From assembly GCA_030527795.1 (NCBI GenBank), contig JAUNAB010000001.1, forward strand, positions 134,856 to 198,855: DNA of 64,000 bases, read 5' to 3'. Position numbers and translations under genes: made by a program. Positions 1-64,000 of this stretch are shown one piece after another (position 1 is the first letter of the stretch; the number at the start of each line of letters is the position of its first letter). Source of the DNA: Pasteurellaceae bacterium. Lineage in GTDB: Bacteria > Pseudomonadota > Gammaproteobacteria > Enterobacterales > Pasteurellaceae. The notes under the pieces are model-generated. The model saw only the letters and a program-made list of their open reading frames with translations. It did no database searches and was not told the DNA's origin.

Positions 1-167
1 AAGCAGGTGAAATCAAAGATGCCGCGGTAGAAAAAGCGGGAGAAATGAAAGATGCTGCAGTAGAAAAAATGAATTCTGCTGTGGATGCGGTAAAAGATAA
101 AGCATCTGAAGTAAAAGATGCTGCGGCAGATAAAGTAGAAGCAGCGAAAGATGCCGTGACTAAATAA
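1..167 (+). CDS. C-terminal end of an Ala/Lys/Glu-rich repetitive (LEA-like) protein, partial
   Basis: The frame is open from base 3 to the TAA at 165-167, and the gene begins before the window. The visible 54 residues are almost all Ala, Lys, Glu, Asp, Val and Met, in loosely repeated units such as VKDKASEVKDAAADKVEAAK. This pattern is typical of amphipathic helices of the LEA group 3 or apolipoprotein kind. There is no cysteine and no membrane segment in the visible part. The function is unknown; stress or desiccation protection is known for LEA proteins, but here it is only a resemblance. A strong terminator follows directly. Confidence 0.7.
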   Translation, partial: AGEIKDAAVEKAGEMKDAAVEKMNSAVDAVKDKASEVKDAAADKVEAAKDAVTK

Positions 168-180
168 TTAATACCCACTA

Positions 181-211
181 AAAAATCCTGATCATTGATC
201 GGGATTTTTTT
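181..211 (+). terminator. Rho-independent terminator after the LEA-like gene
   Basis: Inverted arms at 181-193 and 197-209 with a 3-base loop, closed by a run of T. The stem has one G-T wobble. It sits 14 bases after the stop codon at 165-167. Confidence 0.85.
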
Positions 212-251
212 ATTTGGGCTAGGTGGTAAGGAAAATGGAGTAGAGCGGATT

Positions 252-527
252 ATGTTATGTGCTATTTATAAAAGTACGAAAAAAGAACGAATGTATTTAT
301 ATGTTTCTCAGCGTGATAATTTTTCTGCTGTACCTGAAAGCCTAATGCAAGCTTTTGGTAAGCTGCATTTGGTTATGTTATTTAATCTGGCTGGGAAGAA
401 AACCTTAAAAGGATTAAATCATCAAGATGTCATTGACGCATTGCAAACGCAAGGTTTTTATTTGCAAATTCTAGAGAAAGAACCAAATTTATTGCAGCAA
501 TATTTGCAAGACAAACCTAAACATTGA
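252..527 (+). CDS. ycgL: YcgL domain protein
   Basis: A 91-residue protein that matches the YcgL family along its whole length: it starts MLCAIYKS, has a central [19 protein letters not shown] segment and ends near [17 protein letters not shown]. The family fold is known but its biochemical role is not settled. The ATG at 252 was chosen because the family begins at this Met; a longer reading from 195 would add residues overlapping the terminator. A weak GGAG lies at 235-238, rather far upstream. The gene is followed by a degenerate inverted USS pair and converges on slp. Confidence 0.85.
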
Positions 528-561
528 TCTGATTTTTCCTATTTAAAATGATTCACAAAAA

Positions 562-599
562 GACCGTGGTTTTGCTATTGTTAGGTGAAAACTGCGGCC
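562..599. terminator. Degenerate inverted USS pair between ycgL and slp
   Basis: GACCGTGGTTTT (562-573) is paired imperfectly with AAAACTGCGGCC (588-599), followed by a run of A and then T. It has the layout of the better-preserved USS hairpins elsewhere in the window, and lies between two convergent genes. Both copies have drifted from the ACCGCGGT core. Confidence 0.55.
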
Positions 600-621
600 A
601 AAAAATCAATTATTTTACGAG

Positions 622-1161
622 CTAGTAAAGTACCGTTCGCAATTTTGGTTCAGGGGGAAATGCATATCCCCATCCCATTCTGCGTGCTTCTCTATAATCC
701 GCCCAGTCTTCAGGATCATAATAGCTCTCTTGCCCTACACGCCAACGTTTATAATGTGTTACTTGGATAATCGGGTAGGTGTAATGGGCTTGATCAATAT
801 AGCCTTGCTGTTGACCTGATAATATGCCTGCGACAGTAATATAGTGATCGGTTAAACTGGCAGGATCGATAAAACCATCAATATACGCGATAAATCGTCC
901 ATCAGAGTAATCATCTAAGATGGGTTTTGCGGAAAAAAGTGAGATATTTTGACTGAAAACTTCTAATTTGGTCTGATTTTTTAATGCCGTTGCATTTAAG
1001 ATTTTGCCGCCTAAGCGTACGCGTTTACATTGACAAGAGTAGTCTTGCTGACGGATCTTATTCATTGCTAAAATGTCAGCTTGATCACGTTGTAGCCCGT
1101 TAGGTGCGTTAATGCAACCTGATAGTAATAAGGCAAAGGGCATAGCCCAATATTTTTTCAT
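622..1161 (-). CDS. slp: Slp-family outer membrane lipoprotein
   Basis: A 179-residue lipoprotein of the Slp/YeaY family. The signal peptide is MKKYWAMPFALLLSGC, with lipobox LLSGC and lipidated Cys at residue 16. An upstream in-frame Met would add 15 non-signal residues, so the ATG at 1161 preceded by AAAGGTGATAGAA is preferred. The C-terminal half is rich in Trp, Tyr and Pro. Slp proteins are outer-membrane lipoproteins linked to starvation or acid stress in enterobacteria; the exact role is unknown. It is the last gene of the yoaA-tsaB-slp group, 17 bases after tsaB. Confidence 0.85.
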   Translation of the reverse strand: MKKYWAMPFALLLSGCINAPNGLQRDQADILAMNKIRQQDYSCQCKRVRLGGKILNATALKNQTKLEVFSQNISLFSAKPILDDYSDGRFIAYIDGFIDPASLTDHYITVAGILSGQQQGYIDQAHYTYPIIQVTHYKRWRVGQESYYDPEDWADYREARRMGWGYAFPPEPKLRTVLY

Positions 1162-1178
1162 TTCTATCACCTTTCTTG

Positions 1179-1895
1179 TTATGCTTTCCCTGGCAATTTT
1201 TTCCAAGTCACGTCATTACGCAGATAAACGGGTTCAATTTCCGTGGCACTCAAATAAGCGTTGCTATGCCATAAAGGTAGGGCAAGCGGTAGCATATATT
1301 GTGCTGACGGAAGGCGTATATCCGAATGTTTGCCAATATTGGCTTGGGTAAATTGATCGTAGGCTTGCCAACCCGTGCCTACGGTTAACCAATTTTCTGT
1401 GGAATGGGTTAACTGTTCAATGATCTGTTCAGGGCGAGCCACCTGTTCTGCGATGATTTCTTGCCACTCAAAAAATCCAGCGTTTTTTGACCGCGGTTTT
1501 AGGCTCAGTTGGCTAAAATACACTTCATTCATACGTGCATCAATGGCACATAACACCTGTTCAGCTTGGTATAATTCGTAAGCGGCTTGTGCCATTGCCG
1601 TTAAATTTGAAATCGGGATCACGGGCAGATCGGCACCTAATGCTAATCCTTGTGCAATGCCTGCACCAACACGCACTCCCGTAAAACTGCCAGGACCGCG
1701 GCCGAAAACTAAGGCATCAAGCTGAGTTAAATGCAATCCTGATTGTGCCAAAATTTGTTCTACCATTGGTAAAATGCGTTTGGTGTGGGTACGTTGTGCG
1801 ATTTCATCAAGATGGGTACGTTCGCCATTATGCCATAGGGCAACGGAGCAGGCTTCAGTGGAAGTATCAATTGCTAATAGTGTTGGTTTATTCAT
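1179..1895 (-). CDS. tsaB: tRNA t6A37 threonylcarbamoyltransferase complex subunit TsaB
   Basis: TsaB (YeaZ) is the ASKHA-fold partner of TsaD and TsaE, which place the threonylcarbamoyl group on A37 of ANN-decoding tRNAs. The 238-residue product starts MNKPTLLAIDTSTEACSVAL and carries the diagnostic GRGPGSFTGVRVGAGIAQGLA segment around residues 65-85. The length fits the family (about 230). It lies 11 bases after yoaA and just before slp on the minus strand, so co-transcription is likely. Two CCGCGG cores lie inside the coding sequence near 1490 and 1695. Confidence 0.95.
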   Translation of the reverse strand: MNKPTLLAIDTSTEACSVALWHNGERTHLDEIAQRTHTKRILPMVEQILAQSGLHLTQLDALVFGRGPGSFTGVRVGAGIAQGLALGADLPVIPISNLTAMAQAAYELYQAEQVLCAIDARMNEVYFSQLSLKPRSKNAGFFEWQEIIAEQVARPEQIIEQLTHSTENWLTVGTGWQAYDQFTQANIGKHSDIRLPSAQYMLPLALPLWHSNAYLSATEIEPVYLRNDVTWKKLPGKA

Positions 1896-1906
1896 ATTCT
1901 TCTCAT

Positions 1907-3832
1907 TTATTTGGCATTGTTATTCAAAAATTGGCTAACCTTGTTTAAATCTCGCGTGCGTTGCATATTTGGTAGGCTTTTTAGAAAAGTCGCACCATAG
2001 TTACGCATTACTAAACGGCTATCGCAAATAATAACGGCACCACGATCTGTGACGTCACGAATTAAGCGTCCAACCCCTTGTTTTAGAGCGATCACAGCTT
2101 CGGGGATTTGAATGCCATTAAACGGTTCTTTACCTTGCAAACGGCAATCTTCCATTCGTGCTTTTAATAAAGGTTCGTCAGGGGAAGTAAAGGGCAATTT
2201 ATCAATGATCACCAAAGAGAGTGCATCGCCACGCACATCCACGCCTTCCCAAAAACTTGACGTAGCGACAAGGACGGAATGGGGTTCATTGGTAAATTGT
2301 TCTAGTAATTTTCCTTTACTTGTTTCACCCTGTAACAAAATGGATAATTGGCTATGTTCGCGGAAATAATCGGCAAAGCCTCGCATCATTGAGTAAGATG
2401 TACATAAGACAAAACATTGCCCATTATTGCCTTCAATGACGGGCAACAACATTTGTGCGAGTTGTTGCATTGTTTGGGCTTGATTGCTACTCGGTAGAAA
2501 GCGTGGCACACAAAATAATGCTTGTTCAGGATAATTAAACGGGCTTTGCAAAACCTTCTGGGTGGCATTGCTAATGCCTAATCGTTGGCAAAAATACTCA
2601 AATGAACCGCCCACTTCTAATGTGGCGGAAGTAAATATCCAAGCCTTATCGTTGTTATCAATTTGCGTACCAAATTTGTCCGCGACCGTTAACGGGGTGA
2701 TATGTAAACCAAATTGGCGATTAAAGGTTTCATACCAATAACAATAGCCCGTAACATTGGTTTCTGTTAAGCGTTTTAATTGAAGTTGCAAATTGGCAAT
2801 GCGTTCAAAAATGCTGTCCAAGGTTTGTGAACGGCCTAGCCCTAGTTTGATGACATCGGAAAGGAAGTTGAGTTTGTCTTGTAAAACGTGAAAACCTTTT
2901 TGCACATCTGATTTTTTAGCCAAATCACGCCAGTTTCCACGTTGATTGCCTTCACCTAATAATAAGCGGAAATCTTGAACCATTTTTTGTAAATGATCCG
3001 CTGAGGCACCGAGCTGTTGCATATCCTTCACTTCGGTGCGATAGACCATTTGGGTATCTTTACACAAATCAAATAGTTGTCGTGAAGTTAAGGATTGCCC
3101 GAAATATTGGCTAGCAATATCGGGTAATTGATGGGCTTCGTCAAAAATAATGACTTCGGCATTTGGGATCAGTTCGCCAAAGCCATTTTCTTTAACTGCC
3201 ATATCGGCACAGAATAAATGATGGTTTACGACGACTAAATCGGCATTTAATGCGCGTTTTCGTGCTTGAGCAACATAACAATCCGCATAACTTGGGCAAT
3301 CTGTACCAAGGCAATTTTCAGCCGTGCTAACTAATTGTGGCAAGATCGGGCTATCTTCAGCGATGGTTGCACATTCGGATAAATCGCCTGTTTTGGTCGC
3401 CGTTTGCCATTTTCGCACTTGAGATAAATCAGCAAGAACGGATTTATCCCCAAGAACGCCTTGTGCGATCACTTGATCAAGCCGTTCTAAACATAAATAA
3501 TTGGCACGCCCTTTTAACAAGGCGATTTTTCCTGAGTAGCCGAGTGCTTTTTTGATTGCAGGGAGATCGCGTTTAAAAAGTTGATCTTGTAGGTTTTTTG
3601 AACCCGTAGAAACAATGGTTTTTTTGCCCGCGAGCAGGGCTGGGGCGAGATAAGCGAAAGTCTTTCCTGTCCCTGTGCCAGCTTCAATGACCAAGGCACT
3701 TTTGTGTGTTATGGCTTGTTGCACTGCATTTGCCATATCAAGCTGTTCCGCTCTTGGACGAAAGCCTTTTATGTGTTGGCTTAAGGGACCTTGTGCCGAG
3801 AAAGCGTGCAAAATTGAATTTTTATCACTCAT
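1907..3832 (-). CDS. yoaA: DinG-family ATP-dependent DNA helicase YoaA
   Basis: A 641-residue XPD/DinG-type 5'-3' helicase. The Walker A motif EAGTGTGKT is at residues 50-58 and the DEAH box FDEAHQLPD at about 230-238. Four cysteines at about 114, 174, 179 and 185 are placed as the [4Fe-4S] ligands of this family. The C-terminal helicase half contains SFWEGVDVRGD and the arginine-finger motif QGVGRLIR. In E. coli YoaA works with the polymerase accessory protein HolC in tolerance of replication-blocking damage. It is the first gene of the yoaA-tsaB-slp group. RNA-helicase-like DinG is the alternative, but the tsaB neighbourhood favours YoaA. Confidence 0.93.
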   Translation of the reverse strand: MSDKNSILHAFSAQGPLSQHIKGFRPRAEQLDMANAVQQAITHKSALVIEAGTGTGKTFAYLAPALLAGKKTIVSTGSKNLQDQLFKRDLPAIKKALGYSGKIALLKGRANYLCLERLDQVIAQGVLGDKSVLADLSQVRKWQTATKTGDLSECATIAEDSPILPQLVSTAENCLGTDCPSYADCYVAQARKRALNADLVVVNHHLFCADMAVKENGFGELIPNAEVIIFDEAHQLPDIASQYFGQSLTSRQLFDLCKDTQMVYRTEVKDMQQLGASADHLQKMVQDFRLLLGEGNQRGNWRDLAKKSDVQKGFHVLQDKLNFLSDVIKLGLGRSQTLDSIFERIANLQLQLKRLTETNVTGYCYWYETFNRQFGLHITPLTVADKFGTQIDNNDKAWIFTSATLEVGGSFEYFCQRLGISNATQKVLQSPFNYPEQALFCVPRFLPSSNQAQTMQQLAQMLLPVIEGNNGQCFVLCTSYSMMRGFADYFREHSQLSILLQGETSKGKLLEQFTNEPHSVLVATSSFWEGVDVRGDALSLVIIDKLPFTSPDEPLLKARMEDCRLQGKEPFNGIQIPEAVIALKQGVGRLIRDVTDRGAVIICDSRLVMRNYGATFLKSLPNMQRTRDLNKVSQFLNNNAK

Positions 3833-4025
3833 CTACTATTATTCTACAAGTTAAAAAGGGAACTATTGTAGCAGAATCATTACTAAAGATTAACCATCCA
3901 AATTGGATTGTTAAAGTGGACGAGAGAAAACTTTTCTAGTCAAATGAATAAAATACTGCGAGAATACCGACATTTTAATTCCCCTGTTAATTATAATAAT
4001 TTTCTTAATACTTTAAGGATTAAAA

Positions 4026-5711
4026 ATGGAGAAAATTTGGTTTAGAAATTACCCTGAAGGTTCGACCCGTGAAATTGATACCTCAACTTATCAAAGCATT
4101 TTAGATATGTTTGAAAAAGCGGTGAGAGAACATCCTGACCGTCCTGCTTATATTAATATGGGAAAAGTCTTAACTTTCCGTAAGTTAGAAGAGCGTAGCC
4201 GTGCGTTTGCTGCCTATTTGCAAAATGAATTAAAATTAGACTGTGGTGATCGGGTCGCATTAATGATGCCAAATCTGTTGCAATACCCTATCGCATTATT
4301 TGGTGTATTGCGGGCGGGATTGGTTGTTGTCAATGTCAACCCGCTTTATACGCCACGGGAATTAGAACATCAATTACAAGATAGCGGTGCGGTTGCGATT
4401 GTGGTGGTTTCCAATTGCGCGGCAACCTTAGAAAAAGTGGTAGAAAAGACCGCGGTTAAGCACGTTATTTTAACCCGAATGGGCGATCAACTTTCATTTG
4501 GCAAGCGTACGTTAGTGAATTTTGCGGTGAAATATATTAAAAAGCTCATTCCTAAGTATAAATTACCAAATGCGGTTACCTTTCGCGAAGTATTGAGTAT
4601 TGGCAAAATGCGTCAATATGTACGTCCTGATTTATGCGGAAACGAATTGGCTTTTCTGCAATATACGGGGGGAACAACGGGGGTTGCCAAAGGTGCGATG
4701 TTAAGTCATCACAATATTATAGCTAATGTGTTTCAAGCAAAGTGGGTTGCGGAACCTTTTGTTGGTGATTATCAGCGTGAGCGTAGAGCGATTTTAGCCT
4801 TGCCCTTGTACCATGTTTTTGCACTGACGGTAAATTGCCTTTTATTTCTTGAGTTAGGGGTGACCGCGGTATTAATCACTAATCCTCGCGATCTCGATGG
4901 TTTTGTTAAAGAGTTAAAAAAACACCGTTTTATTGCATTAACGGGGGTAAATACTTTGTTTAATGCTCTATTGAATACTCCTAATTTCAAAGAAATCGAT
5001 TTTTCTGCATTGAAATTAACTGTTGGTGGCGGAATGTCAATCCAACAAGCTGTTGCAACTCGTTGGCAGCAAGTCACGGGCTGCCATATTATTGAAGGTT
5101 ATGGTATGACGGAATGTTCGCCACTGATTGCCGCTTGTCCGATCAATGTTGTAAAACATAATGGCACGATTGGGGTGCCTGTGCCAAATACTGATATTAA
5201 GATTATGAAAGATGATCAGAGTGAAGCCGGTCTTGGCGAAGCGGGCGAATTGTGGGTTAAAGGTCCACAAGTTATGCAAGGTTATTGGCAGCGTCCTGAA
5301 GCCACGGCAGATGTACTAAAAGATGGTTGGATGGCAACGGGCGATATTGTGATTATGGACGAATCTTACAGTTTACGCATTGTGGATCGCAAAAAAGATA
5401 TGATTATTGTTTCGGGTTTTAATGTGTATCCCAATGAAATTGAAGACGTTGTAATGCTTAATTCCAAAGTTGCCGAAGTGGTGGCAATTGGTGTTCCGCA
5501 CGAAGTATCGGGAGAAACCATTAAAATTTTTGTGGTGAAAAAAGATGATAGCTTGACTCGTGATGAGCTACGCCAGCATTGTCGCCAACATTTAACGGGT
5601 TATAAAATTCCGAAAGACATTGAATTTAGGGAGAGTTTACCAAAAAGCAATGTGGGTAAAATTTTACGCCGAGTATTGCGTGATGAAGAAATTGCCTTAC
5701 GTCAACGTTAA
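4026..5711 (+). CDS. fadD: Long-chain fatty-acid--CoA ligase
   Basis: FadD activates long-chain fatty acids to acyl-CoA with ATP at the inner membrane. The 561-residue protein has the AMP-binding signature [18 protein letters not shown] at about 213-230, the adenylate motif GYGMTECSP at about 358-366, and GWMATGDI at about 434. The C-terminal lid contains [20 protein letters not shown], and SNVGKILRR near the end has the catalytic lysine. TAAGGATTAAAA precedes the ATG. rnd follows after 33 bases on the same strand, an arrangement also found in Haemophilus. Two CCGCGG cores lie within the gene. Confidence 0.96.
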
Positions 5712-5744
5712 TTATCTACTAAGCGATTTTCTAGGTTGTTTACT

Positions 5745-6878
5745 ATGAAAGAAATTCAAAAGCCCGTTGTTTTTTCGTTAATTACTGAAAATGCACAATT
5801 AGTTGAAGTTTGCGAGCAAGCACGTCAACAGCAGGTTGTCGCCTTAGATACTGAATTTGTGCGAACACGTAGCTACTTTCCGAAATTAGGTTTGATCCAA
5901 CTCTATGATGGTCAATGTGTCAGTTTGATTGATCCGCTGACTATTTCAGACTTCGCACCCTTTGTGGAATTATTAGCTGATGCAAATGTGTTAAAAGTGT
6001 TACACGCCTGTTCAGAAGATTTGGAAGTGTTTCAACACGCCTTTGGGCAGCTGCCACAGCCAATGCGAGATACACAGGTTATGGCTGCATTTCTTGGATT
6101 TCCTCAATCCACGGGATTAGCAACTTTAGCAAAACATTATTTTCAGTTAGAACTTGATAAAAATAGTGCACGAACAGATTGGATTGCACGCCCCTTATCT
6201 GACAAGCAACTGCGTTATGCTGCCGATGATGTGTGCTACTTATTGCCCTTGTATCAACGCTTAAATGACGCACTGAACCAAACAAATTGGCAACAGGCTG
6301 TGGCATTTGATTGTGCGTTATTTGAAGAAAAACGGCAACGGTTAAAACCCGCGGATAAAGCCTATAGGCAAATTGGTAATGCGTGGAGGTTAGAACCGAG
6401 AGAACTAGCCCGTTTACAACTGTTGGCAAAATGGCGGCAAGAAGAAGCGATTAAACGGGATCTTGCTCTCAATTTTGTGGTACAGGCTGAAAACTTGTGG
6501 GCGATTGCAAAATACAATCCGAAGCATACTTCCCAATTAATTGAATTAGGCTTAAGCACGCAGGAAGTTCGGATTCACGGCAAAAAATTATTGCAATTAG
6601 TGGAACAAGCTAATCGTTTACCTGAAGCAGATTGTCCGCCGAAAATAGAACAATTAAATACTGATCCACGTTATAAACAAACCTTAAAGGCATTAAAAAA
6701 TCGTTTAGAAAGCCTTTGCCCAGCAGATTTAAAACCTGAATTGATTGCGAGTCGGCGTGATTTAGATCGTTTTATTCGTTGGGTGTGGATCAAACAATGC
6801 GATCCAAATTCATTGCCGAGTTTAATGCGAGGCTGGCGTGAAAAATTTGGACAGGAATTGTTGACAATTTTACAATAA
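5745..6878 (+). CDS. rnd: Ribonuclease D
   Basis: RNase D is a 3'-5' exonuclease that trims tRNA and other small RNA precursors. The 377-residue protein has a DEDD-type domain: DTE at about residues 35-37, the middle motif HACSEDLEVF near 90, and YAADDVCYLL near 160 (the Tyr-x3-Asp form). Two HRDC-type helical regions follow. The frame is open from a TTG at 5736, but the ATG at 5745 has an AGG (5733-5735) at good spacing and fits the family. It follows fadD closely and converges on the RsiV-like lipoprotein gene across a USS hairpin. Confidence 0.94.
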   Translation: MKEIQKPVVFSLITENAQLVEVCEQARQQQVVALDTEFVRTRSYFPKLGLIQLYDGQCVSLIDPLTISDFAPFVELLADANVLKVLHACSEDLEVFQHAFGQLPQPMRDTQVMAAFLGFPQSTGLATLAKHYFQLELDKNSARTDWIARPLSDKQLRYAADDVCYLLPLYQRLNDALNQTNWQQAVAFDCALFEEKRQRLKPADKAYRQIGNAWRLEPRELARLQLLAKWRQEEAIKRDLALNFVVQAENLWAIAKYNPKHTSQLIELGLSTQEVRIHGKKLLQLVEQANRLPEADCPPKIEQLNTDPRYKQTLKALKNRLESLCPADLKPELIASRRDLDRFIRWVWIKQCDPNSLPSLMRGWREKFGQELLTILQ

Positions 6879-6886
6879 TGCCAATA

Positions 6887-6928
6887 AAACCGCGGTCAAA
6901 AAAACATTTGAATTTTTGACCGCGGTTT
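6887..6928. terminator. Inverted USS pair, bidirectional terminator (rnd / lipoprotein)
   Basis: Perfect arms AAACCGCGGTCAAAAA (6887-6902) and TTTTTGACCGCGGTTT (6913-6928) with a 10-base loop. The A and T tracts give a U-tract on both strands. It lies between two convergent genes, 9 bases from each stop codon. Confidence 0.85.
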
Positions 6929-6936
6929 AAGAGAAA

Positions 6937-7932
6937 TTAATTGCTACTGACTATTTTGTTATTCCAAAGGTATTCTTTTTTCACCAATTCACTGAGTTGT
7001 CCCCAATAGAGCGTGAGTGTAATCTCACCTTCAGCATATGGGCCGAGTTCATAAGGTTGATAAACAAAATTGAGCCCATCTCCGTTAAAATAGAATTCAG
7101 GTGAAATCGTAAAATCCGCTTTCTGAGTAAAGGTGGTGGTAACGTAATTGCCTTTTTCATCGGATTCTGTCGTGCCGTGATCTCTTTCATAACTATCCCA
7201 TAATGCCTGTTTGAGTGCATCCTTTTTGCCTTGTAGCAAAATGTCATTGAGCGTTAATATGGCGTGTTTATTGCTATCAATATTTAGATAACGGCTCAAG
7301 TAATTTCCGTGAGCACCACCACCGTAGTCATATTGGAATAAATGATAGGTTAATAGATTTTCACGTTGACCAACATAGCTGAGTGAAATAGTAGATTCAC
7401 TACCAAGAGTTTGACCTGTTTTTACCTCATTTAAACTTTCGTCATAATTGCGTTGGAACAAACTGGTAAGTTGCTGTTTGAGTTCATTGATCTCAGTCGG
7501 TGTGGATGGCTTATTCTCTAGGTTGTCATTCACATAACTTTCAAATAGGAATTGATAGAGTAATTTGTCTAGCCAATCAATGCCCGTTTCATCTAGGATT
7601 AGCTTATAATCAATATAGGTCTTATCAAAAAGTGGATCGCCATCTTTCGGATCGTTAGCAACCTTAAAGGAAAATTCTTGTTTTTGCTGGAATAAATTCG
7701 CTGGTTTGACATAGAGAGCAGGAAATTTGTTTTCTGCATCTTGCTGTGCTTTGAGTGATTTGTCTAAATCAGCTTTGAGTTGGTTAATAGACTGATCACG
7801 TTGAGTTAAATCCGTTTGTAATTGACTAATTTGTTGTTGAGCCTGTTGCAGTTTTTGCATGCTTTCTTCATCTTTACAAGCCGAGAGTAACAATGTAGAA
7901 GAAAGCATCATTGCGATTAATGTTTTTTTCAT
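6937..7932 (-). CDS. RsiV-like (DUF3298-type) lipoprotein with N-terminal coiled coil
   Basis: A 331-residue lipoprotein with signal MKKTLIAMMLSSTLLLSAC and lipidated Cys at residue 19. Residues 25-70 are a Gln/Leu-rich heptad stretch (KLQQAQQQISQLQTDLTQ), very likely a coiled coil. The remaining domain has features of the RsiV/PdaC-like DUF3298 fold: YDYGGGAHGNY, a DILLQGKKDAL segment, and a conserved FYFNGDGLNFVYQPYELGPYAEG motif. This domain occurs in proteins that bind or act near peptidoglycan and lysozyme, but no activity can be assigned here. It is a single gene, convergent with rnd. The Gly-Gly-Gly-Ala-His segment is the most family-specific part. Confidence 0.75.
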   Translation of the reverse strand: MKKTLIAMMLSSTLLLSACKDEESMQKLQQAQQQISQLQTDLTQRDQSINQLKADLDKSLKAQQDAENKFPALYVKPANLFQQKQEFSFKVANDPKDGDPLFDKTYIDYKLILDETGIDWLDKLLYQFLFESYVNDNLENKPSTPTEINELKQQLTSLFQRNYDESLNEVKTGQTLGSESTISLSYVGQRENLLTYHLFQYDYGGGAHGNYLSRYLNIDSNKHAILTLNDILLQGKKDALKQALWDSYERDHGTTESDEKGNYVTTTFTQKADFTISPEFYFNGDGLNFVYQPYELGPYAEGEITLTLYWGQLSELVKKEYLWNNKIVSSN

Positions 7933-8013
7933 CGTTTATTCCTTACAGTTTTGAATATGAATGTTGGCAAGCCTATTAAAACTCAGCAATATCTTGTCAA
8001 GGTCATTTTATAG

Positions 8014-8039
8014 CAAAAAAAGGGAAAATCCCCTTTTTA
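8014..8039 (-). terminator. Terminator of argS
   Basis: A short hairpin with AAAAAGGG and CCCTTTTT arms just before the argS stop codon in plus-strand terms. On the minus strand the GGG/CCC stem is followed by a run of seven T. Confidence 0.7.
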
Positions 8040-8041
8040 TT

Positions 8042-9775
8042 TTACATTTTTTCAACCGTTTTAATGCCAAGTAAATCTAGCCCTTGTTTTAGGGTTAATT
8101 CGGTTAATTTTGCCAGTTTCAAACGGCTTAATTTAGTTGTCTCTTCTGCATTGAGAATTGGACAATTTTCATAAAAACTGGAGAAAATGCCTGCTAACTC
8201 ATAAAGATAGTTGCATAAAATATGGGGCATACCTTCTTGTGCAACGGTTTGCACGGCTTCTTCAAATTGTAATAATTTCACCGCAAGGCTGCGTTCTTTT
8301 TCATCATTAATGAATAGCGGTGCTTGTAAAACCGCGGTCAAATTTTCTTGCGTTTTATTGAAAATAGAGCGGATACGAGTATAAGCATATTGCATATAAG
8401 GTGCCGTATTACCCTCAAAGCTCAGCATATTATCCCAATCAAACACATAGTCAGTGGTGCGATTTTTGGATAAATCTGCATATTTGACGGCACCAATGGC
8501 AACGGCTTCGATTACATTTTGCTTTTCTTGTTCGGTGAGATTATGGCTTTTTTCATTGATTAACACTGTTGCACGTTCGATTGCTTCATCAAGTAAATCC
8601 ACGAGTTTCACAGTGTCACCTGAACGGGTTTTAAACGGTTTGCCATCTTTGCCAAGCATCATTCCGAAATTATGATGTTCAAGACTAAAATTATCTGGTA
8701 CATAACCCGCTTTACGCGTGATTAGCCAAGCTTGTTGCATATGTTGGCTTTGGCGAGAGTCGGAGAAGACCAATGCACGATCAGCCTTTAGGTTGTGATA
8801 ACGGTATTTAGCCGCGGCAATATCGGTTGTAGTGTAGAGAAAACCGCCGTCTTTTTTCTGCACGATAACGCCCATTGGATCGCCATCTTTATTTTTAAAT
8901 TCATCGAGATATACGACCAATGCCCCTTCATCTTCCACTGCAAGCCCTTGGGCTTTTAAATCGGCGACAATCTCGGGTAGCATTTGGTTGTATAAACTCT
9001 CACCCATAACATCTTGTTCCGTTAAAGTAACATTTAAACGCTGATAATTTTTTTGGTTTTGACTCATTGTCATATCAACCAATTTTCGCCACATAGCTAA
9101 ACAATAGGCATCGCCACTTTGTAGTTTCACCACATAATTGCGTGCTTTTTCTGCGAAAATCTCATCATTATCATAATGTTCTTTAGCCGCACGGTAAAAT
9201 GCTTCTAAATCACTTAATTCCATTTCGTCCGCTTGCTCATTTTCCATTTTTTCTAAATAAGCAATTAACATCCCAAATTGCGTTCCCCAGTCGCCTACGT
9301 GATTGGCTCGGATCACATGATTGCCTAAAAATTCCAGAGAACGGGCGACGGCATCGCCAATGATGGTTGAGCGTAAATGACCAACGTGCATTTCTTTCGC
9401 AACATTAGGGGACGAATAATCAATCACAACAGTTTGAGCGGGGGTGGCTTGTTGTACACCTAAATGTTGATCATTTAAAGCCTTGTTAGCTTGTAAAGCA
9501 AGCCATTCAGGCTTGAGAAAAATATTAATAAAACCAGGACCTGCAATTTCTATTTTTTCAGCAATTTTGGCAAGCTCAAGATGAGCTAAGGTTTTTTGTG
9601 CAAAGTCTCGCGGATTTAGCCCCAATTTTTTTGCGGCAGACATGATGCCGTTCGCTTGGTAATCGCCAAATTGTGTTTTATTTGATTGGCGAACTAAGGG
9701 CTCTACATTATTATCAGTCCCAGCTTGTTGCATAGCTTGCTTAATTTTATCGGATAAAAGAGATTGTATATTCAC
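8042..9775 (-). CDS. argS: Arginine--tRNA ligase
   Basis: A class I aminoacyl-tRNA synthetase of 577 residues, the usual length. An N-terminal Add-1 domain (residues 1 to about 110) is followed by the HIGH-type motif [16 protein letters not shown] near 124-139. [19 protein letters not shown] near 372 takes the place of KMSKS, as is common in ArgRS. A DALR anticodon-binding domain forms the C-terminus. It is divergent from yecM, its neighbour in E. coli also. A USS core lies within the gene near 8331. Confidence 0.97.
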
Positions 9776-9873
9776 GATTTTTACCTATTAATGAATCGAG
9801 TTAAATTGATTTTTCAACATATTCAGTTATGATACCGTGCTTTCAGCCTCGTTAAAAGATTATCCGATAAAAA

Positions 9874-10461
9874 ATGCAAAATTTGAACGTAATTCATCCT
9901 TTATTTCATTATTTGCCTGAGCTTGGAGAGGAATTCCCAATTTTTGAGCAACGAATTAGTGCGTTGGCGCGGGGAATGCAGCTTGAATTAAATCATTACG
10001 AAATTGATCATCTTGCTTTGCGTGTAAATAATTTGCAAAGATCGAAAATTTGGCTGACAGCGTTCTTAAAGTGCGGTAAAATTCTGAGCGATAATATGGT
10101 CAATGGGCGAGTTATTTATTTAATTCAGTTAGTTGAACCATTAGTTTTTTTAGGGCAAAAGATTGATATTATTGAATTGCCTTTGCCTAAAAATAAACAA
10201 TATCCACAACAAACTTGGGAACATATTGAGGTGGTTATGCCATTTTTGCCGAATGAATCGACAGAGCAATGGCTACAACGCATCGAAAATCAATTTTTGT
10301 GGGGAGAATTATCATCTTTAGCAGTTAAAGTGAGTGTACCAAAGGTAGTGGGAGAATTATTTCCCAATCCGTCTGTTGCCGTAAGTTTAAAAGAGCAATC
10401 AAATAATCATACGACAATTAAAGTGCACCCATTTAATATAAAAAAAGTAATTGAGGTTTAG
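9874..10461 (+). CDS. yecM: YecM family protein (VOC-like fold)
   Basis: A 195-residue protein similar to E. coli YecM, whose fold belongs to the vicinal oxygen chelate group and is suspected to bind metal. Conserved stretches include HYEIDHLALRVNN near residues 48-60, which supplies a His, and the segment KIDIIELPLPKNKQY. The Glu and His residues are consistent with metal binding, but activity is unknown. An exact classical Hin USS, AAGTGCGGT, lies within the gene at 10068-10076. The lipoprotein gene downstream starts five bases past its stop. Confidence 0.85.
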   Translation: MQNLNVIHPLFHYLPELGEEFPIFEQRISALARGMQLELNHYEIDHLALRVNNLQRSKIWLTAFLKCGKILSDNMVNGRVIYLIQLVEPLVFLGQKIDIIELPLPKNKQYPQQTWEHIEVVMPFLPNESTEQWLQRIENQFLWGELSSLAVKVSVPKVVGELFPNPSVAVSLKEQSNNHTTIKVHPFNIKKVIEV

Positions 10462-10465
10462 CGAA

Positions 10466-10783
10466 ATGAAAAAAATTACCTTAGCATTAGCCATATTAAT
10501 GAGCTTAGGTTTAACAGCTTGTGCAAAGCAAGCGCAAGATAATTCTTATAAAGGTGAGATTTTGTTTAGCCAATATGAAGGCGATAACTTAAAATTAACT
10601 ATTCGTAAGAATAATTGTGAACGTAAAGATGGTGAAGTGGAAAGTGTCACTTTAACACATAATTATGATTCCAACTTACCTGTAGGTGCTTGTGTAAATG
10701 TATCTGATGATGGTAACGGTATGAAAAATGTTTCAAGAACCGTTTCAAGATCCTGGTTATCAAGAACTGGGGTTTCTCAATAA
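10466..10783 (+). CDS. Small lipoprotein, apparent Pcp/SlyB paralogue without the glycine zipper
   Basis: A 105-residue lipoprotein with signal MKKITLALAILMSLGLTAC, almost identical to that of the next gene in both protein and DNA. The mature part (LKLTIRKNN, then VTLTHNYDSNLPVGACVNV) aligns loosely with the C-terminal domain of the Pcp-like protein downstream (LELVIKKDD, VVVQKYDASFVKGARVRIV). It lacks the Gly-rich double membrane segment. It looks like a tandem duplicate that has lost or replaced the middle. The start at 10466 is preferred over 10451 because the signal peptide begins there. Function unknown; outer-membrane location inferred from the lipobox. Confidence 0.7.
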   Translation: MKKITLALAILMSLGLTACAKQAQDNSYKGEILFSQYEGDNLKLTIRKNNCERKDGEVESVTLTHNYDSNLPVGACVNVSDDGNGMKNVSRTVSRSWLSRTGVSQ

Positions 10784-10808
10784 TCACTTTTTAGAGGGTT
10801 AGTTTAGT

Positions 10809-11270
10809 ATGAAAAAAATCACATTAGCATTAGCCATTATTGTTAGCTTAGGTGTGACTGGTTGTGCAAATACAGACATTTATAGCGGTGATGTTTACAC
10901 GGGAGCTCAAGCTAAAGAAGCACGTTCAATTAGCTATGGGACAATCGTGTCGACAAGAGCAGTAAAAATTCAAGCAGATAACCAAGGTGTCATTGGTTCT
11001 GTTGGTGGTGGTGCGCTTGGTGGCATTGCTGGTTCGGCAATTGGCGGTGGTACAGGTCAAGCAATCGCAACAGCCATTGGTGCAATTGCTGGTGCTGTAG
11101 TTGGTAGCACAATTGAAGAAAAAGCAAGTCAAGTTAATGCTTTAGAACTTGTTATCAAAAAAGATGATGGCAAAGAAATTGTCGTTGTACAAAAATATGA
11201 TGCAAGCTTTGTTAAAGGCGCAAGAGTCCGTATTGTTGGCGGTTCAACGCTGAATGTGTCAGTACTATAA
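10809..11270 (+). CDS. pcp: Outer membrane lipoprotein Pcp/SlyB (glycine zipper family)
   Basis: A 153-residue lipoprotein with signal MKKITLALAIIVSLGVTGC, lipidated at Cys19. Residues about 63-103 form the glycine-zipper double helix (GSVGGGALGGIAGSAIGGG and AIATAIGAIAGAVVG) diagnostic of the SlyB/Pcp family. A small C-terminal beta domain follows. In Haemophilus this is the 15 kDa peptidoglycan-associated lipoprotein; in enterobacteria SlyB stabilises the outer membrane under stress. It starts 25 bases after the short paralogue, so the two probably share a transcript that ends in the terminator at 11287-11316. Confidence 0.92.
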   Translation: MKKITLALAIIVSLGVTGCANTDIYSGDVYTGAQAKEARSISYGTIVSTRAVKIQADNQGVIGSVGGGALGGIAGSAIGGGTGQAIATAIGAIAGAVVGSTIEEKASQVNALELVIKKDDGKEIVVVQKYDASFVKGARVRIVGGSTLNVSVL

Positions 11271-11286
11271 CTAATCTAGAAATAAG

Positions 11287-11316
11287 AAAATCCTTTGAGA
11301 TGTCAAAGGGTTTTTT
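11287..11316 (+). terminator. Terminator of the pcp transcript
   Basis: Arms around TCCTTTGA and TCAAAGGG (11287-11298 and 11303-11314) with a 4-base loop and a T run. It lies between convergent pcp and the SemiSWEET gene. Confidence 0.8.
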
Positions 11317-11327
11317 ATTTTTTCAAA

Positions 11328-11603
11328 TTATGATACTTTGTGCAAATAAGAATATTTAATTTTATAAATTAAAATAATAGCCGAGAAAAGTAGCGATACG
11401 CCATTAGCAGCGAGTAGCGGATAATTTTGTAGAATCACAGCATAAACTAGCCACAAAATAATCCCTGTTACTTGCATAATGTACATTCCAATGGAAATTG
11501 ATGAGGTATCTTTGGTGATGATGATTTTTATTGCTTGTGGTAAGAAAGCGAGAGTAGTTAATGGACCTACGATAAAACCTAAAATATCAATTAATTCAAT
11601 CAT
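11328..11603 (-). CDS. SemiSWEET-type sugar transporter
   Basis: A 91-residue protein with three hydrophobic helices, the size of bacterial SemiSWEETs, which act as dimers in facilitated sugar movement across the inner membrane. The first helix carries the PQ-loop motif LTTLAFLPQAIK (about residues 16-27), followed by DTSSIS and later the conserved Trp of IILWLVYAV. The family-typical arrangement is complete. It is a single gene downstream of pta and separated from it by a USS hairpin. The substrate cannot be told from sequence. Confidence 0.88.
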   Translation of the reverse strand: MIELIDILGFIVGPLTTLAFLPQAIKIIITKDTSSISIGMYIMQVTGIILWLVYAVILQNYPLLAANGVSLLFSAIILIYKIKYSYLHKVS

Positions 11604-11713
11604 TTTTACTCCTATGATTTACTGACATTGGCGATATTATAGCAGAAATTCATAAAAATGAAAAATTGAGGGATTTATTGCAAATGTTAATGGGCAAAAT
11701 TGACATAAAAAAA

Positions 11714-11751
11714 GACCGCGGTTTTGTGCTTATTTCAGCAAAACCGCGGTC
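11714..11751 (-). terminator. Inverted USS pair, terminator of pta
   Basis: Arms GACCGCGGTTTT (11714-11725) and AAAACCGCGGTC (11740-11751) are perfect complements with a 14-base loop. On the minus strand the hairpin is followed by seven T, as expected for the end of the ackA-pta transcript. Confidence 0.85.
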
Positions 11752-11768
11752 AAATTTTTTGCTAAATT

Positions 11769-13907
11769 TTATTGTGTTGCTTGAATTGCAGTTAACGCAA
11801 TGGTGTACACAATATCATCAACTAATGCACCGCGTGATAAATCATTCACAGGTTTACGCATACCTTGTAGCATTGGTCCAATAGACACAAGATCCGCTGA
11901 GCGTTGTACCGCTTTATAAGTGGTATTACCTGTATTGAGATCAGGGAATACGAATACCGTTGCTTTCCCTGCTACTGGTGAATTTGGTGCTTTAGAACGT
12001 GCTACGTCTTCCATTACTGCTGCATCATATTGTAATGGACCGTCAATAAGTAAGTCTGGGCGTTTTTCTTTTGCAATGCGAGTCGCTTCTTTGACTTTTT
12101 CCACGTCAGCACCTGATCCTGATGTACCAGTTGAGTAAGAAATCATTGCGACTTTTGGAGCAATACCAAAGGCTTTAGCTGAATCGGCAGATTGAATAGC
12201 GATTTCGGCTAATTGTTCTGCGGTTGGATCAGGGTTCACTGCACAGTCACCGTAAACTAACACTTGATCAGGCAATAACATAAAGAAAATGGATGAAACA
12301 ATTGAACTACCTGGTGCAGTTTTAATAATTTGCATTGGCGGACGAATAGTATTCGCTGTGGTGTGAACTGCACCAGAAACTAAGCCATCCACTTCATTGG
12401 CTTCTAACATCATTGTGCCAAGAACAACCGTATCTTCTAGCATTTCACGTGCAGATTCTTCTGTTACCCCTTTCGCTTTACGCAATTCAACAAGACGTGC
12501 AACGTAATTTTCACGCACGTTGGCAGGATCAATAATGGTGATGCCTTTACCCAAGGTGACGCCCTGTGCTTCAGCAACGCGTTTTACTGCATCAGGCGAA
12601 GCTAATAAGACACATTCTGCAATACCACGTTCAGCACAAAGTACGGCAGCTTTAATGGTACGCGGTTCGTCCCCTTCAGGTAACACAATGCGTTTGCCTG
12701 CTTGACGAGCCAATTCCGTTAATTGGAAACGGAATGCTGGCGGCGATAATCGGCGTAAACGAGAAGATACCGCGGCCAAATTATCAATTAAATCGCTATT
12801 GAATTGTTGAGCGGTATATTGCTTAATATTTTCAATGCGTTCTTTATCATCAACAGGCACTTCAAGGTTGAAACTTTGCAAACTTAATGCAGTTTGCCAC
12901 GTGTTCCCTTCAATGCGGAAAATTGGCAAGCCTGTGCTTTCAAAACTGTGTGCACATAATTTTTTAATATCCGAATCAATTTTGTAGCCACCTGTTAATA
13001 AAATCCCACCAAGTTTAATGCCATTTGCCGAGGCTAATGCAGCAGCAACCAAAACATCAGGGCGATCGGCAGAAGTAACGAGTAAGTTTCCTGCACGGAA
13101 ATGTTCAACCATATTTGGTAAGGTACGCGCACAGAAAGTAATGCCTTTGATACGGCGTTTCGCCATTTCCCCTTCGTTTATAATGGCTGCACCAAGGTGT
13201 TTCACTAAGTCAACCACACGAGTCGCGATTAATTCTGATGACCAAGGGATACAAGCTAAGATTTTAATTGGGCTATTTTCAAATAAACGATAAACTTCGC
13301 TGATTTGGTTATGGCTATGCTGGTAAGAATCAAAAATTTCGGTTAAATCAGGGCGAGTGCGACCTGATTCATCAACAGGTGCATTAAATTTATTGATCAC
13401 AACACCGAGTAGATTTGGATTATTTTTGCCTCCAAAAGACGCCGCAGCTGCTTCAACACGTTCTTTTAATTGTGCTGGGGTTTCTGTTGCAGGTGCAGAA
13501 ACTAAAATAATTTCTGCATCAAGGGCTTGTGCAATTTCGTAGTTAATGCTACTTGCGTAAGCATTTTTGCGGGTTGGGATTAACCCTTCAACAATGATGA
13601 TTTCATTATTTTTGCTAAGTTGTTGATGTTGTTCTACAATTTTTTCTAATAATACATCAGTTTGATTTTGCCCAATCAGATTTTCTGCAACACTGAGCAT
13701 AAAAGGCTCGGTGGTTTCAAGATTTGTGCTAGTACGGATAATTGACGTTGAACGGTCTAATTTGTCTTCACCGCTACTTGGCTGTGAGATCGGTTTCATA
13801 AAACCAATTTTGGCACCTTTTTGTTCAAGGGCGCGAATTAAACCTAAAGTAACGCTAGTTAAACCCACACCAGCACTAATAGGAATAAGAATAATTGTTC
13901 TAGACAT
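11769..13907 (-). CDS. pta: Phosphate acetyltransferase
   Basis: Pta interconverts acetyl-CoA and acetyl phosphate, the overflow route shared with AckA. The 712-residue protein is the long enterobacterial type. It has an N-terminal P-loop-like domain ([20 protein letters not shown]), a DRTGG domain around 220-330, and a C-terminal PTA_PTB catalytic domain beginning near 385 ([17 protein letters not shown]). The frame could start at 13940, but the Met at 13907 (MSRTIILIP) fits the family. It follows ackA on the minus strand, with a terminator-like hairpin in the 69-base gap. Confidence 0.96.
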
Positions 13908-13937
13908 AATATTTTCCAAATATTGACGAATAAAAAA

Positions 13938-13967
13938 CAAACTGCCGAAAATTATTTCGGCAGTTTG
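13938..13967 (-). terminator. Terminator-like hairpin between ackA and pta
   Basis: Perfect 13-base arms CAAACTGCCGAAA (13938-13950) and TTTCGGCAGTTTG (13955-13967) around a 4-base loop. On the minus strand the stem is followed by TTTTTTA, so it has the form of an intrinsic terminator inside the ackA-pta operon. It could lower pta relative to ackA, or protect the 3' end of an ackA-only message. Confidence 0.75.
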
Positions 13968-13976
13968 CGGTTTAAA

Positions 13977-15173
13977 TTAAATGCATAAACGCGCGGTATC
14001 TTGCGCAATTACGAGTTCTTCATTGGTTGGAATAACAATCGCAAGTGGCGTACCATCTTTAGTAATTGCACCGTCTTTACCAAAACGTGCAGCCAAGTTT
14101 TTGTCATTATCAATGTTATAGCCAAATAATTTTAAGTGGTTTAAGGTGATTTCACGCACGTGTGCTGAATTTTCACCAATACCGCCAGTGAAGACAATCG
14201 CATCTAAACGTTCACCGATAACTGCCATATAAGAACCAATGTATTTCGCTAAACGATAGCAGAATACATCAAGTGCACGTTTTGCAGGCTCTTCGGTGTC
14301 GTAATTATCTTCCGCATAACGACAGTCGCTTGTGACTTCCGTTAAACCTAAAAGACCCGATTTTTTCACTAAGGTTTCTTCAATTTCAGCAACGGACATC
14401 CCTAGTGTGTTGTGCATATAGAAAATAATGGCAGGATCTAAATCGCCTGAGCGTGTTCCCATCACTAAGCCTTCTAATGGAGTAAAGCCCATTGAAGTAT
14501 CAATACATTCACCGTGACGGATAGCCGCAACAGATGCACCATTGCCTAAATGACAAGTGATTACATTCACTTTATCTTCCGCAACGCCAACGATTTTTGC
14601 TGCTTCACGACTGACGAAATAGTGGCTTGTACCGTGCATACCATAACGACGTACACCGTGTTCTTTATACATTGCATAAGGAATAGCATAAAGGAATGCT
14701 TCTTCTGGCATAGTTTGATGGAATGCGGTATCAAATACGGCAACATTTTTATCTTTTAAGTGAGGGAAAGCTTTGAATGCTTCTTCAATACCGATTAAGT
14801 GAGCAGGGTTATGCAATGGTGCAAACTCAGCAGCATCTTTGATACCTTGTAATACATCTTTATCAATGATAACTGATTTGGTATATTTTTCGCCACCGTG
14901 TACAACGCGGTGCCCGATTGCAGCAATACTTTGTTTTAATTCATCATTTAATAAGTTAGAAACGATGAAGTTTAACGCTTCGCTGTGTGCCGCCCCAGCA
15001 CCTAATTCCGCATTGCCTTTTTCACCATTTAATTTCCATTTAATGCGTGCATCTGCTAAATGGAACGCTTCTGCTAAGCCTGATAATTTTTCATCGCCCG
15101 TAATCGGATCGAGAATGGCAAATTTTAGTGATGAGCTACCGCAATTTAGGATTAGAACTAATTTTTGTGACAT
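13977..15173 (-). CDS. ackA: Acetate kinase
   Basis: AckA converts acetyl phosphate and ADP to acetate and ATP. The 398-residue protein has the N-terminal ASKHA motif [14 protein letters not shown] (residues 6-19), [10 protein letters not shown] near 88, [11 protein letters not shown] near 208, and the C-terminal FTGGIGENS near 329, all in the family order. It is the first gene of ackA-pta. A hairpin in its leader (15206-15225) is noted separately. Confidence 0.97.
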
Positions 15174-15653
15174 AGATAACCTATTTTTTCGTAATGTTAA
15201 AGGGGATTCGTTTGAAGAAACGAATAGCTTATAGAGTCAATACTTGTTATAGGATACACTTTTTACGACTAAAAATAAATTTATCAATGTAAAAAAATCG
15301 CGTTTTTTCACAAAAATTTTTGAAAATTTCAACAAATTTTATTGTATTAAGATCACGACTTCTCATAAAAAATGGATTGCCTAAAAATCAACGTAATTTT
15401 TGACCGCGGTATGATGGATCTATTTGCTTACATGAATAAGAAAATCGTTAGAGCTAGGTCAAAAAAGACAGCAAATTGATAGATGAGATAACATAAGAAA
15501 TCTATAAATAATGTAAAGTTTGTAAAGAATATGCAAATTTCGCTTGGATATTAGTCGGTTAAATGTAATGGATGAACTTTTAGGACGGTTTTAGAGTATT
15601 ATAAACGCATAAAAAATCTTATGCTATTATTTTAATTTTAAGGATCATTTCAA
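15174..15653. other. 480-base intergenic region between divergent ackA and aqpZ
   Basis: No open frame of convincing composition was seen. The region is very AT-rich. It holds an 8-bp hairpin (ATTCGTTT-GAAG-AAACGAAT, 15206-15225) in the presumed ackA leader, a single USS (TTTTTGACCGCGGT, 15397-15410), and presumably the promoters of both flanking genes. I could not place these promoters with confidence. AAGGATCATTTCAA before 15654 supplies the aqpZ ribosome binding site. Confidence 0.6.
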
Positions 15654-16346
15654 ATGAAAAAATATTTTGCAGAATTTTTCGGAACATTCTGGCTTGTCTT
15701 TGGTGGTTGAGGTAGTGCGGTATTAGCTGCAGGCATTCCTGATCTCGGTATTGGTTATATGGGCGTATCGCTTGCCTTTGGTTTAACGGTATTAACGATG
15801 GCGTATGCAGTAGGGCATATTTCAGGCGGACATTTTAACCCTGCTGTATCAATTGGATTAATGGTTGGCGGTCGTTTTAGCTCAAAAGAACTTTTTCCTT
15901 ATATCATTTCACAAGTAGCGGGTGGTATCGTTGCTGCAGCTGTTCTTTACGTGATTGCATCGGGTGCAGCAAATTTTGACGTCACTGCTGGTTTTGCGAG
16001 CAATGGTTATGGCGAACATTCTCCACACGGTTATAGCCTTGTAGCGGCGTTAGTCATTGAAATCGTTTTAACCGCGTTCTTCTTAATGATTATTATGGGT
16101 GCAACGGATAAACGTGCGCCAGCAGGTTTTGCACCGATTGCTATTGGATTAGCTTTAACTTTAATCCATTTAATCAGCATTCCTGTAACTAACACGTCAG
16201 TTAACCCTGTACGTTCTACTGCGGTTGCGATTTTCCAAGGTAGCTGGGCGATTGAGCAGCTTTGGTTATTCTGGGTTGCCCCAATTATTGGTGGTATCAT
16301 CGGTGGTGTGGATTACAAAGCATTGTTCTCTAACGAAGACAAATAA
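15654..16346 (+). pseudogene. aqpZ: Aquaporin Z with in-frame TGA at codon 19
   Basis: The frame from the ATG at 15654 encodes a full-length AqpZ water channel of about 230 residues, with one TGA at 15708-15710. The sequence before it is MKKYFAEFFGTFWLVFGG and after it [10 protein letters not shown]; the family has Cys at the missing position ([11 protein letters not shown] in E. coli). A TGT/TGC to TGA change therefore explains it. The rest of the frame is intact, with both NPA boxes (HFNPAVSIG, and SVNPVRS in altered form) and GGHF/NTSVNP regions. AAGGA precedes the ATG. A restart at 15759 would lose most of helix 1. It could be a recent null allele, a read-through gene or a base-call error. 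Confidence 0.88.
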
Positions 16347-16362
16347 GCTCACTAAAAGCAAA

Positions 16363-16393
16363 AAAATGCAACGGATTTCCGTTGCATTTTTTT
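16363..16393 (+). terminator. Terminator after aqpZ
   Basis: Perfect arms AAAATGCAACGG (16363-16374) and CCGTTGCATTTT (16379-16390), loop ATTT, then T. It is the start of the first ~65 bp direct repeat copy. Confidence 0.85.
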
Positions 16394-16428
16394 ATTTGAA
16401 AAACGATAAAATTTTTGACCGCAGTTTT
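16363..16428 (+). repeat. Direct repeat, copy 1 (terminator plus degenerate USS)
   Basis: This 66-base stretch is repeated at 17015-17079 with about six differences. It contains a complete terminator hairpin, the shared middle ATTTGAAAAACGATAAAA, and a USS-like end TTTTTGACCGCAGTTTT. The two copies flank the elaA pseudogene. Confidence 0.85.
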
Positions 16429-16504
16429 GTATAATAAAACGATAGTGATAATTTAGAGTATTAATCTCTAAGCCATATATTTTAAGCCTATTGGAGAATT
16501 TAGG

Positions 16505-16936
16505 ATGTGGAGTATTAAGCATTTTTCATAGTTAACAATTGATGAACTTTTCCTTATTTATGAAGCTCGTATAAATGTATTTGTGGTTGAGCAACATTGC
16601 CCTTATGCCGATATATCTAGTTTAGACAAAATAGCTATTCATATATTTAAAATAGAGCAGGGACAAATACAGGCGTATTGTCGCCTTATCCCAGAAACCC
16701 ATAAAATAAAATTAGGGCGAGTTTTGGTTAATGAAGCATATCGGCAATTAGGTTTAGGGCGACAAATTGTTGATAAAGCACTAGATTATTGTCAGGAAAA
16801 CTATCCTAATCTTCCTATTTTTGCCCAAGCCCAAGCGTATTTAGAGAATTTTTATATGACATTTGGGTTTAAAGCAATCTTTGAGGGCTATTTAGAAGAT
16901 AACATTCCCCATATTGATATGCTAAAAGAAGCGTAA
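16505..16936 (+). pseudogene. elaA: ElaA-like GNAT acetyltransferase with in-frame TAG at codon 9
   Basis: Reading from the ATG at 16505 gives MWSIKHFS, a TAG at 16529-16531, then LTIDELFLIYEARINVFVVEQ and the whole remaining ElaA-type domain. The hallmark FVVEQHCPYADIS is at about residues 25-37, the acetyl-CoA loop VNEAYRQLGLGRQIVDKAL at about 78-96, and the end IPHIDMLKEA. E. coli ElaA has the same order and length (about 150). A CAG/GAG/AAG to TAG change would explain the stop. The longest uninterrupted reading starts at a GTG at 16583, lacks the first strand and helix, and has no good ribosome site. The substrate of ElaA is unknown. Confidence 0.82.
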
Positions 16937-17014
16937 TTTGTGAGATTAAAAATGAGTTATTCCTATTTTTAAGACAGCTTCATGAAAGAATTAGTCATAG
17001 AGATTCAAAGAAAT

Positions 17015-17079
17015 AAAATGCAACGGATTCCCGTTGCATTTTTTATTTGAAAAACGATAAAAATTTTGACTTCGGTTTT
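17015..17079 (+). repeat. Direct repeat, copy 2 (bidirectional terminator)
   Basis: Second copy of the element at 16363-16428. The hairpin AAAATGCAACGG-ATTC-CCGTTGCATTTT is intact, and the final USS has decayed further (GACTTCGGTTTT). It ends exactly at the stop codon of sohB, so it probably terminates both elaA and sohB transcripts. Confidence 0.85.
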
Positions 17080-18135
17080 TTACAGGAGTTGGTGGTCGTT
17101 ACGTTTTAACCATTTCAGCAGTAAATTATCCGCACTTTCTTCCGCTTGTTTACTGAGCTTTTGCGTTAAAGATTTTTTGATAATGTATTTCACATTGATC
17201 ACCCGTTTTTCTTGCAACGCGTGCAGAATAACATCATCGCTGGTGCCAATTTCATCAACTAAATGTAGATCTAAGGCTTGCTGACCAAACCAATGTTCGC
17301 CAGTGGCGACTTGATCAAGATCAAGCTGAGAGCGGTGTTGGCTGACAAAATTTTTAAATAGTTGATGGGTTTCTTCTAATTCTTGTTGGAATTTTTGTTT
17401 TCCTTTTTCCGTATTTTCACCTAATAGGGTAACGGTGCGTTTAAATTCGCCCGCAGTCATTACGTCTACATCCACATCGTGTTTTTTCAATAAGCGATGG
17501 ATATTTGGCACTTGTGCAACCACGCCGATAGAACCAATGATCGCGAAAGGGGCGCTGATAATTTTATCTGCAACACAAGCCATCATATAACCGCCACTGG
17601 CAGCGACTTTATCAATTACAACGGTCAGTTTAATGCCTTTTTGTTTTAGACGAGCTAATTGAGATGCTGCTAATCCGTAGCCGTGAACCACACCGCCAGG
17701 GCTTTCTAAACGTAACAAAACTTCATCTTCAGGCTTGGCTACGGCTAAAATCGCGTTGAGTTCTTGGCTCAAGGCAGCAGTTTGTGATGCCATAATATCG
17801 CCTTTAAAATCAATTACATATAAGCTAGGCTTGCTCGTTTCAGTAATCGCTTCGCCTTTCTTTAAACGCATTTTTTCTTGCTTAGATTTGGCTTTTTCCG
17901 CTTTTTTCTCCGCTTTATGTTGAGCTTTCAGTTCTTCTTCACTTAAATGAAAATCATGCAATTTCTGAACATTTTCTTCATATTGTTCACTTAAATCCGT
18001 GAGTTGTAATTCGCCTTGGTTAGACTTGCGTTGCTTTAATACTGCGATAAGAGCAACGATTGCCGCGATGGCTAATAAAATCGTCAGTAGTTCTAAAATA
18101 AAAATGCCATAGCCGACTAAAAGTTCAGACCACAT
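17080..18135 (-). CDS. sohB: Inner membrane serine protease SohB
   Basis: A 351-residue member of peptidase family S49. An N-terminal membrane helix (about residues 8-33) is followed by a charged Lys/Glu-rich linker (70-95) and the protease domain. The Ser of VAASGGYMMACVAD is at residue 180 and the general-base Lys of AGEFKRTVTLLGEN at 232, as in the SohB/SppA Ser-Lys dyad. The active site faces the periplasm in this family. The frame extends to 18234, but MWSELLVGYG at 18135, preceded by GGGAG, matches the E. coli start. A USS sits upstream near 18223. Confidence 0.95.
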   Translation of the reverse strand: MWSELLVGYGIFILELLTILLAIAAIVALIAVLKQRKSNQGELQLTDLSEQYEENVQKLHDFHLSEEELKAQHKAEKKAEKAKSKQEKMRLKKGEAITETSKPSLYVIDFKGDIMASQTAALSQELNAILAVAKPEDEVLLRLESPGGVVHGYGLAASQLARLKQKGIKLTVVIDKVAASGGYMMACVADKIISAPFAIIGSIGVVAQVPNIHRLLKKHDVDVDVMTAGEFKRTVTLLGENTEKGKQKFQQELEETHQLFKNFVSQHRSQLDLDQVATGEHWFGQQALDLHLVDEIGTSDDVILHALQEKRVINVKYIIKKSLTQKLSKQAEESADNLLLKWLKRNDHQLL

Positions 18136-18277
18136 TAGGTTTTCTCCCTGAGTAATAATTTGAAAATGAGTGATTATAATAGCCTGAATTTCATTGATTT
18201 TAAAATAAATTTCAGCTGAGGTTACCGCGGTCAAAATTTCGTTTAATTTTTAAATAAGAGAAAATAGCGAAATTTAC

Positions 18278-18311
18278 TTGACAATAATGCGTTGTACTAG
18301 TTTAATAGTGC
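18278..18311 (+). promoter_or_regulatory. trp promoter with overlapping TrpR operator
   Basis: TTGACA (18278-18283), a 17-base spacer and TTTAAT (18301-18306) form a near-consensus sigma70 promoter. Overlapping the -10 is GTACTAGTTTAATAGTGC (18294-18311), which matches the palindromic trp operator GTACTAGTTAACTAGTAC at 15 of 18 positions. TrpR bound with tryptophan would cover the -10 and start site. Transcription would begin near 18313, about 23 bases before the trpE ATG, leaving no space for a leader peptide or attenuator. Confidence 0.85.
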
Positions 18312-18335
18312 AAAATGTAAATTAAGGAATTGATT

Positions 18336-19880
18336 ATGTCCCCAGCATTTATCCAAACATTGAATCAAAAAGTGGCGTATCATCAGGATTTAGCTGCGGT
18401 TTTTGCAACCTTATGTCCAGAAAATACCAATGGGTTATTATTAGAAAGTGCGGAAATCAGCAGTAAAAATAGTTTGCAAAGCCTTTTATTTATTCATAGT
18501 GCGTTGAAAATTAGCTGCGTTGGGCATCGTGTTGAATTTAAGGCATTAAGTGAGAATGGAAGCAAAATATTGCCTTTGATTGCCGATGCTTTGGAGCAAA
18601 AAGCAACCGTCAGTGTTATGCATAACCAAGTTAATGCTGATTTTGCACCATTGGCACAAGATCTTGATGAAGACAGTAAACTGCAAGCAAATACGGTGTT
18701 TGACGGATTGCGAGTAGTGAGTCAACTTTATCAACACAGTGAAATGCCCATTCTTCTTGGGGGATTGTTTGCTTATGATTTGGTTGCAAATTTCATACCT
18801 ATGAACGATATTCAATTACAAGATGATGGTTTGACTTGCCCCGATTATGTGTTTTATCTTGCTGAGCATTTGCTTCGCTTCGATCATCCTAGTCAGCAAG
18901 CGACATTGCAAAGTTTTTGTTTTGACGGAAGCCTAACTCCGAATATGCAACAAACCGCGGATCAAATTGCATTGCAACTTCAAGATATTCAACCGCTTGC
19001 TCGTCCACAATCTGCGGGTACAGATGTGGTAATAAACCATAATGATGAGCAATTTAAAGGCATTATTCAGCAATTAAAACAACATATTTATCAAGGCGAT
19101 GTATTCCAAATTGTACCATCACGCCGTTTTTCCTTGCCTTGTCCTAATCCGTTGGCAACCTATCGTCAATTAAAACATAATAACCCAAGCCCTTATATGT
19201 TTTATATGCAAGATGATGAGTTTATTTTGTTTGGTGCATCGCCTGAAAGTGCGTTGAAATATTCAGCTAAATCACGTCAGCTTGAGATTTATCCGATTGC
19301 AGGTTCACGGCCGCGTGGTTTTGATGCGAAGGGAAACATTGATCCTGAACTTGATGCTCGTTTGGAATTGGCGTTGCGTTTGGATCAAAAAGAAATCGCT
19401 GAACATTTAATGCTTGTGGATTTAGCTCGTAATGATATTGCACGAGTTTGTCAAAGTGGGACGCGTCAGGTTAAAGCCTTAATGCAAGTGGATCGCTATT
19501 CGCACATTATGCACTTAGTTTCACGGGTAGTAGGCACATTGCGTCCTGAACTTGATGCACTGCACGCCTATCAAGCCTGCATGAATATGGGCACGCTAAC
19601 AGGTGCACCGAAAATCAAAGCAATGCAATTAATTTATCAATTTGAACAGCAAAAACGTCATAGTTATGGGGGAGCCGTCGGGTATTTGTCTTCTGATGGC
19701 GAATTTGATACCTGTATTGTGATCCGTTCGGCGTTTGTGCAAAAAGGGATTGCTTATGTGCAAGCAGGCTGTGGTGAAGTGCTAGGTTCTGATCCACAAT
19801 TAGAAGCAGATGAAACGCGTCACAAAGCACGTGCGGTATTAAATACGATTATCCAAACGAATAGTCAACAGATTAATTAA
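18336..19880 (+). CDS. trpE: Anthranilate synthase component I
   Basis: TrpE makes anthranilate from chorismate using ammonia delivered by TrpG. The 514-residue protein has an N-terminal feedback-binding region with LLESAEISSKNSLQSLL (near 40-55, the LLES motif of tryptophan inhibition) and a C-terminal chorismate-binding domain with IAGSRPRG, DLARNDIARVC and the GGAVGYLSSDGEFDTCI segment. The ATG at 18336 follows AAGGAATTGATT; an in-frame TTG at 18330 is less likely. It is the first gene of the trp operon, 16 bases before trpG. Confidence 0.97.
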   Translation: MSPAFIQTLNQKVAYHQDLAAVFATLCPENTNGLLLESAEISSKNSLQSLLFIHSALKISCVGHRVEFKALSENGSKILPLIADALEQKATVSVMHNQVNADFAPLAQDLDEDSKLQANTVFDGLRVVSQLYQHSEMPILLGGLFAYDLVANFIPMNDIQLQDDGLTCPDYVFYLAEHLLRFDHPSQQATLQSFCFDGSLTPNMQQTADQIALQLQDIQPLARPQSAGTDVVINHNDEQFKGIIQQLKQHIYQGDVFQIVPSRRFSLPCPNPLATYRQLKHNNPSPYMFYMQDDEFILFGASPESALKYSAKSRQLEIYPIAGSRPRGFDAKGNIDPELDARLELALRLDQKEIAEHLMLVDLARNDIARVCQSGTRQVKALMQVDRYSHIMHLVSRVVGTLRPELDALHAYQACMNMGTLTGAPKIKAMQLIYQFEQQKRHSYGGAVGYLSSDGEFDTCIVIRSAFVQKGIAYVQAGCGEVLGSDPQLEADETRHKARAVLNTIIQTNSQQIN

Positions 19881-19896
19881 AGGGAAAGGTAGCACA

Positions 19897-20481
19897 ATGG
19901 CAACAATACTATTTTTAGATAATTTTGATTCCTTTACTTACAATCTAGTTGATCAATTTAGAAGCCTAGGCAATGAAGTCAAGGTCTATCGCAACGACTG
20001 TGAGTTAGATTATTTAGAAAAAATTGCTTTAGAAAAGCCCAACACCGTGTTAGCTTTATCACCAGGGCCTGGCAACCCGAGCGAAGCAGGTAATATGCTC
20101 GCATTGATTAAACGCTTAACAGGAAAAGTGCCAATGATAGGTATTTGCCTTGGGCATCAAGCGATCATTGAAGCTTTTGGTGGCAAAGTGGTGCACGCAG
20201 GTGAAGTTTTGCACGGCAAAGTCTCACAAATTCAGCACGATGGTTTGGCGATGTTTAGTGGATTGAGCAATCCAATGCCCGTGGCGCGTTATCATTCCTT
20301 AATGGGTTGTGATTTGCCGACGGAATTAGTGGTTAATGCACATTATCATCAAATTATAATGGCAATTCGTCATCAAACTTTGCCGATTTGTGCATTTCAA
20401 TTTCATCCTGAAAGTATTTTAACGGTGCAAGGATCGCAATTATTAGCACAATCGCTAGAGTGGTTACTCAATCACAAATAA
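19897..20481 (+). CDS. trpG: Anthranilate synthase component II (glutamine amidotransferase)
   Basis: A 194-residue class I amidotransferase. The opening ILFLDNFDSFTYNLVDQ is typical of the TrpG/PabA family. The catalytic Cys is in MIGICLGHQAI (about residue 83) and the His-Glu pair in FQFHPESI (about 167-169). It is a stand-alone subunit, not fused to trpD as in E. coli. AAAGGGAAAGGTAGCACA precedes the ATG. Its position straight after trpE favours tryptophan over folate synthesis. Confidence 0.96.
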   Translation: MATILFLDNFDSFTYNLVDQFRSLGNEVKVYRNDCELDYLEKIALEKPNTVLALSPGPGNPSEAGNMLALIKRLTGKVPMIGICLGHQAIIEAFGGKVVHAGEVLHGKVSQIQHDGLAMFSGLSNPMPVARYHSLMGCDLPTELVVNAHYHQIIMAIRHQTLPICAFQFHPESILTVQGSQLLAQSLEWLLNHK

Positions 20482-20505
20482 TTTTATTTTTTATGACAAA
20501 TTTAA

Positions 20506-20901
<396 letters not shown>

Positions 20902-20954
20902 AAAACAACGTAAATTTTGACCGCGGTTTGAGTGAATTATAACAAGGAATCCCT

Positions 20955-21956
20955 ATGCAAACGCAACAATTACTTGAGCATTTATTTTCTAATCAATCTT
21001 TTGATCAAGCACAGTCTGAAACCTTTTTCCGTGCTGTATTTGCAGGCAATGTCAGTAATGAACAATTATCTGCCGCGTTAATTGCACTAAAACTGCGTGG
21101 CGAAACCGTTGATGAAATCGCGGGGGCGGTGAATGCCGCATTAGCGTTGGCACAGCCGTTTCCTACGCCAAATTATCCCTTTGCGGATATTGTTGGCACG
21201 GGGGGCGATGGAGCGAATACGATCAACATTTCAACGCTCTCTGCGATTGTGGGTGCTACTTGTGGCGTGAAAGTAGCAAAACACGGCAATCGTAGTGTTT
21301 CAAGCAAAACGGGGACGAGCGATGTGTTATCCGCACTGGGGGTGAATGTGTGTGCCAGTGCGACGCAAGCTCGTCAAGCGTTAGATGAAATTGGCGTGTG
21401 TTTTTTGTTTGCTCCACAATATCATTCAGGGTTCAAATATGCAGCACCTGTACGCCAAGCACTAAAAACGCGTACTATTTTTAATATTCTAGGACCGTTG
21501 ATTAATCCTGCTCACGCACCGCGCCAGTTGCTCGGCGTTTATTCCCCAACCCTATTGCAACCTTATGCAGAAACCGCAATGCGTTTAGGTTACGAACACA
21601 CGCTAGTTGTGAATGGCAATGGTGTAGATGAAGTGGCTATTCACGGCATAACTGACGTTGCTGAAGTGAAAAACGGGCAAATTGAACGCTATCAACTTAC
21701 CCCACAAGATTTCGGCTTTACAGCAAAACCGCTTGAGCATTTATGCGGAGGCGAACCTGCTGAAAATGCCAATATCCTAAAAGCGATTTTGCAAGGCAAA
21801 GGCAGTGATGCACATAATCAAGCCGTGGCGATGAATACCGCCTTATTATTAAAATTATTCGGGCAAGATAATCTCAAAGCTAATGCACAACAGGTGCTAG
21901 AGATATTAGCAAGCGGCAAGGCGTTTGATACATTGCAAAAACTGACAAAATACTAG
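20955..21956 (+). CDS. trpD: Anthranilate phosphoribosyltransferase
   Basis: TrpD transfers phosphoribosyl from PRPP to anthranilate. The 333-residue protein has the PRPP-binding motif [17 protein letters not shown] (about residues 77-93), [17 protein letters not shown] (about 106-122), and LGPLINPA (about 180). Its length is normal for the unfused form. It is preceded by a USS near 20922 and by AAGGAATCCCT. trpCF starts eight bases downstream. Confidence 0.97.
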
Positions 21957-21964
21957 GAAACACA

Positions 21965-23380
21965 ATGAAGTCATTAAATCTTAATCATGCTCCCACCATT
22001 TTACAACAAATCGTCCTAGATAAAATTGAATGGGTGAATGCAAAGCAAGCAGAATTTCCGTTGGTGCAATTTCAAAAAAATATTCAAAAATCTGACCGCG
22101 GTTTTTATCAAGCTTTGTCAAAAGGCGCTCATCAAAGTCCTGCGTTTATTTTGGAATGTAAAAAAGCATCGCCATCAAAAGGGTTGATTCGAGCCGAATT
22201 CAATTTGCCCGAAATTGCACAGGTGTATAAGCATTATGCGAGTGCAATTTCAGTGCTGACTGATGAAAGATATTTTCAAGGGGATTTTCGTTATATTCAG
22301 CAGGTTCGTGAGATAGTGACTCAGCCCGTATTATGTAAAGATTTTATGGTGAGTCCTTATCAAGTGTATTTAGCTCGTTATTATCACGCGGATGCGATTT
22401 TATTAATGCTATCGGTGTTGGATGATGAACATTATCTTGAACTGGCGGATTTAGCCCACCAGTTGGGAATGGGTGTGTTGACTGAAGCTGCCAATCAAGC
22501 AGAATTAGAACGAGCGATTGCTCTGGGTGCAAAAGTGATCGGTATCAATAATCGCAATTTGCACGATTTATCAGTTGATTTAGCACGTACGCCGCCCCTT
22601 GCACAACAAATTCCTGATGATCGAATTATTATTAGTGAGTCAGGTATTCATAATTATCAGCAAATTCAACAGCTTAAACCTTATGTGCAAGGATTTTTAA
22701 TTGGTAGTAGCTTAATGGGCAGTGATGATCTCAACAATGCGATTCGTGCCTTGATCTTTGGGGAAAACAAAGTGTGCGGTCTAACGCGTAGCCAAGATGT
22801 CAAAATGGTTTACGACAATGGGGCGTTGTATGGAGGGTTGATTTTTGCAGAGAAATCGCCACGTCAATTAAGTTTACGTCAAGCTCAAGATCTTGTGACG
22901 CAAGCACCATTGCGTTTTGTTGGTGTTTTCCAAAATCAAGATATTGATTTTATAGTAAAAATAGCAACACAATTAAATTTATTTGCTGTTCAGTTACACG
23001 GTAGTGAAGACCAAGAATTTATTAATCAATTACGCGAGAAATTGCCTCAAACTATTCAAATTTGGAAAGCGATTTCCATTGATGTGAATGAAACCGCGGA
23101 AAAAAATGATGTTGAATTATGTAATGTTGATCGCTATGTTTTTGACAGTAAAGTCGGCAAAACGCAAGGTGGCACGGGTGCAAGTTTTGATTGGTCAATT
23201 ATCCCTGAAAAATTAAAACATAACATTATTTTGGCAGGGGGAATTAGCCCAGATAACATCGTGCAAGCCGTGCAACAAGGCTGTGTTGGTGTAGATTTGA
23301 ATTCGGGCATAGAAATATCCGCGGGCGTAAAAGATCCTGTTAAATTACAACAAGTATTTGAGCAAATTTTAAAATATTAA
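21965..23380 (+). CDS. trpC: Bifunctional indole-3-glycerol phosphate synthase / phosphoribosylanthranilate isomerase
   Basis: A 471-residue fusion of two TIM barrels, as in enterobacteria. The N-terminal synthase half has [16 protein letters not shown] (about residues 60-75), [14 protein letters not shown] and [14 protein letters not shown]. The C-terminal isomerase half starts near 260 with [11 protein letters not shown] (catalytic Cys) and contains FAVQLHG and [11 protein letters not shown] (catalytic Asp), ending in [11 protein letters not shown]. The two activities catalyse successive steps of tryptophan synthesis. A USS core lies inside at 22096, coding for DRGF. Confidence 0.97.
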
Positions 23381-23389
23381 GGATAAATT

Positions 23390-24583
23390 ATGGAGAGTAT
23401 CTTAAATCCCTATTTTGGTGAATTTGGAGGAATGTATGTGCCAGAGATTTTGGTTCCTGTCTTACAACAGTTAGAACAGGCATTTGTTGATGCACAACAG
23501 GATCTTGAATTTCAACGTGAATTTTACGATTTATTGCAAAATTATGCTGGTCGGCCCACTGCATTGACGTTATGCCGTAATCTAACGAAAGGCACAAAAA
23601 CGAAATTGTACTTAAAACGTGAAGATTTGTTGCACGGTGGTGCACATAAGACCAATCAAGTGTTAGGGCAAATTTTGTTAGCGAAAAGAATGGGTAAAAC
23701 GCGAATTATTGCCGAAACGGGGGCGGGACAACACGGGGTAGCAACAGCGCTGGCTTGTGCAATGCTTGATATGCCGTGCCGTGTGTATATGGGATCAAAA
23801 GATGTGGAACGCCAATCGCCAAATGTTTTTCGTATGCGTTTAATGGGGGCGGAAGTTGTGCCTGTGGAAAAAGGCTCTTGTTCATTGAAAGATGCTTGCT
23901 GTGAAGCAATGCGTGATTGGTCAGCTAATTATGAAACCACGCATTATTTACTAGGCACAGCCGCAGGACCACATCCTTTCCCAACCATTGTGCGTGAATT
24001 TCAGAAAATCATCGGCGAAGAAACCAAACAGCAAATTTTAGCACGCGAAGGGCGTTTACCTGATGCGATTATTGCCGCAGTTGGCGGTGGCTCAAATGCA
24101 ATTGGTATATTTGCAGATTTTATTGATGAAAAAGCGGTGCGCTTAATTGGTATTGAACCTGCAGGGAAAGGCATTGCGACGGGTGAACACGGTGCGCCGT
24201 TAAAACACGGCAAAGTTGGTATTTATTTTGGAATGAAATCCCCGATTATGCAAACTGATGACGGACAAATTGAAGAGTCATATTCCATTTCTGCTGGGCT
24301 AGATTTTCCATCGGTTGGACCACAGCACGCCCATTTGCACGCAATTGGTCGGGCGGAATATGAGAGCATCACGGATGATGAAGCATTAGACGCCTTTCAA
24401 TCGCTTGCCAAACACGAAGGGATCATTCCTGCATTAGAAAGTGCGCACGCGTTAGCTTACGCATTAAAAATGATTAAACAGTATCCTGATAAAGAGCAGT
24501 TATTGGTTGTTAATTTATCGGGGCGTGGCGATAAGGATATTTTTACTGTCGATAAAATTCTTTCAGCGAGAGGGAAATTCTAA
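23390..24583 (+). CDS. trpB: Tryptophan synthase beta chain
   Basis: TrpB joins indole to serine with PLP. The 397-residue protein has the PLP lysine in GGAHKTNQ (Lys87), [16 protein letters not shown] with the conserved Glu near 109, and the phosphate loop VGGGSNAIG. It is the long TrpB1 form. It starts nine bases after trpCF, with AAGGATAAATT as ribosome site, and overlaps trpA by one base (TAATG), consistent with equal amounts of the two subunits. Confidence 0.98.
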
Positions 24584-25392
24584 TGAGCCGTTTTGAACAA
24601 TTATTTGCACAACTTAACCGCAAAAATCAAGGGGCGTTTGTGCCTTTCGTTACGCTATGTGATCCTGATTTTAATCGTTCATTTGAAATTATTTGTACCT
24701 TGGTAGATAACGGTGCGGATGCATTGGAATTGGGTTTTCCATTTAGTGATCCTTTATTAGACGGACCTGTTATTCAAGCTGCGAATAATCGGGCGTTGCA
24801 AGCCGATTGCAGCACTGAACAAAGTTTTCAATTATTGGAAAAAATACGTCAACACTATCCCGATATTCCGATTAGCTTGTTATTATGTGCTAATTTAATT
24901 TATGCACAAACACTGGACAGCTTCTATCAACGTTGTGCTAATGTGGGTGTGGACGCGGTTTTGGTTGCAGATGTGCCATTATTAGCCGCACAGCCTTATA
25001 TTCAAGCTGCACAAAAACACGGCATTGATCCTGTTTTTATCTGCCCACCGAATGCGAATACACAAACTATTCAACGGGTTGCCGAGCAGTCTAAAGGTTA
25101 TACCTATTTAGTTTCACGAGCAGGCGTAACAAGTGCAGAAAATCAAAGTCACGCGAGCAATCTAGATAACCTGATTATGCAGTTAAAAGCATATAATGCT
25201 CCGCCTATTTTGCAAGGATTTGGCATTGCTCAACCAAAACAAGTTCGCGAAGCCTTAAATCTAGGTGCCGAGGGAGCGATTTCAGGTTCTGCAACGGTAC
25301 AAATTATTGAACGAAATTTAGATAACCATTCCCAATGCTTAGCTGAATTAGCTCAATTTACCCAAGCAATGAAAGGGGCAACAATAGGGTAG
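24583..25392 (+). CDS. trpA: Tryptophan synthase alpha chain
   Basis: TrpA cleaves indole-3-glycerol phosphate and channels indole to TrpB. The 269-residue TIM barrel carries the catalytic Glu49 ([11 protein letters not shown]) and Asp60 (LLDGPVIQ), the loop FICPPNA, and phosphate-binding GAISGSA near residue 231. It is the last gene of the operon. A strong inverted USS hairpin follows 13 bases downstream. Confidence 0.98.
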
Positions 25393-25405
25393 ATTAAAAA
25401 TCACG

Positions 25406-25448
25406 AAAACCGCGGTCAAAATTTTAAGCGTTTTTTGACCGCGGTTTT
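25406..25448. terminator. Inverted USS pair, terminator of the trp operon
   Basis: Perfect 16-base arms AAAACCGCGGTCAAAA (25406-25421) and TTTTGACCGCGGTTTT (25433-25448) with an 11-base loop. It lies between convergent trpA and the HxlR regulator and marks one edge of the accessory cassette. Confidence 0.85.
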
Positions 25449-25520
25449 AGCTATTTTGTGTTATACGCTAGTATTAAAGAGCTAGTAAATGATTTTATTA
25501 TGCACTTATATAGAGCATTC

Positions 25521-25973
25521 TTATATATGTGTAGTGAGTTTAGGTATTAGGTCTTCAATCATAATGTTTTCTCCACTTATTTCATCAATTAAATTGAGTA
25601 TTACAGCATTTCCTGTATGTTTGTTTTCTAAATGGTAAGGGAAGATTGAGCCCACGTCACGTCCCCATTTTTGACCAATTTGACTCGCAGCTACCAATAA
25701 TAATGCTAAATCTTTTCCTTTCTCCGTTAAATGATATTCATATCGAGAAGGGGATTTTTGATATAGTTGTTTAATGATTATTCCTTCATTTTCTAAATGC
25801 TTTAGACGCGATGAGAGCGTTGCGTGAGTTATATTGCTACTTTTACTCAATTCACTGTATTTTGTTTTTCCAAAAAATAGGTCGCGTAAGATCAATATAG
25901 CCCATTTATCACCAATTGCACCAAATACATCAGCAATAGCACAGTGCATATCTTTAAAATCATTTATTTTCAT
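25521..25973 (-). CDS. HxlR-family winged-helix transcriptional regulator
   Basis: A 150-residue HxlR-type regulator. The signature CAIADVFGAIGDKWAILILRDL is at about residues 10-31, followed by the recognition helix region NITHATLSSRLKHLENEGII and the wing SRYEYHLTEKGKDL. HxlR proteins often control the adjacent oxidoreductase and respond to aldehydes, quinones or disulphide stress. The Met at 25973 was chosen since the frame before it has no family match. It is divergent from the Old Yellow Enzyme gene, with a 37-base palindrome between them. The cassette contains no ACCGCGGT core, unlike its surroundings. Confidence 0.88.
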   Translation of the reverse strand: MKINDFKDMHCAIADVFGAIGDKWAILILRDLFFGKTKYSELSKSSNITHATLSSRLKHLENEGIIIKQLYQKSPSRYEYHLTEKGKDLALLLVAASQIGQKWGRDVGSIFPYHLENKHTGNAVILNLIDEISGENIMIEDLIPKLTTHI

Positions 25974-26033
25974 AGAGTTAATCTCAATATGGTCCTTAAA
26001 CGCAAGGGTAATTCTAGCCCTTTTTATATAAAA

Positions 26034-26070
26034 CTTCAATTATTAGAGTTGCAAACTCTGATTATTGAAG
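26034..26070. promoter_or_regulatory. 37-base palindrome, likely HxlR operator
   Basis: A 17-base left arm (26034-26050) and right arm (26054-26070) around GCA, complementary at 15 of 17 positions, with inner core AGAGTTGCAAACTCT. It lies between the divergent regulator and reductase genes, 43 bases before the reductase ATG. The size fits a dimeric winged-helix repressor. The assignment is inferred from position and symmetry. Confidence 0.7.
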
Positions 26071-26113
26071 TTAGTATAGTGCAAATATTATATACATCTG
26101 GAGAGCAAAATTT

Positions 26114-27337
26114 ATGAGTAATTTATTTAATACCTTTACTTTATCTAATGGGATCACAATCAAAAATCGTCTTGTTAAAGCGGCTATGAGTGAACAGCTT
26201 ACTATGAATAATCAACCGAATCATTATTATGAAAATTTATACCGAACTTGGGCTAATGGTGGGGCGGGTATCTTAGTAACAGGAAATGTGATGGTTGATT
26301 ATACTGCATTGGGTGGAGAGGGAGATGTCGTTATTGAAGACGAACGAGATTTAGAGATGCTTCAACGGTGGGCAAAAGCAGGAACAGAGAATAATACTAT
26401 TTTGCTAATGCAACTTAATCATCTTGGCAAGCAATCACCAAAAGATCTATCGCCAGAGCCAGTTGCACCTAGTGCAATTCCTCTTGCTCAACATTTATTA
26501 GATTTTTTTGCACCACCAAGGGCGTTAACTGAATTAGAAATTAAAAATATTATTGATAAATTTGCTAATGCATCCGTAATTGCGGAAAAAGCAGGATTCT
26601 CTGGTGTACAAATACATGCAGCCCATGGCTATTTGCTTAGTCAATTTCTTTCACCACATCATAACCAACGTAATGACCAATGGGGAGGATCACTTGAAAA
26701 TAGAGCTAGAATTTTAGTTGAAATTTATCAAGCGATTAGAACTAGTGTTTCTAAAACATTTATTGTTGCTATCAAATTAAATTCAGCTGATTTTCAGAAA
26801 GGTGGGTTCAGTGAAGAAGAATCTATGCAAGTTATTAAACTTTTATCAGATCTTGGTGTAGATTTGATTGAGATTTCTGGGGGAAATTATGAACATCCAG
26901 CTATGCTAAATGGCGTAAAGGAAAGCACAAAAAAACGCGAAGCTTATTTTCTTGATTATGCTGAAAAAGTGAGAAAAATAACAGCTATTCCTTTGATTGT
27001 TACAGGGGGTTTTAGAAGTCAGGCTGCAATGGAATCAGCATTACAAAGCAATCAATTAGATTTTGTAGGTATTGCTAAACCTTTTGCTATTGAGCCTAAT
27101 TTTCCTAATCAATTATTTCAAAATAGTTATAAAACAATTTCTCTAAAACCTATTCGTACAGGTATTAGAAAACTAGATTATAAATTAGGTTCTGTTTTAG
27201 AAATGGCGTGGTTTATGGTACAAATGAAGCGTATAGCTAAAGGTAAAAAAGCTAAGCCTAATTTGAGTGTTTGGCGTGTGTTTTTCAATATCTTATTGCA
27301 AAAAGGATTAAAAGGCTTTAGAAAAGAGAGAGTTTAG
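26114..27337 (+). CDS. Old Yellow Enzyme family NADH:flavin oxidoreductase
   Basis: A 407-residue FMN-dependent ene-reductase-type protein. The opening NGITIKNRLVKAAMSEQ is the usual FMN-binding start. The His pair in GVQIHAAHGYLLSQFLSP (His168, His171) and the following NQRNDQWGGSLENR are diagnostic. IPLIVTGGF and DFVGIAKPFAIEP form the C-terminal phosphate-binding part. The extra C-terminal 50 residues are basic and hydrophobic. Likely substrates are electrophilic enones or quinones, but this is inferred. Low GC and no USS inside suggest the two-gene cassette was acquired. CTGGAGAGCAAAATTT precedes the ATG. Confidence 0.9.
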   Translation: MSNLFNTFTLSNGITIKNRLVKAAMSEQLTMNNQPNHYYENLYRTWANGGAGILVTGNVMVDYTALGGEGDVVIEDERDLEMLQRWAKAGTENNTILLMQLNHLGKQSPKDLSPEPVAPSAIPLAQHLLDFFAPPRALTELEIKNIIDKFANASVIAEKAGFSGVQIHAAHGYLLSQFLSPHHNQRNDQWGGSLENRARILVEIYQAIRTSVSKTFIVAIKLNSADFQKGGFSEEESMQVIKLLSDLGVDLIEISGGNYEHPAMLNGVKESTKKREAYFLDYAEKVRKITAIPLIVTGGFRSQAAMESALQSNQLDFVGIAKPFAIEPNFPNQLFQNSYKTISLKPIRTGIRKLDYKLGSVLEMAWFMVQMKRIAKGKKAKPNLSVWRVFFNILLQKGLKGFRKERV

Positions 27338-27436
27338 TTTTTAGGACTTAAGTAAAATTAAAGAATGGTATCTTAAATATATAAGATTCCCTTAAATTTA
27401 ATATTCTTTACTGGATATATTATTAAGTTAAGAATT

Positions 27437-27474
27437 ACCGCGGTCAGAAATTCAGACGTTTTTTTGACCGCGGT
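27437..27474. terminator. Inverted USS pair downstream of kdsC and the OYE gene
   Basis: Arms ACCGCGGTCAGAAA (27437-27450) and TTTTTGACCGCGGT (27461-27474), nearly perfect, followed by TTTTTG. It lies between convergent genes and closes the right side of the accessory cassette. Confidence 0.8.
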
Positions 27475-27488
27475 TTTTTGTTAGAAAT

Positions 27489-28037
27489 TTATTGTGCCAT
27501 TTTTTCCACTACGGTTAAAAAACCTTGAGCAGTGGCGTAGATGTCGCTTTTTCCTTGTGATTGTAAAATCAGATCTGCCATTTCACGAAATGTCCCTTTT
27601 CCGCCAGATAAAGACAGCACGTAATCTGCTTGGGCTTTTACATAAGGTGCGGCATCGGCAACGGCAAAGGCAATGGCACACACCTTAAATGCGGGGAGAT
27701 CAACAGAATCATCGCCGATATAGGCAGTTTGTTCTGGCGTTACGCCTGCTTGTCGCATTAGCTCAAAACAGGCACTTTCTTTTTCTAATTTACCTAAAAA
27801 AGCTAATTTTATGCCGAGATCGGCGATACGTTTTTGCAAAATAGGCGATGAACGGCCTGACAACACGGCAACTTGAATTCCACTTTCAATTAATAAACGA
27901 ACACCTAAGCCATCTCTGACGTGAAAGCTTTTAATTGCTTCGCCGTTAGCATCATAGTGCAGTAATCCATCGGTAAGTACGCCATCTACATCGGTGATAA
28001 CGAGTTTAATTTGTTGTAATGTTTGAGTAATATTCAT
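27489..28037 (-). CDS. kdsC: 3-deoxy-D-manno-octulosonate 8-phosphate phosphatase
   Basis: KdsC removes phosphate from Kdo-8-P in lipid A-core synthesis. The 182-residue HAD-fold protein lacks a cap domain, as the family does. It has the nucleophile motif ITDVDGVLTDG (Asp16, Asp18), motif II AVLSGRSS, and motif IV GDDSVDLPAF. It starts two bases after kdsD ends, so both are translated together. Tetramer formation is known for Haemophilus KdsC. Confidence 0.96.
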   Translation of the reverse strand: MNITQTLQQIKLVITDVDGVLTDGLLHYDANGEAIKSFHVRDGLGVRLLIESGIQVAVLSGRSSPILQKRIADLGIKLAFLGKLEKESACFELMRQAGVTPEQTAYIGDDSVDLPAFKVCAIAFAVADAAPYVKAQADYVLSLSGGKGTFREMADLILQSQGKSDIYATAQGFLTVVEKMAQ

Positions 28038-28039
28038 AA

Positions 28040-28975
28040 TTAACTTGAGAATTCAATTAATCCAACAACTTGGTTTTGTTCATTCACGGCAATGAGTGAA
28101 TGAATTTTGTGTTGTTTCATATATTGTTCAGCTTCGGCTAAATAGGCATCTTGGTTAATAGTTTTAGGGGTGGTTGTCATTAAATCTTTAGCACATTGCG
28201 TGAGCGTTTTTGCCCCATTCGCTGAAAGTGCACGACGTACATCACCATCGGTAATAATGCCTTTAAGTTGTTGATTTTCAATCACTAATGCCACACCCAT
28301 TCGCCCTTCATTCATAATGGTTAAGCAATCTGTAAAACTGGTTTCAGGGGTTGTAATTGGCAAGCGAGTCTGCATTTGATCTTTAACACGGCACAACAAA
28401 CGGCGACCCAAACTTCCACCTGGGTGGAATTTAGCAAAGTCGGCAGGTTTGAAATCGCGAGCGTGAATTAGTGCAACGGCAAGGGCATCACCTAACGCGA
28501 GAGTAACCAGTGCTGAAGTGGTCGGAGCGAGATTATTCGGGCAAACTTCTCGTTCTACGCTGATATTTAAAATGTAATCTGCGTGTTTACCCAATGTTGA
28601 ATTAGGATTGCTAGTAAGGGCAATAATTCGATTTCCAAAGCTTTTTAAACTTGGAATTAATTTATTGACATCATCACTTTCGCCACTATAAGAGATGAGC
28701 ATTACAATATCTTCGGGTTTAAGCATCCCTAAATCGCCATGAAAGGCTTCAGTAGGATGTAAAAATAGACTTGGTGTACCCGTTGATGCGAAGGTGGCAA
28801 CCATCTTTTTGCCAATTAATCCTGACTTACCAATGCCTGCAATAGCAAGGCGACCTTTGCAGTTAAGAATACATTGAATAACTTGGTTAAAACGTTGATC
28901 TAGGCATTGGCTTAATTTGGCTAATGCTTGTTGTTCTATTGTAAGGGTTTCACGTGCATTTTGTAAATAATCCAT
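28040..28975 (-). CDS. kdsD: D-arabinose 5-phosphate isomerase
   Basis: KdsD makes arabinose-5-phosphate from ribulose-5-phosphate, the first step to Kdo. The 311-residue protein has an SIS sugar-isomerase domain (residues about 35-180, with GIGKSGLIGKKMVATFASTG and SYSGESDDV) followed by two CBS domains (about 200-311). HPTEAFHGDLG and KFHPGGSLGRRL are family hallmarks. It is paired with kdsC. CBS domains suggest control by a nucleotide sugar. Confidence 0.95.
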   Translation of the reverse strand: MDYLQNARETLTIEQQALAKLSQCLDQRFNQVIQCILNCKGRLAIAGIGKSGLIGKKMVATFASTGTPSLFLHPTEAFHGDLGMLKPEDIVMLISYSGESDDVNKLIPSLKSFGNRIIALTSNPNSTLGKHADYILNISVEREVCPNNLAPTTSALVTLALGDALAVALIHARDFKPADFAKFHPGGSLGRRLLCRVKDQMQTRLPITTPETSFTDCLTIMNEGRMGVALVIENQQLKGIITDGDVRRALSANGAKTLTQCAKDLMTTTPKTINQDAYLAEAEQYMKQHKIHSLIAVNEQNQVVGLIEFSS

Positions 28976-29058
28976 AAATCCTACTATTAAACAGAAATAA
29001 TTCTACTTATTTTAAAGAAAATTGCGGATTAACTCTATATTAATTTGCAATTATCCAT

Positions 29059-29064
29059 TATACT
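29059..29064 (+). promoter_or_regulatory. -10 box of rnpB
   Basis: TATACT lies seven bases before the predicted 5' end of RNase P RNA. No clear -35 is visible; TTGCGG further upstream is too far away. Confidence 0.5.
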
Positions 29065-29071
29065 GCCGTCC

Positions 29072-29446
<375 letters not shown>

Positions 29447-29453
29447 CAAATTT

Positions 29454-29482
29454 AACCCACTGATTTTTTCAGTGGGTTTTGT
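29454..29482 (+). terminator. Terminator of rnpB
   Basis: Arms AACCCACTGA (29454-29463) and TCAGTGGGTT (29469-29478), then TTGTTT. It lies between convergent rnpB and the MFS gene. Confidence 0.85.
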
Positions 29483-29492
29483 TTATGTAAGG

Positions 29493-30659
29493 TTATACAG
29501 ATTTGACTTTATACAAACAAAATATGCTTGCAATGAGCATCAATAATGACAGTGGGAAAACGCTCGCATAGCTTCCCCATTCACTAATGATCCCCGCGAA
29601 AGCACCGCCAACAACCCAACTCATTTTGGCACTATTGCTAAATAATGTTGTGGCAACGCCCATTTGTTCAGGCATTAAATCTTGGAAATAGATCATTCCT
29701 ATCGTGGCTAAAATCCCGATAAATATTGCATTGAGTATTTGAAGGGCGAATAATTGCCAGCTTGTTATGGCGAATAAAAGCCCTGCATAAAATCCAATAC
29801 CTGCAACTAAGGCGATCCAGAGCAATGCTTTTTTACTTAAAAACTTGGTGAGATAGCCTGCGAATAACATCACAGGGATTTCTAATCCTGCTGCGACCCC
29901 CATCAAATTTCCTGCTAGATTTTTATTTAAATATAATTGATGAATAAGGTATAAGGGCATATTAATCAAATACATACTGTTACAAATAAACATTAAACAA
30001 ATTGAGAGAAAGAGATATTTTACTGATTTTCTTGGGTTAGAAACCGCGGTCAAATTTTGCGTTATTTTTGGCTTTTTCTCGGTTTTAGGGAGTAAGGTGG
30101 CACTGATGATTGCACAAATAAGAAACGCAAGTCCTGCAATGCAATACATAAAATCAAAGCCGTAATTGAGTGCAATCAGAAAGGATAATGGGGGACCAAT
30201 GATCCAAGCCAATGAAATTTGCGTACGCATAATGGTACTAAACATTACAGACTCACGTTGATTGTTCTCATTATATTCACGTGCAAGTGCAAAAGACTGC
30301 GGATTAGCACTGGAACCAAAACCGAGCATTGTGGTACCGAAGAGAATTAGCAATATATAGCTACGACTAAAGGCAAATATTAAGCAACCTAGCACGGCAA
30401 CTAAACAGCATAATACCATAATCTTTCGCCGATCAGGTTGGCGATCGGAATAGAAGGCGACGAGTTGACTTATCCCAATGCCAATCACTGCATTAATGGT
30501 ATAAAATAGTCCAACAAAAATCGGTTTAACGTGAATTTCTTGTTCTAAAAATAAGCTTAAAGTTGGGATTTGAAAAGAAGATGCAATGCCAGTTAAAAAG
30601 GCGATCAATAAAAACGCAAAGGCAACGACATTGGCAGGTTTTTGAGGTGCTGTGAGCAT
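29493..30659 (-). CDS. Major facilitator transporter of the sugar efflux type
   Basis: A 388-residue protein with about 12 hydrophobic helices. It resembles the SET sugar efflux transporters: a short N-terminus, YSDRQPDRRKIM in the loop between helices 2 and 3, and the motif FALAREYNE in the cytoplasmic half. SET proteins export lactose, glucose analogues or related sugars at the inner membrane. The substrate here is not known. A USS lies in the middle loop (near 30047). It is a single gene between rnpB and dnaJ, both separated by terminators. Confidence 0.8.
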   Translation of the reverse strand: MLTAPQKPANVVAFAFLLIAFLTGIASSFQIPTLSLFLEQEIHVKPIFVGLFYTINAVIGIGISQLVAFYSDRQPDRRKIMVLCCLVAVLGCLIFAFSRSYILLILFGTTMLGFGSSANPQSFALAREYNENNQRESVMFSTIMRTQISLAWIIGPPLSFLIALNYGFDFMYCIAGLAFLICAIISATLLPKTEKKPKITQNLTAVSNPRKSVKYLFLSICLMFICNSMYLINMPLYLIHQLYLNKNLAGNLMGVAAGLEIPVMLFAGYLTKFLSKKALLWIALVAGIGFYAGLLFAITSWQLFALQILNAIFIGILATIGMIYFQDLMPEQMGVATTLFSNSAKMSWVVGGAFAGIISEWGSYASVFPLSLLMLIASIFCLYKVKSV

Positions 30660-30685
30660 ATTATTACGATGAATTAAGAATGACT

Positions 30686-30720
30686 AAAATGGGACAATCT
30701 TTGTAAGTTTGTCCCATTTT
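30686..30720 (-). terminator. Terminator of dnaJ
   Basis: Perfect 12-base arms AAAATGGGACAA (30686-30697) and TTGTCCCATTTT (30709-30720). It lies six bases past the dnaJ stop on the minus strand. Confidence 0.8.
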
Positions 30721-30725
30721 TAATA

Positions 30726-31853
30726 TTATTTACCTTTAAACAGATTCTTAACGCGATCTTTAAAATTATCTGATTTTGGGCGTTGTTTAGCTTGTCCTTC
30801 CAAACTTTGTTCAAGTTTAGTGAGTAGCTCTTTTTGCTCTGCATTAAGAGATACTGGTGTTTCAACGGTTACTTTGCAAATTAAATCGCCTGAATAGCCT
30901 GAACGGGTATTTTTAATCCCTTTACCGCGTAAACGGAATAATTTACCCGTTTGAGTACCTTCAGGAACTTTTAATTTTAAACGCCCGTCTAGGGTTGGCA
31001 CTTCAATTTCACCCCCTAAGGCTGCCATCGTGAAGCTAATTGGGACTTCACAATATAAATTATTACCATCACGCTCAAAAATATGGTGCTCTTTCACGTG
31101 GATAACAACATACAAATCGCCTGCTGGCGCACCGTTTTCGCCCGCGGCACCTTCGCCTGCTAAACGTAATTGATTGCCCGTATCGACACCCGCAGGGATT
31201 TTTACTGATAAATTTTTAGTTTTTTCAACACGACCATCACCATGGCAATGTTTACAAGGATGTTCAATTTTTTTACCTGTGCCGTGACAATGTGGACAGG
31301 TTACTTCTGTGACAAAAATACTTTGTTGGCGATGAACTCGTCCAGTACCTTGGCAGTAAGGACAGGTTTCAACTTTCGAACCTTTTTCCGCCCCTAAACC
31401 ATCGCAAGTTTCACAAGGTACTAAGGTTCTAATTTTTATATCTTTAGTGACACCTTTAACGGCTTCTTCAAGTGTGATTTCAATGTCATAGCGTAAGTCA
31501 TCGCCACGCACAACACGTTGACGACGTGAACCGCTCCCGCCAAACATTTCGCTGAATATATCTTCAAAACCACCAAAACCGCCGAAGCCACCAAATCCGC
31601 CACTTGCCCCACCAGCACCAAAACCGTTTTCAAAAGCAGCGTGTCCATATTGATCATAGGCAGCACGTTTTTCTTTATCCATCAGAATTTCATAGGCTTC
31701 ATTGATTTCTTTAAATTTTTCTTCGCTCGCTTTGTCGCCTTTCGTGCGGTCTGGATGGTATTTCATTGCCAATTTTTTATAAGCACGTTTTATTTCTTTT
31801 TCATCTGTGCCTTTTTGAATACCAAGTATTTCGTAATAATCTTTTTTTGCCAT
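30726..31853 (-). CDS. dnaJ: Chaperone protein DnaJ
   Basis: A type A J-protein of 375 residues that delivers unfolded proteins to DnaK and stimulates its ATPase. The J domain has the HPD motif (YHPDRTKG, about residue 33). A Gly/Phe-rich linker (residues about 75-110) follows. Four zinc motifs are intact: [24 protein letters not shown] and CKHCHGDG. It is downstream of dnaK, but a small gene is inserted between them. No separate promoter could be assigned. Confidence 0.98.
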
Positions 31854-31936
31854 TAGAATATTTCCACTGTAGGTTAAGATTGTTTAAGTTAAATTTTGCT
31901 TTCGTTAATCTATATTTACTCTGTTAATATGTTGAA

Positions 31937-32335
31937 TTAACAATGAGGTATTACCGATATATAAATATCAATTTTATTGTCAGGATAATGCTTTTCAAAA
32001 TCGACTTGATAGGATCGTTTTAGCAAACCTTGCTGTTCTTTTCGCCAAATTCGTTGCCAAGTTTCGAGTAGATTATTTTTATCAGTTCTAAAAATCTCGT
32101 AAAAAGTGAAATCATTGATTTCTAATAAATCAGAATTTTCATTTGGCTGCTGTTCAGTTGCGATGCTAACATCATAATAACCTTTAAAATCAGATTCATA
32201 ATGATCATAAATTGCATAGCAAGGCATATTTAAAGGCAATTTAGGCTGATTAGAAGCCCATAACTTAGCTATTTTTTCTGCCGCATTTTCATTACTATTA
32301 TGAGTACGGATTGTATCAATTTTATAGAGTTGCAT
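31937..32335 (-). CDS. GyrI-like / AraC effector-binding-domain protein between dnaK and dnaJ
   Basis: A 132-residue protein that looks like a stand-alone GyrI-like small-molecule-binding domain. Typical features are the opening strand MQLYKIDTIRTHN, the central LPLNMPCYAIYDHYESDFKGYYDVSIATEQ, and a C-terminal LLKRSYQVDFEKHYPDNKIDIYISV pattern rich in Tyr, Phe and Glu. This family binds hydrophobic or cationic ligands and can act as a regulator partner. There is no DNA-binding domain. It sits 68 bases after dnaK and 83 before dnaJ, in the same direction, so it may be heat-inducible. Function unknown. Confidence 0.7.
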   Translation of the reverse strand: MQLYKIDTIRTHNSNENAAEKIAKLWASNQPKLPLNMPCYAIYDHYESDFKGYYDVSIATEQQPNENSDLLEINDFTFYEIFRTDKNNLLETWQRIWRKEQQGLLKRSYQVDFEKHYPDNKIDIYISVIPHC

Positions 32336-32362
32336 ATTAAGTATGACGTTTTAATTATACCA

Positions 32363-32386
32363 AAAGGGCGTAAGATTACGCCCTTT
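32363..32386 (-). terminator. Hairpin after dnaK
   Basis: AAAGGGCGTAA and TTACGCCCTTT (32363-32373, 32376-32386) form a near-continuous stem, followed on the minus strand by TTTTGG. The short T tract suggests partial termination, which would let some transcripts continue into the next two genes. Confidence 0.65.
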
Positions 32387-32403
32387 AATTAGTGATAAAT
32401 TGA

Positions 32404-34302
32404 CTATTTATCTTTTACTTCTTCAAACTCTGCATCAACAACATCATCATTGCCATTGCTTTGAGATTGCGGTTGTTCAGCTTGTGCTTGTTGCTGTGCT
32501 GCTTGAGCAAGTTTTTCAGATACCTGCATTAAGGCTTGGACTTTCGCTTCAATTTTCGCTTTATCTTCGCCTTTTGCTGCATCTTCAAGCTCATTTACTG
32601 CACTTTCAATATTCGCACGATCTTCCGCTGGTAATTTATCACCTAAATCGCTTAATTGTTTACGCGTCGCGTGAACTAAGTGATCAGCTTGGTTACGAGA
32701 TTGCACTAATTCTTCAAATTTACGATCTGATTCAGCATTTGCTTCAGCATCACGTACCATTTGTTGAATTTCTTCTTCAGTTAAACCTGATGAGGCCTTA
32801 ATCGTAATTTGTTGTTCTTTACCCGTTCCTTTATCTTTTGCTGAAACGTGGATAATACCGTCCGCATCAATATCAAATGTCACTTCAATTTGTGGCATAC
32901 CACGTGGTGCAGGGTTAATACCTTCAAGGTTAAATTGACCCAACGATTTATTCGCTGAAGCTTGTTTGCGTTCACCTTGTAATACGTGGATAGTTACTGC
33001 ACTTTGATTATCTTCCGCGGTCGAAAATGTTTGCGATTTTTTGGTTGGAATCGCAGTATTTTTCTCAATTAGGGTTGTCATCACTCCACCCATTGTTTCA
33101 ATACCTAATGAAAGTGGAGTCACATCAAGCAATAATACATCAGTAACGTTACCAGATAATACGCCACCTTGTACAGCAGCCCCAACGGCTACAGCTTCAT
33201 CTGGGTTAACATCTTTACGTGGTTCTTTACCAAAGAATTCAGCCACTTTTTGTTGCACTAATGGCATACGAGTTTGACCACCGACTAAGATAACGTCATC
33301 AATTTGTGACACTTTCAAACCCGCATCGTTTAAAGCCACTTTTACTGGATCCATTGAACGAGCAACTAAATCTTCTACTAACGATTCAAGTTTTGCACGC
33401 GTCAATTTAATATTTAAATGTTTTGGACCTGTTGCATCCGCAGTAATATATGGCAAGTTCACATCTGTTTGTTGTGCAGAAGACAATTCAATTTTTGCTT
33501 TCTCGCCCGCTTCTTTTAAACGTTGCATTGCAAGTGGATCATTGCGTAAATCTACGCCTTGTTCTTTTTTGAATTCATCCACTAAATAATTGATAACACG
33601 ATTATCAAAATCTTCACCACCTAAGTGGGTATCCCCGTTAGTTGCTAACACTTCAAAGGTTTTTTCGCCACCGACTTCATCAATTTCAATAATGGATAAG
33701 TCAAATGTACCACCCCCTAAGTCATAAACCGCAATGGTTTGGTTGCCTTTACCTTTGTCTAAGCCATAAGCTAATGCCGCAGCAGTTGGTTCGTTGATAA
33801 TACGTTTAACTTCTAATCCTGCAATACGACCTGCATCTTTGGTTGCTTGACGTTGAGCATCATTAAAGTAAGCTGGTACGGTGATAACTGCTTCAGTAAC
33901 AGGTTCACCTAAAAAATCTTCCGCGGTTTTTTTCATTTTTTTCAACACTTCGGCTGAAATTTGTGGCGGAGCTAATTTTTCATTTTTTACTTCAACCCAA
34001 GCATCGCCATTATCTGCTTTAATGATTTGGAATGGCATAATGCTCACATCACGTTGTACTTCGCTGTCTTCAAAACGGCGACCGATTAAACGTTTAATTG
34101 CAAATAATGTATTTTTTGGATTGGTTACCGCTTGGCGTTTAGCAGGTTGACCCACTAAGATTTCATTATCATTTGTATAGGCAATGATTGATGGCGTTGT
34201 ACGATCGCCCTCTGCATTTTCAATAACACGTGGTTTGTCGCCATCCATTACTGCAACGCAAGAGTTTGTTGTACCTAAGTCAATACCGATGATTTTTCCC
34301 AT
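32404..34302 (-). CDS. dnaK: Chaperone protein DnaK (Hsp70)
   Basis: A 632-residue Hsp70. The ATPase domain starts [20 protein letters not shown] and includes [20 protein letters not shown] and the phosphate loop [12 protein letters not shown]. The substrate-binding domain begins near residue 385 ([14 protein letters not shown]), and the C-terminal lid ends in a Gln-rich tail plus [14 protein letters not shown], the usual co-chaperone-contact tail. A heat-shock promoter candidate lies upstream at 34435-34464. Confidence 0.98.
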
Positions 34303-34434
34303 TTTGTTTCCCTCGTTATAAAGAATTTGTTATTTGTTCGTGGCATTAAATGTGGCTGATTTTTTTAATTTCAAGCATAAATTTGAAAATTTATTTTAAC
34401 TTGAATAGACACATTTAATTATCGTGTTACCCTA

Positions 34435-34464
34435 AATAAGGGCATTGTAATAAACTTCAAGGGG
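34435..34464 (-). promoter_or_regulatory. Sigma-32 type promoter of dnaK
   Basis: On the minus strand CCCCTTGAA (34464-34456) matches the sigma-32 -35 element. After 13 bases CCCTTATTT (34442-34434) is a fair -10 (consensus CCCCATNT). The element is about 130 bases before the dnaK start, giving a long leader. Confidence 0.6.
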
Positions 34465-34567
34465 AATTTTTCATTTTCTTAAGGGATTTTGTTATTTTAT
34501 TGTTACAAAAAAGCAACTATGGTAAATTATGGAAATTTTTCAACCTAACCTTAAGGAACAGATACCA

Positions 34568-35980
34568 ATGAAAAAATCAACGATCGCAACGGCTGTTGTG
34601 GTGGTACTGGGAGCGGTATGGTGTGGCGGTGCTTGGTACACAGGAAAAACCATTGAGTCCGAATATCAAAAATTTACCACGCAATTTAATGAGCAACAAA
34701 AGCATAATCATATTCAAATTCAAAACGTAAAGTTGCAACGTCACTTTTTTAGTTCTGATCTAAGTTATGATTTGGTATTGACACTAGATGATAAACCATT
34801 AACTATCCCGTTAACAGGCACCTTGTATCACGGGCCGCTGCCACTGGATAGATTACGCCAATTTAAATTAACGCCAATGATGGCATCAAGTGAATTTGAA
34901 TTAGTAAAAAATGATGATACGCAATCCGCATTTGCAGTGGCACAAGAGGAAAATCCATTTCATTTACAGACCGCGGTCAGTTATGGACGTAAAATTGATG
35001 CACAAGCAACCTCCCCGATGTTTGAGTTAACTGGCGGAGATGGCGGAAAGTTTGTCTGGAAAAATATGACCGTAAAATCCGAGTTTGATAATCTATCTAT
35101 CAGTGATTTGTCATTACAAGCTGAAAATATTCATTACTCAATGGATAAAGATGTAGTTAATAATAATTCTATTTCTCATTTTACTGCCAATTTTAATAAC
35201 TTTAGTCTGAAAGGCAACTTCACTCAAGTATCTGATTATAACAATATCTATACAGGTTCAATGCAAATGAATTCTGATGTGGCCTATAACTATCAGACGG
35301 TTACGAATGAATCCTTTCCTGTTAAACTGTCGGGATTGAGTGTGGATTATAACACCACAGTGCAAGACAAATTTCTTAATTTAACATTAAAAAGTGAAAT
35401 AAATGACGTGAATGCACGTAATCAGGATTTGGGGCAATTAAAATTAGACGGGACATTAACGCATATCCCCTTAGCTGAATTAAGCAAGGCTTATCCGTTT
35501 CAGGACGCTGCACTTTTTGACGAATTCGCACAAGCGTTGTTAAAAGCTCAGACAGAGCTGAAACTTGACTTAGCTTATCACAACCCAAAGGGCAAGTTAG
35601 AGAGTAAATTAGATGTCGCATTAAATAAAATTGAAGGGGATTTTAAGGCAAGTTTAAACAACAATGCTAGTTTATCATTCTTAAAACAACTTGATTTCAG
35701 TGCAAAAGCTGATAAATCGGCGATTTATTACGCAATCAAGGCTTTGGCTAATCTGCAGTCAGGACAAGAAGAATTGGGCGAAGAACAAATTACGCAATTA
35801 GTTAATCAATCACTAGAAGCTGCGGTCAAAAATCAGCTTTTACAAGATAAGGGCAATGAAGTGTTAACTGAGCTGCATTTAGATAAAACGGGAAATGCAT
35901 TAGATTTGAATGGGAAGCAAATACCAGGGGCAGCCGTGGTATTTGGCTTATTTATGGCATTATCTCAATATTCTCATTAA
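34568..35980 (+). CDS. YdgA-family (DUF945) protein
   Basis: A 470-residue protein with a single N-terminal hydrophobic segment (MKKSTIATAVVVVLGAVWCGGAWYTG broken at about residue 24), followed by a long, mainly beta domain facing the periplasm. GKTIESEYQ just after the membrane anchor and the TLYHGPLPLDRL segment near 86-97 are typical of the YdgA/DUF945 family, whose function is not known. The frame extends to 34529, but the ATG at 34568 follows AAGGAACAGATACC. It is a single gene divergent from dnaK, ending before a USS hairpin. A complete USS core lies inside at 34972. Confidence 0.8.
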   Translation: MKKSTIATAVVVVLGAVWCGGAWYTGKTIESEYQKFTTQFNEQQKHNHIQIQNVKLQRHFFSSDLSYDLVLTLDDKPLTIPLTGTLYHGPLPLDRLRQFKLTPMMASSEFELVKNDDTQSAFAVAQEENPFHLQTAVSYGRKIDAQATSPMFELTGGDGGKFVWKNMTVKSEFDNLSISDLSLQAENIHYSMDKDVVNNNSISHFTANFNNFSLKGNFTQVSDYNNIYTGSMQMNSDVAYNYQTVTNESFPVKLSGLSVDYNTTVQDKFLNLTLKSEINDVNARNQDLGQLKLDGTLTHIPLAELSKAYPFQDAALFDEFAQALLKAQTELKLDLAYHNPKGKLESKLDVALNKIEGDFKASLNNNASLSFLKQLDFSAKADKSAIYYAIKALANLQSGQEELGEEQITQLVNQSLEAAVKNQLLQDKGNEVLTELHLDKTGNALDLNGKQIPGAAVVFGLFMALSQYSH

Positions 35981-35996
35981 TCTAATTCTAACAGAG

Positions 35997-36040
35997 AAAA
36001 CCGCGGTCAAAAAATTAATCGTTTTTTTGACCGAGGTTTT
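35997..36040. terminator. Inverted USS pair after the YdgA-family gene
   Basis: AAAACCGCGGTCAAAAAA (35997-36014) pairs with TTTTTTGACCGAGGTTTT (36023-36040), with one mismatch (GAGG for GCGG). It lies between convergent genes and is the left border of a long stretch without USS hairpins. Confidence 0.8.
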
Positions 36041-36048
36041 TTTGAACA

Positions 36049-36795
36049 TCAATGTTTTTCTTTCCAATAACCCAGCCATTCTTTCAATAATTGCATATTG
36101 GCATTAAGTGCCCCCGCTTGCGGGATAAAGTGCATTAGCGTTAATTCATAGCTTTTTGGCGTAATGCCTTGTCCTACACTGGCAGGTAATACGTCAAAGC
36201 CCTGCTGTTCAAATAACATTTTCGCTCGTTGCATATGCCATTGATTTGTCACTAAAATAATGCGGTGAATCTGTTCTTTCTCTAAGATCTGCTTTGTATA
36301 GAACGCATTCTCTTTGGTGGTTTTGGCTTGGTTTTCTAGCCATTTAACTGGCACAGCGAAAAAATCAGCAAATTCTTGTTGCATCACTTTGGCTTCTGAG
36401 TTGCCGTTCGGGCTAGCACCACTAATCAGTATAGGTAAACCCGTCTGCTTTTGCAAATAAGCGGCATAACGCATTCGCTCAAATGGAATTTGTGGCACGG
36501 CTAAATTCGCATAGAGTTCTTTGCTATCACGCAAACCACCGCCAAGTACCACGATTGCTTGTGCCTGTTGATAATCTTGTAAACTGAGATGATCTTCTTT
36601 TGTTAGGCTATCACTCAATGTTTGCGCGGTATAAGGAATGCTCGTGAGATAAAGTATTAAAATGCCGAGCAGAGCAGTAAAATGGGATAATTTTTTATAT
36701 TGAAAATGCCTCAAAATCAATGAACCAACCCATAAAATTAAAATATTGAAGGGCGGTAACAGTGCGGCACTTATCAATTTATTTAGTGTAAACAT
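36049..36795 (-). CDS. elyC: ElyC/YdcF-family (DUF218) inner membrane protein
   Basis: A 248-residue protein with two N-terminal membrane helices (about residues 8-27 and 39-58) and a periplasmic DUF218 domain. The domain starts with the strand AQAIVVLGGGLRDSKELY and contains LPILISGASPNGNSEAKVM and IILVTNQWHMQRAKMLFEQQG, the family hallmarks. E. coli ElyC acts in envelope and enterobacterial common antigen biogenesis and affects peptidoglycan at low temperature. The Met at 36795 follows GGAGTTGCT and fits E. coli; an upstream Met at 36849 adds hydrophobic residues without a ribosome site. It is divergent from the polysaccharide locus. Confidence 0.82.
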   Translation of the reverse strand: MFTLNKLISAALLPPFNILILWVGSLILRHFQYKKLSHFTALLGILILYLTSIPYTAQTLSDSLTKEDHLSLQDYQQAQAIVVLGGGLRDSKELYANLAVPQIPFERMRYAAYLQKQTGLPILISGASPNGNSEAKVMQQEFADFFAVPVKWLENQAKTTKENAFYTKQILEKEQIHRIILVTNQWHMQRAKMLFEQQGFDVLPASVGQGITPKSYELTLMHFIPQAGALNANMQLLKEWLGYWKEKH

Positions 36796-36957
36796 AGCAA
36801 CTCCAATCAAAAACGGCGTTATTATTCCGAATTCGTAGGCTAAAAGCAAATTCTAAACAAGAGATATTACTTTATGAACGCAAAGCAAGGTGTTATCATA
36901 CGCCAAATTTTGACCTATCAGGCGTTTAGGCGACTGAACTTGATGTATGATTAAACT

Positions 36958-37938
36958 ATGAATGACGTTTTATTCAATTTAAAACAACAACTTAAACAAA
37001 TTAATGATTTAATTATTGATCCGCAAGATGTGCTTTACTTTGATTACCCTTTACATCTCAATGTTGGTGATTTATTGATCTATTATGGCACAGAAATGTT
37101 CTTTCGTGATTACCACATCAATGTGCGGTTACGCCGTTGCTTGCAAACGTTTGATATTCAAGAAGTAAAAAAATACGTTCGCCCGAATACAACGATTTTA
37201 TGCCACGGGGGCGGGAATTTTGGCGATCTTTATCCAGCAATTCAATCATTGCGCGAAATGTTAGTTAGCCATTTTCCGAATAATCGGATCATTGTGTTGC
37301 CACAGACAGCACATTTTTCAACACAAAAAGCAATGGAAAAATCGGCCGCGGTTTTTTCTGCACATTCTGATTGCCATTTCTTTTCACGTGATACCAATAC
37401 ATTTGAGTTAATGAAAAAATTTTCACCTAATGTGTTGCTTTGCCCCGATATGGCACATCAATTATATGGCAGCCTTCCGATGCGTAGCGAAGAACAACGT
37501 AAATTAATTGCACAAAAAAGTGAAAAGAATAAATTATATTTTTTGCGTAAAGATATTGAAAAAAGCCAAATTGAAATGGAAATTCAAGCAACATTGCCTA
37601 ATTTAGATAATGTAAAAGATTGGGATGATATTTTAACTAGCCGAGATCGACAAATTGAAAAACTCTGTAGTAAAGTCGGTAAAGTTGCTAATTTATTGCA
37701 TTTTAAATGGTTAAAAAATAAATTAAATGAATTTTGGTATCAATACGCATTGAATGTAATTAATCGTTGTCAAATTCAGTTTTTAGCTAGGGATGAAATT
37801 ATTACTAGCAGATTACACGGGCATATTTTTTCTTGCCTATTAGGGATAGAAAATAAAGTTTGTGATAATTCGTATGGTAAAAATAGTGCTTATTTTAATC
37901 AATGGACGAAAGATATTCATTATGCTGAAAAATATTAA
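36958..37938 (+). CDS. Polysaccharide pyruvyl transferase family protein
   Basis: A 326-residue protein with the pattern of this family: LHLNVGDLLIYYGTEMFF near residue 32, the glycine motif LCHGGGNFGDLYP near 82, IIVLPQTAHFS near 112, FSRDTNTFELM, and the C-terminal ITSRLHGHIFSCLLG near 285. Known members place pyruvate ketals on sugars using phosphoenolpyruvate. Some members of the fold have other roles, so pyruvylation is likely but not certain. It is the first gene of the polysaccharide locus and overlaps the flippase gene by 17 bases. A degenerate USS lies within (near 37347). Confidence 0.85.
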   Translation: MNDVLFNLKQQLKQINDLIIDPQDVLYFDYPLHLNVGDLLIYYGTEMFFRDYHINVRLRRCLQTFDIQEVKKYVRPNTTILCHGGGNFGDLYPAIQSLREMLVSHFPNNRIIVLPQTAHFSTQKAMEKSAAVFSAHSDCHFFSRDTNTFELMKKFSPNVLLCPDMAHQLYGSLPMRSEEQRKLIAQKSEKNKLYFLRKDIEKSQIEMEIQATLPNLDNVKDWDDILTSRDRQIEKLCSKVGKVANLLHFKWLKNKLNEFWYQYALNVINRCQIQFLARDEIITSRLHGHIFSCLLGIENKVCDNSYGKNSAYFNQWTKDIHYAEKY

Positions 37939-39136
37939 GTCATATAATGACTTATTTAAATTAATTAGTGTTACTGTATTAAGTTTGGGACTGACAATGA
38001 TCAGTTCATTTGCACTTGCTCATTTGTTATCTGTTGATGATCGTGGGTTACATCAATTATTTGTAACTTCGATTTCTTATGTAGGTTCTATCTCAACAGG
38101 TGGGGTAGGATTTGCGATAGCATTATGTATGCGTAATAATCAATATAAAAACTGGAAAACCTATTTTTTAGTATTTTTAGGTTTTTCTGTTCTTGTTGCA
38201 GTAATTGCATTATATTTATTTACTTTTACAGCATTTCATCTTTTATTTATTCTGAATGTAGTATTAACAGCACTGTTAACTATGACATTAGAGAAGTGTA
38301 AAATTGATAGTAAACTTAAAGTTTATCGAGCTTTAACGTTACAACAGCCAATTATATTAGTTTCTGTTTACGGTATAACTTATTTGCTTTTAGGCGAACA
38401 ACCTTTATGGGTTTCCATCAATTTGTTAACATTATATGCTATTTTACAAGCTATTGCCTGTGTAGTGTATTTAAAGCGAATTGAGATGGAATATAAAAAC
38501 GATAATAAAAATTACACCAAAATTAGTCCGCGGTTTTTTTTCACAACTTGGTCAAAACAAAATATTCTTCAAATTTTTAGTGCAACAACAGCAAGTTTAG
38601 ATAAATATTTAATTGTATTTTTTCTAGGGAAATACACACTCGGATTATATACGGTTTGTATTGCCTTTGATTCATTAGTCACTCGTTTTATTTATATTTT
38701 GGCAGATTATTATTATTCAGGTCTGTTAAATAATTTAAATCGCCTGAAATCAGTTTTATTCGTTATTTTCTTAATGAGCGTAGGAGCTATACTCTTAGTT
38801 CCAATTCTGGCAACACCCGTAATTACTTTCTTTTTTAGTGCGAAATATATTGATGTAGCACCTGTCTTAATTTTCTTCATTATTAATTCAATTATTTCAG
38901 GGCTATCTTGGGTTTTATCGCAAAATATGTTATTGCTAGGTAAGCAAGTTTTATTATTTACACGGCAAGTAATTGCAATTTTAGTTTTTGTTATATTATT
39001 TTATTTTCTACAGAGATATCAACTTCATGGGCTTGCTTATTCTTATATTGGTGCAAGTCTAACAAGATTGGTAATTTCTATTATCTATTATTTTAAATAT
39101 CCTGTTACTAATCTAGTAGTAAGTAAGTCTAATTAG
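37922..39136 (+). CDS. wzx: Polysaccharide flippase (Wzx-like)
   Basis: A 404-residue, highly hydrophobic protein with about 12 membrane segments, of the polysaccharide transporter/MVF type that moves lipid-linked glycans across the inner membrane. SFALAHLLSVDDRGLHQLF early in the sequence is typical of this group, as is the repeated aromatic membrane pattern. Sequence similarity in this family is low, so the assignment rests on topology and context. The ATG at 37922 lies inside the end of the upstream gene, implying translational coupling. It resembles LsgA in its role within the Haemophilus lsg locus. Confidence 0.8.
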   Translation: MLKNIKSYNDLFKLISVTVLSLGLTMISSFALAHLLSVDDRGLHQLFVTSISYVGSISTGGVGFAIALCMRNNQYKNWKTYFLVFLGFSVLVAVIALYLFTFTAFHLLFILNVVLTALLTMTLEKCKIDSKLKVYRALTLQQPIILVSVYGITYLLLGEQPLWVSINLLTLYAILQAIACVVYLKRIEMEYKNDNKNYTKISPRFFFTTWSKQNILQIFSATTASLDKYLIVFFLGKYTLGLYTVCIAFDSLVTRFIYILADYYYSGLLNNLNRLKSVLFVIFLMSVGAILLVPILATPVITFFFSAKYIDVAPVLIFFIINSIISGLSWVLSQNMLLLGKQVLLFTRQVIAILVFVILFYFLQRYQLHGLAYSYIGASLTRLVISIIYYFKYPVTNLVVSKSN

Positions 39137-39178
39137 AATATGTTTTGCAAGAAAAGTGAAGTAGTCAGTGGAGAGCAA

Positions 39179-39949
39179 ATGAAAAAATATTTAATTTCTT
39201 TAGACAAAGATGTAAAGCGTCGAGAATTATTTTTTTCCCAACCCGATGTATCAGACTTTGAAGTCTTTTCTGCCATTAATACAATGAATGAAACAGAATT
39301 AAGTTTACAAGGGATTTTTGATGTTGAAAAGTTTCACCAACGATATAAACGGAAAATTACCAAAGGTGAGGTTGGATGTACCTTAAGTCATCTGCATATT
39401 TATCAAGAAATCGTTGATAATGAAACCATTAATGACAATGATTGGGTGTTAATTTGCGAAGATGATGCACTTTTTGCTGCGAATTTCCAACATAATTTAG
39501 ATTTAGTTATTCAACAACAAATTGATAGTGATATTATTTTAATTGGACAATCTAAAGTCCCCGAATTTAATGATATAGAACTGGAAATTAATTATCCTTG
39601 TACTTTTGCATGTTTACAAAAAAAGATACCAGGGACGCACTATAAATATTCTTATCCCTATAAGGATTATTTTGCAGGAACGGTCGCATATTTAATAAAA
39701 AAATCAGCAACAAAGAAATTTATATCGCAGTTAATAGGGAAAAAACCATTTTGGTTAGCTGATGATTTTAGCCTATTTCATCAGCAATTTAAAATAAACT
39801 CTGTTGTTATTCGCCCCTTATTAGTGATTGAAAACCAAAATCTAGCTAGCAACTTGCAGGATTTACGCGGATCATTAAAAAACAATATGTTAAGAAAGTT
39901 AATAAAGTATCCAATAAAAAAAGTGTTTGCTGTATTGAGAAATTTTTAA
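39179..39949 (+). CDS. Family 25 glycosyltransferase (lipooligosaccharide type)
   Basis: A 256-residue GT25 protein. The opening KKYLISLDKDVKRRELFFS, KITKGEVGCTLSHLHIYQEI near residue 65 and DWVLICEDDALFAAN near 92 are the three GT25 signatures. WLADDFSLF near 200 supplies a second acidic motif. Enzymes of this family usually add galactose in lipooligosaccharide. The frame begins at 39140, but the ATG at 39179 follows GTGGAGAGCAA. It is in the same direction as its neighbours. Confidence 0.88.
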   Translation: MKKYLISLDKDVKRRELFFSQPDVSDFEVFSAINTMNETELSLQGIFDVEKFHQRYKRKITKGEVGCTLSHLHIYQEIVDNETINDNDWVLICEDDALFAANFQHNLDLVIQQQIDSDIILIGQSKVPEFNDIELEINYPCTFACLQKKIPGTHYKYSYPYKDYFAGTVAYLIKKSATKKFISQLIGKKPFWLADDFSLFHQQFKINSVVIRPLLVIENQNLASNLQDLRGSLKNNMLRKLIKYPIKKVFAVLRNF

Positions 39950-39965
39950 TATTTAGGTAGAGTCT

Positions 39966-41150
39966 ATGTCCAGTTTATTGAATCTTTTATATATATATGA
40001 TCCTTGGCTATTTCATTTCTTAAGAATGAGTTTTTTAGTCGGTGTCGCTGTATTATTATGGATAGGATATAAATTATATAAAAGACAACTAAATAACTTC
40101 ATTATACCAAAAGATTCTATTTTTGTGCTTATTGGTTTAATTATACTAAGCGTTATACCACTATTAATAAATGGATCTAGAGAACTATCAGTTGTCGCAA
40201 TGTATTGTCGATTGTTAATAATGTTTGTTTTCGGTATTGGCATTTACAATGTATTTTATAGTAACATTAATGGTAAAGAGAAACTGATTTCTGATATAAA
40301 AAATGGAATTATAATTCAAGCTATTATTGGTTTGTTTGCTTTATGTAGCATCCAACTTTTTATTGGTGTCGCTTTAAATTCACATATATTATTACCACGT
40401 TTTTATGGATCTGAGCAAGAATATCGTTTATTTAATTTTACTTCATCGGCTTTCTTCCAGTTGAGTTTGTTTTATCTATTTCTATTACATTTTTTACTAG
40501 CATATAATAACAAAACAGATAAACTGAGCGGATTTTATATTTTTCTTATACTATTTATTGGGGTGATCTCTGGGCGTACTTTCTTTACATTCTCAATATT
40601 AAGCATCCTTATTTATTTTAAATTACGTTATATTCCTTGGTTAATTTTATTTACGATAATTGTGCTATTCTTATCAATCTATTGTCAAGATAATATCTAT
40701 GTAGCTCACGCATTTGAACCTATCATTAATTTAATAAAATATGGAACCTTAGAAAGTTCATCAACAGATACTTTAATGAAAAAGCATTTATTCATTCCTG
40801 AATTAAAACAATTAATTATGGGCGATGGGCATTATTTTACTCCAGAAGGGCATTATTACGGTGGATCAGATTCTGGATTTATTCGTCAGGCATTATATGG
40901 AGGATTAGGTTATTCTTTAGTTTGTTTTTTATTTACTGCGTATTTTGTAAAACGAGTAGCAGAAAATTGGCTAGAGAATAGTTGGTTATTTACGTTATCA
41001 ACACTATTTATTTTATCTATCCTAAACATAAAAGCTGATACCTATGCGTTCCCAGGTTTAATGTTGGTGTTATTAATGTTTTTATCTTTGTTTAGTGATA
41101 ATAACAATCAACGTGAAAAGAAAGTGATTTTATTTCAACGAGAAAAATAA
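39966..41150 (+). CDS. wzy: Putative polysaccharide polymerase (Wzy-like)
   Basis: A 394-residue protein with about ten hydrophobic helices and one larger external loop (about residues 245-300, containing SSSTDTLMKKHLFIPELKQ and GDGHYFTPEGHYYGGSDSG). This topology and the Gly/Tyr-rich loop resemble O-antigen polymerases. Sequence identity within this class is very low, so the call rests on topology and its place between a flippase and glycosyltransferases. It overlaps the next gene by one base (TAATG). Very AT-rich. Confidence 0.65.
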   Translation: MSSLLNLLYIYDPWLFHFLRMSFLVGVAVLLWIGYKLYKRQLNNFIIPKDSIFVLIGLIILSVIPLLINGSRELSVVAMYCRLLIMFVFGIGIYNVFYSNINGKEKLISDIKNGIIIQAIIGLFALCSIQLFIGVALNSHILLPRFYGSEQEYRLFNFTSSAFFQLSLFYLFLLHFLLAYNNKTDKLSGFYIFLILFIGVISGRTFFTFSILSILIYFKLRYIPWLILFTIIVLFLSIYCQDNIYVAHAFEPIINLIKYGTLESSSTDTLMKKHLFIPELKQLIMGDGHYFTPEGHYYGGSDSGFIRQALYGGLGYSLVCFLFTAYFVKRVAENWLENSWLFTLSTLFILSILNIKADTYAFPGLMLVLLMFLSLFSDNNNQREKKVILFQREK

Positions 41151-42055
41151 TGTTAGAAAGAATGAATGCGTTATTTAGTATTATTGTGCCATCATATAAT
41201 CGGCAACAAGATATATTACAATTATTAGTTAGTCTTAATCAGCAAACAATAAAGAATTTTGAAGTTATAGTTGTGGATGATTGCTCCCCAATACCCATTC
41301 AAATTGAGCAAGAGTTTAGCTTTCCGCTGCGTATTATTCGTAATCAAAAAAATTCTGGTCCTGCGATTAGTCGGAATGTTGGCGCACAGCACGCATTAAA
41401 TGAATGGCTATTATTTTTAGATGATGACGATCGTTTTGTAGACAATAAATGTCAATTACTTACAGAATTGATTACTCCTAATTCAACTTGTAATTTTATT
41501 TATCATCCCGCTGAATGTTTAATGGTAAATCAAGGATTTACTTATTTTACGCATCCTTATAGCGATCCTAAAATGTTGACCTTGGATAATCTGTTAGGTG
41601 GCAATAAATTAGGTGGAATGCCAATGATCGCTATAAAAAATGCTTTTTTTCAACAGCTTGGTGGGTTGTCTGATAAATTACGTTCACTAGAAGATTATGA
41701 TTTTGTGCTTAAATTGGTTTCTAACCCTGAATTTTCACCCGCGTATTTGGACAATGCTTTAACAAAATGCACATTTCATACTAAGCGTGCGAGTGTATCT
41801 ACCGATACAACCAACACCGAGTTAGCCATTGAGCAAATTCGTGAGCAATATGTAAAAACACCACAGCAACAACAAAAGTTTAATGTGAACGCCTTATATA
41901 TGCTAGCTTACCCAAATATTATGAATTTATCGCGCAAAGCAGCAAAATATTATTGGCAAATGTTTAAACTTAGCCATAGCGCCAAGCATTTGATGATGGC
42001 AGTAGCTACGTTTATTTCGCCAAGTTTAGCAATTAATTTAAAAAGATTTATTTAA
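41150..42055 (+). CDS. Family 2 glycosyltransferase
   Basis: A 301-residue GT-A enzyme. FSIIVPSYNRQQDILQLLVS (residues 9-28), NFEVIVVDDCSP (nucleotide-sugar binding Asp pair), NSGPAISRNVGAQHA and the metal-binding LLFLDDDDRF near 98 are all present. LRSLEDYDFVLKLV near 180 gives the catalytic ED. The first Met is at the TAATG junction; a second Met at 41162 is possible. The sugar is unknown. It lies two bases from the next glycosyltransferase gene. Confidence 0.9.
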   Translation: MLERMNALFSIIVPSYNRQQDILQLLVSLNQQTIKNFEVIVVDDCSPIPIQIEQEFSFPLRIIRNQKNSGPAISRNVGAQHALNEWLLFLDDDDRFVDNKCQLLTELITPNSTCNFIYHPAECLMVNQGFTYFTHPYSDPKMLTLDNLLGGNKLGGMPMIAIKNAFFQQLGGLSDKLRSLEDYDFVLKLVSNPEFSPAYLDNALTKCTFHTKRASVSTDTTNTELAIEQIREQYVKTPQQQQKFNVNALYMLAYPNIMNLSRKAAKYYWQMFKLSHSAKHLMMAVATFISPSLAINLKRFI

Positions 42056-42056
42056 G

Positions 42057-42878
42057 ATGAAATTTTCAGTATTAATGTCCCTATATAATAAGGAAAATCC
42101 CCTTTATTTTACGCAAAGTTTGCAAAGTTTAGTGGAGCAGACCTATCCCGCGGATCAAATTTTGTTAGTTTTAGATGGGCCTATTACGCCAGAATTAGAG
42201 CAAGTGATAGCATCTTATCAAGATAAACTTCCGCTAAAATTAATTCCTTTGCCCCAAAATGTCGGGTTAGGTAAAGCCTTAAATGAAGGGATTAAGCAAA
42301 GTGCGAATGAGTGGTTATTTCGTATGGACACTGACGATATTTGCTATCCAGAACGTTTTGCCAAACAGGTAGAATATATTCAATCTCATCCTGATGTGGT
42401 GTTATTTAGTACGCAAATTGCGGAATTTGATCAAAATCCGAAAGAGATTGTTAGTATCCGCAAAGTTCCCACTGAGTATGCTGAAATTGTTGAATTTAAC
42501 AAAATGCGTTGCCCTTTTAACCATATGACCGTGGCATATAAAAAATCTTTACTCGAGCAAGTGGGGTATTATCAGCATCACTTGTTTTTGGAAGATTATA
42601 ATCTTTGGAATCGCATTATTGCCACGGGGCTTCCTGTGGGGAACTTGCCTGATGTTCTGTTGTATGCAAGGACGAATGGCAACGCAATGGTTAGCCGTCG
42701 CCGTGGTTGGACATACGCGAAAAGTGAGTGGAAACTCTATTTGCTAAAACGTAAGCTACATATTCAATCAACATTATCGGGATTTGTTACTTTTTTAGCT
42801 CGTACTTTACCCCGTTTATTGCCTGTGTCGCTATTAAAACGCATTTATCAAGTTTTACGCAAAAATGATTCAAAATAG
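42057..42878 (+). CDS. Family 2 glycosyltransferase, LsgF/AmsE-like
   Basis: A 273-residue GT2 enzyme similar along its length to Haemophilus LsgF and Erwinia AmsE. MKFSVLMSLYNKENPLYF, QILLVLDGPITPEL, NVGLGKALNEGI, the metal site FRMDTDDICYPERF near 90-103, RCPFNHMTVAYKK near 155, and LEDYNLWNRI near 182 are shared. It ends the polysaccharide locus. The start of mltB lies very close, with a possible overlapping Met at 42865. In lsg loci the homologue adds a hexose to lipooligosaccharide. Confidence 0.9.
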   Translation: MKFSVLMSLYNKENPLYFTQSLQSLVEQTYPADQILLVLDGPITPELEQVIASYQDKLPLKLIPLPQNVGLGKALNEGIKQSANEWLFRMDTDDICYPERFAKQVEYIQSHPDVVLFSTQIAEFDQNPKEIVSIRKVPTEYAEIVEFNKMRCPFNHMTVAYKKSLLEQVGYYQHHLFLEDYNLWNRIIATGLPVGNLPDVLLYARTNGNAMVSRRRGWTYAKSEWKLYLLKRKLHIQSTLSGFVTFLARTLPRLLPVSLLKRIYQVLRKNDSK

Positions 42879-42885
42879 GTATGTT

Positions 42886-43986
42886 ATGCAAATGAAACAA
42901 AAATTAACTGCACTTGCACTGTGTTTATTGGTTGTGGGCTGTTCATCGACTAACCCCCATTTGTCTAAAATTGAAAAGATCAATGCCAATGCGAGCTACA
43001 ACAAAAGTCGCACAATGGATAATTTTAATGATTATGTTCAATTTCTAAAAGGAAAAGCGGCTGCACAAGGAGTGTCAATGTCCACGCTCACGGCACAAAA
43101 TAATATTTATTATATTAGCAAAGCCGTGGATCTTGATCGTCAACAAGCTGGCAGGATTAAAAAACGTGATCCAAATGAACCGCCACGAGCAAATCCAAAC
43201 GGAACAACTAATTATCTTAATCGTGTGTTGACTGACAACAAGGTGAATATCGCGGCAGAACGCTATTGGGAAGTGAAAAGCCAATTAGAAAAAGCAAGTC
43301 AACGCTATGGGGTGCAAAAAGAGTATTTGCTCGCACTATGGGGAATGGAAAGCAGTTTTGGGCATTATCAAGGGCGTTACGATGTGCTTTCGGTATTAGC
43401 CACATTGGCATTTGACGGGCGGCGAGAAGCCTTGTTTAGCAAAGAATTTGTTAATGCATTAAAAATGTTGGATCGCGATCATATCAGCAGAGCTAAAATG
43501 TTAGGCTCGTGGGCTGGAGCAATGGGGCAAACTCAATTTATGCCAAGTGCATTTTTAAATTATGCCGCAGATGGCAGTGGCGATGGTGTCAAAGATATTT
43601 GGCAAAACCCTTATGATGTTTTTGCGTCTATTGCCAATTATTTGCATACGGTAGGTTGGAACGATAAATTGCCTTGGGGCGTTGAAGTGAGCTTAACTCA
43701 ACCTATTGACTTAGCATTGTCTGGCATTGAGAAAAATAAAGCCCGTTCTTTAACGGATTGGCAGGCGAGAGGGATCATTTTGCGAAATGCAAGTTTACTG
43801 GATCAACAAAAACTTTCAGCACTGTCGCAAGCGGATTTATGGCTTGTACGCCCTGATCGTGAGGCGGACAGAGCATTTTTAGTGTCTAATAATTTCCGCA
43901 CGATCTTAGATTGGAATAAATCAAATTACTTTGCGGTCAGCATTGGTATGTTTGCCGATCGGATAAAACAAGCAACGGGGATGTAA
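42886..43986 (+). CDS. mltB: Membrane-bound lytic murein transglycosylase B
   Basis: A 366-residue lipoprotein with signal around QKLTALALCLLVVGC and lipobox VVGC. MltB cleaves the MurNAc-GlcNAc bond of peptidoglycan to give anhydro-MurNAc. The catalytic Glu is in LALWGMESSFGHYQGRYD, followed by SWAGAMGQTQFMPSAFL and DIWQNPYDVFASIANYL, all typical of the SltB/MltB family. Several in-frame Met codons precede the signal (42865, 42886, 42892); the second follows AGG at good spacing. It is followed by a USS hairpin. Confidence 0.92.
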   Translation: MQMKQKLTALALCLLVVGCSSTNPHLSKIEKINANASYNKSRTMDNFNDYVQFLKGKAAAQGVSMSTLTAQNNIYYISKAVDLDRQQAGRIKKRDPNEPPRANPNGTTNYLNRVLTDNKVNIAAERYWEVKSQLEKASQRYGVQKEYLLALWGMESSFGHYQGRYDVLSVLATLAFDGRREALFSKEFVNALKMLDRDHISRAKMLGSWAGAMGQTQFMPSAFLNYAADGSGDGVKDIWQNPYDVFASIANYLHTVGWNDKLPWGVEVSLTQPIDLALSGIEKNKARSLTDWQARGIILRNASLLDQQKLSALSQADLWLVRPDREADRAFLVSNNFRTILDWNKSNYFAVSIGMFADRIKQATGM

Positions 43987-43993
43987 AGGTATT

Positions 43994-44033
43994 AACCGCG
44001 GTCAAAAAAACGATTGGATTTTTGACCGCGGTT
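43994..44033. terminator. Inverted USS pair between mltB and parC
   Basis: Perfect arms AACCGCGGTCAAAAA (43994-44008) and TTTTTGACCGCGGTT (44019-44033) between two convergent genes. Seven bases from the mltB stop. Confidence 0.85.
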
Positions 44034-44051
44034 TTTGTTAATAGTGACGAA

Positions 44052-46298
44052 TTAGCTAGGATCCACAATTTCAATTTGCGTGTCTGCGTGTAAACCGCGT
44101 GGTAGGCTTGTTCCTTTTCGTCCACGTTCTGCACGGAATTTCTGCCAATCTTCTGGTTTTAGCGTGATTTTCCGTTTTCCGCTATGGAAAATGAGCGTGC
44201 TATTTTCTTTGATTAACAATAAACGATGTAAAATATCCTTGCGAGCTTTAGCATCGGCAGCACTGATATTAATAATCTTGTTACCTTTACCTTTGGATAA
44301 GCAAGGGAGATCTTGCAATGGGAAAATTAACATTCTGCCTGCAGAGGTAATGGCTAACAGCAGTGCATTTTCGTCGTCAATGCGTAATGGCGGTAACACT
44401 TTGGCGTTTTCTGGTAAAGAAATCAAGGCTTTACCTGCTTTATTACGGGAAATTAAATCATTAAATTGACAAATAAATCCATAGCCTGCGTCCGATGCCA
44501 TAAGCAATTTCTGTTTTTCATTTTCAATTAAGACCTGTTCAACACTTGCTCCCGTTGGCAAACTGAGCTTCCCTGTGAGCGGTTCACCCTGCGAACGAGC
44601 AGAAGGCAAACTTAGCGGTTCAAGTGCATAACTTCGCCCCGTGCTATCAATAAATACCGCCGATTGATTGCTTTTGCCCATTGCGTGTGCCAGATAGTTA
44701 TCCCCCGCTTTATAACTCAGATTTTGTGGATCAATATCGTGTCCTTTCGCACAACGCACCCAACCCATTTCAGATAAAATCACACTCACAGGTTCCGTTG
44801 GTAGCATTTCATTTTCTGCGATGGCTTTAGATTCTGATCGTTCAATTAATGGCGAACGGCGTGGGCTTGCGTAAGTTCTGGCATCTTGCTGAATTTCTTT
44901 TTTCAATAAGCTATTTAAACGGCGTTCAGAAGAGAGGACTTGTTGCAAACTATCACGCTCATCGGCAAGTTTATTTTGTTCTGCTTGTAATTCGTGTTCT
45001 TCCAGTTTGGCTAAATGGCGTAAGCGTAAATTTAAAATCGCTTCCGCTTGTTCTTCACTCAAATTAAAGCGAGCTATTAACTTGGCTTTCGGATCGTCTT
45101 CGTTGCGAATAATATCGATCACTTCATCAATATTTAAATAAGCAATCAATAATCCTTGTAAAATATGCAAACGAGCATTGACTTTATCGAGCCGATATTG
45201 CAAACGGCGTGTAACCGTAGTGCGTCTAAATTGCAGCCATTCAGTCAAAATTTCAAGTAAATTTTTGACCGCGGGTTTGTTATCTAAACCAATCATATTC
45301 ATATTGATACGATAACTTTTTTCTAAATCCGTTGTTGCGAATAAATGATCCATTAACGCATCTAAATCAATGCGATTGGAGCGTGGCACAATCACTAAAC
45401 GCACAGGGCTTTCCTGATCGCCTTCATCACGCACATCTTCAACCATCGGCAGTTTTTTTGCATTCATTTGATCAGCGATTTGTGCTTGAATTTTGCTTGG
45501 TGAAGCTTGGTGTGGTAACGCTGTGATGACGATTTCACCTTCTTCTTTTTTCCATACCGCACGCATTTTGATTGAACCGCGGCCATTTTCGTAGATTTTT
45601 TTTATTTCAGCTTTTGGCGAAATAATTTCGGCTTCTGTTGGAAAATCAGGGCCTTGTACAATGGTTAAGAGATCATCAAGATTAGCTTTGGGATTATCTA
45701 ACAGAAATACTAAAGCATCGGCAATTTCATTTAAATTATGAGGGGGAATATCCGTTGCCATACCCACTGCGATCCCTGTAGTGCCGTTGAGCAAAATATG
45801 AGGCAAACGGGCAGGTAAATATTGCGGTTCTTCTAGCGTACCATCAAAGTTAAGCTGATAATCCACCGTGCCTTGTCCTAATTCGCTTAATAGCAATTCA
45901 GCGACTTTTGATAAACGGGATTCCGTGTAACGCATTGCGGCAAAGGATTTCGGATCGTCAGGCGCTCCCCAGTTTCCTTGCCCATCAACCAACGGATAAC
46001 GGTAGGAAAAAGGCTGTGCCATTAGCACCATTGCTTCATAACAAGCACTATCGCCGTGTGGATGAAATTTCCCTAATACATCGCCCACGGTACGTGCGGA
46101 TTTTTTGTATTTGGCACTGGCATTTAAGCCTAATTCCGACATCGCATAAATAATTCGGCGTTGCACAGGTTTTAGACCGTCACCAATAAATGGCAAGGCA
46201 CGATCCATAATCACATACATTGAATAGTTGAGATACGCACTTTCGGTAAAGTCGCGTAGTGGCATTTGTTCAATGCCTTCGTAATTAATTGTTGTCAT
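44052..46298 (-). CDS. parC: DNA topoisomerase IV subunit A
   Basis: ParC is the cleavage subunit of topoisomerase IV, which decatenates daughter chromosomes. The 748-residue protein has the active Tyr in [11 protein letters not shown] (residue 124) and the quinolone-resistance region [10 protein letters not shown] (residues 79-88). Ser84 and Glu88, the equivalents of E. coli Ser80 and Glu84, have their wild-type identity. A C-terminal beta-pinwheel follows from about 500. It lies 99 bases after parE on the minus strand, separated by a USS hairpin. Confidence 0.97.
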
Positions 46299-46316
46299 TG
46301 TTTTTACTCTAAGGGG

Positions 46317-46352
46317 CTAAAACCGCGGATAAAATTTCAGGCTTTTTTTGAC
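46317..46352 (-). terminator. Inverted USS pair between parE and parC
   Basis: CTAAAACCGCGG and CCGCGGTTTAG face each other around an AT-rich loop containing TTTTTTTG. The arms are shorter than at other sites. It lies between two genes of the same direction, so it may attenuate rather than end parE transcription. Confidence 0.6.
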
Positions 46353-46397
46353 CGCGGTTTAGATAAATTCAGGAATATTATGCAAATATCGTCAACA

Positions 46398-48296
46398 TTA
46401 AACGGTTAAATCCACTTGATTACCACGTTGTTGTAACCACTGTTTGCGATCTTCGGCACGTTTTTTGGCTAGCAACATATCCATCAACTCAAGGGTTTGG
46501 GTTTGCTCAAACTCATCGGGTTCGTAGGTTAATTGCACTAAGCGGCGTGTGTTAGGATCCATTGTGGTTTCGCGTAATTGCGATGGATTCATTTCGCCTA
46601 ATCCTTTAAAACGTTGTACATTAGGCTTTCCTTTTTTGGTTGCCAAACGTTCTAAAATCGCTTCTTTCTCGCCTTCATCTAGGGCATAAAATACCTCTTT
46701 GCCAAGATCAATCCGATACAATGGCGGCATTGCCACATAAACGTGTCCTTGCTGAACTAAATGCGGGAAGTGGCGTAAAAATAAGGCACAGAGCAGAGTA
46801 GCGATATGCAAGCCATCGGAGTCCGCATCGGCAAGAATACAGACTTTTCCATAGCGTAATTGCGACAGGTTATCGCTATCAGGATCGATCCCCAACGCAA
46901 CGGCAATATTATGTACTTCTTCTGAACCTAACACTTGATCCGATGAAACTTCCCAAGTATTTAGGATCTTACCGCGTAATGGCAAAATGGCTTGGTATTC
47001 CCGTTCACGTGCTTGTTTTGCCGAACCGCCAGCGGAATCCCCTTCCACTAGGAATAATTCTGTTTTTGCCATATCTTGTGAAGTGCAATCAGCTAATTTA
47101 CCTGGTAATGCAGGGCCTGCGGTGAGCTTTTTACGCACCACTTTTTTGGCAGCACGCAAACGCCGTTGAGCAGAATTAATCGCCATTTCAGCTAATAGTT
47201 CAGCTTGGGAAATATTTTGATTCAGCCATAAGCTGAACGCATCTTTGACAACCCCACTGACAAACACTGCACTTTGACGTGATGAAAGACGTTCTTTGGT
47301 TTGCCCTGCAAATTGAGGATCTTGCATCTTTAGCGAGAGCACATAAGCACAACGATCCCAAATATCATCAGCACTTAGTTTCACGCCACGCGGTAGCAGA
47401 TTGCGAAATTCACAAAATTCACGCATTGCATCAAGTAAACCTTGGCGTAAGCCATTAACGTGGGTGCCACCTTGCACGGTTGGAATTAAGTTTACATAGC
47501 TTTCAGCCAGTAATTCACCGCCTTCGGGCAACCATAATAACGCCCAGGTTACTTGTTCACTGCTCCCTGTAAAGTCGCCAACAAAGGCTTGTTCGGGTAG
47601 CGATGGTAAACCGTTGACACTTTCCATCAAATAATCGGAAAGCCCGTCTTGATAGAGCCAAGTTTCTTCACTGTTGTTAATTTTATCAATAAATTTGATT
47701 TCTAAACCTGAGCATAAAATGGCTTTGGCACGTAGTAAATGGCGCAAGCGAGTGACTGAGAATTTGTCGCTATCAAAATATTTCGGATTGGGTTTGAAAT
47801 GAACGGTTGTGCCTGTCGTGCGTCTGCCACAGCTGCCAATCACTTCTAATTCTTGGACTTTTTCCCCATTTTCAAACGCAATATGATAGATTTGTCCATC
47901 ACGTTTAATGGTAATGTCAACACGTTCTGACAAGGCATTTACAACAGAAATCCCTACCCCGTGTAATCCGCCTGAAAAGGTATAGTTTTTATTTGAAAAT
48001 TTACCGCCTGCGTGCAGTTTACTTAAAATTAATTCTACCCCTGAGATTTTTTCTTGTGGGTGAATATCAACGGGCATTCCTCGCCCGTCGTCGATGACTT
48101 CAAGGGATTGGTCTTTATGTAAAATAACTTCAATTTTGGTGGCGTGACCCGCTAAGGCTTCATCAACACTGTTATCAATCACTTCTTGCCCCAAATGGTT
48201 TGGTCGAGCGGTGTCGGTGTACATTCCAGGGAGTAGTTGTACGGGTTGTAAATCTTTAAGAACGGTAATATCCGTTGCAGAGTAGTTATTTTGCAT
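46398..48296 (-). CDS. parE: DNA topoisomerase IV subunit B
   Basis: ParE is the ATPase subunit of topoisomerase IV. The 632-residue protein has the GHKL ATP site (VIDNSVDEALAGHA, VIDDGRGMPVDIH, GGLHGVGISVVNAL) in the first 130 residues. The toprim domain has ELFLVEGDSAGGSAKQARE near 415 and ADADSDGLHI near 490. IQRFKGLGEMNPSQL-type sequence (VQRFKGLGEMNPSQLRETT) closes the core. It is followed by parC on the same strand. Confidence 0.97.
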   Translation of the reverse strand: MQNNYSATDITVLKDLQPVQLLPGMYTDTARPNHLGQEVIDNSVDEALAGHATKIEVILHKDQSLEVIDDGRGMPVDIHPQEKISGVELILSKLHAGGKFSNKNYTFSGGLHGVGISVVNALSERVDITIKRDGQIYHIAFENGEKVQELEVIGSCGRRTTGTTVHFKPNPKYFDSDKFSVTRLRHLLRAKAILCSGLEIKFIDKINNSEETWLYQDGLSDYLMESVNGLPSLPEQAFVGDFTGSSEQVTWALLWLPEGGELLAESYVNLIPTVQGGTHVNGLRQGLLDAMREFCEFRNLLPRGVKLSADDIWDRCAYVLSLKMQDPQFAGQTKERLSSRQSAVFVSGVVKDAFSLWLNQNISQAELLAEMAINSAQRRLRAAKKVVRKKLTAGPALPGKLADCTSQDMAKTELFLVEGDSAGGSAKQAREREYQAILPLRGKILNTWEVSSDQVLGSEEVHNIAVALGIDPDSDNLSQLRYGKVCILADADSDGLHIATLLCALFLRHFPHLVQQGHVYVAMPPLYRIDLGKEVFYALDEGEKEAILERLATKKGKPNVQRFKGLGEMNPSQLRETTMDPNTRRLVQLTYEPDEFEQTQTLELMDMLLAKKRAEDRKQWLQQRGNQVDLTV

Positions 48297-48407
48297 AGGC
48301 CATAAGATTAAAAATAAATTTAAGATAGCTCATTTTAGCAAAAATCTGTTTTTTATTGTAGAAAAATACCAAAATAGTGATCCACGGTTTTGTTTCTCTC
48401 TTAATAA

Positions 48408-48432
48408 AAAATCCTTCCAAATGGAAGGATTT
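48408..48432 (-). terminator. Terminator of the rpmE2-rpmJ2 transcript
   Basis: Arms AAATCCTTCC (48409-48418) and GGAAGGATTT (48423-48432) with loop AAAT. On the minus strand the stem is followed by TTTTTTATT. Confidence 0.8.
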
Positions 48433-48482
48433 GAGGTTTGATCTCGGCGATCTTTATACAAGGAAACAATTTATGTAGCGGT

Positions 48483-48626
48483 TTAACGGCGTTTTTTCTT
48501 TCCGCCTTGACGTGCTTTAAAACGCGGATTTTCTTTGCAAATGACATAAACTACACCGTGACGGCGAACGACTTTGCAATTCGGGTGACGTGTTTTGGCA
48601 CTTTTTAATGAAGCTAAGACTTGCAT
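48483..48626 (-). CDS. rpmJ2: 50S ribosomal protein L36, zinc-free type (YkgO-like)
   Basis: A 47-residue protein, too short for most gene finders: it starts [20 protein letters not shown], has [20 protein letters not shown] and ends GGKKKRR. This is the longer YkgO form of L36, which lacks the complete zinc ribbon (the four-ligand Cys3His set). It is 12 bases after the L31 type B gene and preceded by AAAAGGATGATCCA. Such pairs replace the zinc-containing proteins when zinc is scarce. One rare feature is the pair of Cys (residues 17 and 30), also seen in YkgO relatives. Confidence 0.9.
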
Positions 48627-48638
48627 TGGATCATCCTT

Positions 48639-48905
48639 TTAAGATTTTTGATTTAAACCAAATTTGCCATAACGATTAGCAAATTCACTTGCACGTCCTT
48701 CATTGCCAATTTGGCGCGTTTTACCCGTATAAAAAGGATGGGATGCGGAACTGGTATCACACATAAAAACAGGATATTCCTTACCATCTTCCCATTTCAT
48801 TGTGTTTGTGGTGCGCGCACAAGAACGGATTAAAAATCCTTTTTTTGCATTGCTATCGTAAAATAGCACGGTACGATAATTATCGGGATGAATGCCTTTT
48901 TTCAT
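48639..48905 (-). CDS. rpmE2: 50S ribosomal protein L31 type B
   Basis: An 88-residue L31 of the B type (YkgM-like). [20 protein letters not shown] and [24 protein letters not shown] are diagnostic. It lacks the CxxC zinc site of the A type. In many bacteria it is repressed by Zur and made in zinc shortage. It heads a two-gene unit with rpmJ2. A promoter overlapped by a small dyad lies upstream. Confidence 0.95.
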
Positions 48906-48938
48906 AACTCGCCTTCTTTTTTATTGATGAAAAATAAG

Positions 48939-48977
48939 TAATGTGACGCATTATACATAGAGAAAAATAAAAAGCAA
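48939..48977 (-). promoter_or_regulatory. rpmE2 promoter with a dyad at the -10/start region
   Basis: On the minus strand TTGCTT (48977-48972), 16 bases, and TATAAT (48955-48950) form a promoter. TAATGTGACGCATTA (48939-48953) is a 5-bp dyad with a 5-base centre that covers the end of the -10 and the start site. Its position suits a repressor. Zur is the candidate because of the regulated genes, but the match to known Zur boxes is only partial. Confidence 0.45.
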
Positions 48978-49012
48978 AACTTATTTTTCAAAAATAAATA
49001 AGGTTAAGCGTT

Positions 49013-49705
49013 CTATATCGATTGTTTAAAGGCTTCAAGAGGATTTAATACTCTAGGTGTGCGGAAATAATCACTATCGGTTTGCAGTGATAAGGGATAC
49101 GTTCGCTTTTGTGCTACAAGTGCGGTAATGGAATATTGCGTTTTTGCTAAATGTTGTTGTGCTAATACCTCAAAATTTAGCAGTTGTAACCAATCAATGA
49201 TTCGGCAGGTTAAATATTGCCGAAAGGCAAATTTAGGTTGACCTGTTTTGTGTAAATAACGTTTAAAAATCAAAGGACTAAATGGATTAAAAAGCGAAAT
49301 AAAAAGATAGCCATCATCAGTAATAACGCAGTTAATTTCACGTAAAACTTGATGGGGATCGGCACAAAAATTTAAGCTATTTATCAAAAAACAAGCCCCA
49401 ATTGATTGCTGTACAAAGGGCAATGCGGTTGGATTAGCTTGAAGAAGACTATAATTTGACTGAAAAACGGGCTGAAATTGATCCGCGGTAATGTCGGGCT
49501 GAAGTAGAATTTGATGGGGGAGAGGTAGATCAAACTGCAATTCTCCGCTTAACCCACCAATATACAAAATATGTTCATCTAAAATTTTTGTTAGCCAAGG
49601 CGAAAAATACGCACGAATTGCGTTACAATAGCGTAATCCTTGTGGCAGTTGTTGCCAACTTGTCGGTAAAGTCATTGGTTTGTCAGATTTTGCTTGCCAA
49701 TTCAT
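49013..49705 (-). CDS. yafS: YafS-like SAM-dependent methyltransferase
   Basis: A 230-residue protein of the class I methyltransferase fold, paired with gloB as in E. coli and Haemophilus. ILYIGGLSGELQF near residue 47 takes the place of the usual GxGxG motif I. LPFVQQSIGACFLINSLNFCADPHQVLREI near 95-125 is the Methyltransf_11-like post-motif region (quoted as two parts of the same stretch). The glycine motif is weak, so catalytic activity is not certain. A classical AAGTGCGGT lies inside at 49118-49126. It is divergent from gloB with a 34-base gap. Confidence 0.8.
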   Translation of the reverse strand: MNWQAKSDKPMTLPTSWQQLPQGLRYCNAIRAYFSPWLTKILDEHILYIGGLSGELQFDLPLPHQILLQPDITADQFQPVFQSNYSLLQANPTALPFVQQSIGACFLINSLNFCADPHQVLREINCVITDDGYLFISLFNPFSPLIFKRYLHKTGQPKFAFRQYLTCRIIDWLQLLNFEVLAQQHLAKTQYSITALVAQKRTYPLSLQTDSDYFRTPRVLNPLEAFKQSI

Positions 49706-49739
49706 ATTTCACCTTAACTTCATTACAAGGGGATATTTT

Positions 49740-50462
49740 ATGCTTATTCCGATTCCTGCACTTAAGGATAACTATATTTGGTGTTATTCGCGAGAAAATT
49801 TGCCTGTAATTGTGATCGATCCCACAGAAAGCCAACCCGTTTTGGATTTTTTAACACAAAATCAACTTGAGGTTGAAGCCATTTTATTAACGCATAATCA
49901 CGATGATCACGTTGGTGGTGTGGCAGAATTGAAAAAAGTTTATCCGAATGTGGCGGTTTATGGACCAAATGAAACAGCGGATAAAGGTGCAACTGTACTC
50001 GTGAACTCAGTCTTAATTCGCACTAAGAATTATCAAATGGAAGTCATAGAAACAGGTGGGCATACCGCAAATCATATTAGCTACTTAATTGATAATCATC
50101 TTTTTTGCGGCGATACGCTTTTTTGTGCGGGCTGTGGTCGGGTATTTACGGGCGATTACGCACAAATGTTTGCATCATTACAACGCCTTAATCAACTTCC
50201 TGATCAGGTTACTGTTTGCCCTGCACATGAATATACCCAAAGTAATCTTGCCTTTGTGGAATGGCTTATCGAGCAACAGCGTTTACCAACCTTAGATAAG
50301 CAGGCGGTGTTTAAACAGATTGAGATTGTTGCCCAACAGCGTGAGCAGCATAAACCCACTTTACCAACAACAATGGCATTAGAGCGTCAAATTAATCCGT
50401 TTTTACTGGCAAAAAGCCTTGATGAATTTACTTTGCTGAGAAAAATGAAGGATAATTTTTAA
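49740..50462 (+). CDS. gloB: Hydroxyacylglutathione hydrolase (glyoxalase II)
   Basis: GloB splits S-lactoylglutathione in methylglyoxal detoxification. The 240-residue metallo-beta-lactamase-fold protein has the metal motif LLTHNHDDHVGG (about residues 50-61), HTANHISYLI near 113, FCGDTLFCAGCGRVF near 130 and CPAHEYTQSNL near 167. The frame continues upstream to 49680, but the ATG at 49740, preceded by AAGGGGATATTTT, begins with the family-typical LIPIPALKDNYIW. Confidence 0.95.
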   Translation: MLIPIPALKDNYIWCYSRENLPVIVIDPTESQPVLDFLTQNQLEVEAILLTHNHDDHVGGVAELKKVYPNVAVYGPNETADKGATVLVNSVLIRTKNYQMEVIETGGHTANHISYLIDNHLFCGDTLFCAGCGRVFTGDYAQMFASLQRLNQLPDQVTVCPAHEYTQSNLAFVEWLIEQQRLPTLDKQAVFKQIEIVAQQREQHKPTLPTTMALERQINPFLLAKSLDEFTLLRKMKDNF

Positions 50463-50467
50463 GGAAA

Positions 50468-50505
50468 ACCGCGGTCTAAAATTTGATTGAATTTTTGACC
50501 GCGGT
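50468..50505. terminator. Inverted USS pair between gloB and dacB
   Basis: Perfect arms ACCGCGGTCTAAAATT-type (50468-50483) and AATTTTTGACCGCGGT (50490-50505), one mismatch, loop of six. Between convergent genes. Confidence 0.8.
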
Positions 50506-50513
50506 ATTACGCA

Positions 50514-51941
50514 TTATTCAGCGTAAATCGCATTATATAACTGGCTTTCAAATTGTACTAATGGCGCACGCTTGGTTTTATTTTCTAAATCGCCAGTAGA
50601 GTAACCATTAATAAATTGTACAAAAGCAATTTTCTCGCCACGTGCGTTAGTCATAAATCCTGCTAAATTGTAAACGCCCTTGAGTGAACCTGTCTTGGCA
50701 ATCACGTTTTTAACTAACGGAGGGTTGATAAAACTGCCACGTCCACTAAGTGTGCCATCCACGCCCGCTATGGGAAAATCTTGCATTAAATGCAATTCAT
50801 CATCGTGATGAGCTATGTAATCTAACGCTTGTAGCATCGTTTGGGCATCCATCAAATTGTGCCGTGATAGCCCTGATCCGTCAGCAATAATGCTATCGCC
50901 AAACTTGATACCTGCTTTTTGGGTGAGAATTTGACGCAATGCCTTTGAACCTAATTGGAAGGAAGCAGGGTGTTTGTACATCTGATAAGCAATAGTGCGA
51001 AATAAGGCATCTGCAATCTGATTATCTGATTTTTTTAACATTTTTTTCAGTAAGTCAGGCAAAGGCTTTGACAGATTTTGGGCTAATAGCTCGCCTGTTT
51101 GGGGCTGATGTGGAATTTGAATTTTGCCGTTAAATTGGATCCCTAATCGGTTTAATTGACGTTGAATAATTGACGCAGCGTAAGCATCGGTATCTTGCAC
51201 CGCAAAACTTAGCCCGAAGGGTTTGCTTTGGCGTGATAAACATCCTTTAATTTGATAACGATTGTTATCTTGTACAACAACATCAAGTTGGCAATATCCA
51301 GCTTCAGCATTATCTACAATGCGGACTTGCCCAAAGACTTGCACGGGAAATAGTGATGGCACATTAATTTTTGCGTATTCACCAACGGGTTGATTGGCAT
51401 CTAACTCTGCATAAAAACAGTTATTGTCTAAATTTACCGCAGCAGGTGGTGCATTAAAGCACATCGTCAAGTCATTCCAAATCCAACCAGAACCTCGGTC
51501 GTGACTTGAAAAGGTGGAGGTATCAACAATTAAATTCCCATTAATTTTTTGAATATTTTGTTGTTTTAATTGGGCAAATAATTGATAAAGTTGACCACTC
51601 GTTAATTCAGGATCGCCAGTAAATTTTACAATTAAATCACCATCTAATTGATTATTTTGCACTTTTCCATTCGTGAGCAAACTGGTTTCAAATTGGAAAT
51701 TTTCTGGCAACACTAATTTTGCTGCCAATGCGGTAAACACTTTTTGTGTACTTGCGGGTAGCATAAAGGTTTGTGCGTTATGCTGCGTAATGACTTGTTG
51801 TGAATTGAGATTTTTTGCAATAAAGGTAAAACTTGCCCCTTGTGGTAAACTTGAACCATAGTGATCAATGTCAATTTGAGCATTTACGCTCGTGGCAATA
51901 AAAAAACTAAGAGCAATAAATGTTGGCTTAAAATGTAACAT
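50514..51941 (-). CDS. dacB: D-alanyl-D-alanine carboxypeptidase/endopeptidase (PBP4)
   Basis: A 475-residue periplasmic PBP4 of peptidase family S13. The signal peptide is MLHFKPTFIALSFFIATSVNA, cut before QIDIDH. The SxxK motif is in LPASTQKVFTAL (about residues 62-73), SxN in KKSDNQIADALF (near 311), and KTG in IAKTGSLKGVYNLAG (near 420). It trims peptide side chains and cross-links of peptidoglycan. It is divergent from greA. Confidence 0.95.
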   Translation of the reverse strand: MLHFKPTFIALSFFIATSVNAQIDIDHYGSSLPQGASFTFIAKNLNSQQVITQHNAQTFMLPASTQKVFTALAAKLVLPENFQFETSLLTNGKVQNNQLDGDLIVKFTGDPELTSGQLYQLFAQLKQQNIQKINGNLIVDTSTFSSHDRGSGWIWNDLTMCFNAPPAAVNLDNNCFYAELDANQPVGEYAKINVPSLFPVQVFGQVRIVDNAEAGYCQLDVVVQDNNRYQIKGCLSRQSKPFGLSFAVQDTDAYAASIIQRQLNRLGIQFNGKIQIPHQPQTGELLAQNLSKPLPDLLKKMLKKSDNQIADALFRTIAYQMYKHPASFQLGSKALRQILTQKAGIKFGDSIIADGSGLSRHNLMDAQTMLQALDYIAHHDDELHLMQDFPIAGVDGTLSGRGSFINPPLVKNVIAKTGSLKGVYNLAGFMTNARGEKIAFVQFINGYSTGDLENKTKRAPLVQFESQLYNAIYAE

Positions 51942-52109
51942 ATTATGAATTTTGCACGGTTGTAGGTTGATATTTTTGTTAAAGCGAATAATAATAGTAT
52001 GTCAATACAGTTTAGTAAATCATTATTTTGGCTGCGGCATCGCATATAACAGGCGTATGTTGCGGTTTTTGTTTTGCTTAAATAGAAGTAAAAGAGAGGA
52101 TAATCAACA

Positions 52110-52586
52110 ATGAAACAAATTCCGATGACCATTCGTGGTGCAGAGCAATTACGCGAAGAATTAGATTTTTTAAAAAATACGCGTCGTCCTGAAATTATTA
52201 AAGCGATTGCTGAAGCTCGTGAGCACGGCGATTTAAAAGAAAACGCAGAATATCACGCGGCACGTGAGCAACAAGGGTTCTGCGAAGGTCGAATTCAAGA
52301 AATTGAAGGTAAACTGGCAAATTGTCAGATTATTGATGTGACCAAAATGCCAAATAATGGCAAAGTAATCTTTGGTGCAACGGTACTCTTAATTAATACA
52401 AAAACCGATGAGGAAGTAGAATATCGCATTGTTGGCGATGATGAAGCCAATATAAAAGAAGGGTTGATTTCGGTTAATTCGCCGATTGCCCGCGGTTTAG
52501 TAGGAAAAGAAGTCGATGACAGTGTCACGATTGCAACGCCAGGTGGAAACGTAGAATTTGATATTTTAGAAGTAAATTATATTTAA
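52110..52586 (+). CDS. greA: Transcription elongation factor GreA
   Basis: GreA rescues backtracked RNA polymerase by stimulating transcript cleavage. The 158-residue protein has the N-terminal coiled coil with the acidic tip [20 protein letters not shown] (about residues 37-56) and a C-terminal FKBP-like domain (about 80-158) ending in [15 protein letters not shown] and FDILEV. AGAGAGGATAATCAACA precedes the ATG. It ends in a terminator shared with yhbY. Confidence 0.97.
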
Positions 52587-52596
52587 TTCGTTTAAG

Positions 52597-52637
52597 AAAA
52601 AATCAGCTTATTTAATCATAAAATAAGCTGATTTTTT
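52597..52637. terminator. Bidirectional terminator greA / yhbY
   Basis: Perfect 17-base arms (52597-52613 and 52621-52637) with a 7-base loop; A and T tracts on either side serve both strands. Not USS-derived. Confidence 0.9.
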
Positions 52638-52641
52638 TATA

Positions 52642-52944
52642 TTATTTTTTTGGCAACTGAATTTGCGGTTCAGGATTGGCTCGATAAAGCACCACAATAT
52701 GCCCAATCGTTTGGACCGCACTAGCGTGGCTTTCTCTTACTATCGCATCAATAATCAACTGCTTGGTTTCACGATCCGCCCCTGCAATTTTCACTTTAAT
52801 TAATTCGTGGTGTGTGAGTGCGTTGTCAATTTCGGCAAGCACCCCTTCCGTCAAACCATTATTGCCGAGCATCACCACGGGATTTAAGTGATGTGCAAGC
52901 CCTTTTAAAAATTGTTTTTGTTTCGTTGTTAATGTCATTGACAT
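52642..52944 (-). CDS. yhbY: CRM-domain RNA-binding protein YhbY
   Basis: A 100-residue protein that is a single CRM (CRS1/YhbY) domain: TLTTKQKQFLKGLAHHLNPV, the loop VMLGNNGLTEGVLAEID, HELIKVKIAGADRETK, and TIGHIVVLYR. It associates with pre-50S ribosomal subunits in E. coli. The product could start at the first Met (52944) or at the third residue Met (52938), which matches E. coli more closely; no strong ribosome site separates them. Confidence 0.93.
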   Translation of the reverse strand: MSMTLTTKQKQFLKGLAHHLNPVVMLGNNGLTEGVLAEIDNALTHHELIKVKIAGADRETKQLIIDAIVRESHASAVQTIGHIVVLYRANPEPQIQLPKK

Positions 52945-53101
52945 AAAAGCTTATCCTAATTTCAGAAATGCACGGCGAAACAGAGATTAAATGCCGTGAT
53001 GTGTTAAATAAATTTTTGTGATTTTACCTTGTCTTGTGTGATTTAGAAAGCGATTTATTGCAATGAGAATGTGAGGAATGTGGGAATGACGTAAAATTTC
53101 C

Positions 53102-53149
53102 TTAATACCGCGGTCAAAAAAACGCGAGAATTTTAGACCGCGGTAATTA
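53102..53149. terminator. Inverted USS pair upstream of yhbY
   Basis: TTAATACCGCGGTC and GACCGCGGTAATTA enclose a 20-base spacer with AAAA/TTTT. It follows the 67-residue hypothetical gene on the minus strand. The larger loop makes it a weaker terminator than its relatives. Confidence 0.6.
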
Positions 53150-53178
53150 CGTTGATATTAATAAATTGTGCGAGCAAT

Positions 53179-53382
53179 TTATGGATTAACTAAGCGAAAA
53201 TTGTAGCAATCGCCATATTCATTTTTTAAGGTTTTGTCGTGTTTATTGAAAAAATAGCGATAACCGTCGCTATCTTCAAGCTGATAAATGCCTTTTTCGT
53301 CATCTTGGGCGACTAAAATCAGCGGAACGGTGCTTACGCCATTGCGTTGTTTAATGATGATGTGTAAATAAGGGGTTGTCAT
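53179..53382 (-). CDS. Small hypothetical protein
   Basis: A 67-residue reading frame starting MTTPYLHIIIKQRNGVSTVP and ending CYNFRLVNP. It is soluble, rich in Tyr, Asp and Lys, with no signal peptide or membrane segment. GGAAACC precedes the ATG at close distance, and a USS hairpin follows the stop codon, both of which support a real gene. I do not recognise the family. It lies alone between yhbY and rlmE. Confidence 0.6.
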   Translation of the reverse strand: MTTPYLHIIIKQRNGVSTVPLILVAQDDEKGIYQLEDSDGYRYFFNKHDKTLKNEYGDCYNFRLVNP

Positions 53383-53589
53383 TGGTTTCCTTTTGAATGT
53401 GAATGTAATCTTATTTTAACTTTTTTCTACAAGTAATACAAAAATTGGTTAAAATTATGCTAAAATTAATGCCTATTTGATTGAAAAAACACCCAATTTG
53501 TAAAAAGAGAATATTTTGTGTGCAACTAACTTGAAAGCAGATAGGCACAACCCTATATTAAGCAAATTGCGGATAAATTTAGAGAATGT

Positions 53590-54216
53590 ATGGGAAAAAA
53601 ACGATCCGCGAGTTCATCGCGTTGGTTGAATGAACATTTTAAAGATCCATTTGTACAAAAAGCACATAAGCAAAAACTTCGTTCGCGTGCTTATTTTAAA
53701 CTTGATGAAATTCAACAAACGGATCGCTTGTTTAAAACGGGAATGACGATTGTCGATCTTGGTGCTGCTCCAGGTGGTTGGTCGCAGTATGTGGTGAGCC
53801 AAATTGGTGATAAAGGGCGTGTTATCGCTTGCGATATTTTAGATATGGATTCGATTGTTGGCGTGGATTTTTTACAAGGGGATTTTCGAGATGAAAATGT
53901 GTTAAACGCCTTGTTGCAACGCATTGGCGAACGCAAAGTTGATGTGGTTATGTCGGATATGGCACCTAATTTTAGCGGTATGCCGTCAGTGGATATTCCA
54001 CGTGCTATGTACTTAGTTGAATTAGCGTTGGATATGTGCAAACAAGTGTTAGCAAATAAAGGCAGCTTTGTGGTAAAAGTGTTTCAAGGCGAGGGTTTTG
54101 ATGACTATTTACGCGAAATTCGCACCTTATTTAATGTGGTAAAAGTCAGAAAACCCGAAGCATCACGTGGGCGATCGCGTGAAGTGTATATTGTAGCAAC
54201 GGGTTATAAGCAATAA
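53590..54216 (+). CDS. rlmE: 23S rRNA 2'-O-ribose U2552 methyltransferase
   Basis: RlmE (FtsJ/RrmJ) methylates U2552 of 23S rRNA in the late 50S subunit, using SAM. The 208-residue protein has [10 protein letters not shown] with the first catalytic Lys near 38, the SAM loop [13 protein letters not shown] (about 57-69), [13 protein letters not shown] with the catalytic Asp near 124, and [14 protein letters not shown] with the Lys near 164 and Glu. It precedes ftsH, the same order as in E. coli. Confidence 0.96.
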
Positions 54217-54301
54217 CATAACGAAATTTTGAGAGCTTTAATTTTCCTAAGTAATAGGATAAGCTAATAACGATTTATTTAACTAGAAATGGGGTAATGC
54301 C

Positions 54302-56260
54302 TTGAAAGATATGGTAAAAAATATAATCCTTTGGGTTGTGGTCGCAATTGTGATGATGATGGCTTATCAAGGATTTTCTGGAACGACAAACACTACGGAT
54401 TACACCACCTTTATTGGTGATGTGGGAAATAATCAAGTTTCGCAAGTGAAATTTAATGATAGCGGTGAAATTAATGTGACGAAAACTGACGGTTCAAAAT
54501 ATACCGCTGTTTATCCGTATCCATTAAGAGATGACAAAGTTTTAGATGATTTAATTAACAAAAAAGTGAAAGTGGAAGGAACTTTGCCAGAAAGTCGCGG
54601 ATTGTTTACGCAATTTATAATTTCTTTGGTACCAACGCTCTTGTTAATTGGGGTTTGGGTATTTTTTATGCGCCAGATGCAAGGTGGTGGCGGTAAAGCG
54701 ATGAGCTTTGGCAAAAGCCGTGCAAGAATGCTGAATAAAGAGCAAATCAAAACAACCTTTGCGGATGTGGCTGGCTGTGATGAAGCAAAAGAAGAAGTCG
54801 GTGAGATTGTTGATTTTTTACGTGATCCAGGTAAATTCCAAAAATTAGGCGGTAAAATTCCAAAAGGCGTGTTAATGGTGGGACCTCCAGGAACGGGTAA
54901 AACCTTATTAGCTAAAGCGATTGCTGGCGAAGCGAAAGTGCCATTTTTTACCATTTCAGGTTCTGATTTCGTGGAAATGTTCGTTGGGGTTGGTGCGTCA
55001 CGTGTTCGTGATATGTTTGAGCAAGCTAAAAAGAATGCACCTTGCTTGATTTTTATTGATGAAATTGATGCGGTGGGTCGTCAACGTGGTGCAGGTTTAG
55101 GCGGTGGACACGATGAACGTGAACAAACGCTTAACCAAATGTTAGTTGAAATGGACGGTTTTGAAGGAAAAGAAGGGGTGATCGTTATTGCTGCGACAAA
55201 CCGCCCTGATGTTTTAGATCCTGCTTTAACACGTCCAGGGCGTTTTGACCGTCAAGTTGTGGTTGGATTGCCTGATGTATTAGGTCGTGAGCAGATCATT
55301 AAAGTGCATATGCGTAAAGTGCCTGTTGCAAAAGAAGTTGATCCAATGGTCTTAGCTCGTGGTACACCTGGCTATTCCGGGGCAGATTTAGCGAATTTAG
55401 TTAATGAAGCCGCATTATTTGCAGCACGTAGTAATAAACACGTTGTGACGATGCTTGATTTTGAAAAAGCCAAAGACAAAATCAATATGGGGCCTGAACG
55501 TCGCACAATGATTATGACGGAAAAGCAGAAAGAATCAACTGCGTATCACGAAGCTGCACACGCCATTGTGGGCTACTTAGTGCCTGAGCATGATCCTGTG
55601 CATAAAGTCACCATTATTCCGCGTGGACGTGCGTTAGGGGTAACTTTCTTTTTACCTGAAGGTGATCAAGTAAGTATCAGCCAAAAACAATTAGAAAGTA
55701 AATTATCTACGCTATATGCAGGGCGTTTAGCTGAAGATTTGATTTATGGCGAAGAGAATATTTCTACTGGTGCATCAAATGATATTAAAGTCGCAACTAA
55801 TATTGCACGCAATATGGTCACTCAATGGGGTTTCTCTGATAAATTAGGTCCGATTTTATATTCTGAAGATGAAGGCGAAGTGTTCCTTGGTCGTTCAATG
55901 GCGAAAGCGAAACATATGTCAGACAATACCGCGGATCTTATTGATGAAGAAGTTCGCAAAATTGTTACACGCAATTATGATCGTGCACGTCAATTATTAA
56001 TTGAAAATATGGATATTTTACACGCAATGAAAGATGCGTTGATGAAATATGAAACCATTGAAGAATTACAAATTGAACAATTAATGAAACGTCAGCCTGT
56101 GACGCCACCTGAAGGTTGGGAAGAGCTTAAAACAAAAGCAAAAACTGAGCCGAAAGCCAAAGCGAAACAGATGAATGAAAATGTGGAAGAAGATAATCAA
56201 AAATCAGACAAAACCGCGGACAAAAATCGCGATGATTTTAATGATGAAAATAAATCCTAA
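54302..56260 (+). CDS. ftsH: ATP-dependent zinc metalloprotease FtsH
   Basis: A 652-residue membrane AAA+ protease that degrades misfolded membrane proteins, sigma-32 and LpxC in related bacteria. Two membrane helices (about residues 5-23 and 102-122) flank a periplasmic domain. Walker A GPPGTGKT is at about 197-204, Walker [13 protein letters not shown] near 252, and the zinc site [11 protein letters not shown] near 418. The start is either TTG at 54302, seven bases from GGGG (54291-54294), or ATG at 54311, which fits E. coli better but is poorly spaced. The tail (about 620-652) is Lys/Asp-rich and contains a USS core. Confidence 0.96.
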
Positions 56261-56275
56261 TTTTACTGAATAAAT

Positions 56276-56312
56276 AAAAGCCTTTTGCACAAATTATGCA
56301 AAAGGCTTTTTT
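56276..56312 (+). terminator. Terminator of ftsH
   Basis: Perfect 14-base arms AAAAGCCTTTTGCA (56276-56289) and TGCAAAAGGCTTTT (56297-56310), then TT. Confidence 0.9.
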
Positions 56313-56366
56313 GTTTAATTCAATATTCCGCTATAATAGCTAAAATTTCTTGTGAAAATTAACCTG

Positions 56367-57194
56367 ATGAAACTTTACGCAAACAATAAAACCCTTGATT
56401 TATCTTGTCCACAAATTATGGGCATTTTAAATGTAACGCCTGATTCTTTTTCGGATAGTGGCAAATTTTTGCAGTCGGATAAGGCATTAATTCAAGTTGA
56501 AAAAATGCTACAAGAAGGGGCGAGCATCATTGATATAGGTGGCGAATCAACACGCCCGATGGCAGATGAAGTAACGGTGCAGCAAGAGTTGGATCGGGTT
56601 GTGCCGATTGTTGAAATGATCCACCAACGTTTTGACTGCTGGATTTCGGTGGATACGTCTAAACCTGAAATTATGCGTGAAAGTGCAAAAGTGGGGATGG
56701 ATATTATTAACGATATTCGTGCCTTGCAGTTACCTAATGCACTTGAAACGGCGGCAACATTAAATTTGCCCGTGTGCTTAATGCATATGCAGGGTGAGCC
56801 ACGCACAATGCAAAGTGCGCCGCATTATGATAATCTATTACAAGAAGTGATGGATTTTTTATTACAACGTAGCAATACTTGCTTACAAGCAGGAATTGCC
56901 CCTCACAATATTATTTGGGATTTAGGTTTTGGTTTTGGTAAAACCTTAGAACACAATTTTAAATTGTTGCAACAACAAGCATTATTTTCTGCACAAGGTT
57001 ACCCTATTTTAACAGGGGTATCACGAAAATCGATGATCGGACTGACATTAGATAAGCCCGTTGATCAACGTGCGGTCGGCAGTGCCGCCGCGGCTTTACT
57101 TGCGGTGCAAAATGGTGCAAGTATTGTAAGAGTTCACGATGTTGGCGTTACCGCTGATGTATTAAAAATTTGGCAAGCAATGATAACGGCTTAG
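56367..57194 (+). CDS. folP: Dihydropteroate synthase
   Basis: FolP joins p-aminobenzoate to dihydropterin pyrophosphate, the target of sulfonamides. The 275-residue TIM barrel has IMGILNVTPDSFSDSG (about 17-32), IDIGGESTRPMADEV near 57-71, NDIRAL near 110, GFGFGKT near 190 and SRKSMIG near 216. The frame could start with a GTG at 56352, but MKLYANNKTLDLS at 56367 fits E. coli. glmM follows after 23 bases, as in the E. coli ftsH-folP-glmM order. A short Ala-rich stretch codes through a CCGCGG. Confidence 0.95.
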   Translation: MKLYANNKTLDLSCPQIMGILNVTPDSFSDSGKFLQSDKALIQVEKMLQEGASIIDIGGESTRPMADEVTVQQELDRVVPIVEMIHQRFDCWISVDTSKPEIMRESAKVGMDIINDIRALQLPNALETAATLNLPVCLMHMQGEPRTMQSAPHYDNLLQEVMDFLLQRSNTCLQAGIAPHNIIWDLGFGFGKTLEHNFKLLQQQALFSAQGYPILTGVSRKSMIGLTLDKPVDQRAVGSAAAALLAVQNGASIVRVHDVGVTADVLKIWQAMITA

Positions 57195-57217
57195 CATAGA
57201 CATTTAGGAAGGAAATT

Positions 57218-58549
57218 ATGGCAGAACGAAAATATTTTGGAACAGATGGCGTCCGCGGTAAAGTGGGGACTTTCCCTATTACACCTGAATTTGCCCTGAA
57301 ATTAGGTTGGGCAGCGGGGAAAATTTTAGCTAGCCAAGGATCGCGGCAAGTTTTAATCGGTAAAGATACACGCATTTCGGGCTATATGTTGGAATCCGCA
57401 CTTGAAGCAGGACTCGCGGCAGCTGGCTTATCTGCGGCATTTATTGGTCCAATGCCAACCCCTGCAGTTGCCTATTTAACTCGCACATTTCGTGCAGAAG
57501 CAGGAATTGTGATTTCTGCTTCGCACAACCCTTATTATGATAACGGGATTAAATTCTTTTCCGCACAAGGTACGAAATTGCCAGATGATGTAGAAGAAGC
57601 TATTGAAGCAATGCTTGAACAGCCAATGGACTGTGTTGAGTCTGCTGAACTTGGGCGAGCGAGCCGAATTAGCGATGCAGCAGGGCGTTATATTGAATTT
57701 TGTAAAAGCACTTTCCCGACAGAATTAAGTCTTGAAGGTTATAAAATTGTGGTAGATTGTGCCAATGGTGCGACTTATCACATAGCTCCGAATGTAATGC
57801 GTGAGCTTGGGGCGGAAGTAATTGAAATTGGTACCGAACCGAACGGGTTAAACATTAATGAACAATGTGGTGCAACGGATATTAAAGCCTTGCAAGCCAC
57901 AGTGTTAGCACATAAAGCTGATGTCGGCTTGGCTTATGATGGTGACGGTGATCGCATTATGATGGTTGATCATTTAGGTAATAAAGTTGATGGTGATCAA
58001 ATTTTATTTATTATTGCCCGTGAAGCGTTACGTTCAGGCAAGCTTCAAGGTGGAGTTGTAGGCACCTTAATGAGTAATATGAGTTTAGAGATTGCTTTAA
58101 AACAACTTGGCATTCCATTTTTACGTGCAAATGTCGGTGATCGCTATGTGCTTGAAAAAATGCAAGAAAATAACTGGAAATTTGGTGGTGAGAATTCAGG
58201 TCATATCATCATTGCAGATAAAAACACCACTGGCGATGGCATTATCGCATCTCTTGCCGTGCTAACGGCAATGGTGCAACATAAACTCAGCTTAAATGAG
58301 TTGACCAGTGCAGTGAAACTGTTTCCACAAGTGTTAATTAATGTTCGTTTTGCTGGCGGAGAAAATCCGCTTGAACGTGCGGATGTGAAAGCAATAAGCC
58401 AAGCCGTTGAGCAACGTCTTGCAGGCAAAGGGCGTATTTTATTGCGTAAATCAGGCACCGAACCACTTATCCGAGTAATGGTGGAGTGCGAAGATGCACA
58501 ATTAGCACAGCAATGTGCGGAAGAAATAGCTGAAGCGGTTAAAGCTTAA
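57218..58549 (+). CDS. glmM: Phosphoglucosamine mutase
   Basis: GlmM interconverts glucosamine-6- and 1-phosphate for UDP-GlcNAc synthesis. The 443-residue protein has the active Ser102 in [19 protein letters not shown], the metal loop [15 protein letters not shown] near 240-254, the sugar loop GGENSGH near 326, and the phosphate loop [14 protein letters not shown] near 408. AAGGAAGGAAATT precedes the ATG. A USS hairpin follows 57 bases downstream. Confidence 0.97.
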
Positions 58550-58606
58550 TAAATAGTAGAGTAAAAAGCCGTTTATCGCTTTTTATAATATACCTATCGC
58601 GTATTT

Positions 58607-58644
58607 ACCGCGGTCAAAATTTTAACCATTTTTTTGACCGCGGT
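58607..58644. terminator. Inverted USS pair after glmM
   Basis: Perfect arms ACCGCGGTCAAAA (58607-58619) and TTTTTGACCGCGGT (58631-58644, one extra T), followed by TTTTTG. Confidence 0.85.
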
Positions 58645-58709
58645 TTTTGTTTTTTAGCTCAGAATTTGCCTAGGATTGCCGAAAATATCAGCATTCACTG
58701 CTAAAAAAT

Positions 58710-58738
58710 TTGCAAAGGTGGGAGCTTTATTGCATAAT
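58710..58738 (+). promoter_or_regulatory. Promoter of the 4.5S RNA gene
   Basis: TTGCAA (58710-58715), 17 bases, CATAAT (58733-58738). The start would fall near 58745, giving a short leader of about 20 bases before mature 4.5S RNA, as in E. coli where RNase P removes it. Confidence 0.55.
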
Positions 58739-58765
58739 GCGAACCCTTAGTCGTTGACTAATCCA

Positions 58766-58879
58766 ATGGGAACATTTTCGGTTTCTCGCAACATTGTCTA
58801 GTTTACTCGGTCAGGTTCGGAAGAAAGCAGCCAAAGTTAGAATTTATGTGTGCCGAGAAGGTGCTGGGAATGTTCCCGC
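58766..58879 (+). ncRNA. ffs: Signal recognition particle RNA (4.5S)
   Basis: The ends GGGAACATT (58768-58776) and AATGTTCCC (58869-58877) pair. Between them are TTTCTCGCAACATTGTCTAGTTTAC-like and GTGTGCCGAGAAGGTGCTGG elements that match E. coli 4.5S RNA in order. The Ffh-binding domain is GGTCAGGTTCGGAAGAAAGC (58809-58828) followed by AGCC, with the GGAA tetraloop. Compared with E. coli, one C-G pair next to the loop has become U-A. About 114 nt is normal. It converges on norM. Confidence 0.93.
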
Positions 58880-58896
58880 CTTATTTCTATTCAAGA

Positions 58897-60285
58897 TTAT
58901 TTCAGCTTTTCCAATTTTTCTAATAATTCATCGTCTGGAAAGGCTTGGATTTTTTTCATACGATAAATTAAGCCAATCGCTGCGGTGGTTAAGCTCACCA
59001 CAAAGCCAATCCAAAATCCTTTTGCCCCAAGATGTGGCACGATAAAATCGGTTAGTGACAAGATATAACCGATGCTCATTCCAATTAACCAATAGCAGAA
59101 AATGGTAACGTATAAAATGGCTTTGGTATCTTTGTATCCCCGTAATACGCCACTGACAATAGCTTGCAGTGAGTCAGGGAATTGGTAAAGTGCAGCAATA
59201 AGCAATAATGAGCTTGCCATTGTTGCCACATTGTGATCTTCAACAAATATAAATGGAATAACAGTATGCAATGCAATGGTGAGAGTGGCGGTGATCGCGG
59301 TTAAAATCAGACCTAAAGCGATCACGACATACGCAGTTTGTTTCGCTTGAATTGGCGATTTTTCGCCAAGACGTTGCCCAACGAGAATAGTTGCCGCCAT
59401 CCCTAAAGACATTGGCAACATAAAGATAAAGGAACTGGTATTGAGTGCAATTTGATGACTCGCTACCATTTGCGTGCCCAATGGCGAGAGAAACAGAGAT
59501 GTCAGTGAGAAAAGGGCGACTTCACAGAAAATAGCTATGGCGATAGGGTAACCTAATTTTAACAGTTTGATTATGGTCGCTTTGTTGGGTTTCTCTAAAA
59601 TCTGTTCAAACACCTTTAAATCCCGTTGATTACGAGCTGATTTACTATACCCGATCATTAAAAAACACATTATCCAGTTAGCCGTTGCGGTAGCGATACC
59701 ACAACCGACCGCACCAAAAGCAGGGAAACCCAGTTTGCCGTAGATAAAAATATAGTTTAGGGGAATATTGATGAATAAACCCAATAAGGTAATCATCATT
59801 GCGGGTTTTGTTTGTGCGATACCATCATTTAAGCAACGGAAGTTAATCATTAGCAAATACGCAGGCAATCCGAAGAGCATTGCGTGTAAATAGCCAATAG
59901 TAATTTCCGCGAGCTTAGCATCCATTCCCATATGTTGAATGATGATTTCACTATGGTAGATCAGGAAACCAAGGGGAATGCAACTGAACAGTGCAATCCA
60001 AATCCCTTGTCTGACTTGATGTGCAATTTGATTGCGTTTCCCCGAACCGTTTAAATAAGAAATGGTTGGCGGAAGTGCTAATAAGAGTCCTTGCCCTAAC
60101 AGAACAAGTGGAAGCCAAATAGACGCACCCACGGAAATGGCAGCCATATCGGTTGCACTGACTCGCCCTGCCATAATGGTATCGGATAACCCCATAAAAC
60201 TTTGGGCAATTTGCGATAATAAAATCGGCAATGCAAGGCGGATTAATTTATTGGCGATGGTTTTGTATTGGCTAAAGTTATGCAT
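58897..60285 (-). CDS. norM: MATE-family multidrug efflux protein NorM
   Basis: A 462-residue protein with 12 hydrophobic helices. The N-terminal half has [32 protein letters not shown] (first 50 residues, quoted as the family-typical opening in part) and the second half repeats the pattern at about 240. MATE pumps expel cationic drugs and dyes using Na+ or H+. It is divergent from ribE, as in Haemophilus (HI1612-HI1613). The substrate range cannot be told from sequence. Confidence 0.93.
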
Positions 60286-60326
60286 AAAACGTATAATAGG
60301 TTAAATTTCTTAAGTAAGGATAAATT

Positions 60327-60938
60327 ATGTTTACAGGTATTGTGCAAGGCACAGCACTGCTTCACGCGGTGGTTAAAAAGACGAATTTTAAAACACACAC
60401 TCTTAAAATGCCAATAGAAATGTTAACTGATTTACAAATTGGTGCATCAGTTGCACATAATGGCGTGTGTTTAACGGTAACGGCGATTGAAAATGATCTA
60501 GTTAGCTTTGATTTAATGCAAGAAACCTTACGTTTAACGAACCTGGGTTCATTAAAAGTAGGGGATAAGGTTAATATTGAGCGTGCAATGCGAATGGGGT
60601 CAGAAATTGGTGGGCATATTTTGTCTGGACACGTTTATTGCACTGCAAAACTGATTGAACGTTATCCGTCAGAAAATAATTTGCAACTTTGGTTTCAATT
60701 ACCCGATCCGTCTGTAATGAAATACATTCTTACCAAAGGGTTTATCGCAGTGGATGGTATCAGTTTAACCATTGGCGAAGTGCGTGAGCAAGCCTTCTGC
60801 GTGAATTTAATTCCTGAAACCTTAATGCGTACGCTTATTGGGGAACGTGAATTAGGCGATGAAGTGAATATTGAAATTGATCCCCAAACGCAAGCGATTG
60901 TGGATACTGTCGAGCGTTATTTAGCGGTGCGTTCATAA
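60327..60938 (+). CDS. ribE: Riboflavin synthase alpha chain
   Basis: Dismutates two 6,7-dimethyl-8-ribityllumazines to riboflavin. The 203-residue protein is two homologous lumazine-binding domains: [15 protein letters not shown] with [17 protein letters not shown], then [15 protein letters not shown] with [28 protein letters not shown] precedes the ATG. No FMN riboswitch is seen upstream, where only about 41 bases separate it from norM. It overlaps the DUF1007 gene by one base (TAATG). Confidence 0.95.
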
Positions 60939-61570
60939 TGAAAAAAATAATGCTATTTTTGACCGCGGTTTTGGCGTTATTCAGTGCCAATAGCCAAGCG
61001 CATCCCCACGCCTTTATTGATATGAAAACCAAAGTTATTGTAAAAGATAATCAATTATCGGGGTTTGCCGTAGAGTGGTTGCTTGATGAAATCAGTTCGT
61101 CTGAAGTGTTGTATGATTTAAAATTGGCGAAAAATGACAGCAAAGCGGTGCAGACATTGGCAGATGAAATGATCAAAAATGTGGTAAGCGAACATTATTT
61201 TAGCTATTTGTATGATGCGAAAGGTAACCGCGTAAAATATAGTGCGAAGCCCCACCACTACGGACTAAAAGCACAGGGGCAGCAAATTTTGTATTATTTT
61301 GAGTTTAATTTAACCGATCTGCATCCTTTAACAAATACACAATATCAGCTTGAAATTTACGACCCAACTTACTACGTTTCAATGTTTTACCCCAATGCGA
61401 GTGCGGTAGATTTTTCCCAATTACCCGCACAGTGCAAGGGCGAAATGGTTGATCCACAAGTGGATGAAAAAACGAAGAAATATGCACAATCGTTAGATAA
61501 AACGCAGCGTGATGAAGACTATTCTCTTGGTGCGCAATTTGCACAAAAAGTGCGAATTATGTGCCAATAA
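60938..61570 (+). CDS. DUF1007-family periplasmic protein
   Basis: A 210-residue exported protein with signal [21 protein letters not shown], cut before HPHAFIDMK. The His-rich mature N-terminus (HPHAF) is the DUF1007 hallmark; the family is often beside nickel/cobalt or zinc transporters, so metal binding is suspected. The end of the window is too far from any such transporter to judge. Its ATG overlaps the ribE stop. A USS (TTTTTGACCGCGGTTTT) encodes the hydrophobic core of its signal peptide, LTAVLA. Confidence 0.8.
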   Translation: MKKIMLFLTAVLALFSANSQAHPHAFIDMKTKVIVKDNQLSGFAVEWLLDEISSSEVLYDLKLAKNDSKAVQTLADEMIKNVVSEHYFSYLYDAKGNRVKYSAKPHHYGLKAQGQQILYYFEFNLTDLHPLTNTQYQLEIYDPTYYVSMFYPNASAVDFSQLPAQCKGEMVDPQVDEKTKKYAQSLDKTQRDEDYSLGAQFAQKVRIMCQ

Positions 61571-61584
61571 TACATTATGCAATA

Positions 61585-61616
61585 AAAAACCGCGGACATT
61601 TTTGACCGCAGTTTTT
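61585..61616. terminator. Inverted USS pair between the DUF1007 gene and cydC
   Basis: AAAAACCGCGG (61585-61595) faces CCGCAGTTTTT (61606-61616); the second core is altered to CCGCAG. Between convergent genes. Confidence 0.65.
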
Positions 61617-61618
61617 GT

Positions 61619-63310
61619 TTATTGAATTAGACTGTGATAGTCGCCTTGTTTTAACAATTTGGCATCATCAATAATGCAAATTTGATCAAATTGTTCAATC
61701 GCAGTAAGACGGTGGGTAACCATAATCAAGGTTTTATTCGTACAATGTTGCAAAATGAGTTGCAGAATTTGGCGTTCAGTTTCACGGTCAAGCCCTTCCG
61801 TTGGTTCATCGAGCAATAAAATAGGAGCGTTGTTGAGTAACACACGAGCTAAACCTAAACGACGTTGTTCACCGCCTGAAAGTGGACGACCACCATCGCC
61901 AAGCCATAAATCTAATCCTTTTTCTTGTTCAAGCAGATTTTGTAGCCCCACTTGATGTAGCACATTTATCATTGTTTCATCGCTGAGTTTATATGAACTT
62001 GCCAGTTGTAAATTCTCACGTAAGCTGTCGCTGAAGGTATGTACACGTTGTGTTAGCATACAGAGTTGCTCACGCAGAGCAGTTTCTGTGTAGGCGCTAA
62101 TGGGTTGATTCGCCAGTAAAATTTCGCCATTATTCGGATCATAATTGCGAACCAGTAGTTGCAATAATGTTGATTTTCCACTTCCTGTTTTGCCCAGTAT
62201 CGCAGTTTTTTGTCCTTGCTTAATTTGCAGACTAAACTCTTGCAATGCAAGCTGTTGACGTTCGGGATAACTAAAATTGACTTTTTTCAATTCAATAAGG
62301 TAGTCGCTTGGTGCAAATTGTTGCAACATGCCATTAAATTGTACTAACGGGGGCTGATTAATGATTTCGCTTACTCGTTCCGCCGACGCAATAACTTGTC
62401 CGATGTGTAAAAAGGCTGCACCGATTGGCATCAAAATTTCAAAACTAGCGAGTGCAGCAAATGCAAACAAACCAATTAACGCACTTGGATAATCGTTTAT
62501 GTTGAAATCAGCTTGTGCCGCAATCCAGAGCGAAATCACTAAAATTAACCCATTGGCAAACAATAAAACCGCGGTCGATAATCCTGCCAAATTGGTTTCA
62601 CGTTGTTGCAAATGTTGCCATTGTTGTTCGGTTTGATTTAAACCCTGTTGCATTTTGTCTTGTGCATTGAACAATAATAGCTCGGCTTGTGCTTGGATAA
62701 ATTCAATAAATTGGGTGCGATATTGCGCACGGGATAACGTCAGTTTTGCGCCGAATTTGTTGCCTAAACGGTAAAATAGGGTCGGAATAATCAATAATAA
62801 GCAGAGTAACGTTGTCCCGACAAACAATGCGAGCGGTGTATAAAACAAGCTTAAACCGATAGTGATAAATAAAATCACTACAATTGCACTGATAAATGGG
62901 GCAATTAATCGCAGATATAAACTGTCAAGGGTATCGACATCGGCAACTAAACGATTTAATAAGTCGCTATTGCGATAACGGTTAAGAACCGCGGGGCTTA
63001 ATGGAATAATTTTGCTAAATACTTGTACGCGTAATTTGGCTAATACGCGGAATGTCGCATCGTGGGTAACCACTTTTTCAAAATAGCGCGCAACGGTTCG
63101 TCCAATGGCTAAACCGCGGACACTGGATGAAGGGTAAAAGAAATTAAATAGCGTACCTAGTCCTGCTAAGGCAGTCGCTGCTAAAAACCATCCCGATAGG
63201 GTTAATAGCCCTATGCTTGCGGCAAGCCCCGTGATCATTAAAATTATGCCTAAAATTAGCGTAAAACGAGCGGGTTTAAAAAAACGTAAAAAAGGAATTA
63301 AAGCACGCAT
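61619..63310 (-). CDS. cydC: Glutathione/L-cysteine ABC exporter subunit CydC
   Basis: CydDC exports cysteine and glutathione to the periplasm and is needed for cytochrome bd assembly. The 563-residue half-transporter has six membrane helices (residues 1 to about 310) and an ATPase domain: Walker A TAILGKTGSGKSTLL near 370, the signature LSGGEQRRLGLARVLL near 480 and Walker B ILLLDEPTEGLD near 502. It overlaps cydD by one base. Two or three CCGCGG cores are present inside. Confidence 0.95.
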   Translation of the reverse strand: MRALIPFLRFFKPARFTLILGIILMITGLAASIGLLTLSGWFLAATALAGLGTLFNFFYPSSSVRGLAIGRTVARYFEKVVTHDATFRVLAKLRVQVFSKIIPLSPAVLNRYRNSDLLNRLVADVDTLDSLYLRLIAPFISAIVVILFITIGLSLFYTPLALFVGTTLLCLLLIIPTLFYRLGNKFGAKLTLSRAQYRTQFIEFIQAQAELLLFNAQDKMQQGLNQTEQQWQHLQQRETNLAGLSTAVLLFANGLILVISLWIAAQADFNINDYPSALIGLFAFAALASFEILMPIGAAFLHIGQVIASAERVSEIINQPPLVQFNGMLQQFAPSDYLIELKKVNFSYPERQQLALQEFSLQIKQGQKTAILGKTGSGKSTLLQLLVRNYDPNNGEILLANQPISAYTETALREQLCMLTQRVHTFSDSLRENLQLASSYKLSDETMINVLHQVGLQNLLEQEKGLDLWLGDGGRPLSGGEQRRLGLARVLLNNAPILLLDEPTEGLDRETERQILQLILQHCTNKTLIMVTHRLTAIEQFDQICIIDDAKLLKQGDYHSLIQ

Positions 63311-64000
63311 TATTGAATATCCTGTTTTCGTTGAGCCAACAATTCTGCAAAAAAGCCTTGGTATTGTAATTGATGAAATGTGCCTTGTTGCACGATTTGC
63401 CCTTGTTGCATCACTAAAATCTGATCGTAATCAATCAAATCTTCAACCCGATGGGTAATCATTAAGGTTGTTTGACCTTGGCTAATTTGTTGTAATGCGG
63501 TTAAAACTTGTTGTTCCGATTGTGCATCTAAACTAGCAGACGGTTCGTCTAATAAAAGTAATTGCCCTTTACGTAATAATGCTCTCGCAATGGCAAGGCG
63601 TTGTGCCTGTCCAACTGACACCCCAAGTCCGCCGTCTTTAATTTGGCTTGCTAAGCCTAAGCGATCGGTAAATTTTTTTGCGTTAGCTTGTGCAAGGGCT
63701 TGATTAATTTCATTTTCATCGGCTTGAATATCACCAAGCAATAAATTTTTTTTGATTGAACCTGCTAATAACAATGGATTTTGCCCCACCCACGCAATCT
63801 GTTGTCGCCATTGTGTGAGATCCAGTTGATTTAATTCAATCTCATCAATGGTTAAACTGCCTTCATAAGGTAAAAAGCCAAGTAACACATTCATTAAGGA
63901 GGTTTTGCCTGCTCCGCTTTGCCCGACTAAGGCAGTGTGGCTTTGGGCAGGAATGGTAAAATTCAAAGCCTTGGTTAAGGGCTGCCCTTGTGGCGAAAGC
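63310..64000 (-). CDS. cydD: Glutathione/L-cysteine ABC exporter subunit CydD, partial
   Basis: The frame is open to the window edge, so only the C-terminal ATPase domain (about 229 residues) is seen. An apparent start within the window is a TTG codon (ALNFTIPAQ) that is internal: the preceding residues LSPQGQPLTKALNFTIPAQ match CydD. Walker A is ALVGQSGAGKTSLMNVLLG, the signature VSVGQAQRLAIARALL and Walker B LLLLDEPSASLD. The transmembrane domain lies beyond the window. TAATG coupling with cydC suggests equal synthesis. Confidence 0.95.
   Translation of the reverse strand, partial: LSPQGQPLTKALNFTIPAQSHTALVGQSGAGKTSLMNVLLGFLPYEGSLTIDEIELNQLDLTQWRQQIAWVGQNPLLLAGSIKKNLLLGDIQADENEINQALAQANAKKFTDRLGLASQIKDGGLGVSVGQAQRLAIARALLRKGQLLLLDEPSASLDAQSEQQVLTALQQISQGQTTLMITHRVEDLIDYDQILVMQQGQIVQQGTFHQLQYQGFFAELLAQRKQDIQ

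Follow-up and report, generated by a model that had tools for sequence, protein, structure and literature searches.

A displaced elaA-like gene between two terminator-USS modules and a candidate third USS dialect in a Pasteurellaceae genome

In the Pasteurellaceae genome G000, an elaA-like gene lies in the spacer of the convergent genes aqpZ and sohB and is enclosed by two direct repeats, each consisting of a terminator hairpin and a USS. The explanation favoured here has two layers and is given a probability of about 0.75: elaA would have been put in at a terminator-USS module, and the USS of this genome would belong to a third dialect, accompanied by an altered ComN.

Genome and comparison set

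The genome comprises 1,945,414 bases in 24 contigs, and all results on the dialect and the locus come from this single genome. The window, i.e., the whole stretch of 64,000 nucleotides which was analysed, has a G+C content of 38.6%. A search of the genus returned only G000, and 139 other Pasteurellaceae genomes, one per species, were used for comparison. The assignment to the family is based on named relatives and on SohB. In a SohB tree of 38 rows, G000 was placed in the Hin subclade (support 98/95), with Avibacterium, Aggregatibacter, Rodentibacter and Pasteurella as neighbours. The sohB sequences of two records named Neisseria (L095, L096) grouped inside the Apl-side Pasteurellaceae, which is due to either transfer or contamination. 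Elsewhere in the window (10451-11270), two tandem small lipoprotein-like genes are 82% identical over 62 bases at their starts.

The repeat pair

The first-pass annotation had described two direct repeats around elaA, made of a terminator and a decaying USS. The repeats are real: local alignment of both copies (Table 1) gave 77 columns with 88.3% identity, eight mismatches and one gap, and a score of 106, while the best of 300 shuffles of the region of copy 2 reached 32. About six differences had been reported for the narrower limits 16363-16428 and 17015-17079, and the recount gave exactly six, namely a loop base (T/C), an indel of one T, an AT-tract base (T/A) and three bases in the USS core. 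In both copies a T run comes after a stable stem-loop, as in a predicted intrinsic terminator. Each hairpin is accompanied by A and T runs, which flank that of copy 1 on either side. A scan with a terminator consensus listed copy 2 for either strand, but copy 1 just for the minus strand.

The USS had been read as a decayed H. influenzae type, which it is not: the three core bases had been scored against the H. influenzae core. Compared with the local dialect described below, the core departs at one base in copy 1 and at two in copy 2. Since these departures fall at different positions in the two copies, the duplicated module most likely carried an intact USS, from which both copies would have drifted since.

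Table 1. Features of the aqpZ-sohB interval (window coordinates)
Feature	Position	Strand	Evidence or remark
aqpZ (aquaporin Z), in-frame TGA at 15708-15710	15654..16346	+	NF003838, 343 bits (part after the TGA); MIP, PF00230
Repeat copy 1, terminator hairpin and USS half	16355..16431	+	local alignment, hairpin fold
Hairpin of copy 1	16360..16393	.	perfect arms of 16 bp; -19.1 kcal/mol, z -5.5
USS of copy 1, core AAACTGCGGTC	16399..16428	-	core departs from the local dialect AAACCGCGGTC at one base
elaA-like GNAT acetyltransferase gene, in-frame TAG at 16529-16531 (codon 9)	16505..16936	+	PF13673, NF007644
Repeat copy 2, terminator hairpin and USS half; its end coincides with the stop codon of sohB	17007..17082	+	local alignment
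Terminator-like bidirectional hairpin of copy 2	17015..17042	.	-16.3 kcal/mol, z -5.1; found on both strands
USS of copy 2, core AAACCGAAGTC	17050..17079	-	core departs from the local dialect AAACCGCGGTC at two bases
sohB (S49 protease), convergent to aqpZ and elaA	17080..18135	-	NF008745, 514 bits

Copy 1 begins 8 bases after the aqpZ stop codon, and copy 2 ends with the stop codon of sohB (17080-17082). Either copy alone would be a complete spacer for the convergent pair, and without one repeat and elaA the sequence would be a plain convergent aqpZ-terminator-sohB junction.

A search for the repeat elsewhere in the genome had been proposed and separated its two halves. The hairpin half occurs at two sites only in G000 and in none of the 139 other Pasteurellaceae genomes, so it is no genome-wide terminator, and a reading as dispersed repeat is ruled out. 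The USS half is widespread: the repeat used as query gave 69 matches in G000, mostly to the USS part (query positions 45-74). The hairpin motif GCAACGG/CCGTTGC was absent from the 7 aqpZ and 41 sohB downstream stretches of relatives examined. Among 29 elaA downstream stretches it was found in one (L163), in an apparent coding stretch and with no hairpin.

elaA and its neighbours

The interval had been said to hold only elaA. It does contain a single gene-sized frame, but this frame is broken by a TAG. The open frame after the TAG starts at the GTG at 16583. The product has a GNAT domain (PF13673, E-value 6e-14, 52.5 bits, cut-off 23.6), and its sole NCBIfam match is NF007644 with 112.8 bits, below the cut-off of 171. 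The residues at the position of the TAG in 29 relatives are Q (12), E (12), N (3), A (1) and Y (1), i.e., Q or E in 24 of 29; four further rows of this alignment are loci of G000 itself and were not counted among the relatives.

The distribution of elaA in the family is patchy, with the gene present in 53 of 140 genomes and in 21 of 43 genera, and holC lies shortly upstream of it in the loci of 23 of the 29 relatives. In G000, holC (PF04364) is followed by an ASCH-domain gene, a DUF6847 gene and a putative valS-like gene, and there is no elaA at this place. None of the loci examined in other genomes has aqpZ, elaA and sohB together, or elaA with either of the two. The best matches of elaA, with about 52% protein identity, are in an Apl-type genus, and Hin-type genomes are close behind. 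With the terminator of aqpZ in front of it and holC elsewhere, elaA in G000 may have lost its promoter.

The in-frame TGA of aqpZ is codon 19, at which nine of nine relatives (seven orthologues and two distant paralogues) have Cys. DNA identity of aqpZ is 77-79% to five Apl-type genomes (G001, G009, G010, G025, G031) and 70-73% to four Hin-type genomes (G007, G023, G033, G035). Because aqpZ is thus nearer to the Apl-type genomes although sohB belongs to the Hin subclade, a transfer of aqpZ across dialects is possible.

A candidate third USS dialect

The sequence AAACCGCGGTC is present in 618 copies in G000 (307 forward, 311 reverse), the reversed control in none. Each of the 139 other family genomes has at most 6 copies. 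Genome-wide, G000 contains 7 copies of the longer Hin form and 9 of the longer Apl form. Among the 9-mers of the window which are not simple, the most frequent derive from AAACCGCGGTCAAAAA; AAGTGCGGT (Hin) occurs in the window twice and ACAAGCGGT (Apl) not at all.

Enrichment was determined against a fourth-order Markov expectation in a sample of 458 kb of G000 (21 pieces). In this sample, ACCGCGGTC was seen 246 times (27.7 expected, 8.9-fold). The Hin form AAGTGCGGT (9 seen, 9.3 expected) and the Apl form ACAAGCGGT (8 seen, 10.7 expected) are at background, and 171 of the 397 NNNNNGCGGTC sites have AAACC. The motif built from 178 sites reads AAACCGCGGTC with A-rich positions 11-16, a purine at 23 and T-rich positions 24-29, and its AT tracts have the spacing seen in 151 Hin sites, which were taken from 19 named loci. 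The G000 motif has the features of a USS, i.e., GCGG in a core of 9-10 bases, hundreds of copies and two downstream AT tracts.

In 133 of the 139 other genomes, the Hin or the Apl form has at least 38 copies. The remaining genomes (G011, G024, G098-G101) have at most 16 copies of either form, and no NNNNNGCGGT form stood out in samples of such neither-type genomes (167, 100 and 100 kb). A search for AAACCGCGGTCAAAAAW in viral contigs gave 0 matches.

These counts and the shared architecture suggest that AAACCGCGGTC with its two AT tracts is a third Pasteurellaceae USS dialect, with a putative function in uptake. In the lineage of G000, within the Hin subclade, it would have replaced the Hin type, and its presumed role is to tag self DNA which an altered ComN receptor would take up.

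ComN, the predicted receptor

In the text available, PMC12616744 proposes ComN/PpdA as the USS receptor and distinguishes two dialects. In the model given there, dialect bases 3-5 lie close to three elements, namely the C-terminal sheet, the C-terminal loop and an Arg-Asn motif (R131 in H. influenzae). In G000, comNOPQ-recC are open frames with a dialect USS upstream. ComN is a prepilin-like protein of 170 aa with six Cys after the leader region and one in the N-terminal helix, and matches NF007800 with 54.5 bits, below the cut-off of 158.

The ComN alignment comprised 70 sequences from the 137 genomes with a match. Residue 126 lies 7 positions before a Cys, like R131 and C138 of PMC12616744. 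It is Gln in G000, Arg in all 47 Hin-type genomes aligned and in the five aligned of the six neither-type genomes; the 17 Apl-type genomes all have Ala, Ser or Thr. In the β5-β6 loop, G000 has Gln-Lys instead of the Arg-Asn motif of the Hin types, and the C-terminal loop is one residue longer than in 47 of 47 Hin types. Conserved columns broken in G000 number 4 of 6 in the two predicted contact loops versus 6 of 39 elsewhere (Fisher's Exact Test, p = 0.016, post hoc). An ordinary Hin genome without a new dialect (G023) also breaks 10 conserved columns. The ComN of one neither-type genome (G024) has an in-frame TAA.

In the ComN tree, calculated without one over-long row (L220), G000 sits on a long branch and its placement is weakly supported (80/25). 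Position 126 tracks both dialect and tree, and dialect and phylogeny are confounded apart from the one switch in G000. A match of the G000 receptor to AAACCGCGGTC is what we infer from these residues. A lineage of the Hin subclade may have switched from AAAGTGCGGTC to AAACCGCGGTC, with ComN changing to match and the tags being rewritten genome-wide; this is put forward tentatively, at somewhat less than even odds. The two changed bases would be among those which also separate Hin from Apl, and the ComN side of the switch would consist of Arg131 to Gln (H. influenzae numbering) and the extra residue of the C-terminal loop. The core is palindromic, so that the orientation of uptake would then rest on bases outside ACCGCGGT, chiefly on the AT tracts.

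Origin of the locus

Insertion or deletion of a gene by homology at a terminator had been suggested for the elaA interval. This is partly supported: the repeat is specific to the locus, and the elaA between its copies is displaced and patchily distributed, so that insertion of elaA at a duplicated terminator appears likely. Neither of the two results which the first-pass annotation had named as refutations was found. In the starting state, convergent aqpZ and sohB would have shared one short spacer, in which a bidirectional terminator was joined to a USS. Recombination at this terminator-USS module would then have brought elaA, severed from its holC neighbour, into the spacer and, in the same event, duplicated the module. 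Behind a terminator, elaA would later have gathered its nonsense codon. This order of events, and the role of the module as a recombination seam, are our reconstruction. The further proposal that elaA is a loss-prone module gains indirect support from the nonsense codon already present in the gene.

Other loci of G000 have related arrangements. In L198 (9722-10036 and 13486-13624), the 3' end of dgkA and a USS pair are copied beside the terminator of another gene: the terminator-USS module of a sucrose-type PTS gene is followed by the copy of the dgkA 3' end and then by a second, similar terminator-USS. The copy is 95% identical to the real dgkA end over 140 bp and lies 3.7 kb from it. In L186 (12838-13244), a tandem array of units of about 90 bp has a dialect USS in each unit. 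The spacing of tandem or near-tandem USS-terminators is about 91 bp in L186, 93 bp in L202 and 143 bp in L188. From these four loci it is concluded that terminator-USS modules have been copied locally in G000, possibly by natural transformation or by replication slippage.

Alternative explanations

Such tandem and near-tandem USS-terminators (L186, L202, L188) would fit a history in which slippage first duplicated the module in tandem and elaA entered later; a related possibility is an elaA old at this place, with one terminator overwritten by the other through gene conversion. Neither course would require that elaA was inserted by homology at a terminator. We consider this unlikely, as elaA is missing from its usual place between holC and valS, and hence moved or arrived at some time, and fits exactly between both module copies. 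That a mobile element (insertion sequence, cassette or phage) carried elaA, with the repeats as its ends or as target duplications, might be supposed from a single out-of-place gene between direct repeats. The interval, however, contains no second gene-sized frame as candidate for a transposase or integrase, and no inverted repeats other than the hairpins themselves. The repeats are terminators plus USS, far above the usual length of target duplications, and the hairpin is not dispersed. This origin is therefore largely refuted and extremely improbable. The stop codons of aqpZ and elaA could also be sequencing errors or be recoded, leaving both genes working, with the TGA possibly read as selenocysteine. 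G000 does encode SelB (704 bits, above cut-off), and the remainder of both frames is conserved. Downstream of the aqpZ TGA, however, no SECIS-like or otherwise notable fold was found (z 0.26), and the elaA TAG replaces the predominant Gln or Glu of the relatives. Working genes are accordingly improbable, and the TGA is probably a nonsense mutation, with selenocysteine as the less probable reading.

As to the dialect, AAACCGCGGTC might instead act as a terminator element or a regulatory site, or be a palindromic repeat of another kind, and have spread in a genome which has lost its USS. Its distribution in the window gives some reason for this: 14 of the 21 exact sites lie outside frames of at least 100 codons, though such frames cover 90%, and four opposed pairs at about 30 bp resemble terminators. 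Yet the remaining 7 sites are inside genes, the strand counts are equal, and known USS double as terminators as well, according to the available text of PMC12616744. Moreover, the motif keeps GCGG, C10 and the spacing of purine and AT tracts of known USS and all its departures from them fall at positions which also distinguish Hin from Apl. A repeat unrelated to uptake therefore deserves little credence, and a third USS dialect remains the preferred reading.

Comparison with known uptake sequences

Since 2006, the whole family has been described with two USS types. The survey of that year (PMC1626085), in the part available, did not exclude further diverged specificities. In 2025, PMC12616744 reported in its available text that one or the other of two dialects is enriched in all 150 genomes, and that the coevolution signal is hard to part from phylogeny, to which the dialects adhere. 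No description of a third dialect was found in the literature covered, which consisted mostly of titles and the starts of abstracts and did not include subscription journals and preprints. A text search with the motif letters gave no title on DNA uptake among the matches listed, and a search with ACCGCGGT and "DNA uptake" gave matches on Neisseria and Streptococcus by title. The dialect is thus apparently undescribed. Nested in the Hin subclade and accompanied by a divergent ComN residue, it would provide an independent contrast by which the receptor question becomes directly testable.

The Hin USS (AAGTGCGGT; Haemophilus and relatives) and the G000 motif share the GCGG inner core, GCGGTC and the equal spacing of the AT tracts, as well as hundreds of copies on both strands and inverted pairs at gene ends. 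They differ at positions 3-4, which are CC in G000 instead of GT, whereby ACCGCGGT becomes a perfect palindrome. With the Apl USS (ACAAGCGGT), G000 shares the architecture and the inner core, whereas positions 2-4 are ACC in G000 and CAA in Apl, copies of which are at background in G000. Neisseriaceae DUS, of which eight dialects are described as cited in the available text of PMC12616744, likewise combine a conserved inner core with lineage-variable outer bases and a minor-pilin receptor, but have another motif and another receptor, ComP.

Intrinsic terminators based on USS or DUS resemble the module of the elaA locus in that an uptake sequence stands at gene ends together with a terminator. 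In the module, however, a non-USS hairpin is the predicted terminator and a single USS follows, and all of it occurs twice, once on either side of a single gene. The elaA locus would be a further example of terminator-USS modules which may act as seams for recombination.
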